DNA from: a virus
Length of the DNA stretch: 24,087 nucleotides
Virus record (IMG/VR): IMGVR_UViG_3300047300_000194
Location: 1-24,087 of that record
Strand: one strand, 5' to 3'
Within the stretch, counting starts at the first letter, position 1, and each line of letters begins with the position of its first letter. Positions 1 to 24,087 of this stretch are shown piece by piece. Below the pieces are notes generated by a model. That model was not told where the DNA came from, did no database searches, and saw only the letters and a program-made list of their open reading frames with translations. The position numbers and the translations under genes are program-made.

Positions 1-27
1 ATTGGTTTGACGAGTAGTTAGAGCCAT
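1..27 (-). CDS. Start of a gene cut by the left edge, probable baseplate wedge gp6
   Basis: Only nine codons are visible (ATG then Ala-Leu-Thr-Thr-Arg-Gln-Thr-Asn) before the window ends. The start is supported by an AAGG Shine-Dalgarno element seven bases upstream of the ATG and by a late-promoter-like CATAAATA box a further 12 bases upstream. It lies directly downstream of gene 25 on the same strand. In many aquatic T4-like phages the gene after 25 is the large baseplate wedge protein gp6, so that identity is an inference from gene order; the visible residues cannot confirm it. Confidence 0.5.
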
Positions 28-45
28 AGATATACCTTGTTTTAG

Positions 46-53
46 TATTTATG
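46..53 (-). promoter_or_regulatory. Late promoter -10 box (CATAAATA) for the gene downstream of 25
   Basis: The minus strand reads CATAAATACTA in the gap between gene 25 and the next start codon. It matches the T4 late consensus TATAAATA at seven of eight positions and is followed by a normal leader with a Shine-Dalgarno element. T4-type late promoters need only this box and are read by RNA polymerase carrying gp55, which is encoded in this window. Confidence 0.6.
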
Positions 54-73
54 CAATACAAAAACGGCTATTA

Positions 74-448
74 TTAAGCGTAGGTAAGTTTTTGGCTTTC
101 TTTATTGAAGTTCATAAACAGTAAATCGCTCTGGTTATTGTTGATATATGTTAGGTCAACAATAATCTGTAGCCCGTATTCCTGCTCGTTAACTGTTACG
201 TTGCTAACTGCTACGCGAGGATCATAGCTTAAAATAGTGTTAACGTCTGCAACTAGTGCTTGTTTTACTTCATTTGACATAGGCTCAAACATTAGGCCCC
301 AGATGATAGTACCAAAATCTGGGTTCATTAGTTTTTCGCCTTTGCGAATGTTAAAATGGTTAATCAAGTCTTGCTTAATTAAAGCCGCGTCTGTGGCTCT
401 AAATTTCTTAGACTGTCCGATTGTGCTAAATCCGCGATACATTGCCAT
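74..448 (-). CDS. 25: Baseplate wedge subunit gp25 (GPW/gp25 family)
   Basis: This 124-aa protein is a small baseplate wedge component that joins the wedge to the hub/sheath region during tail assembly; it is related to the gp25-like subunits of contractile injection systems. The diagnostic stretch is in the first half: a K-G-E element, then N-P-D-F-G-T (residues about 43-48), then the W-G-L-M-F-E-P run and a D-P-R-V motif that are typical of the family. Length matches T4 gp25 (132 aa). It follows gp5 by eight bases on the same strand. The ATG lies just after a CTTAAATA box that overlaps the gp5 stop codon, and an AAAGG element lies about 13 bases upstream, a long spacing. Identification is confident. 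Confidence 0.93.
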   Translation of the reverse strand: MAMYRGFSTIGQSKKFRATDAALIKQDLINHFNIRKGEKLMNPDFGTIIWGLMFEPMSNEVKQALVADVNTILSYDPRVAVSNVTVNEQEYGLQIIVDLTYINNNQSDLLFMNFNKESQKLTYA

Positions 449-453
449 AATAG

Positions 454-461
454 TATTTAAG
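454..461 (-). promoter_or_regulatory. Possible late promoter box (CTTAAATA) overlapping the gp5 stop
   Basis: The minus strand reads CTTAAATACTATTATG, where the TAA is the gp5 stop codon and the ATG starts gene 25. The TAAATACTA core is the same as in the boxes upstream of the gp6-like start and of the gp67-like gene. Only five bases separate the box from the ATG, so a transcript starting here would have almost no leader. Overlap with a stop codon makes chance occurrence quite possible. Confidence 0.35.
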
Positions 462-3400
462 CCTTTCCGCCGGGTACAAAGCTGGCTAGCTGAATGTGTA
501 CCTTATCTGGTGTATTAAATGTGCCACCCCAACGTAGTCCATACTTAGCTAAGTCAACTACACTAGCCATTTCAGCCGCTTGTTGTCCCATGTCAACAGC
601 AATACCATTGCCGTGTGCATTTAGTTTGCCGCCTTTGCTTAGTGGTAATGCAGGAGTAGTAATGCCGCCTGCTGTTGGCACGTCTGGTAAATGCCCCCCG
701 GCTGCTACCCAAGTTGCGTAGATACGCTCTTGTTCTTCTGGGGCACGGTACGCACTGGCCAAGTTAATCTTCTTACCAGTTTTCTGTTTGTACTCTTGTC
801 CGGCACGTAGAATAGCGTTCTTAAATGCTGTACTTAACTTATCAAAGTCCACACGTCTACCAGTAGGTGGGAAATAATTAAAGATGTCGTCTGGGTTGAT
901 GCCCGAATCAGAATCTGCTGTAGCAGACTGTTCACCACTTCCGCCACCCGCGGCATTACCTGCAACACTTAATACGTCAATTGCATAACGTCCACGATTA
1001 TATGAATCAATTGGTGTTTGTTTAGCGGCATTGGTTCCAGTATTATCTGTACGCCAGGTTTTGGCTGCAAGTACCATAGCGTTTACGTCACTGCCAAATA
1101 GCTGTGTTTCTTCTTTGAAGAAGTAGGTAACGTAAATCATTCCGGCGGCTGCACAAATACTGTCTTTAAAATCAATACCTCGGCTGTTAGTTAAACGCTT
1201 AAATGCATCTTGAATAAAGTTAGACATACACATGTCTTGGGCAGCAACAGACTTCTTAAAGTCTGCAGAAGTCTTAATACCTTCTTTACCTGACCAAGCA
1301 TTAGGCTGGTTAATTGCATCTAGCTTATACTTCTTAAGATAGTCAGGTTTAATAAAACCGTACTCTGCCAACAAGACAGCGTTAATACCATAACGGCCAA
1401 TTGTTGTTGCTGTAGAAAACTCTGGATTAAAGTCGCTTTCAGCATACGCAATTTCAACCATTAGAGCTTTAATCTGTGGCGTAGTTAATCCTGGTTGGTA
1501 GTTGCCGTCATCTGGGTTACCACGTCCTTCTAATTCAAAGTCCGGAGTAGGGGCATCGGCCTTCTTCATAAACTCTGCCGGAGCCTGCTTAGATACGCTC
1601 TTTCCTGCGGCTGCTTTGATACCTTTGTCTGTTGCATCTGCCCCGGACTGTACAGGATTACCTGAACCATCAGTTAAGTTTGTGCCACCTGCTTGCACCG
1701 CACCCTTACGGATAAATGCATACTGTGCTTTAAACGCAGCCTTAGTGCCTGCTGTTTTGCCATGTGCATTGTTTGTGCCCACACCGTCGTAGCGCCCACG
1801 GCCTAGCTTAGGATCTTCAATTGACGCCCAGATTCCAGCGCAAGCAGAACAAGCGTTAATTAGTGCCGCTTCGTCGTCGGCACTAGAGCCTTTTAAGTAT
1901 GTGCCCATTGAGCCATACATTGATAGATACTCAGTAAAGATGCGATCTTGTACAGCGGCGTCAAATTTGCTAGATGTAGCGATACCTAATTTTTTACATG
2001 CTGCTACTAATGTATCCGGGATACACTGATAACGTCCAACTGCAAATAATCTCTTAGCAGGATCAGGCTGATTACTTGCTCGTTGTGCCAAGATTTCATC
2101 AATAGTCATCCCAACTAAATCAATCTTTTCGCCGCCAACTGTACCTGTGCCTTTCGGCGGGCTTGAACCTCTGTTAAATGCGTTATAGCTAGCAGTACCA
2201 GATTCAAATCCAGCAATATAATCTCCTAGCGGTCCGGCACCGCCGGCGCCACCTGTTGGTAATTGCGGAGCTGGTGCTATGTCTGTACAGACGTTTTGTA
2301 CCGCAGAGTTTGTAACTGAAATACCCGGCACCGGCGTGGTGTTTCTTGGCCATGGTTCATGTGATGGTGCTGTAGTAACAATAGAATCTAGGGTTCCAGG
2401 TACAGTAGCCCACAATCCTGCGCCGTTTTTGTTTGCGTCAGCGTGACTGTTTACTGATAGCTCGCCTGGGTCTGCAACTGCCGCAACTGCGCCATCGTTT
2501 AATCGAATATAGCTACCAACTAATTTTAATTCTGCGCCAGCACTTACACCCAATTCGCCACCTGCGGTTACTGATAATTTACCCGACGACCCTAATCCAA
2601 CTGATGCGCTGTACATTGTTAAATCGCCGCTGGCACGTAGCTTCATTGTGCTACTTTGCAATTGCATACTGCCTAGGGCTTTAATGTTAACACTAGAACC
2701 TTGGATGTTAACACTAGCATCACTGTGCAAGTTTAGTGTACCCTGCGTTCTAAAGTTCATACCTTGCTTACTATAAACATGCAAAGCACCGCTGTTGCCA
2801 AATTCCATCCACACAGAACCTGCGCTATTAGAAATATACAGTACTTGCTCGCTATCATTCATTAGGATTTGATGCCCGCCTGCTGTACGCAATCTAATTA
2901 GTTTGTCTGTGCCTGTACTATCACCGTCATCCATTACAAAGGTGTGGCCACCTTGGCGTACTTTAGGCGTTACATCAGACCCCGACTCTGCCGGCAGTCC
3001 CGGAGTGCTAATACCAAATACTCGCCCAGGTGCGTCACGCATACTGCTGGAACTAATAGCACCTCGTACACGGTCTGTATCCAATCCTTGATTAATAATA
3101 ATTTCAGCTTGTGGTTCGTGTACTGGAAATTTGTTTGTTAGGAACCCACCGCCCATGTTAGCAGGTACGTTTTCGTTGAACTCTGCCAGTGGTAAGTAGG
3201 ATGTCTCTGGGCGCCCTAGCGATGAACGTACCAGTTCGCTTTTTACTGTATCTTTATCTACGTTTTCGCTGAAACGACCAATAGCTGGGACCATGCCGTG
3301 GCTTAGGTTTGTAGATGTTACAACTGCAAACCAAAATCCTCTGCCTGCGTCACCGTTAACAAACACACACAATACTGTCGCCCCAACGTCAGGCGGAACC

Positions 3401-3690
3401 ATCCACATCCCGTATGTGCTTTCTGTTTGCTCGTAGGAGTTTTTGCTGTTGGTTTCTTTTTGCTGTGTTGAACCGTAATACGGGCTGGCATAGTTTACCC
3501 AACGCCAATTGTTTACGTCATCTTCGTCGCCGCCTTTATCAGGAAACCATACTCTTAAACGGCCTAGTCGTAATGGGTCAACGTTTTGTTTAACAATACC
3601 AGAATAGACACCTTTGTCAAAGGTCATTCCGCCTACGCTATTCTCGTTGGCCCAATCTGGTAATTTCCGTGCTGTGGTTCTATCTGCCAT
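457..3690 (-). CDS. 5: gp5-like baseplate hub/spike protein with three cell-wall-hydrolase-like modules
   Basis: The 1077-aa protein is the central spike of the tail tip, which punctures the outer membrane and cuts peptidoglycan during injection. T4 gp5 is 575 aa, so this is nearly double. Residues about 25-125 form the gp5/VgrG-type OB-fold (Y-S-G-I-V, L-G-R-L-R-V, W-V-N-Y-A-S-P-Y). Residues about 250-405 are short alternating repeats rich in S, G, N and L, as expected for the triple-stranded beta-helix needle. Residues about 485-620 look like a lysozyme/transglycosylase module (F-E-S-G, then F-A-V-G-R-Y-Q). Residues about 735-880 look like a second one (A-Y-A-E-S-D-F-N-P, then G-R-Y-G-I-N). 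Residues about 960-1068 match M15 D,L-peptidases (S-A-Y-R, H-G-N-G-I-A-V-D, H-I-Q). The order differs from T4, where the single lysozyme lies before the beta-helix. It sits 16 bases after the LysM structural gene. Confidence 0.88.
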   Translation of the reverse strand: MADRTTARKLPDWANENSVGGMTFDKGVYSGIVKQNVDPLRLGRLRVWFPDKGGDEDDVNNWRWVNYASPYYGSTQQKETNSKNSYEQTESTYGMWMVPPDVGATVLCVFVNGDAGRGFWFAVVTSTNLSHGMVPAIGRFSENVDKDTVKSELVRSSLGRPETSYLPLAEFNENVPANMGGGFLTNKFPVHEPQAEIIINQGLDTDRVRGAISSSSMRDAPGRVFGISTPGLPAESGSDVTPKVRQGGHTFVMDDGDSTGTDKLIRLRTAGGHQILMNDSEQVLYISNSAGSVWMEFGNSGALHVYSKQGMNFRTQGTLNLHSDASVNIQGSSVNIKALGSMQLQSSTMKLRASGDLTMYSASVGLGSSGKLSVTAGGELGVSAGAELKLVGSYIRLNDGAVAAVADPGELSVNSHADANKNGAGLWATVPGTLDSIVTTAPSHEPWPRNTTPVPGISVTNSAVQNVCTDIAPAPQLPTGGAGGAGPLGDYIAGFESGTASYNAFNRGSSPPKGTGTVGGEKIDLVGMTIDEILAQRASNQPDPAKRLFAVGRYQCIPDTLVAACKKLGIATSSKFDAAVQDRIFTEYLSMYGSMGTYLKGSSADDEAALINACSACAGIWASIEDPKLGRGRYDGVGTNNAHGKTAGTKAAFKAQYAFIRKGAVQAGGTNLTDGSGNPVQSGADATDKGIKAAAGKSVSKQAPAEFMKKADAPTPDFELEGRGNPDDGNYQPGLTTPQIKALMVEIAYAESDFNPEFSTATTIGRYGINAVLLAEYGFIKPDYLKKYKLDAINQPNAWSGKEGIKTSADFKKSVAAQDMCMSNFIQDAFKRLTNSRGIDFKDSICAAAGMIYVTYFFKEETQLFGSDVNAMVLAAKTWRTDNTGTNAAKQTPIDSYNRGRYAIDVLSVAGNAAGGGSGEQSATADSDSGINPDDIFNYFPPTGRRVDFDKLSTAFKNAILRAGQEYKQKTGKKINLASAYRAPEEQERIYATWVAAGGHLPDVPTAGGITTPALPLSKGGKLNAHGNGIAVDMGQQAAEMASVVDLAKYGLRWGGTFNTPDKVHIQLASFVPGGKA

Positions 3691-3706
3691 ATCTTATGCC
3701 TTGTTC

Positions 3707-6700
3707 TTAAGCTGTTTCGCCAAATGGGCCTGGTAACGCACCAACATCGTCTTGTGCATCTTCATCGTCGATTGGTGTCTCATCAGCTTCCTCGTCGACA
3801 CTACGCAAATCTTGTGCATCTGGCTCTTCGTTCTCTGGCTCATCGGTAATGCCGTCTTCGTCGGAGTTGTCTTGATCGTCATTATTTGACGGGGGTTCTT
3901 CTTGCTCAGGTGGTGGCACTTCTTCAGGATTATGATCTCCGCCAGTATCTCCCTCGCTATCAGGCTTACGTGCATCACTGCTAGATCCATCTTCTTTAGC
4001 ACCCAGTGCCTCACTGGACTTTTTGTCTTTACCTTTGTCTGCACTATTAGACGCTTCGTTTAACGCATCAGCAACACGGACTAAGTTAACTGTTTGCTCA
4101 AATCTACCATTAGCAAACACATTCTCAACTTCCAACATTCTATACAGTCCAGAAAATACACTATTCTGTGCATCAATGTTTCTGCGAGGTTGGCCAGTTT
4201 GTTCGTCCATGTCGACTATTGTTTTAAATTCTACTAGTGCTAGAATTTCTCCTGTATCCATGTCTACGCTACCGTTTTGGTTAGCACCGTTGATATCACG
4301 AGCTTTAGCATAATCATCTTGTCCAGGGTTAGTGTACACATCATCCTGCTTGATTAATTCAGGATCGCCGGTGATCTTTAGCTTTAAATTCAGCATGTCG
4401 CCACGCTGTGTACTATATAAGCCTTTTTGCACGTCAGCAGCCAAAACAGACTTAACGCCGTTTTGCGTACCACCTACGCCTGTTGTTTGTGGTTGTGCTG
4501 ATACAAGGCGCAACTGCCGATTGACTAGTTCCTTAGCGGCTGCTGGGTTTTCTTTAGCAGCCTTAGCAGCCGCATCCTCTTGTTGTTTGGCTGCTGCCGT
4601 TGCTTGGTCTGCTTGCCATTTGGCGGCACCTGCTGTTACTGCTGTGTAAAATAGTGTGTCAAAATCAATTTGCAAATCTAATACATCCACGTTCTTACCA
4701 GTGTAACTATACTGATATTCTTTAATAGCACCACGCGGAGCGGCTGCAGGACCGTTAGGATGTTTACTATCGAATACCTTATATGGGGTAATATGATAGG
4801 TTGTAGTACAACTAAATTTGTTTAGAGCATAATCGTACTCGCCCACCTTTACAGTAGGCACAACTCTATACCACCATAACGGTTTTCCTTCTTTTTCAGC
4901 AAGCTCTTGTGGCTGCATATTTTTAGGGTCTTTGATTTGGTCAGTAATGTATGTGCTGTTACGCATGACCATGTCGATGACTTGCGGGATACTTGTTCCA
5001 GCACTGATAGCAAACGCTGTTGCGTCTGTGAACACACGGTTGGCGTTTTTGGCTGCGGCTTTGGCTGCATCTTCTGGCTTGTCTTCTTTAACCGCAGAAC
5101 GAGAAATATCTTTATTTTCCGGAACTGTAATTTTAGCAGATGCAATGTCATAAGGACAGTCAGCTGGGCCTTTGTGAAACTCAAAGGCTATTTCGTCCTT
5201 AGTGGCACGTAGTTTTTTAATAATTAAATCAGTGTACCAAGCATTAACACCCCCGCAAAAGCTACTTACTGCAAACGCATGGTTTACGATACCTTTAGCC
5301 TTAGTTGCTTCTGCATCAGTTGGGGTTCGTGCATCAGCTGAAGGTGCTGTGCCATTTGCTTGTGCCGCCGTTGGCCCCCCTTGGCCGCCACGACCGCCAC
5401 CAGCAGCACCTTTGGCCTGTGCTTTTGATTTGTCAGCGGCTTCTTTATCTGCTTGTTCTTTACGTTGGATTGCAGATTGTGCTTCAAGTTTCTTTGCATC
5501 TTGTTCAGCAATTGCTGCCTTATCTGAGCCATTATCCTTAAAGAATTCTGCTACAGTTGAAGCTTTAACTTCTAAGTTAATAGGAGTAGTAGCGGCACTC
5601 TGACTTAGTGCCTGGTGGTTCCACGGAATGGCTTTGATTGCATATTCTGCGCCCTTGCTTCCTACTTTGATTTTCATTTCAATAATCTGAATAGGAATAC
5701 GTTTGCGCTGACTAGAAATTTGTACAGCATTTCCTGTGTCATCAAATCCGTAGAATTCAACTTCCAACAGGTAAGGCATTGCTTTGAAGTTTGGAGCACG
5801 GATATCTTCTGCTGTTTGCATAATGCGATCCAGCAAACTCATGCCGTAGGGTTCTAGAATTGTAAAGCTAAGTTCGATGGCATTGCTAGACTTGCTTCTA
5901 TTGTTCATGCCAATCATTGTTGTCATTTTTAGATTGTCAAAATAGAAGTCGTCGGTGAAGTTTTTGTTTCTTGTGTAACGTCCAGTATTCTTGCCGCCGC
6001 TGGCAATCAAGCAGGTATTAACGCTACCAATACCAGGTTCCCATGTCTCTGGTGCTGTAGTTAGTGTATTAATTTCTTCTCTGCTGAGAATGTATAGCGC
6101 AATGCTATAGGTATAAGTTGCATAGTCGTGCAGAGGATTTCTGCGTGGCTTTACACGCTCCTGTGGGGGCGGTTCTGCAGGAGGTTGCGGAGGCGGAGGC
6201 TCCGGTTGTGGTGGTGGTTCTGGAGTTGGCTCTGGTGGAGGTTCTGGGGCCGGTTCTTCAACAAATCGTGTATAAACACCCTTGCCCCGTCCTTGGGCAA
6301 TCCAAGTTAGTGTGTCGCCATATACAACCTTGTAAGTACCGCCGCCGGGCATCTGCAAAATCCAGCCGGGATACAATCGGTTTTCGTCACCTTTAAATAA
6401 TGGCTTGTTTGCTGGGATGTTATAAATTTCTCTGTATGCAAACGGGTCTTTTCTGTCGCCGGTTACCCAAGGTGTGTGATCTTCAACTTGTACAGTTTCG
6501 CCTGACTTCTCTACGCTTTCGCCGGCAGTAGATTCTCCTTGTAGTGCTTTATTGTCTACGTCGAGATCCGGATCAATATCTGCTGTTTGTGCATCTTCAA
6601 GCGAGACTTGGAGCTCTGCTAGCTTTGCTGTTTGGGCTTCGCGATACTCTGTTACAACTTTATATCGACTATCAATGTCGTCGTATGCTCGTTGCGCTAT

Positions 6701-6925
6701 TTGTATTTCTTTTTTGGCCGCTGCTACTTCTTCTGCGTTAGTGGCATTTAACAAATATTCTTTAGCTTGGTTTAACTCAGAGCGGGCCGCTCTGCGCTCG
6801 TCTGCCAAGCTTCTTGCAACTTCTTCGGCTTGGGTGACAACTTCTTCTTGTAAATCAACGCGGGCTTGCTTGACTTCAATAGCCTGACTCTTATCATAGT
6901 CGTTAGCGTATACTTGATTTGCCAT
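3707..6925 (-). CDS. Large baseplate structural protein with coiled coil and LysM-like segment
   Basis: This 1072-aa protein is a probable baseplate/hub component; related large proteins occur next to gene 5 in aquatic T4-like phages, but I cannot assign a T4 gene name. Residues about 15-120 are a charged heptad-like coiled coil rich in A, E, K and R. Around residues 195-215 is a LysM-like peptidoglycan-binding segment (Y-K-V-V-Y-G-D-T-L-T-W-I-A). A proline/glutamate hinge follows at about 222-262. The folded structural part starts near L-H-D-Y-A-T-Y-T-Y at about 270 and contains a V-E-F-Y-G-F-D-D-T-G-N element. About residues 475-535 are a low-complexity A/K/Q/G linker, and the last 85 residues are very acidic (runs of D, E, N and P). 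It begins three bases after the gp53 stop, so it is co-transcribed with the wedge genes. Confidence 0.75.
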   Translation of the reverse strand: MANQVYANDYDKSQAIEVKQARVDLQEEVVTQAEEVARSLADERRAARSELNQAKEYLLNATNAEEVAAAKKEIQIAQRAYDDIDSRYKVVTEYREAQTAKLAELQVSLEDAQTADIDPDLDVDNKALQGESTAGESVEKSGETVQVEDHTPWVTGDRKDPFAYREIYNIPANKPLFKGDENRLYPGWILQMPGGGTYKVVYGDTLTWIAQGRGKGVYTRFVEEPAPEPPPEPTPEPPPQPEPPPPQPPAEPPPQERVKPRRNPLHDYATYTYSIALYILSREEINTLTTAPETWEPGIGSVNTCLIASGGKNTGRYTRNKNFTDDFYFDNLKMTTMIGMNNRSKSSNAIELSFTILEPYGMSLLDRIMQTAEDIRAPNFKAMPYLLEVEFYGFDDTGNAVQISSQRKRIPIQIIEMKIKVGSKGAEYAIKAIPWNHQALSQSAATTPINLEVKASTVAEFFKDNGSDKAAIAEQDAKKLEAQSAIQRKEQADKEAADKSKAQAKGAAGGGRGGQGGPTAAQANGTAPSADARTPTDAEATKAKGIVNHAFAVSSFCGGVNAWYTDLIIKKLRATKDEIAFEFHKGPADCPYDIASAKITVPENKDISRSAVKEDKPEDAAKAAAKNANRVFTDATAFAISAGTSIPQVIDMVMRNSTYITDQIKDPKNMQPQELAEKEGKPLWWYRVVPTVKVGEYDYALNKFSCTTTYHITPYKVFDSKHPNGPAAAPRGAIKEYQYSYTGKNVDVLDLQIDFDTLFYTAVTAGAAKWQADQATAAAKQQEDAAAKAAKENPAAAKELVNRQLRLVSAQPQTTGVGGTQNGVKSVLAADVQKGLYSTQRGDMLNLKLKITGDPELIKQDDVYTNPGQDDYAKARDINGANQNGSVDMDTGEILALVEFKTIVDMDEQTGQPRRNIDAQNSVFSGLYRMLEVENVFANGRFEQTVNLVRVADALNEASNSADKGKDKKSSEALGAKEDGSSSDARKPDSEGDTGGDHNPEEVPPPEQEEPPSNNDDQDNSDEDGITDEPENEEPDAQDLRSVDEEADETPIDDEDAQDDVGALPGPFGETA

Positions 6926-6928
6926 GGA

Positions 6929-7231
6929 TTATAGCCCCAGGTCTTGAGTTATTTGATCTTTAGTTGGAATGTAGATACTTCTACCTGCTTTAAAATCGTA
7001 AATAGGGTCTTGGATAATGTCAGGATTGCGTTGTGCAAATACCCACCATAGCCCGGCGTTGCCATACAGATCTCCTGCTAGCAAATCAGGACGGTATTCA
7101 TAGACCTTGTCAATTTGATACCAAACGTCTGATGCTTTGCCGCGGATAGGACGATTGATCATTACATCCAAGAACTTGCCGTAAGTGTCTGTACTGAAGT
7201 AAGGACTTGTTCTACTGTACTTGGCGGGCAT
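6929..7231 (-). CDS. 53: Baseplate wedge subunit gp53
   Basis: This 100-aa protein is the wedge component that joins neighbouring wedges around the hub. The family signature is very clear: Y-R-P-D-L-L-A (about residues 46-52), L-Y-G-N-A-G-L-W-W-V-F-A-Q-R-N-P (55-70), D-P-I-Y-D-F-K-A-G (76-84) and the final I-Y-I-P. It is shorter than T4 gp53 (196 aa) and keeps mainly the conserved core. Its ATG overlaps the stop of the upstream gene in a TGATG arrangement, which suggests translational coupling, and the next gene begins three bases after its stop. Confidence 0.93.
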   Translation of the reverse strand: MPAKYSRTSPYFSTDTYGKFLDVMINRPIRGKASDVWYQIDKVYEYRPDLLAGDLYGNAGLWWVFAQRNPDIIQDPIYDFKAGRSIYIPTKDQITQDLGL

Positions 7232-8223
7232 CAGATGAATCCTCCAAGTTTAGTACTCTTAACCATATTACCTGCGGCAAAGTCATCTAAGCTAAACATT
7301 GTTGTTCTTGTGCGGCTGTACACTGGTTGTAGTGTAACGCTTAGTTGGCTGTGGGTAGGCATTCTAGTAGCAGCGCCCGGAGAACCAAATTGGCCGCCAG
7401 TTAGTTGTCCTAGTAGCTGATTTAGGCCTGCGCCGCTTGGGCCCATTTGTGAACCTAGTACGCTATTAGCACCTGCTTTAAGTGCTCCTGTTACTGCGTC
7501 TAGACCGCCGCCGTTCATTACACCTTCAACACCCTGTTGTACTGCGCCAGCGATACCGCCTTTAGCAGAGTTAGGGTTAACTCGTGGAATGTCTACATAG
7601 TCGCAGTCCTGTGGCATAGTGTGACTAAAGCTAGTAATCACACAAGGCACGTTAGGCAGGTAATCTGCACCGTAGCCATTTAAAAACACCATTGGAGGCG
7701 GAAAGCCGGGCTGTTTGCCTTTACCGTATTCGCCTTGACCAAACCACATTTTAGTTGCGGCACGGAAGAATGTAATAGCAGCCAGAAGGTATTGACCTTC
7801 TTCAATGTTTTGTACTGTAAAGTCACCGCTAATATTAATAGCCGCAACTTCTGAGTTTTCATAGTAGTAGCCAGGGTTGTTACTGTGCGTGAACTTCTGC
7901 TGACTGTAGTTAGCTGTGTGCGTCACTTGCACGTTAGGAGTGTACGGGAATATAACACCATTTTGTGTTTCTGATCCAAAAAGTGGGCTCATTATTCCGC
8001 GATCAGTTGGGCTTGCCGCATGGTAAAAGTAGTTTGCAGAGTCTGCTAAACTAATGCGTAATCGCCAGTCTGGTAGTCCGCCTGCCAAGTTTAAATTAAC
8101 GCCAATACCGCCAATTTTAAAGTTTAAGCTGCCGCCTGGAAGTAGCCCGGCAACGGCCATGCGGCCTGCTGAGCCAAGTGCTGAACCGGCTACGCTACTT
8201 GCTGCTCCGTCTAACATTCCCAT
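7231..8223 (-). CDS. 48: Baseplate tail-tube cap protein, gp48-like
   Basis: This 330-aa protein probably caps the baseplate hub and starts tail-tube polymerisation, the role of T4 gp48/gp54. The N-terminus is a hydrophobic glycine/alanine segment (residues 5-45). The central part has family-like motifs: I-F-P-Y-T-P-N-V-Q-V-T-H-T-A-N-Y (about 91-107), I-S-G-D-F-T-V-Q-N (about 130-138), F-F-R-A-A-T-K-M-W-F-G (about 152-162) and L-P-N-V-P-C-V-I-T-S-F-S-H. Residues about 225-290 are a flexible G/A/Q/N linker. It is the first gene of the leftward operon: a TAAGGA Shine-Dalgarno element lies seven bases upstream of the ATG and a CATAAATA late box just before it. gp48 and gp54 are related and I cannot fully separate them. 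Confidence 0.7.
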   Translation of the reverse strand: MGMLDGAASSVAGSALGSAGRMAVAGLLPGGSLNFKIGGIGVNLNLAGGLPDWRLRISLADSANYFYHAASPTDRGIMSPLFGSETQNGVIFPYTPNVQVTHTANYSQQKFTHSNNPGYYYENSEVAAINISGDFTVQNIEEGQYLLAAITFFRAATKMWFGQGEYGKGKQPGFPPPMVFLNGYGADYLPNVPCVITSFSHTMPQDCDYVDIPRVNPNSAKGGIAGAVQQGVEGVMNGGGLDAVTGALKAGANSVLGSQMGPSGAGLNQLLGQLTGGQFGSPGAATRMPTHSQLSVTLQPVYSRTRTTMFSLDDFAAGNMVKSTKLGGFI

Positions 8224-8242
8224 AGTTGTTTCCTTATTACAA

Positions 8243-8250
8243 TATTTATG
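8243..8250 (-). promoter_or_regulatory. Late promoter (CATAAATA) of the leftward baseplate operon
   Basis: The minus strand reads CATAAATATTG, one mismatch from the T4 late consensus TATAAATA. It lies 19 bases upstream of the gp48-like start codon and is followed by a TAAGGA Shine-Dalgarno element. It should drive the whole operon from the cap gene to gene 6. Confidence 0.75.
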
Positions 8251-8280
8251 GGTTTGAAAAACTGCTAATATAAAGAAAGG

Positions 8281-8310
8281 TTGACACGGCTTTCTTAAAT
8301 ATGTTAGTAT
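8281..8310 (+). promoter_or_regulatory. Sigma-70-type promoter for gene 55
   Basis: A perfect TTGACA -35 hexamer (8281-8286) is followed after 18 bases by TAGTAT (8305-8310), four of six matches to TATAAT. Transcription would start near 8317. This is a host-type promoter, as expected for a gene that must be made before late transcription can start. It points away from the late promoter at 8243-8250. Confidence 0.65.
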
Positions 8311-8337
8311 GCGCTAACTGTGAAGGAATCCTGCATC

Positions 8338-9252
8338 GTGCAACCAATAGTAAAAGTTAAAAACTATCTAAACAACAAAGACATTTTAAAAGAAATCCAT
8401 AAAAGCAAAAGTACCTACTGTACGTTCTTAGATCCTGCGTATGCAGACTATGATATGATTTTGCCTAGCGTGGATAAAATTAACAAAAAGAACATCATGC
8501 AAGCACGTAAAGATCGTGCAGAACGCTTAACTAAAGCGGCGTTTGATGAAGCTAATATCGATGGTGTAGCAAAAGCCAATAAGAAAAAGCTAGAAGATTT
8601 TGAAGTAAAACTCAAAGACGTCCCAGCAGAAGATGTGGTTTTTCGAGTTATGACTTGGGAACACGTACCCCCGGCTGCTCCAAAAGTTAAAAAAGGTGCT
8701 GCCATTGTTATTGAGGAAGTAGAAGAGGAAGAACTACTAACTGAGTATGATGACCCAGAATTAGTTAAAGCTCCTACCAAGTACACCAAATGTAACTTCC
8801 CGCCATTCTTCCATTACAAAGTTACAGAAGATGGTACCCCGATACTAGTAGGTAAATCGCATTGGAAGGGCGACTTAATTACAGGGGAATTTAGCAAAGA
8901 TCACGGACAAATGACAAAGAAGCTGGCACACATGTTTATGAAGTTATGTGAACGGTATGCTACACGCTCCAATTGGAGAGGATACACATACAATGACGAA
9001 ATGCGTTCTCAAGCTTTATTACAGCTTAGTCAGATTGGGCTCCAATTTGACGAATCCAAGAGCCAGAACCCTTTTGCTTATTACACGGCGGCTATTACTA
9101 ATAGTTTTACGAGGGTGCTCAATATCGAGAAACGTAGTCAGAATCTTAGGGACGACATCCTTGAGATGAACGGGCTCACACCAAGTTACACACGTCAGGG
9201 CCAAGGCGGCACCTGGGGTGGCGGTGGTGGCGGTTACGATGCAGATGAATAA
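8338..9252 (+). CDS. 55: Late-transcription sigma factor gp55
   Basis: The protein is the phage sigma subunit that directs host RNA polymerase to T-A-A-A-T-A late promoters. The diagnostic region is residues about 195-285: L-C-E-R-Y-A-T-R-S-N-W-R-G-Y-T-Y-N-D-E-M, then F-D-E-S-K-S-Q-N-P-F-A-Y-Y-T and I-T-N-S-F-T-R-V-L-N-I-E-K, which match the sigma-region-2-like core of gp55. I chose the GTG at 8338 because an AAGGA element sits ten bases before it; an in-frame GTG at 8320 lies almost at the predicted transcription start and would add six residues. At 304 aa it is much longer than T4 gp55 (185 aa): about 190 residues precede the core, with a lysine/glutamate-rich helix and an acidic patch (E-E-V-E-E-E-E). 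The C-terminus ends in a glycine run. The gene opens the rightward replication/regulation block. Confidence 0.88.
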   Translation: MQPIVKVKNYLNNKDILKEIHKSKSTYCTFLDPAYADYDMILPSVDKINKKNIMQARKDRAERLTKAAFDEANIDGVAKANKKKLEDFEVKLKDVPAEDVVFRVMTWEHVPPAAPKVKKGAAIVIEEVEEEELLTEYDDPELVKAPTKYTKCNFPPFFHYKVTEDGTPILVGKSHWKGDLITGEFSKDHGQMTKKLAHMFMKLCERYATRSNWRGYTYNDEMRSQALLQLSQIGLQFDESKSQNPFAYYTAAITNSFTRVLNIEKRSQNLRDDILEMNGLTPSYTRQGQGGTWGGGGGGYDADE

Positions 9253-9260
9253 ATTTCCAT

Positions 9261-9289
9261 TTGCTTTATAGACACAACTTTGTTACACT
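9261..9289 (+). promoter_or_regulatory. Candidate sigma-70-type promoter abutting gene 47
   Basis: TTGCTT (9261-9266) and TACACT (9284-9289) are separated by 17 bases. The -10 hexamer ends six bases before the ATG of gene 47, so transcription would start at or within a base or two of the start codon. There is no Shine-Dalgarno element before this ATG. The bases AGCCCA between box and ATG recur in the promoter of gene 46. Confidence 0.45.
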
Positions 9290-9295
9290 AGCCCA

Positions 9296-10312
9296 ATGAG
9301 TAATCTATTTAAAAAGGCCGCGGTCTTTACCGACATTCACTTTGGTTTAAAATCAAACAGTCAACTACATAACGAAGACTGTTTGTCTTTCGTTAAATGG
9401 GCCACTGCCAAAGCAAAAGAGGAGGGGTGCGAAACGTGTCTATTCCTTGGCGATTGGCATAACAACAGGGCTAGCATTAACATCCTAACCCTCCAATATA
9501 GCTTACAAGCACTGGAGCATCTCAATGATAATTTCGAAACTGTTTATTTTATTCCTGGTAACCATGATTTGTACTATCGTGACAAGCGGGACGTACAATC
9601 TGTGGAATGGGCAAAACACTTACCCAACATCAAGATATGCAATGATTGGTTCTCTAGCGGTGATGTGGTTATCGCTCCTTGGCTTGTGGCTGAAGACCAT
9701 AAACGAATTCCTAAACTAAAAGGCAAATACATGTTCGGGCACTTTGAACTGCCCGGATATTTAATGAACGCAATGGTTGCTATGCCCGAACACGGCGAAC
9801 TCCGTGGCGATGACTTCCAGGGATTTGAACATGTGTTTAGCGGTCACTTTCACAAGCGCCAAACCCAGCGCAATATCACATACGTAGGCAATTGCTTCCC
9901 ACATAACTATGCAGATGCTGGCGACGATGATCGCGGTATGATGATACTTGAATGGGGCAAGCAACCTGAATTTCATGCATGGCCCGACCAACCCAAGTAT
10001 CGTGTATTTCAACTTAGCGATGTTATCAATCATACTGAAGCAATGCTTAAACCCGGTATGCATTGCCGCGTTAACTTAGACATTGATATTAGTTATGAAG
10101 AAGCAACGTTTATTAAAGAAACGTTTATCGATACTTACAAGTTACGTGAGATTACCCTTATCCCTGCTAAAGTTACAGAGCTAACTGAATACGAAATACA
10201 AGGCAACATTGAGTTTGAAAGTGTTGACCAAATTGTTGCAGGACAACTTAGTTCATTGGAAAATGGCAAGTTTAACAAGAATCTGTTGCTAGACATTTAT
10301 CGTAACTTGTGA
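9296..10312 (+). CDS. 47: Recombination endonuclease subunit gp47 (SbcD/Mre11-like metallophosphoesterase)
   Basis: This 338-aa protein is the nuclease subunit that pairs with gp46 to resect DNA ends for recombination-dependent replication and host DNA degradation. All metal-binding motifs of the calcineurin-like phosphoesterase fold are present: D13-x-H15, G-D53-W-H55-N, G-N89-H90-D91, the G-H-F-E-L element near residue 150, and G-H184-F-H186-K-R. Length matches T4 gp47 (339 aa). The stop overlaps the next ATG as TGATG. The start codon has no Shine-Dalgarno element and sits six bases after a candidate -10 box. Two extra genes separate it from gene 46. Confidence 0.93.
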   Translation: MSNLFKKAAVFTDIHFGLKSNSQLHNEDCLSFVKWATAKAKEEGCETCLFLGDWHNNRASINILTLQYSLQALEHLNDNFETVYFIPGNHDLYYRDKRDVQSVEWAKHLPNIKICNDWFSSGDVVIAPWLVAEDHKRIPKLKGKYMFGHFELPGYLMNAMVAMPEHGELRGDDFQGFEHVFSGHFHKRQTQRNITYVGNCFPHNYADAGDDDRGMMILEWGKQPEFHAWPDQPKYRVFQLSDVINHTEAMLKPGMHCRVNLDIDISYEEATFIKETFIDTYKLREITLIPAKVTELTEYEIQGNIEFESVDQIVAGQLSSLENGKFNKNLLLDIYRNL

Positions 10313-10992
10313 TGAAGCATTTTGATCCAACAAGTAAAGACATAATTGTTATAAATTATCCGCCGGGCGGATTTGGTAACTTCTTATATCATTTATTTTC
10401 TGAGTTTGCTAACGAAACCGTTAAAGTTAACAACCGTTTTGAATTTAGCAAAACCGGTAACAGTCATGCAACTTGGAAATACACACAAACCTATCGTGCT
10501 CAGTACCCGTATTATCCTGTTATTGATCACAACGCAAACGCCGACGGTAAGAAAATTTTAGTGTTATGCGACAACGGTTTAGAAAACCCAGAACTCGATA
10601 ATGTAATTAATACATTTCCAAATGCACAAATTATCCGGGTAGTCCCAAACGATTCTTCGAGATATTTGTTAATGCAAACTTGTACAGAAAAGGCCGCAGT
10701 AAAAGTCTTACATGATTTATCGTACGATCCGCTAATTGCCATATGGGATAGATCCGTTCTAGGTCCTAAAATTGATTTGTGGACTTCAATTGAGCATAGC
10801 AATGTACATAACTTAATGCTAACTGCTTTAGTATTAGACCCTGTTAAAGAATTTGAACGCTTATGTTCAAAATTGGGGTTAACAGTATTCAACCAGGACA
10901 ACTTAGAATTATTTTGTAATGAATGGGCAGAACAAAATCGCAGGTACATAGAGCCTTTTAAAGAATACTATGATAGATCTAAAAACAGTTAA
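10312..10992 (+). CDS. Putative P-loop / sulfotransferase-like protein
   Basis: I do not recognise this 226-aa protein with certainty. Near the N-terminus a beta-strand leads into Y-P-P-G-G-F-G-N-F-L (residues about 15-24), a glycine-rich loop resembling the PAPS-binding loop of sulfotransferase-like proteins rather than a GKT/S Walker A. The C-terminal part (E-W-A-E-Q-N-R-R-Y-I-E-P-F) is also like the ends of such proteins. If so it would transfer sulfate from PAPS to a carbohydrate or other acceptor, but this is inference and no second substrate-binding motif is obvious. The ATG at 10312 overlaps the gp47 stop (TGATG), which favours coupling, and the gene overlaps the next radical SAM gene by 23 bases. 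The tight overlaps on both sides place it in one operon with the nuclease and radical SAM genes. Confidence 0.55.
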   Translation: MKHFDPTSKDIIVINYPPGGFGNFLYHLFSEFANETVKVNNRFEFSKTGNSHATWKYTQTYRAQYPYYPVIDHNANADGKKILVLCDNGLENPELDNVINTFPNAQIIRVVPNDSSRYLLMQTCTEKAAVKVLHDLSYDPLIAIWDRSVLGPKIDLWTSIEHSNVHNLMLTALVLDPVKEFERLCSKLGLTVFNQDNLELFCNEWAEQNRRYIEPFKEYYDRSKNS

Positions 10993-11839
10993 GTGGCTTC
11001 AAATCGAAGCTTCTAGCAAATGCAATGCCTGGTGTCCGGGCTGTTCTCGCAACAAAAACGGATACGAGCTTGCTGACGATCTTGTAATTGAGGATTTAAA
11101 GACTGAGCGTTTTGCTGAAGTACTAGCAATGATGCCCAACTTAGAAGTTGCGGACTTTTGTGGCACGTTCGGAGATGCTATTGCCGCTAGCAACATTGTT
11201 GAGCTTACTGAATTAGCAAAGGCTGTTCCAGAAATACTTGTACGCACCAATGGCAGTCTACGCAACGAAGATTGGTGGCGTGACTACGCTAAACAGCTAG
11301 CAGGACACAAACATAACGTTTGGTTTTGCTTAGACGGGCTAGAAGATACCCATCACATCTACAGACAAGGCACTGACTGGCAAAAGATTATTCGCAATGC
11401 TACAGCATTTATTGAAGCAGGTGGCTATGCTACGTGGCAGTTTATCCCATGGGCACACAACGAACACCAAATCAAAGACTGCTTGCGACTGAGTCAAAAG
11501 TTAGGATTTAAGAAGTTTGAGTTGTACAAGCGTGTACGCACAAACTTTTCTGCACGTGATTATAGAACTGGTGCTCCTGTTAATATACAGCCATGGAGCC
11601 GTAACGAAACTATCAACCCGTTAACGTTTGTAAAGACTAGAGTGGAAACAAAAGACTGTATGCATTTGGCTTTCCCTAGCATGTACTTAAATGCTAGTGG
11701 TAAATTAAATGTTTGCTGTTTCTTTAACAAGTTTTTTGCAGACGAAGACCCGTCCAAACTTATGGACATTACAACCCAGCTTGCTAATACAGATTCGGTA
11801 CATAGAGTTTGTATGCACCATTGCGGAAGCAACACATAA
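10970..11839 (+). CDS. Radical SAM protein 1 with C-terminal auxiliary cysteines
   Basis: The 289-aa protein has the canonical CxxxCxxC motif that binds the [4Fe-4S] cluster (C18, C22, C25), following an L-Q-I-E strand, so it should cleave S-adenosylmethionine to a 5'-deoxyadenosyl radical. The central part has D-G-L-E-D-T-H-H-I-Y-R and A-H-N-E-H-Q. The last 65 residues carry further cysteines (D-C-M-H-L, N-V-C-C-F-F, V-C-M-H-H-C-G), like a SPASM or twitch domain that holds an auxiliary cluster. Family members with such domains often modify peptides or proteins; the substrate here is unknown. It is a clear paralogue of the radical SAM gene at 13611-14474. It overlaps the upstream gene by 23 bases and ends 18 bases before gene 46, inside the span that separates 47 from 46. 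Confidence 0.85.
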   Translation: MIDLKTVKWLQIEASSKCNAWCPGCSRNKNGYELADDLVIEDLKTERFAEVLAMMPNLEVADFCGTFGDAIAASNIVELTELAKAVPEILVRTNGSLRNEDWWRDYAKQLAGHKHNVWFCLDGLEDTHHIYRQGTDWQKIIRNATAFIEAGGYATWQFIPWAHNEHQIKDCLRLSQKLGFKKFELYKRVRTNFSARDYRTGAPVNIQPWSRNETINPLTFVKTRVETKDCMHLAFPSMYLNASGKLNVCCFFNKFFADEDPSKLMDITTQLANTDSVHRVCMHHCGSNT

Positions 11840-11849
11840 CAAGTATAAT
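11821..11849 (+). promoter_or_regulatory. Sigma-70-type promoter abutting gene 46
   Basis: TTGCGG (11821-11826), a 17-base spacer and a perfect TATAAT (11844-11849) precede gene 46. Only eight bases lie between the -10 box and the ATG, so the transcript would start at or next to the start codon. The -35 lies in the 3' end of radical SAM gene 1. The AGCCCA that follows the -10 box is also found before gene 47. Confidence 0.6.
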
Positions 11850-11857
11850 AGCCCAGT

Positions 11858-13627
11858 ATGTTCAAAATTAAAGACTTAACAGTTAAAAACTTCATGAGTG
11901 TGGGTAATGCCACACAGGCCGTCAACTTTGACCGCAGGGACTTAACACTAGTACTTGGGGAAAACTTAGATTTAGGGGGCGATGACTCAGGCGCACGTAA
12001 CGGTACGGGCAAGACCACTATCATTAATGCCTTGTCCTATGCCCTTTACGGCAACGCCCTCACCAATATTAAGAAGGACAACTTAATCAACAAAACAAAC
12101 CAAAAAGGCATGATGGTTTGTATCGACTTCGAAAAAGACGGCATTGATTATCGCATTGAACGCGGACGTAAGCCCGGCGTTATGCGCTTCTTTGTAAGTG
12201 GTAACGAAAAAGAAATCACAGACGAAGCACAAGGCGATAGCAGAGAAACTCAAGCAGAAATTGAACGTATGTTGGGCATGAGCCACGACATGTTCAAGCA
12301 CATTGTTGCGCTAAACACATATACAGAACCGTTCTTGAGTTTAAAAGCCAATGACCAACGTGTAATCATTGAGCAGTTGTTAGGTATTACATTGCTTAGT
12401 GAAAAGGCTGAACGTCTTAAAGAATTAAACAAGGCCACTAAGGATGCAATTACTCAAGAAGAATTCCGCATCAAAGCAGTAGGCGATGCTAATAAACGTA
12501 TCCAAGATCAAATTGACGCTCTGCTAAGACGCCAAACGCTATGGACCACTAAGAAGTCCGGCGATGTTGCGGCACTACAGTCTGCGTATGATCAACTTGC
12601 ACAAATCGACATCGAAGCAGAGTTAGCGGCGCATCATGCACTGACCGAATACAACAACAAATCCAAACTGATTAAAGATTTAACTGGATGGATTAAACGT
12701 TGCGAACTAGATGAAGCACGAGAAAATAAAACTATAGAAAAACTCAAAGCCGATATTGCTAGTTTAGAAAATCACACCTGCCACAGTTGCGGGCAAGCGT
12801 TCCACGATTCAAAACAAGAGACGTTGCTAGAGGAAAAGAAAGCGGCATTACAGGAAGCCGCATTACAAGCACTAGCAACAAATACACAGTGGTTAGAACA
12901 TTCTGATGCACTAAAAGAGCTAGGAGAGCTAGGTCCACAGCCGCAGGTGTTCTACGATCGCGAAAGCGATGCGTTTGAACATCGCAGTAGCATGGCTAGT
13001 GTGCTAGCGCAGTTGTCTGCTAAAGAGTCAGAAGCGGATCCATATGCAGAACAAATTAAAGAAATGCAGGATCAAGCATTAGAAGAAATTGATTATGCTG
13101 TAATGAATGATCTAGTAAGTTTAAAAGAGCACCAAGAGTTCTTGCTTAAACTGTTAACAAACAAAGATTCGTTTATTCGCAAACGTATTATCGATCAGAA
13201 CTTATCGTACTTAAATGCTCGCTTAGGACAATACTTAGATCGTATTGGCTTGCCGCATACTGTAAAATTCAACAACGACTTAACTGTAAGCATTACAGAA
13301 CTAGGCCGCGACTTAGACTTTGACAACTTGTCTCGAGGCGAACGTAACAGATTGATCTTATCACTATCGTGGGCGTTCCGCGATGTGTGGGAAAGCTTGT
13401 ATCAACCAATTAACTTGCTGTTCATCGACGAACTTATCGACTCAGGTATGGACAGTAACGGTGTTGAAAACAGTTTAGGCATCCTTAAGAAGATGGCACG
13501 TGATGCTAACAAGAGTATTTGGCTTGTGTCACACAAAGACGAACTAGCAGGGCGTGTAAACAATACACTACATGTTATCAAAGAAAACGGATATACCAGT
13601 TACAACACCGATGTTGACATTGTTTGA
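11858..13627 (+). CDS. 46: Recombination endonuclease subunit gp46 (SbcC/Rad50-like ATPase)
   Basis: This 589-aa protein is the ATPase partner of gp47 in the phage Mre11/Rad50-type complex. Walker A is G-A-R-N-G-T-G-K-T-T (residues about 45-54). A coiled coil runs from about 185 to 440, interrupted by the zinc hook C-H-S-C-G at about 308-312. The ABC signature L-S-R-G-E-R-N-R lies near 490 and Walker B L-L-F-I-D-E-L near 521, with a late W-L-V-S-H-K-D-E switch histidine. Length is close to T4 gp46 (560 aa). No Shine-Dalgarno element precedes the ATG; a perfect TATAAT ends eight bases upstream. The 3' end overlaps the next radical SAM gene by 17 bases. Confidence 0.94.
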   Translation: MFKIKDLTVKNFMSVGNATQAVNFDRRDLTLVLGENLDLGGDDSGARNGTGKTTIINALSYALYGNALTNIKKDNLINKTNQKGMMVCIDFEKDGIDYRIERGRKPGVMRFFVSGNEKEITDEAQGDSRETQAEIERMLGMSHDMFKHIVALNTYTEPFLSLKANDQRVIIEQLLGITLLSEKAERLKELNKATKDAITQEEFRIKAVGDANKRIQDQIDALLRRQTLWTTKKSGDVAALQSAYDQLAQIDIEAELAAHHALTEYNNKSKLIKDLTGWIKRCELDEARENKTIEKLKADIASLENHTCHSCGQAFHDSKQETLLEEKKAALQEAALQALATNTQWLEHSDALKELGELGPQPQVFYDRESDAFEHRSSMASVLAQLSAKESEADPYAEQIKEMQDQALEEIDYAVMNDLVSLKEHQEFLLKLLTNKDSFIRKRIIDQNLSYLNARLGQYLDRIGLPHTVKFNNDLTVSITELGRDLDFDNLSRGERNRLILSLSWAFRDVWESLYQPINLLFIDELIDSGMDSNGVENSLGILKKMARDANKSIWLVSHKDELAGRVNNTLHVIKENGYTSYNTDVDIV

Positions 13628-14474
13628 AACTGCCCGAGTATTGCACATTGAGCCTACAGATGTTTGTCAGGCTGCATGTCCTGCGTGTGCCCGGGAAACG
13701 GATCCTGCGTTTGATAAGCGAGTACACAACTACCACACGTTGCGTAGTTTTAAAAATACTGTGCCAGAAAAGCTTATCTATCGTCTAGATAAAGTTTACA
13801 TGTGTGGTAACTACGGCGATCCTGCGGCTAATGAGGAAAGCAAGTCTATTCTCTCGTATGTTCGTGAAGTAAACAGTAGCATTGTGTTAGGCATGAATAC
13901 CAACGGCGGGCTGCAAAGTTCTTATTGGTGGGCCGATTTAGGACTTGTAATGTACAAGCCCGAAGATTACGTTGTGTTTAGTATAGACGGACTAGAAGAC
14001 ACCAATCACATTTATCGCCGAAACGTTTCGTGGGATAGAGTAATGCGTAATGCTGAAACATTTATTTCAGCAGGCGGCAATGCACACTGGGATATGCTGG
14101 TATTCAAACACAATGAGCATCAAGTTGATGCTTGCGAAAAGCTAGCAAAGAGCATGGGCTTTAAATGGTTCCGTGCTAAAGTTAGTAAACGCCCTGTTCC
14201 CACAGGATTAGCACAACCCGTACAGTGGACAAGACCTACAGCTAAAGGCACAATACAATGTCAGGCTCTTGCAGATAGAGGCTTGTTTTTAAGCGCAAAA
14301 GGCGTGTTTAGCCCCTGTTGTTGGCTAGGAGAAGCGGATCCGACGGCAGATTTTGCACAAGTACAACAGAGCTGGGGTACAGCTACCCCGCACAAGACCT
14401 GTACAGAAATGTGCAGTTCTGCAAACAATTTAACTAACTTTGCCAGCCAATGGCAAAGGGTAACAGAATTTTAA
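13611..14474 (+). CDS. Radical SAM protein 2, paralogue of the one at 10970
   Basis: The 287-aa protein has CxxxCxxC at C19, C23 and C26 after an L-H-I-E strand. It shares with radical SAM protein 1 the D-G-L-E-D-T-x-H-I-Y-R block, the R-N-A-x-x-F-I-x-A-G-G block, the H-N-E-H-Q motif and the C-terminal cysteine set (Q-C-Q-A-L, P-C-C-W-L-G, T-C-T-E-M-C), so the two arose from a common ancestor, yet they are strongly diverged. I chose the ATG at 13611 because it gives the same distance to the cluster motif as in protein 1; an in-frame ATG at 13572 would add 13 residues and overlap gene 46 by 56 bases. The substrate is unknown. Co-transcription with gp46 is likely because of the overlap. Confidence 0.85.
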   Translation: MLTLFETARVLHIEPTDVCQAACPACARETDPAFDKRVHNYHTLRSFKNTVPEKLIYRLDKVYMCGNYGDPAANEESKSILSYVREVNSSIVLGMNTNGGLQSSYWWADLGLVMYKPEDYVVFSIDGLEDTNHIYRRNVSWDRVMRNAETFISAGGNAHWDMLVFKHNEHQVDACEKLAKSMGFKWFRAKVSKRPVPTGLAQPVQWTRPTAKGTIQCQALADRGLFLSAKGVFSPCCWLGEADPTADFAQVQQSWGTATPHKTCTEMCSSANNLTNFASQWQRVTEF

Positions 14475-14506
14475 TAATATTTTATCATGGCACATCTAGG
14501 CATAAC

Positions 14507-14512
14507 TATACT
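14507..14512 (+). promoter_or_regulatory. -10 box (TATACT) abutting the GIY-YIG gene
   Basis: TATACT matches TATAAT at five of six positions and ends five bases before the ATG at 14518. No good -35 hexamer is seen at the usual distance. No Shine-Dalgarno element precedes the ATG, so the arrangement mirrors genes 47 and 46. Confidence 0.4.
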
Positions 14513-14517
14513 ACACA

Positions 14518-14946
14518 ATGACATGGCACTTTCAAGGAACTCCCGTTGACACTCTCCCCGAGGATTGCGTGGGTTTCGTATATCTTATCACAAACACAGT
14601 ATCAGGGCGCAAATACATAGGTAAGAAACTAGCAAAATTTTCTAAAACAACTCAAAAAACAGTAAAATTAAAGAACGGCACCAAGAAGAAAAAGAAAATC
14701 CGCAGTAAAGTGGATTCTGATTGGCGCGATTATTATGGCTCAAGTCCCGAATTAAGCAAAGATGTAGAAGCATTAGGCGCTGACAAATTTACAAGAGAAA
14801 TTCTATACTATTGTAAAAGTAAAGCAGAATGTAGCTATGTTGAAGCTAGGGAACAATTCACACGTAAAGTTTTAGAAACATCAGATTATTATAACGGACA
14901 CATTCAAGTCCGTGTCCATGGCTCCCACATCTTAAACAAAATCTAA
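14518..14946 (+). CDS. GIY-YIG family endonuclease-like protein
   Basis: The 142-aa protein begins with a GIY-YIG nuclease core: G19-F-V-Y22 then, eleven residues later, Y33-I-G35-K-K. The second strand tyrosine pair is thus present with a variant first motif (G-F-V-Y). A lysine-rich insertion (about residues 40-65) follows, then D-W-R-D-Y-Y-G-S-S, a C-K-S-K-A-E-C-S-Y-V-E-A-R-E helix carrying a possible catalytic glutamate, and a Y-Y-N-G element near the end. Small stand-alone GIY-YIG proteins in T4-like phages can be homing endonucleases (Seg) or host-DNA nucleases (DenA); I cannot decide which this is. It is the last gene of the rightward block and is followed by the structured non-coding region. 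Confidence 0.72.
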   Translation: MTWHFQGTPVDTLPEDCVGFVYLITNTVSGRKYIGKKLAKFSKTTQKTVKLKNGTKKKKKIRSKVDSDWRDYYGSSPELSKDVEALGADKFTREILYYCKSKAECSYVEAREQFTRKVLETSDYYNGHIQVRVHGSHILNKI

Positions 14947-15435
14947 TTAAACGGTTTATGGCTCACGCAGGCTAATATCATGCGTATAGGAAAACTGGAC
15001 CTCGGGTCACAGGGACGTAAATCTTTCGCCGTTAAAAGTACTCAATCACTATCCTTAACAGGACGAAGATCGCAAATTGCCGCGGTTTGATTGTTTGAAG
15101 AGAATAAAGCGATTGCGTGCCAGGAGTGCAAGCAATTAAGTAAAGGCTAAAAAGACGCAGAAGCGATTCTGCAGGTTTGTATAATATGTTAGCGTATGTT
15201 ATGCAAATTGCCGTTGTGATAAAGACGCAACTCGAGGTACCGGACAACCGCCTCTGTAATGTTGTAACGCTATGTGGCTGTGCTACTCAGATGAAGCCCA
15301 TTCATTTCTTTGCCCTGTGCGGGCAAAGTGTGACCGATTAATCTAGATGAAACTAGTATTCGCTTCGCTCTTAATGTAAACTAATTAAAATACATGTTGT
15401 GAGCGTAAGCGAAACAACAGATCTCGTTAGAGATC
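14947..15435. ncRNA. Candidate structured non-coding RNA region between convergent genes
   Basis: About 490 bases hold no convincing gene but many inverted repeats. From left to right: ACGCA/TGCGT (14965-14985); GACC-TCG-GGTC (14998-15008); a long helix of 14 pairs with three single-base bulges (15021-15035 with 15055-15070); ATTGC-G-TGC against GCA-A-GCAAT (15112-15136); GCAGAA-GCGA-TTCTGC with a GNRA loop (15157-15172); GAGG..CGG-ACAA-CCG-CCTC (15234-15254); CTTTGCCC/GGGCAAAG (15308-15328); and a 12-pair helix with one bulge (15359-15370 with 15401-15413) that encloses ATGTA/TACAT. The GNRA loop exists only if the plus strand is the RNA. I find no tRNA T-loop, no tmRNA tag and no RNase P core motif. 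Family and function are unknown. Confidence 0.5.
15180..15185 (+). promoter_or_regulatory. Perfect TATAAT inside the non-coding region
   Basis: A perfect -10 hexamer lies just after the GNRA hairpin. No -35 hexamer is seen 16-18 bases upstream, though TG directly precedes the box. It could start a short transcript covering 15192 to about 15436, which would contain the three strong downstream hairpins, or a 46-codon open frame at 15201-15341 that I do not otherwise support. Confidence 0.3.
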
Positions 15436-15436
15436 T
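15419..15436. terminator. Hairpin between convergent transcripts, possible bidirectional terminator
   Basis: AGATCTC-GTTA-GAGATCT forms a perfect 7-bp stem with a four-base loop and touches the stop codon of the leftward DUF6165 gene. On the minus strand the stem is followed by GTTGTTTCG, moderately U-rich; on the plus strand by TAATATATC. Neither side has a strong U tract, so termination is plausible but unproven. It is placed as expected for the end of both converging units. Confidence 0.4.
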
Positions 15437-15804
15437 TAATATATCTTCTCTTCAATGATCTTACTGTTGCTTAGTAAGTTGATTTGCTTTTTAATGCTAG
15501 CACGTATATCATTTTTAATGTATACCGATCGAGCGAGTTGAATAAATTCGAAATCGAACTGTTGTGCAGTTTCGCACTTTCTCTTGCTATCTTCAATAAC
15601 CCACAGCTCTGAGTTAATTTTGTACAGTTCCGCTTTAAGGGCTGTTACGTCTACGTTTAAGCTATTATACAGTTCGAGTAGTAGTTTTAACTCTCGCTGT
15701 ACGTTAGCTAACTTTTCAGCATCCGACGTCTTGGATGCTTTGATTTCTAGGATTGTGATTTTATCGACTAGTTCGCCGATGCTAATAGGTGCTAGGACTG
15801 ACAT
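15436..15804 (-). CDS. DUF6165 family protein
   Basis: The 122-aa protein matches the DUF6165 pattern as I know it: I-S-I-G-E-L-V-D-K-I-T-I-L-E-I-K near the N-terminus, L-x-x-I-N-S-E-L-W-V-I-E-D in the middle, F-I-Q-L-A-R-S-V-Y-I-K-N-D-I-R-A further on, and a closing I-I-E-E-K-I-Y. It is predicted to be nearly all alpha-helical with no membrane segment. In bacteria the family is found near surface-polysaccharide glycosyltransferase genes, but its biochemical role is not established. Here it is the last gene of a gp26-led operon, one base after the preceding stop codon, so it is probably expressed late. Confidence 0.75.
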   Translation of the reverse strand: MSVLAPISIGELVDKITILEIKASKTSDAEKLANVQRELKLLLELYNSLNVDVTALKAELYKINSELWVIEDSKRKCETAQQFDFEFIQLARSVYIKNDIRASIKKQINLLSNSKIIEEKIY

Positions 15805-15805
15805 A

Positions 15806-16018
15806 TTAAAAGAATGGTAAGCCGGTTTTCTTTGCGGTTTCTAAGTTCTTGTCAATGACACTAGCAATCATTTCTCGATCTCGATAGCTGAGCATCATCG
15901 CATCATCGTATGTTAGTCCGCCGCGCATGAACCAACACATCTTTAGTAGATCTTCTTTTAAGACTTTTGACTCTCGATCCATTTTGTCCAACAAAGCAAT
16001 TACTTGCTCGTTGGACAT
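15806..16018 (-). CDS. Small probable baseplate hub assembly protein
   Basis: This 70-aa protein starts at the ATG (16018) two bases after the gp26 stop; an in-frame TTG at 16024 is less likely. The sequence has an N-terminal charged helix and then M-C-W-F-M-R-G-G-L-T-Y-D-D-A and L-S-Y-R-D-R-E, ending in T-G-L-P-F-F. Short proteins of this type follow gene 26 in aquatic T4-like phages, the position of the hub assembly gene 51 in T4, though T4 gp51 (249 aa) is far longer. The role as a hub assembly factor or tape-measure chaperone is therefore inferred from position and resemblance, not from catalytic motifs. Confidence 0.55.
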   Translation of the reverse strand: MSNEQVIALLDKMDRESKVLKEDLLKMCWFMRGGLTYDDAMMLSYRDREMIASVIDKNLETAKKTGLPFF

Positions 16019-16020
16019 TG

Positions 16021-16884
16021 TCAAAAGTCTAGCCCGAAAAAATTTGATTGATTAAACTCTAGTGAATTATCGTATTCGCCTTGGCAGCTAGCACACGACA
16101 GTTTCATGGGTTTAGTTTTGTTGTTGTTAATTAAGGTGTTAACACGTTCCTTAATTTCGTTATAGATTTCGCGACTGCAATTTTCCAAAAACTCAGCAAT
16201 GTTTTTAGATTCAGTTACTACAGTTTCTTCGTCGTTGTCGGTAATAGTGATGCTTTCAATGCACACAACAATAGTGTCAATGTTTAGCTTCTTTAAGCGA
16301 TTAAAGCTTTCAGCAAATTTAGCTGCCTTTACTTCGTCGCTTAGACTTTCATTGTTAATAACGCTGTCAATTAATCGTTGTTCTTCGTAGTTAATTAAGC
16401 TAACATCATTGATATTTTTATATGTTTGGGGTTTAAACTTAAATTTAAGTCCATCTATAAATGCAGGACGACTGTAGTCGATAATCTGAGCATTGTCAAG
16501 GACGTGGTTTAAATCGATAGTATGCTCATTTTCTGCTTTGCAATGTGGGCACTCAGATTTAATTTCCATCTCCGAACCGTAGCTAGCGATGCGAATAGCA
16601 ATAAAAATCGGGTCTACGTCCACAACTGGAGTTTTCCATACATCTTTGATATTCGGACAACAGCTGGCAATAACGTCAGCCATGCCTTGTCCGTTCATTA
16701 GTGCATCGGGAGTCTTTAGTGTTAGCTCGTCTTTAACAGTCATCGGGTATACAGGAATCTGCCCAGTAACAGGCAAATCAATTGCACCCTCTGGGTAGTA
16801 TTGCCCTTGGCTAGGCAACTTTAGATATACAGAAGGCTGTCTAAAATGCTTGAATAGCGGGTTGTTAGCCGGGTTGTTGGCCAT
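16021..16884 (-). CDS. 26: Baseplate hub protein gp26-like (T4 baseplate family)
   Basis: The 287-aa protein is a baseplate hub component of the gp26 family. Typical features are the N-terminal Y-L-K-L-P-S-Q-G-Q-Y-Y-P-E-G (about residues 20-33), then P-V-Y-P-M-T-V-K-D-E-L and T-P-D-A-L-M-N-G. Two cysteine pairs, C-P-H-C near residue 110 and C-A-S-C near residue 266, could bind zinc. I chose the ATG at 16884 (start M-A-N-N-P) because a GATAAATA late box lies 32 bases upstream and the longer reading frame would begin inside the divergent gene. It is the first gene of a three-gene operon. Confidence 0.8.
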   Translation of the reverse strand: MANNPANNPLFKHFRQPSVYLKLPSQGQYYPEGAIDLPVTGQIPVYPMTVKDELTLKTPDALMNGQGMADVIASCCPNIKDVWKTPVVDVDPIFIAIRIASYGSEMEIKSECPHCKAENEHTIDLNHVLDNAQIIDYSRPAFIDGLKFKFKPQTYKNINDVSLINYEEQRLIDSVINNESLSDEVKAAKFAESFNRLKKLNIDTIVVCIESITITDNDEETVVTESKNIAEFLENCSREIYNEIKERVNTLINNNKTKPMKLSCASCQGEYDNSLEFNQSNFFGLDF

Positions 16885-16896
16885 GGTTTTGATCTC

Positions 16897-16904
16897 CATA
16901 AATA
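16897..16904 (+). promoter_or_regulatory. Late promoter (CATAAATA) for the tape-measure-like gene
   Basis: CATAAATAGA on the plus strand differs from the T4 late consensus at one position and lies 29 bases before the ATG at 16934. It faces the minus-strand box at 16917-16924; the nine bases ATAAATAGA (16898-16906) and TCTATTTAT (16915-16923) are perfect inverted repeats. Confidence 0.7.
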
Positions 16905-16916
16905 GATGTATAACTC

Positions 16917-16924
16917 TATTTATC
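16917..16924 (-). promoter_or_regulatory. Late promoter (GATAAATA) for the gp26 operon
   Basis: The minus strand reads GATAAATAGAG. It lies 32 bases upstream of the gp26 start codon, and its partner of opposite direction is 12 bases away. Transcription from the two boxes would start within the same eight-base spacer or overlap by a few bases. Confidence 0.7.
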
Positions 16925-16933
16925 GCGAAAAAT

Positions 16934-19348
16934 ATGGCTGCTGTAACAATTAACATTCCGAACATAGGCAACGTAGTTGCCGAAAACGCCGCTAGCGAAG
17001 AAACTTTGCAAAAAATTCTCGCGGCTATGCAAAAGCAAGGCGGGGGTAAAGGTGGCAGTGGTAAAGAAGAAAAGCTACGTAAAGATGGGGAAAAAGCTCA
17101 AGAAAAAGAACTAGAAGGCCGTAAGAAGATTTCTAAAGCCATGGAAGAGGGGACAAAAGAATCTGGTAAAAGTTCTGTAGCCTTACAGTTACTTGGGAAC
17201 TATATTAAGGAATCGGGTAACGGGCTAAAAGCTGGCTTTGGGCAAGCAAGCATGGGCCTATTAGGATGGGGAAAAACTCTAGCTAATAGTGCTATTGCGG
17301 TAGCAACTAGTTTTGCTACCACATACGATCAAATGGCCAAAGACCCGATTGGTGCAGCCTCTACGATGCTTGCTACTAATATTGACGTCTTTGCGGCTGC
17401 TGGCAAAGCAGCAGTGGATGTAGTGGGAGGTGCAGCCGCTGGTTTAGCTAGTGCTATCCCTGTGGTTGGCGGTGCAGTTTCTGGTGTAATTAACGCCCTT
17501 AGTTCGGCAGCTAAGGCAGCTATTGACTTTGCGGCGTCTGTGCTTAAATTGGCGAACCAAGTGTTTGCACAAGAGTTTAAGAAATCTGCAGACATGTTGC
17601 ACAACTTTACTAAAGCAGGTGCAAGTTTTGCAGGTGGTATGACTGAAATGCGTAACGTAGCTCACGCTAGTGGCGTGGGCATGGAAACATTCAGCAAGAT
17701 TGTTATGAGTAGCGGCGAAGAAATTCGCAACATGGGTCTTAACCAAGCCGACGGTGCCCGTGCAGTTGCCGCAGGTATGAAAGCACTAACAACTACAGTC
17801 GGACGCAGTGGCAATAACTTGCGAGACGAAATGCTTGCAATGGGCTACACCTACGAAGAGCAAGGGCAAATTGTTGCACAAATGGGCGCACAAATGAAAG
17901 CCCAAGGGCAGAATATTAAGAGTCTAGCACCAGCTGAACTAGCTAGACAAACAAAAGAATACGCTACTAACTTAAAAGTTATTAGCGATATCACAGGACA
18001 AGACGCTAAGAAACTACAGGAAAAAGCCCGTGCAGAAAGTATGCGCGGTGCGCTAATGGGCAAACTAGATGCTAACCAACAGAAAGCGTTTAAAGATGCA
18101 CATGCAACACTAATGACACTGGGACCAGAAGCAGGCCCTAAGATGCAACAAGCATTGATGCAGATGCTTGCAGGCGGTACAGTTACTGACCCGGTTATTG
18201 CTGGTAACGCCGAAGCCATGGAAATGATTAAGAAGACTGCTGGACAGATTCAGTCTGGTAACGTTGACATGGTAGTAGAGACTCAAAAGAGTACAGCAGA
18301 GTTTGCAGACGCAGTTAGAGCAAACGGGGAGTCTGCAACATCTACTGCGGCATTGATGAGCAGTAGCTTTGGTGGTGTTGGTAAAGACATGGCTACCTTT
18401 GGGGACAGCATTCGTGCATACAGTAACTTAGAAACAGATGCCGCAGAAAAGTCTAAAGAAAACGCAGTTAAACAAAGCGAAGCCACAGACAAGCTAACTA
18501 AAGGTTATCAGGACATTACTTCAACTATGAACAATGTCCAGATTCAAATGGAAAAGTTCGCTACAGACAACTTACCTGCGTATGCCGCTATTCTAGCAGA
18601 GAATGCTAAGAAAACGTCCGAGATGATGATGACTGCTGTTGGCCTTGCTTCTGAAGGCATTGGTAAAGCAATGGAACGCTTAGGCCAGATTAAAGACAAG
18701 CTACCCGAAGATGCACCAGATAAAGCAGGTGGCGCACTTGCCGGAGCCGCAGGCGGCGCACTCGCTGGTGCCGCCATTGGTAGTTTAGTTCCAGTTATTG
18801 GTACAGCAGTTGGTGCCGCAGTTGGTGGCCTAGTTGGTGGTGCAGCTGGTTGGATGATGGCTGGTGCTAAAAAAGGCGGCAAGGCGGCAAGTGAAGAACA
18901 GCCAGAAACAACGCTAGGAATGGCTGCTGGCGGTGTATTAGAAGCAAAACGAGGTGGCACACTAATTAGGTTCGCAGAGGCAGGCATGAATGAAGCTGGC
19001 GTCCCACTACCTGACGGTAGACGTATCCCAGTTGATATGCCAATGGGTCAACTAGCAACAAGTTTAGGCGATGTTGTTAATAAGTTTAGTAGCGATCAAG
19101 TTAGCATACAGCAACAGACTTCTGCGAACTTAGAACAAACACTTAAACAGCTAACTGAAAAATTTGACATGTTAGGCGAAAAGCTTGGAGCCCAAACACA
19201 ACAAGGTGGTGTAATGAGCGAAGTTGCAACACACTTAAAAGACATGAAAGAAACCGCTATGAAGCAGTTAGATCTACACGGAACCATGGCAAGCTTGCTC
19301 GGTGAACAAAAGGATATTTCGAGCGGCATTCTGAATAATAGCTATTGA
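16934..19348 (+). CDS. Probable tail tape-measure protein
   Basis: The 804-aa protein is long, mostly helical and rich in A, G, K, M and Q. Hydrophobic segments lie at about residues 112-133, 166-206 and 598-648; the last is a glycine-zipper-like run of G, A and V that could enter membranes. Near the C-terminus (about 735-800) is a coiled coil. This composition and length fit a tape measure that sets tail-tube length and later helps DNA pass the inner membrane; T4 gp29 is 590 aa. No peptidoglycan hydrolase motif is seen. The neighbouring divergent gp26 unit fits, since hub and tape-measure genes cluster in T4. I chose the ATG at 16934 (M-A-A-V-T-I) because the longer frame would begin inside gp26. 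No direct motif fixes the assignment. Confidence 0.62.
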   Translation: MAAVTINIPNIGNVVAENAASEETLQKILAAMQKQGGGKGGSGKEEKLRKDGEKAQEKELEGRKKISKAMEEGTKESGKSSVALQLLGNYIKESGNGLKAGFGQASMGLLGWGKTLANSAIAVATSFATTYDQMAKDPIGAASTMLATNIDVFAAAGKAAVDVVGGAAAGLASAIPVVGGAVSGVINALSSAAKAAIDFAASVLKLANQVFAQEFKKSADMLHNFTKAGASFAGGMTEMRNVAHASGVGMETFSKIVMSSGEEIRNMGLNQADGARAVAAGMKALTTTVGRSGNNLRDEMLAMGYTYEEQGQIVAQMGAQMKAQGQNIKSLAPAELARQTKEYATNLKVISDITGQDAKKLQEKARAESMRGALMGKLDANQQKAFKDAHATLMTLGPEAGPKMQQALMQMLAGGTVTDPVIAGNAEAMEMIKKTAGQIQSGNVDMVVETQKSTAEFADAVRANGESATSTAALMSSSFGGVGKDMATFGDSIRAYSNLETDAAEKSKENAVKQSEATDKLTKGYQDITSTMNNVQIQMEKFATDNLPAYAAILAENAKKTSEMMMTAVGLASEGIGKAMERLGQIKDKLPEDAPDKAGGALAGAAGGALAGAAIGSLVPVIGTAVGAAVGGLVGGAAGWMMAGAKKGGKAASEEQPETTLGMAAGGVLEAKRGGTLIRFAEAGMNEAGVPLPDGRRIPVDMPMGQLATSLGDVVNKFSSDQVSIQQQTSANLEQTLKQLTEKFDMLGEKLGAQTQQGGVMSEVATHLKDMKETAMKQLDLHGTMASLLGEQKDISSGILNNSY

Positions 19349-19352
19349 TAAC

Positions 19353-19360
19353 GGTAAATA
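19353..19360 (+). promoter_or_regulatory. Late promoter box (GGTAAATA) for the portal gene
   Basis: GGTAAATATA lies between the tape-measure-like stop and the portal ATG, 18 bases before the start codon. It keeps the TAAATA core and matches the box upstream of the gp67-like gene (GGTAAATA). Confidence 0.55.
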
Positions 19361-19378
19361 TACCAACAGAGAACATTT

Positions 19379-21094
19379 ATGGCAACTTGGAAAAAGTATT
19401 TTAAAACCAGTAACGTGCAGTACGGAGGGCAAGGTAGCCCAATTAACGGTACTACAGCAGTTTCTGGCACACGCCCAGATCCTGGATACCGCAACTATCA
19501 GAGCACATTGCCTGAAGTTTATATCGGACACCCAAACCGTGTTGAGCGTTACAACCAATACGAACAAATGGACATGGACAGCGAAATCAACGCTGCCTTG
19601 GATATTCTTGCTGAGTTCTGTACACAAAAGAACGACGAAAACGGTACGGCCTTTACTATTAACTTTAAAGAAAAGCCAACGGATAACGAAGTTAAAATTA
19701 TTAAGGAACAACTACAGCAGTGGGTTAACCTAAACGAATTTAACAAGCGTATCTTCAAGATTGTGCGTAACACAATCAAGTACGGTGACCAAGTGTTTAT
19801 CCGTGATCCAGAAACATTTAAACTGTTCTGGACAGAAATGAGCAAAGTAGTTAAGGTTATTGTTAACGAAGGCGAAGGCAAAAAGCCTGAGCAGTATGTT
19901 GTTAAAGATCTAAACCCCAACTTCCAAAACCTAACAGTTACCGCAGTAAGCACTAGCGATACATTCACTAACCACCCGCAAGTTGGTGGCCCTAACGGTG
20001 CTTATGTGCAGCCTAACCAGCCATTTGGCGGCGGTGGACGTTTCCAACATGCACAGAACGAAGCGGTAATTAATGCAGAACACGTAGTACATCTGTCGCT
20101 AACAGAAGGCTTGGACATTTTCTGGCCGTTTGGTAATTCAGTACTGGAAAACGTATTCAAAGTCTACAAGCAAAAAGAACTGTTAGAAGACAGTATTATT
20201 ATCTATCGTGTACAACGTGCTCCTGAGCGTAGAATCTTTAAGATTGACGTAGGTAACATGGTTCCGCACATGGCTATGGCATTCGTTGAACGTATTAAAA
20301 ACGAAATCCATCAACGCAGAATCCCCACACAAACAGGTGGCGGCACCAACATGATGGACGCTACTTATAATCCACTAAGCACCAACGAAGACTTCTTCTT
20401 CCCTGTTACAGCAGATGGACGTGGATCCAGTGTTGATACACTAGCTGGCGGCCAGAACTTGGGCGAAATTACAGACTTGAAGTTCTTTACTAACAAGCTA
20501 TTCCGTGGTTTACGTATTCCAGCTAGCTACTTGCCAACAGGTGTAGAAGACGGATCGCAAAGCTACAGTGACGGTAAAATTGGTACAGCACTTATCCAAG
20601 AATGGCGCTTTACACAGTATTGCTTGCGTTTACAAGCAATGATTATTGACAAGCTAGACCAAGAGTTTAAGATGTTTATGCGTTGGAGAGGCATTAACAT
20701 TGACGGTCAACTGTTTGATTTACAGTTCGAGCCACCACAAAACTTTGCTAGCTATCGTCAAGCAGACATTGATTCTGCACGTATTGCTACATTTACACAG
20801 CTAGAGCAAATCCCTTACTTGGCTAAACGTTTCTTATTGAAGCGTTACTTGGGCCTAAGCGAAATGGAAATTAGCGAAAACGAAATTGCCTGGAACGAAG
20901 AACGCGGTAACGTTGATGAAGCTCCAGCAGACTCTGCTAACCTGCGTAGCATGGGTATCAGTCCGGGCGGCATTGAAAGCGACTTAGGACAAGTTACTCC
21001 AGATGCTCCGGCAGAAGGCGGGGTAGATCCTAGCGGAATGCCAGCGGCAGCTCCTGCTCCCGAAGTTGGCGCGGCCCCTGCGGCGCCAGTTTAA
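19379..21094 (+). CDS. 20: Portal vertex protein gp20
   Basis: This 571-aa protein forms the twelve-subunit ring through which DNA enters and leaves the capsid and on which the prohead is nucleated. Family landmarks are the N-terminal W-K-K-Y-F-K, the V-E-R-Y-N-Q-Y-E-Q-M-D-x-D-S-E-I region (about residues 54-69), V-Q-R-A-P-E-R-R-I-F-K-I-D-V-G-N (about 279-294), D-F-F-F-P-V (about 339-344), G-G-Q-N-L-G-E-I-x-D, and F-R-G-L-R-I-P-A-S-Y-L (about 379-389). Length is near T4 gp20 (524 aa). The last 40 residues are a low-complexity A/P/G tail absent from T4. Gene order 20-67-68-21-22 is as in T4. Confidence 0.96.
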   Translation: MATWKKYFKTSNVQYGGQGSPINGTTAVSGTRPDPGYRNYQSTLPEVYIGHPNRVERYNQYEQMDMDSEINAALDILAEFCTQKNDENGTAFTINFKEKPTDNEVKIIKEQLQQWVNLNEFNKRIFKIVRNTIKYGDQVFIRDPETFKLFWTEMSKVVKVIVNEGEGKKPEQYVVKDLNPNFQNLTVTAVSTSDTFTNHPQVGGPNGAYVQPNQPFGGGGRFQHAQNEAVINAEHVVHLSLTEGLDIFWPFGNSVLENVFKVYKQKELLEDSIIIYRVQRAPERRIFKIDVGNMVPHMAMAFVERIKNEIHQRRIPTQTGGGTNMMDATYNPLSTNEDFFFPVTADGRGSSVDTLAGGQNLGEITDLKFFTNKLFRGLRIPASYLPTGVEDGSQSYSDGKIGTALIQEWRFTQYCLRLQAMIIDKLDQEFKMFMRWRGINIDGQLFDLQFEPPQNFASYRQADIDSARIATFTQLEQIPYLAKRFLLKRYLGLSEMEISENEIAWNEERGNVDEAPADSANLRSMGISPGGIESDLGQVTPDAPAEGGVDPSGMPAAAPAPEVGAAPAAPV

Positions 21095-21103
21095 GTCTTT
21101 TTG

Positions 21104-21111
21104 GGTAAATA
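21104..21111 (+). promoter_or_regulatory. Late promoter box (GGTAAATA) abutting the gp67-like gene
   Basis: GGTAAATACTAGCATATG places the -10 box only seven bases before the start codon, and no Shine-Dalgarno element is seen. A transcript from this box would be leaderless or nearly so. Confidence 0.5.
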
Positions 21112-21118
21112 CTAGCAT

Positions 21119-21370
21119 ATGAACTTGTACGAATTAGCACAACCAGACGTAATTAAGGCAAATCCTGAAGGGTATGCATCTGAAAAAGATGACAATACTG
21201 TAATGAAATTAAAGGATTTGCGTAAAACTCGCTTGACTTTAGCGCATCTAAACAAGCTACGTATTGCCAACGATGTACGTAAAGTTGAACACGAAAAGAA
21301 ACTAAAAGCGGTTACTAAACAGTATGCACCTGCACCGGATGCGGCGGCAGCAGGTGCTCCAGCAGTCTGA
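21119..21370 (+). CDS. 67: Small prohead core protein, gp67-like by position
   Basis: This 83-aa protein lies between portal and the gp68-like gene, the place of T4 gene 67, whose product is a minor prohead core component cleaved by gp21. It begins M-N-L-Y-E-L, followed by a basic helical region (L-K-D-L-R-K-T-R-L-T-L-A-H-L-N-K-L-R) at about residues 31-48 and ends in an A/P/G tail like that of the portal. T4 gp67 (80 aa) is strongly acidic, whereas this protein is basic, so the match is one of size and position. The ATG follows a late box after seven bases. Confidence 0.55.
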   Translation: MNLYELAQPDVIKANPEGYASEKDDNTVMKLKDLRKTRLTLAHLNKLRIANDVRKVEHEKKLKAVTKQYAPAPDAAAAGAPAV

Positions 21371-21426
21371 TACTAGTTATCACGACAAAATCCTTCAAAA
21401 AACCCCCATTTAACACTGAAATATAC

Positions 21427-21446
21427 GTAGTTTTGTAAATAACTAC
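21427..21446. repeat. Palindrome enclosing the gp68 late promoter
   Basis: GTAGTT (21427-21432) and AACTAC (21441-21446) are perfect inverted repeats that flank the TGTAAATA box. They could form a stem or mark a binding site for a dimeric protein. A chance origin cannot be excluded at this length. Confidence 0.35.
21434..21441 (+). promoter_or_regulatory. Late promoter box (TGTAAATA) for the gp68-like gene
   Basis: TGTAAATAACT lies 33 bases upstream of the ATG, leaving a normal leader with an AAAGGAG Shine-Dalgarno element at 21463-21469. This is the strongest ribosome binding site in the window, fitting a highly expressed core protein. Confidence 0.6.
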
Positions 21447-21474
21447 ACAAAGCCACTTGATTAAAGGAGTTCTC

Positions 21475-22575
21475 ATGAACAAGTATGAAAAGTTAATTGA
21501 ATACATCATTAACGAAAACGAACAAAAGGCTCGTGAATTATTTCACGAGATCGTAGTAGAAAAGAGCCGCGACATCTATGAATCCATTATGGACGAAGAA
21601 CAGATGGCCGAAATGGGCGGCGACCAACAACAAGGTCTTGTTGACGAAGTTACAGCTGACGAAAATGGCGGCGTAGTTGAAGACGACGACGAATTTGACT
21701 TAGACGGCGCAGGTGCTGACGACGAAATTACTGGTGATTTGCCAGCTGATGACGAAGGCGGTTTCGGTGACGACGAAGGCATGGGCGATGATTCTGCACC
21801 AGCTACAAAAGGCGACATTGCTGACCTAGAGTCACAATTGGACGACTTGAAGGCTATGTTTGCAGACCAAGAAGGTGATAGCGACATGGACGCAGATGAC
21901 GATCTTGGCGCACCATCTGGTGAAGGCGAAGGCGGTTTCGGCGACGAAGGCCCAGAAGAAGTTGGCGCAGGCGATGACGAGCCATTTGGCGAGAGCGTAG
22001 GATCTGGTAGCGGATCTGGTTCTGGTATGATGGAAGGTGAACAACCTGAATGGTTGAAGAAGAAGGGCAGCGGCTCAGGTTCTGGTAAAGGATCTGGATC
22101 GGGTTCCGGCGCTAAAGGTTCTGGTTCAGGATCGGGTTCTGGCGTTAAAGAAAGCAAGTCTGTTGCACAATTGATGCGTGAATACGTAGACACAATTGGT
22201 CAAGTATACGGCGGCGAAGGCGACAACGCTGAAGGTACTGAATCTGGCAACGGTAAGAAAGTTCCTGTAAACACTAAGTCTATCAGCCGTACAAGCGGTC
22301 CTGACTTCGGTGGTACAAGCAAGAACATCTTGAACAAGACTGGTGCTACTAACGAAAACCCAGACGGCAAGCAAACACCAAAGCCAAACAACGAATACAG
22401 CAAAGGCGAAGGCAAGTTCTCTAACGAGAAGTTCCAAAACCAAGCTGGTGGTAGCAAAAAGCAATCTGCTGTAGGTAAGAACTGGGAGTCTGAAAATGGC
22501 GCCGAAGGCCAAACTACAAGCGGTAAAGTTTCTGTACAAGACAAAACAGTTCTTAAGCAGAATACAGGCAAATAA
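21475..22575 (+). CDS. 68: Prohead core protein, gp68-like, with acidic and Gly-Ser repeat regions
   Basis: The 366-aa protein follows the gp67-like gene and precedes the protease, the position of T4 gene 68 (prohead core, 141 aa). Residues 1-45 form a conserved charged helix (Y-E-K-L-I-E-Y-I-I, A-R-E-L-F-H-E-I-V-V-E-K-S-R-D-I-Y-E). Residues about 45-175 are extremely acidic (D, E, G), and about 178-223 are broken (Gly-Ser)n runs. A short helix with Q-L-M-R-E-Y-V-D-T-I follows, then a basic/polar tail rich in N, K, G and S. I start it at the ATG (21475), seven bases from the AAAGGAG element, rather than at an upstream TTG. Acidity suits a core protein that is degraded before DNA entry. Confidence 0.75.
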   Translation: MNKYEKLIEYIINENEQKARELFHEIVVEKSRDIYESIMDEEQMAEMGGDQQQGLVDEVTADENGGVVEDDDEFDLDGAGADDEITGDLPADDEGGFGDDEGMGDDSAPATKGDIADLESQLDDLKAMFADQEGDSDMDADDDLGAPSGEGEGGFGDEGPEEVGAGDDEPFGESVGSGSGSGSGMMEGEQPEWLKKKGSGSGSGKGSGSGSGAKGSGSGSGSGVKESKSVAQLMREYVDTIGQVYGGEGDNAEGTESGNGKKVPVNTKSISRTSGPDFGGTSKNILNKTGATNENPDGKQTPKPNNEYSKGEGKFSNEKFQNQAGGSKKQSAVGKNWESENGAEGQTTSGKVSVQDKTVLKQNTGK

Positions 22576-22588
22576 TTAGGATACTTTA

Positions 22589-23227
22589 ATGGCTTTGTAT
22601 CTAAAAGAGAACTTAACTTTCGACCGAGCAGGTATTACCATCCTTGAGGAAGGTACTGCTGACGGGAAGGGTAAGGATCTTTTCATGAAAGGGATATTCA
22701 TTGAAGGTGGCGTTAAAAACCACAATCAACGAGTATACCCTGTACATGAAATTGAAAAAGCAGTATCCAGTATTAATGGCCAACTAAAGGAAGGTTATAG
22801 CGTTTTAGGCGAACTAGACCATCCCGACGATTTAAAGATTAACCTAGACCGCGTATCGCATATGATCACCCACATGTGGATGGAAGGCAATTGCGGTCAT
22901 GGTAAACTAAAGATTTTACCTACCCCAATGGGCGAGCTTGTAAAAGCTATGTTAACAAGTGGCGTTAAGCTAGGCGTTAGCAGCCGTGGCTCGGGTCAGG
23001 TAAACGAAGGAAGTGGACACGTTAGTGATTTTGAAATCATTACCGTTGACATCGTAGCGCAACCTAGTGCTCCTCATGCATATCCTAAAGCAATTTATGA
23101 AGGCTTGATGAACATGAAAGGCGGCGTACAAATGTTTGAGATGGCTCGTGATGCTTCTCAAGATCAAAAAGTACAGAAGTACCTGCAAGAAGCCGTAAAA
23201 AAGCTTATCAAAGACTTAAAAGTATAA
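22589..23227 (+). CDS. 21: Prohead core protease gp21
   Basis: The 212-aa serine protease cleaves the scaffold and capsid proteins during prohead maturation. The catalytic histidine is in G-E-L-D-H78-P and the serine in G-V-S-S-R-G-S-G (S131/S132), followed by V-D-I-V-A-Q-P-S-A-P. Length equals that of T4 gp21 (212 aa). It starts 13 bases after the gp68-like stop and is followed by the scaffold gene 13 bases after its own stop. The C-terminal helix is lysine-rich, as in the self-cleaved region of the family. Confidence 0.95.
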   Translation: MALYLKENLTFDRAGITILEEGTADGKGKDLFMKGIFIEGGVKNHNQRVYPVHEIEKAVSSINGQLKEGYSVLGELDHPDDLKINLDRVSHMITHMWMEGNCGHGKLKILPTPMGELVKAMLTSGVKLGVSSRGSGQVNEGSGHVSDFEIITVDIVAQPSAPHAYPKAIYEGLMNMKGGVQMFEMARDASQDQKVQKYLQEAVKKLIKDLKV

Positions 23228-23240
23228 CAGGAGAAACCTA

Positions 23241-24087
23241 ATGTTAGATGCTATCAAACCATTGTTAGACAGTGGCATTATCAATGAAAGCACTCAACAG
23301 GCTATCAATGAAGCTTGGGAAACTAAGCTGAATGAAGCACGTGAACAAGTACGTGCTGAGCTTCGTGAGGAATTCGCTGGTCGCTACGAGCATGACAAAA
23401 GCGTAATGGTTGAAGCTCTAGACAAAATGGTTACAGAATCTCTTCAAAGCGAACTAGAAGAATTCCACGCTGAGAAAAAGGCGTTAGCTGAAGATCGTGT
23501 ACGTTTCAATATGCACATGACCGAAAGCGCAGACAAGTTCAACAGTTTCATGGTTACTAAACTAGCCGAAGAAATCAAAGAACTACGTGCAGATCGCAAA
23601 CAATACGAGAATAGCATCGCTAAACTTGAATCGTTTGTTATCAAGGCATTGGCTGAGGAAATTTCTGAGTTTGAACAAGACAAGCAAGCAGTTGTTGAAA
23701 CTAAAGTACGTTTAGTAGCAGAAGCCAAGACAAAATTGGCTCAACTACAAACTGCATTCATTTCACGTGCTAGCGAACTTGTAAAAGAATCTGTAGCTAC
23801 TAAGCTAGAGTCCGAAATGACTCAATTGAAAGAAGACATCCAAACTGCTCGTGAGAACATGTTCGGTCGTCGTCTATTCGAAGCGTTTGCAAGTGAATTC
23901 GCTGTTACTCATCTAAATGAGAACAAAGAAATCCGTAAATTGCAAGCGGCAGTTGCTGATACAAATCGTAAGTTGGCTGAAGCGGTTCAGACAGCTCAAG
24001 AGAAAGAAGCAATTGTAGAGTCGAAAGAAAGAGAAATCCGCGTGATCAAGGAATCTGCAGAGCGCAAGCAAATGCTTGAAAGCATGT
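23241..24087 (+). CDS. 22: Prohead scaffold protein gp22 (cut by right edge)
   Basis: The reading frame is open from the ATG at 23241 to the window end (282 codons). A CAGGAG Shine-Dalgarno element lies eight bases upstream. The protein is almost entirely charged coiled coil (many E, K, A and R), with the N-terminal M-L-D-A-I-K-P-L-L-D-S-G-I-I and I-N-E-A-W-E typical of this family, a F-G-R-R-L-F-E-A-F-A-x-E-F element (about residues 211-223) and K-E-R-E-I-R-V-I-K-E-S. T4 gp22 (269 aa) is the main scaffold, degraded by gp21. The major capsid gene 23 would be expected next. Confidence 0.93.
   Translation, partial: MLDAIKPLLDSGIINESTQQAINEAWETKLNEAREQVRAELREEFAGRYEHDKSVMVEALDKMVTESLQSELEEFHAEKKALAEDRVRFNMHMTESADKFNSFMVTKLAEEIKELRADRKQYENSIAKLESFVIKALAEEISEFEQDKQAVVETKVRLVAEAKTKLAQLQTAFISRASELVKESVATKLESEMTQLKEDIQTARENMFGRRLFEAFASEFAVTHLNENKEIRKLQAAVADTNRKLAEAVQTAQEKEAIVESKEREIRVIKESAERKQMLESM

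Follow-up and report, generated by a model that had tools for sequence, protein, structure and literature searches.

Two radical SAM genes around gene 46

The window, that is the whole stretch of 24,087 nucleotides from the virus record IMGVR_UViG_3300047300_000194, carries between gp55 and a segE-like gene two radical SAM genes, R1 and R2, which flank gene 46, and a further gene, ST, between gene 47 and R1 (Table 1), in the order that the initial annotation had given. The intergenic gaps from gp55 to segE are all at most 43 nt. The ORF of R2 is open from position 13572; its start is probably the one listed in Table 1, to judge from the relatives including the locus L003, and gp46 and R2 would therefore overlap by 17 nt instead of 56 nt. 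The segE-like gene is found at the same place in most related loci. Moreover, a structured RNA, about 450 nt long and conserved, adjoins the interval within the gap 14947-15435, and the Rfam family Polynucleobacter-1 covers only its first third (14960-15096).

Table 1. Genes and features from gp55 to the structured RNA, with positions in the window
Feature	Position	Strand	Remarks
gp55	8320-9252	+	
Gene 47, SbcD-like nuclease subunit	9296-10312	+	PHROG 100, E 2.9e-63; host gene of the hotspot, not cargo
ST, cargo gene with predicted sulfotransferase fold, 226 aa from ATG	10312-10992	+	Alternative GTG at 10309
R1, twitch-type radical SAM enzyme, 289 aa	10970-11839	+	Member of the clade found in the 47-46 slot
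Gene 46, SbcC-like nuclease subunit	11858-13627	+	PHROG 77, E 4.1e-98; likewise a host gene
R2, twitch-type radical SAM enzyme, 287 aa	13611-14474 (probable start)	+	Member of the clade found in the 46-segE slot
segE-like GIY-YIG endonuclease, marking the downstream end of the hotspot	14518-14946	+	PF19835, E 3.7e-34
Large structured RNA beside the hotspot	14959-15430	+	Not part of the radical SAM pair

R1 and R2 are intact twitch-type radical SAM enzymes. Their homology, as well as the C-terminal auxiliary-cluster domain that had been proposed for both, is borne out by 35% identity over 283 residues (E 1.1e-37) and by cysteine motifs conserved in the relatives. Across 34 relatives the CxxxCxxC motif is invariant, and there is little or no variation in the C-terminal C-x13-G-x4-CC and CxxxC or in the DGL and HN.H blocks. 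The residues C230, C249/C250, C281 and C285 of R1 are likewise invariant among these relatives, which agrees with the definition of a twitch domain (C-x9-15-G-x4-C plus a further C-terminal cysteine pair, about 4-5 cysteines in total), and all three cysteine motifs are kept in 94 of the 95 phage copies of a wider dereplicated set. Each protein would be expected to bind the radical SAM [4Fe-4S] cluster and one C-terminal twitch auxiliary cluster. The dN/dS of R1 against L003 is 0.034, an approximate value since dS is near saturation, and indicates that R1 is not decaying in this comparison.

R2 scores above the Pfam cutoff for Radical_SAM (31.2 bits; cutoff 29.5) and R1 below it (23.5 bits), and both match PHROG 21308 (E 5.5e-19 for R1 and 2.9e-17 for R2). 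Apart from Radical_SAM, the two proteins fit no Pfam family, no NCBIfam equivalog and no PHROG with a function. The N-terminal twitch model NF033640 (cutoff 170) gives only 30.5 bits for R1 and 39.7 for R2, and other hotspot proteins in related phages exceed this cutoff (257 in L019, 410 in L063). The profile search reached no cutoff of a named equivalog, including that of the tungsten-enzyme maturase TIGR04317 (best score among the named equivalogs 40.7 against 380), and a sequence search of the PDB gave weak core matches alone (NifB, ChlB, GDGT-MAS). For the AlphaFold model of R1 (pLDDT 94.9), the best fold matches are SuiB, SkfB, BlsE and MoaA, which are level at Z 17.7-18.6 (SuiB 18.6), and DesII follows with 16.9. 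Foldseek ranks BlsE (Z 17.9) first, with E 7.6e-10; anSME, which like SuiB and SkfB acts on peptides or proteins, scores about equal to BlsE, and BtrN reaches Z 14.1. The sugar or aminocyclitol enzymes BlsE, BtrN and DesII share with R1 and R2 a radical SAM core followed by a C-terminal extension, at an identity of at most 18%. However, the peptide enzymes SuiB and SkfB score equally with the sugar enzyme BlsE, so the fold does not fix the substrate.

ST stays under the Pfam cutoff for Sulfotransfer_3 (21.6 bits; cutoff 27). In a model of moderate quality (pLDDT 73.5), its top 50 VIA matches are all sulfotransferases (Z 10.1-11.3), and the protein is accordingly predicted to have a sulfotransferase fold. 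Its loop YPPGGFGNF resembles a phosphate-binding loop. ST is missing in L003, where gp47 is 97% and R1 93% identical to those of the window and the stop and start codons are joined as TAATG. The five genes from 47 to R2 had been described as one module; the tight packing stands, while the absence of ST from L003 speaks against a unit of five.

A hotspot for accessory genes between gp55 and segE

The interval gp55-47-46-segE is an accessory-gene hotspot in a large group of aquatic T4-like phages, as seen in 47 gp46-anchored contigs covering the whole interval, of which 29 carry one or more radical SAM genes. Radical SAM genes occupy the slot between gene 46 and segE in 28 contigs; other genes are found there in 6, and the slot is empty in 13. 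Between genes 47 and 46, radical SAM genes occur in 4 contigs and other genes in 20, and the slot is empty in 23. The other cargo, several items of which are named from sequence only, comprises sulfotransferase-like, SDR, PLP-like, SGNH hydrolase, adenylating, UDP-glucose-dehydrogenase-like and epimerase-like genes as well as transporters. Up to four radical SAM genes occur around gp46/47 (for example in L027 and L160), and R2 is missing in L007 and L008, whose gp46 is 91% and 95% identical to that of the window. Radical SAM genes beside gene 46 are therefore found in relatives too and are not peculiar to this genome. The proposed functional link to gp46/47 is not upheld, because the slots are often empty or filled with unrelated cargo and relatives occur in quite different contexts; what is left of it is location, and a misleading reading is thereby removed.

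R1 and R2 each fall into a well-supported clade of their own that is bound to its slot. A recent duplication, against which the initial annotation had already argued, is ruled out by these separate clades. The best tree does not group the two clades as sisters; the AU test falls short of a firm rejection of their sisterhood (p = 0.053), so that they may stem from an ancient duplication. In the set anchored on the R genes, 13 loci have R1 and no R2-type gene, 3 have R2 but no R1, and 13 have both. This independent occurrence rules out an obligate pair and argues against the idea of two subunits of one enzyme, and the two copies do not always flank gene 46 in the relatives, one being often present without the other. 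The slot-specific clades amount to a long and stable residence that exceeds random cargo, which leaves room for a function tied to expression of the operon.

Bacterial and archaeal relatives and the possible function

The R-type family, to which R1 and R2 are tied by profile scores of 239 and 271 bits, respectively, is also present in cellular gene clusters (L064-L133) from Bdellovibrionia, a marine Rickettsiales MAG, a Chloroflexi MAG and a Heimdallarchaeota MAG. There are 26 bacterial or archaeal loci with 3 to 13 radical SAM genes, several of them with glycosyltransferases and some without obvious glycan genes. R-type genes lie directly beside GT4 and GT28-like genes in L065, beside a UDP-glucose dehydrogenase in L129, and beside a UDP-glucose dehydrogenase, a MocA oxidoreductase and methyltransferases in L101. 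In a Pfam tally of the neighbourhood of bacterial R-type genes, glycosyltransferases and methyltransferases lead (GT2 4/109, GT28 3/109), numbers too small for any enrichment to be claimed. DUF6165 (PF19662), considered as a link to glycan clusters, was not found above the cutoff in 11 genomes with R-type clusters. When radical SAM genes are left aside, 7 of the 34 families that recur in the cellular clusters are found in phage cargo, compared with 2 of 46 controls (p = 0.03), and N-twitch, B12-dependent, SDR and PLP-like families are common to the phages and the bacterial clusters.

We assume, with a probability of about one half, that R1 and R2 serve as accessory enzymes, independent of each other, which reside in the hotspot and act on a sugar, a nucleotide sugar or a surface glycan. 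Since bacteria keep the R-type family in clusters for sugars and surface coats, the phages probably use R1 and R2 to alter the host surface or metabolism and not host DNA. The 5'-deoxyadenosyl radical would dehydrogenate, epimerise, decarboxylate or cross-link the substrate, most likely a sugar, a nucleotide sugar or a growing surface glycan of the infected cell, and neighbouring cargo, in the window the putative sulfotransferase ST, may decorate the product further. The window has no glycosyltransferase; where L065, L101 and L129 have glycosyltransferase or nucleotide-sugar genes as neighbours, only ST with its predicted sulfotransferase fold is adjacent here. The phage could profit from a host surface altered, for instance, to keep out superinfecting phages, or from a redirected host metabolism. 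If the product is indeed a surface glycan, this would explain why phages carry such genes repeatedly and would add a chemistry to superinfection control.

The adenylating enzymes, PLP-like pairs, amidinotransferase-like proteins and NitT/TauT-like, TctA and TctC-like transporter genes of other hotspots would also suit a classical auxiliary metabolic pathway, in which R1 and R2 act on a small molecule other than a surface sugar, such as a cofactor, a natural product, a modified nucleotide or a nutrient. PqqE, MoaA and NirJ-type models match weakly, and radical SAM genes of Baltic viruses have been annotated as heme ahbD, an assignment that its authors call speculative (PMC9301287). We regard this alternative as a doubtful one that deserves attention, as no member of the family reaches any cutoff of the small-molecule equivalogs and the single-copy bacterial relatives lie in glycan operons. 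That R1 and R2 modify a peptide (RiPP) or a protein of the phage or its host, possibly one tied to recombination, as first proposed, seems unlikely. Twitch/SPASM domains are indeed common in peptide maturases, SuiB and SkfB stand atop the fold list, and B12-type proteins encoded nearby in relatives are similar, below the cutoff, to RiPP C-methyltransferases. However, the radical SAM motif starts at residue 18, whereas the matches to SuiB and SkfB begin at their residue 101 or 102, which means that R1 and R2 lack the N-terminal extension in which a RiPP recognition domain might lie; a separate domain of this type may be encoded beyond the 24-kb fragment. The short precursor peptide for which a search had been suggested was not found beside R1 and R2, where the gaps leave no room for its gene, although one may lie farther away; the one long gap (490 nt, 14947-15435) belongs to the structured RNA, and the association with genes 46/47 is positional only. 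Together with the mixed fold matches and with bacterial relatives accompanied by glycosyltransferases and UDP-sugar dehydrogenases, this so far tells against the peptide or protein proposal.

Enzymes of the radical SAM, PLP and SDR kinds hypermodify DNA bases in some phages, the first two being known from thymidine pathways, and the PLP-like pairs of the hotspots and the GNAT-like and QueC-like families of the wider set would be in line with hypermodification of phage DNA bases. We consider this very unlikely, as near relatives differ strongly in gene content and clusters of the hotspot families occur in bacteria without any phage context; moreover, no pyrimidine hydroxymethylase or base kinase was seen in the ORF list of the window. 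It is scarcely credible that R1 and R2 combine into a heteromeric enzyme, or into a recombination accessory working with gp46/gp47. Although they lie tightly packed on either side of gene 46, as in an operon, and neither clade has left its slot, they occur apart, ST or other genes interrupt the order, and gp46/gp47 persist without them in many contigs.

Returning to the action on a sugar or glycan, we tentatively suggest as a wider view that the phages and scattered bacteria and archaea might share a mobile and so far undescribed biosynthetic system for a new modified surface glycan or small molecule; R1 and R2 would be two enzymes of this system, and the phage hotspot would be among its main carriers. 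Its parts would be the R-type twitch, N-twitch, c7-type and B12-type radical SAM proteins together with SDR, PLP-like, methyltransferase and sulfotransferase partners. The phage sets, as small natural subsets of a large pathway, would offer a route to the substrate with two or three enzymes each time.

Relation to known systems

No paper describing the gp47/46 hotspot or the bacterial multi-radical-SAM clusters, or a known function of the latter, was found in the open-access literature. Modules with several radical SAM genes were reported in 2010 for the T4-like Campylobacter phages CP220 and CPt10, with an amidinotransferase and two nucleotide-diphospho-sugar transferase domains beside the radical SAM genes (Timms et al., PMC2853527). 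As in the window group, T4-like phages carry several such genes in one interchangeable and probably non-essential block, and radical SAM genes are gained and lost among our related loci as is required of a module of the CP220 type. Ranked by E-value, the nearest relatives of R1 in annotated phages come from CP220 and its relative F379 (23% identity, E 1e-8). However, the sequences of CP220 and CPt10 are very distant, the CP220 block is located past baseplate-type genes in a record stretch that shows no gene 46/47, and the window group is distinguished by stable slot-specific clades and by sulfotransferase, SDR and PLP-like cargo. Marine T4-like phages also gain and lose radical SAM genes beside sugar genes in the host-recognition clusters of pelagimyophages (PMC7029224), as in Mosig EXVC030M with an ArnB-like aminotransferase, a carbamoyltransferase and an epimerase; these cassettes lie in the tail-fibre/VrlC region, and the identity is 24% over about half of R1 or R2.

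Many aquatic T4-like phages store oxygen-sensitive radical enzymes at one conserved genomic site, and these enzymes are tied to uncharacterised bacterial clusters. The clusters share with the phages not only the R-type family but also N-twitch (NF033640), c7-type and B12-type radical SAM proteins and SDR partners, and they differ from the window, which has two radical SAM genes only, in having up to 13 of them together with glycosyltransferases.

Radical SAM genes in the gp55-gp47-gp46-segE hotspot

The window is a 24-kb piece of a T4-like phage genome (IMG/VR), and its central genes follow one another on the plus strand in the order gp55, gp47, ST (a sulfotransferase-fold gene), R1, gp46, R2 and a gene for a segE-like GIY-YIG endonuclease. 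R1 and R2, the twitch-type radical SAM genes flanking gp46, share 35% identity; their eight cysteines (CxxxCxxC; C-x13-G-x4-CC; CxxxC) are invariant in an alignment of 34 relatives, and all three motifs are retained in 94 of 95 phage copies of a dereplicated set. Since the motifs are kept, the R1 structure model is confident (pLDDT 94.9) and the dN/dS values against the near relative L003 are low (R1 0.034 and R2 0.123, compared with 0.031 for gp46 and 0.015 for gp47, all rough, with synonymous sites near saturation), both are working genes. R2 evolves faster than the neighbouring genes, and its start is probably the one in the table, which equals the start position in relatives. In the related locus L008, the R1 frame is interrupted around residues 234-245, through gene decay or as an artefact of assembly; gp47 and gp46 on either side share 98% and 95% identity with their counterparts in the window.

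Coordinates of the features in the window and in related loci
Feature	Location	Strand	Remark
gp5-like hub protein	window 457-3690	-	1077 aa; by eye, C-terminal end resembles peptidase M15/VanY domain and middle has lysozyme-like stretches
ST	window 10312-10992	+	between gp47 and R1
R1	window 10970-11839	+	
R2	window 13611-14474	+	
Large structured RNA	window 14959-15430	+	directly after segE, within 490-bp gap
Rfam Polynucleobacter-1 (RF01718) match	window 14960-15096		111 bits (cutoff 37); 5' third of the RNA only
DUF6165 gene	window 15436-15804	-	adjoins the RNA on the opposite strand
Broken R1	L008 1341-2205		
R-type/SDR fusion	L027 14491-16209		identical in L028
Transporter cargo	L048 10763-13153		
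Transporter cargo	L051 12631-14803		

Related viral loci were gathered with R1 and R2 scans (37 and 25 loci) and with a gp46 scan (80 loci); the latter were the 80 loci nearest in gp46 sequence, and the slot rates therefore apply to this phage group and not to T4-like phages overall. The order gp55-gp47-gp46-segE is constant in most viral loci, and the intervening content is variable. Among the 47 gp46-anchored loci spanning all four genes, 29 have at least one radical SAM gene inside the hotspot. The slot between gp46 and segE holds radical SAM genes in 28 loci, other genes in 6 and nothing in 13; the corresponding numbers are 4, 20 and 23 between gp47 and gp46, and 5, 7 and 35 between gp55 and gp47. 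Moreover, near relatives differ by entire genes: ST is absent in L003 (gp47 97% and R1 93% identical), and R2 is absent from L007 and L008. The initial annotation had taken the overlapping or closely spaced joints as a sign that the five genes form one module, but such overlaps are ordinary among phage genes and do not amount to a functional module. In our reading (probability about 0.85), R1 and R2 are accessory cargo and take no part in what the gp46/47 nuclease does.

Other cargo is also present at this site. In L048-L059, the cargo downstream of R2 includes what look like ABC transporter sets of the NitT/TauT type and a transporter resembling TctA/TctC. A PLP-enzyme-like family, AT37, occurs in pairs between gp46 and segE (L149, L201, L208, L214 and L220), the members often lying on either side of a small protein (about 160-185 aa), and also in bacterial loci with multiple radical SAM genes.

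Structured RNA beside segE

The conservation of the RNA after segE extends to about position 15430, three times the length of the Rfam model. A nucleotide profile detected the RNA in 83 of the 140 viral loci, where its distance from segE is usually either no more than 15 nt or 150-230 nt; the bacterial loci gave no match. Across 30 aligned copies, the helices that lie 3' of the part covered by Rfam have 96% of cells paired and show 185 double changes; shuffles predict 52, and sliding the helix partners yields no more than 37. The RNA is thus real and larger than the Rfam model. The motif was listed from Burkholderiales and from fresh water/estuary in a 2010 structured-RNA survey (PMC2864571), which hints at the phage host group. 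The adjoining DUF6165 gene is found in only some relatives, and none above cutoff was detected in 11 genomes with R-type clusters.

Ancestry and cellular relatives

In a tree of 157 proteins, R1 and R2 fall into distinct clades: of the 19 rows in the R1 clade, 18 come from the 47-46 slot and one from the 55-47 slot, the 35 rows of the R2 clade come almost entirely from the position immediately behind gp46, and third copies that lie further downstream make up a separate group. In a more careful tree of 50 rows the two clades are supported at 100/99 and 100/100, respectively; R2 joins bacterial R-type proteins (the family of R1 and R2) of multi-radical-SAM clusters (90/71), and R1 is placed elsewhere. 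A tree constraining R1 and R2 together is worse, with this grouping not firmly rejected (AU p = 0.053). The separate, well-supported clades bear out the earlier view that the pair is no recent duplication, and the two genes were either acquired on separate occasions or diverged very long ago. Furthermore, the two genes do not require each other, as each is found without the other.

One scan with the family alignment gave 79 bacterial and archaeal loci of two kinds. In the first, a single R-type gene lies within an apparent glycan operon, as in L065 (Paraburkholderia fynbosensis), where GT4 and GT28-like genes follow it immediately, in L129 (Defluviimonas), where UDP-glucose dehydrogenase immediately precedes it, and in L101, where UDP-glucose dehydrogenase, a MocA oxidoreductase and methyltransferases accompany it. 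The second comprises 26 loci from Bdellovibrionia, several marine MAGs, Chloroflexi and a Heimdallarchaeon, each with between 3 and 13 radical SAM genes that represent as many as four kinds; their partners, some named from sequence alone, are SDR, GT2, QueC-like, Asp/Asn-hydroxylase-like and methyltransferase-like proteins. The kinds are R-type, N-twitch (NF033640), c7-type and B12-type (L064-L133, e.g. L077, L114, L122 and L125), and no described function for these loci was found in the open-access literature. These kinds recur in the phages, with N-twitch proteins that score far above the NF033640 cutoff as well as c7-type and B12-type members. Of the non-radical-SAM families recurring in the multi-radical-SAM loci, 7 of 34 occur in phage cargo versus 2 of 46 controls (Fisher p = 0.03), a contrast weaker than this value says because one of the seven, k84, is itself c7-like radical SAM by motif, leaving a true count of six.

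Likely substrate and comparison with known systems

The R1 fold is of the twitch/SPASM type, with SuiB, SkfB, BlsE and MoaA practically level at the top (Z 17.7-18.6) and DesII (16.9), anSME and then BtrN (14.1) below them. On this fold the chemistry would be radical abstraction aided by an auxiliary cluster; the substrate is not fixed by it. The ST model, of moderate confidence, has only sulfotransferases among its top 50 matches (Z 10.1-11.3). Because of the bacterial glycan operons, the sulfotransferase and UDP-sugar cargo and two published precedents, we favour, at roughly even odds, a sugar, nucleotide sugar or surface glycan, on which R1 and R2 would act by radical abstraction. Another small molecule is a less probable substrate, and a peptide or protein is improbable: although SuiB and SkfB are among the tied folds, R1 and R2 are without the N-terminal extension present in both, and there is no space for a precursor gene beside them. 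In one phage protein (L027), an R-type radical SAM domain is fused to an SDR dehydrogenase domain, and the two occur as adjacent genes in other phages, which suggests that both act on one substrate.

Phage radical SAM cargo is a kind already known. The T4-like Campylobacter phages CP220 and CPt10 have 11-12 radical SAM proteins and an interchangeable five-gene block, probably non-essential and gained en masse (Timms et al. 2010, PMC2853527); the CP220 record also contains an amidinotransferase and two nucleotide-diphospho-sugar transferase domains, and one of the few R1 relatives among annotated phages (23% identity). A pelagimyophage survey described radical SAM cassettes within host-recognition islands (PMC7029224), and in Mosig EXVC030M radical SAM genes adjoin sugar genes. 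A Baltic Sea survey listed 261 viral 'ahbD' radical SAM genes, the role of which its authors termed speculative (PMC9301287). To these the present analysis adds, with no description found in the open-access literature, the conserved site around genes 47 and 46, the slot-specific lineages, and the families common with bacterial multi-radical-SAM clusters.

Follow-up and report, generated by a model that had tools for sequence, protein, structure and literature searches.

A Modular Phage RNA That Extends the Polynucleobacter-1 Motif and Carries Two Co-changing Heptamers

Relation to Known Large RNAs

GOLLD is a large, phage-borne, pseudoknotted RNA that combines a constant 3′ part with a divergent 5′ part (PMC12286853). 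ROOL and OLE are also large ornate RNAs, of which ROOL occurs in phages and prophages and has intertwined 5′ and 3′ parts (PMC12286853). The HEARO and IscB omega RNAs are structured RNAs that adjoin an endonuclease gene. In two antisense RNAs, phage c4 RNA and ColE1 RNAI, specificity is set by short sequences that change under selection and pair with a known target. The Polynucleobacter-1 motif (RF01718) was described in 2010 from Burkholderiales and from fresh water or estuary as probably an RNA and probably cis-regulatory (“cis-reg: y”) (PMC2864571). A full-text search of a limited collection of papers found Polynucleobacter-1 named in none other than that description.

The RNA described here lies in the window, the whole 24,087-nt stretch of DNA analyzed (positions 1 to 24,087 of IMG/VR virus record IMGVR_UViG_3300047300_000194). 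It is reminiscent of GOLLD in being large, phage-borne, and pseudoknotted, and it fits the GOLLD criterion of a conserved 3′ and a divergent 5′ region, the 3′ module being all that its three types (A, B1, and B2) have in common. It differs from GOLLD in its length (about 480 nt rather than more than 800 nt), in lying outside a tRNA island, and in its twin coevolving heptamers, which are not described for GOLLD; the homo-oligomeric nanocage of GOLLD has not been shown for this RNA. Even at E values as high as 5, the GOLLD Rfam model fails to match 14900–15480, and ROOL and OLE have no Rfam match in the block. Unlike those of ROOL, the parts of this RNA are modular. As with HEARO/IscB, the RNA adjoins an endonuclease gene, but the nuclease belongs to another family, no guide is visible, and the RNA is kept without the nuclease. 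The likeness to c4 RNA and RNAI is limited to the short sequences changing under selection, whereas a search around the RNA and across three phage records gave no target complementary to the heptamers. The Polynucleobacter-1 model includes neither the 5′ pseudoknot arm of this RNA nor the pseudoknot to 15145–15147; it also lacks the 3′ module with its twin heptamers and does not represent types B1 and B2. The cis-regulation ascribed to it in 2010 is unsupported for the RNA of the window.

Extent of the RNA and Absence of a Gene

The window belongs to a T4-like phage, with genes for a portal, a prohead protease, a T4-type baseplate protein, and SbcC/D-like recombination proteins. The RNA and its neighbors are as follows.

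14518–14946, plus strand: SegE-type GIY-YIG nuclease gene (PF19835, E 3.7e-34)
14950–15436, plus strand: whole type A structured RNA, ~487 nt (nhmmer homologues, covariation, G-U versus A-C counts)
14960–15096, plus strand: Polynucleobacter-1 (RF01718) match, the sole part previously catalogued (cmscan 111 bits, gathering score 37, E 1.2e-23)
15436–15804, minus strand: convergent downstream gene, DUF6165 (PF19662)

The original prediction, made from the letters alone, had described 14947–15435 as a gene-free, folded RNA between a GIY-YIG gene and a late operon end. This block contains no credible gene. Among 165 relatives, the longest open stretch on the plus strand has a median of 53 codons versus 55 in shuffled sequences (68 versus 59 on the minus strand), and the RNA lengths cover all values modulo 3. 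Coding in the block is not supported. The plus strand folds with an MFE of −139.1 kcal/mol (z = −2.41), a value that none of 100 shuffles attains, and the minus strand with z = −1.77. The proposed boundary genes were likewise recovered, upstream as PF19835 and downstream as minus-strand genes, and neither a normal folding energy nor a coding signal, which would have refuted the prediction, was encountered. Its extent is corrected to ~14950–15436: the RNA starts next to the GIY-YIG stop codon and ends with a terminal hairpin, although the true transcript ends are undetermined.

The RF01718 match (137 nt) spans the full 141-position model (positions 1–141) and is the only Rfam family to reach its gathering score within the window. 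RF01718 covers only the 5′ third of the type A RNA. The failure of the original prediction to match any known RNA therefore stands for tRNA, tmRNA, RNase P, 6S, and riboswitches but not for 14960–15096: no tRNA or tmRNA is called in the window, and no riboswitch, group I intron, RNase P, tmRNA, or 6S RNA matches there at the Rfam gathering score. A role as a CRISPR repeat decoy was rejected: CRISPR-DR57 scores just 15.1 bits (E 2.7), where its gathering score is 39.

Homologues and Covariation

IMG/VR was searched with a conserved core and with the upstream protein. In the collected loci nhmmer aligns the entire block, beyond the first third, and the carriers comprise at least hundreds of uncultured lake-type viruses of bacteria. 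Four of the six large phage records searched contain one type A match each, and the other two hold B1 and B2. No homologue of any type was found in cultured phages by blastn, and a pattern scan of bacterial genomes yields just weak 19-nt chance matches. The loci are metagenomic contigs, mostly from one broad clade; since they were fetched via exact patterns or via the upstream protein, their frequencies are not population estimates and their totals are lower bounds.

Some relatives are contigs of 345–364 kb, and three of them (340 kb of each examined) carry dozens of tRNA calls together with tmRNA calls. In one 346 kb phage contig (L562:10821-11310), with ~27 tRNA calls, the tmRNA called by ARAGORN has an unusually long predicted tag, ANVNKTVTVSGKNIKFSARSAKEALAV, and is possibly a false positive.

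Covariation was evaluated in a MAFFT alignment of 165 full-length type A sequences from which near-duplicates had been removed, against a home-made null that keeps the tree and the per-column rate; it resembles R-scape but is not R-scape. At E ≤ 1, 52 column pairs are observed, 38 of which are at least 80% Watson–Crick or G-U. A 96-pair structure was then scored in a 50-sequence alignment made by a different tool. There, 92.0% of cells are paired, versus 78.0% after shuffling and 35.5–41.1% when the structure is slid; two-sided change is found in 69 of the 96 pairs, and the covariation score is 0.41 versus 0.06–0.08 in controls. Because the structure was read off the 165-sequence alignment, of which the 50 sequences are a subset, these counts lean toward the structure, yet the slid controls remain far below it. 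Across the pairs G-U is seen 1707 times and A-C 311 times, which places the RNA on the plus strand. The compensatory signal, which the original prediction had named as a check along with shuffled energies, is very strong; most pairs are backed by compensatory change. By these measures the whole block is kept as one folded ~480-nt RNA in at least hundreds of viral contigs. The family is large, modular, and supported by covariation, and the earlier catalogue held only its first third.

Structural Elements

The type A RNA comprises the following elements, five of whose helices are of pseudoknot type (14951–14955 × 15028–15032, 14960–14963 × 14970–14973, 15079–15081 × 15145–15147, 15190–15195 × 15267–15272, and 15213–15217 × 15244–15248).

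14951–15032, plus strand: pseudoknot helix 14951–14955 × 15028–15032, in which the 5′ end pairs into the loop of hairpin 15023–15038
14960–14985, plus strand: pseudoknotted hairpin, 14960–14963 × 14970–14973 with 14965–14969 × 14981–14985 (covariation, pair counts)
15043–15147, plus strand: stem 15043–15048 × 15088–15093 around hairpins 15053–15062 and 15068–15087 (covariation, pair counts)
15176–15272, plus strand: long hairpin 15176–15187 × 15196–15207, whose loop 15190–15195 forms a pseudoknot with 15267–15272 (covariation)
15213–15264, plus strand: conserved core of 15213–15217 × 15244–15248 (pseudoknot), 15228–15231 × 15261–15264, and 15235–15238 × 15250–15253
15308–15328, plus strand: hairpin CUUUGCCC/GGGCAAAG between the heptamers (pair counts), replaced by other hairpins in B1 and B2
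15396–15418, plus strand: bulged helix with a nested stem capped by GUAA (covariation)
15419–15436, plus strand: terminal hairpin AGATCTC-GTTA-GAGATCT (99.6% of cells paired, two-sided change in 5/5 pairs)

The Rfam model begins at 14960 and thus excludes the first helix, which is 86.7% paired, with two-sided change in three of its five pairs and covariation of 14953–15030 (E 0.025) and 14951–15032 (E 0.8). This pseudoknot and that formed by loop 15079–15081 with 15145–15147, which is supported by covariation and pair counts, reach beyond the model, and the pseudoknots of 15190–15195 and 15213–15217 lie wholly outside it. All 12 pairs of stem 15176–15187 × 15196–15207 and all 6 of the pseudoknot made by its loop show two-sided change, with covariation of 15194–15268 at E 0.025. 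In the core, which includes GAGGTACCGGACAACCGCC, the null never scored as high as pairs 15228–15264, 15229–15263, and 15230–15262. The helix at 15396–15418 is just 50% paired in alignment A1, because it is locally misaligned there. The terminal hairpin is terminator-like, and a strong T run is absent.

The helices first noticed in the single sequence are present: the 14-pair helix (15175–15188 × 15195–15208), the 8-bp stem (15308–15315 × 15321–15328), the bulged helix with its nested stem (15396–15418), and the GNRA hairpin, whose GUAA loop is 15405–15408. A list of inverted repeats cannot show the pseudoknot helices.

Columns 15052 and 15064 covary (T/C with C/T) without pairing, accompanied by a switch at 15055–15060, where some phages have a UUAACA-type loop and others a GNRA tetraloop; this may represent the swap of a tertiary contact. 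A pairing of GGUCACA (15005–15011) with UGUGACC was dropped, the 5′ side varying in the alignments and the 3′ side being fixed.

Exchange of the 5′ Part

In some loci that share this GIY-YIG gene, the match is confined to the 3′ module. The 5′ part is found in three unrelated types, A (that of the window), B1, and B2, and the 3′ module is common to all. The B1 and B2 5′ parts cannot be aligned, are internally conserved, and have their own covarying pairs; Rfam matches are absent from the B1 and B2 loci tested. At least 486 typed loci split cleanly into A (252), B1 (147), and B2 (87).

The type switches 50 times along a tree built from 320 GIY-YIG proteins, compared with a shuffled mean of 126, and GIY-YIG proteins that are 99–100% identical can precede different RNA types. 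In aligned near-identical pairs, homology ends at or within a few nucleotides of the GIY-YIG stop codon and restarts near or just past the second heptamer. Because these breaks flank the RNA body between near-identical phages, the body is a swapped cassette. Recombination inside the GIY-YIG gene could inflate the 50 switches but not the near-identical pairs.

Neighboring Genes

Of the 192 listed loci that have enough upstream sequence, 174 have a GIY-YIG gene directly upstream of the RNA and 14 have it displaced; none was found in the other 4. With this adjacency, the absence of a consensus late promoter before the RNA (no upstream peak of the late-promoter word TATAAATA), and the hairpin at its end, the RNA could be a 3′ UTR element that stabilizes, ends, or cis-regulates the GIY-YIG mRNA. 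That reading is considered unlikely, though not negligible. Among the 14 loci in which the two are separated, complete other genes intervene where inspected (radical SAM, sulfotransferase-like, and SGNH-like, named by reading the sequences without a family search). In L274, L228, and L311 a gene of 171–172 aa (SPQKAKGNSWERKVADHLTALYG...), nuclease-like on reading, replaces GIY-YIG at the same spot and possibly encodes another nuclease. In addition, the RNA type is uncoupled from the GIY-YIG sequence, and an RNA of more than 480 nt that forms five pseudoknots far exceeds what a terminator needs. Since GIY-YIG is separated or replaced in some loci, the RNA is independent of this neighbor.

The same loci bear on a role as an omega-like guide for the nuclease in RNA-guided homing, which by analogy with HEARO/IscB would suit a large structured RNA with short variable elements that adjoins a nuclease gene in a rapidly exchanged locus. 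The criterion that such an RNA is always encoded with its nuclease is unmet in L274, L228, L264, and L311, where the RNA persists and no GIY-YIG gene was found nearby. In the cultured phages inspected, moreover, the corresponding position beside GIY-YIG relatives holds no such RNA. A terminal guide is not evident, and the heptamers sit inside the RNA and belong to a restricted set of sequences, leaving the guide role very improbable.

On the 3′ side, the convergent DUF6165 gene, followed on the minus strand by the T4-type baseplate gene, speaks against a leader role of the RNA for the next gene, which was judged probable for Polynucleobacter-1 in 2010, when flanking sequence was scarce (PMC2864571). 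The criterion of lying upstream of a co-oriented gene is not met in the window, and a minus-strand baseplate gene is downstream in 128 of the 218 pattern-fetched loci listed. The late-promoter word does occur, in 22 of 143 loci, within a bin of 100 nt that begins 400 nt past the RNA start; it sits there at the 3′ end of the RNA, however, and not before it. A cis-regulatory leader is scarcely credible on these grounds.

Two observations concern the surrounding genes. The family phrog_447/PF19835 is labeled “NAD synthetase” in many phage records despite its SegE-type GIY-YIG domain, likely a propagated misannotation. In the window, the island at 9296–14474, which adjoins the RNA, mixes SbcD- and SbcC-like genes (T4 gp47/gp46 type) with two radical SAM genes and also holds a weak sulfotransferase-like match; it is variable, with other genes in relatives.

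Twin Heptamers

Two copies of one heptamer, called X, are found in the 3′ part of the RNA.

15289–15295, plus strand: heptamer X copy 1, AGATGAA (AGAUGAA), after the invariant ACTC (15285–15288)
15345–15351, plus strand: heptamer X copy 2, AGATGAA (AGAUGAA), after ATCT (15341–15344)

Across phages the consensus is [AG][GC]AT[AG]A[TAG], after ACTC and ATCT. In the 165 type A sequences, columns 15289/15345, 15293/15349, and 15295/15351 covary at scores never reached by the null, and they do so by identity (G-G or A-A; T-T, A-A, or G-G), not by complementarity. The copies are identical in 161 of the 165 aligned RNAs, the remaining four differing at one letter, and an independent scan in which identity was not assumed gives 433 of 445 RNAs of the three types. 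By type, identity is seen in 233/239 (A), 126/129 (B1), and 74/77 (B2), compared with about 42, 41, and 52 on re-pairing within type; the excess is weakest in B2 because a single heptamer dominates that type. The B1 alignment separately shows identity covariation, which is weaker (E 0.2–0.53). On a type A tree built with the heptamer columns left out, copy 1 changed 57 times, copy 2 changed 57 times, and the pair changed jointly 58 times; as reconstructed on that tree, changes hit both copies essentially always. Single metagenome samples hold several heptamers and types.

Gene conversion between the copies is unlikely, since the ACTC and ATCT flanks stay different and only 7 nt match, repeatedly. 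The distance between the copies ranges from 47 to 64 nt across phages, which argues against a fixed DNA-helix phase. Comparison of the sequences shows the two sites to be kept identical by selection. To our knowledge, such coevolution has no counterpart in the GOLLD and Polynucleobacter-1 families.

Base 15284, before ACTC, covaries with 15338–15340, before ATCT, partly by identity, and B1 and B2 give similar signals; the coupled unit may be one base longer on the 5′ side than the heptamer.

Covariation of G with G, A with A, and U with U is what is expected if the heptamers contact each other, through parallel homo-base pairs or a dimer interface, without an outside partner; dimers of OLE RNA use conserved symmetric A-A pairs (PMC12286853). 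Such a contact is nevertheless rather improbable. The repeats run parallel (i with i+56), an arrangement that RNA very rarely adopts, their distance is not constant, and in B2 the G to C change at position 2 of both copies would need C-C pairs. Two other candidates were rejected. Pairing of heptamer 1 with the AUCU of unit 2 is broken, without compensation, by the C at position 2 in B2, and an RNA titrating CsrA/RsmA would need GGA in each binding site, which AGAUGAA, AGAUAAU, ACAUGAA, and other heptamers lack.

No partner complementary to the heptamers was found inside the RNA or within 3 kb of it, and class-specific enrichment of multi-site targets around the locus is absent. Flanking sites that change with the heptamer number 18 of 9796 aligned sites, versus 6 of 7801 in controls, and none is consistent. 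In three large phage records (340 kb each), the RNA itself apart, neither gene starts nor tRNAs recurred as candidate partners, nor did paired complementary sites.

Proposed Function

The explanation favored here, at slightly better than even confidence as a whole, is that the block encodes a stand-alone, trans-acting, GOLLD-like large phage RNA that contacts one variable partner through its twin heptamers, that its carriers are T4-like and often jumbo phages, and that Polynucleobacter-1 is its 5′ third. Expression and the partner are inferred, and the case for a trans role rests on conservation and genome arrangement, without an assay. As it is not preceded by a consensus late promoter, the RNA would be read from the operon upstream, and it would mature or terminate at its 3′ hairpin. 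The 5′ body may act as a scaffold, by analogy with the architecture of GOLLD. The heptamers are envisaged as accessible sites that bind two equivalent positions on one variable partner; if they do, a change in one copy would be kept only if the other follows. The partner could be an RNA, of the phage or of its host, or else a dimeric protein, and it may sit in the host or in phage DNA that was not read. The adjacency of GIY-YIG in most loci still permits a function shared with this gene.

Through these results a minor 141-nt orphan motif becomes a large, modular phage RNA family of at least hundreds of members that is amenable to synthesis, probing, and imaging. Joint change in two heptamers that are not complementary to each other is seldom seen in evolution and points to a specific binding event, and matched and mismatched heptamer swaps offer a direct handle on large phage RNAs of unknown function.

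The rapid exchange of types and their coexistence suggest, in the absence of an assay, selection for differing specificity, as in phage competition or counter-defense, rather than a housekeeping role. More tentatively, and as no more than a possibility, the RNA may constitute a specificity system in which a swappable body carries a recognition word, present twice and evolving in the manner of an address. If so, the RNA of each lineage would act on, or be immune to, no partners but those that bear its own word, which would amount to RNA-based competition among related jumbo phages or to evasion of host defense.
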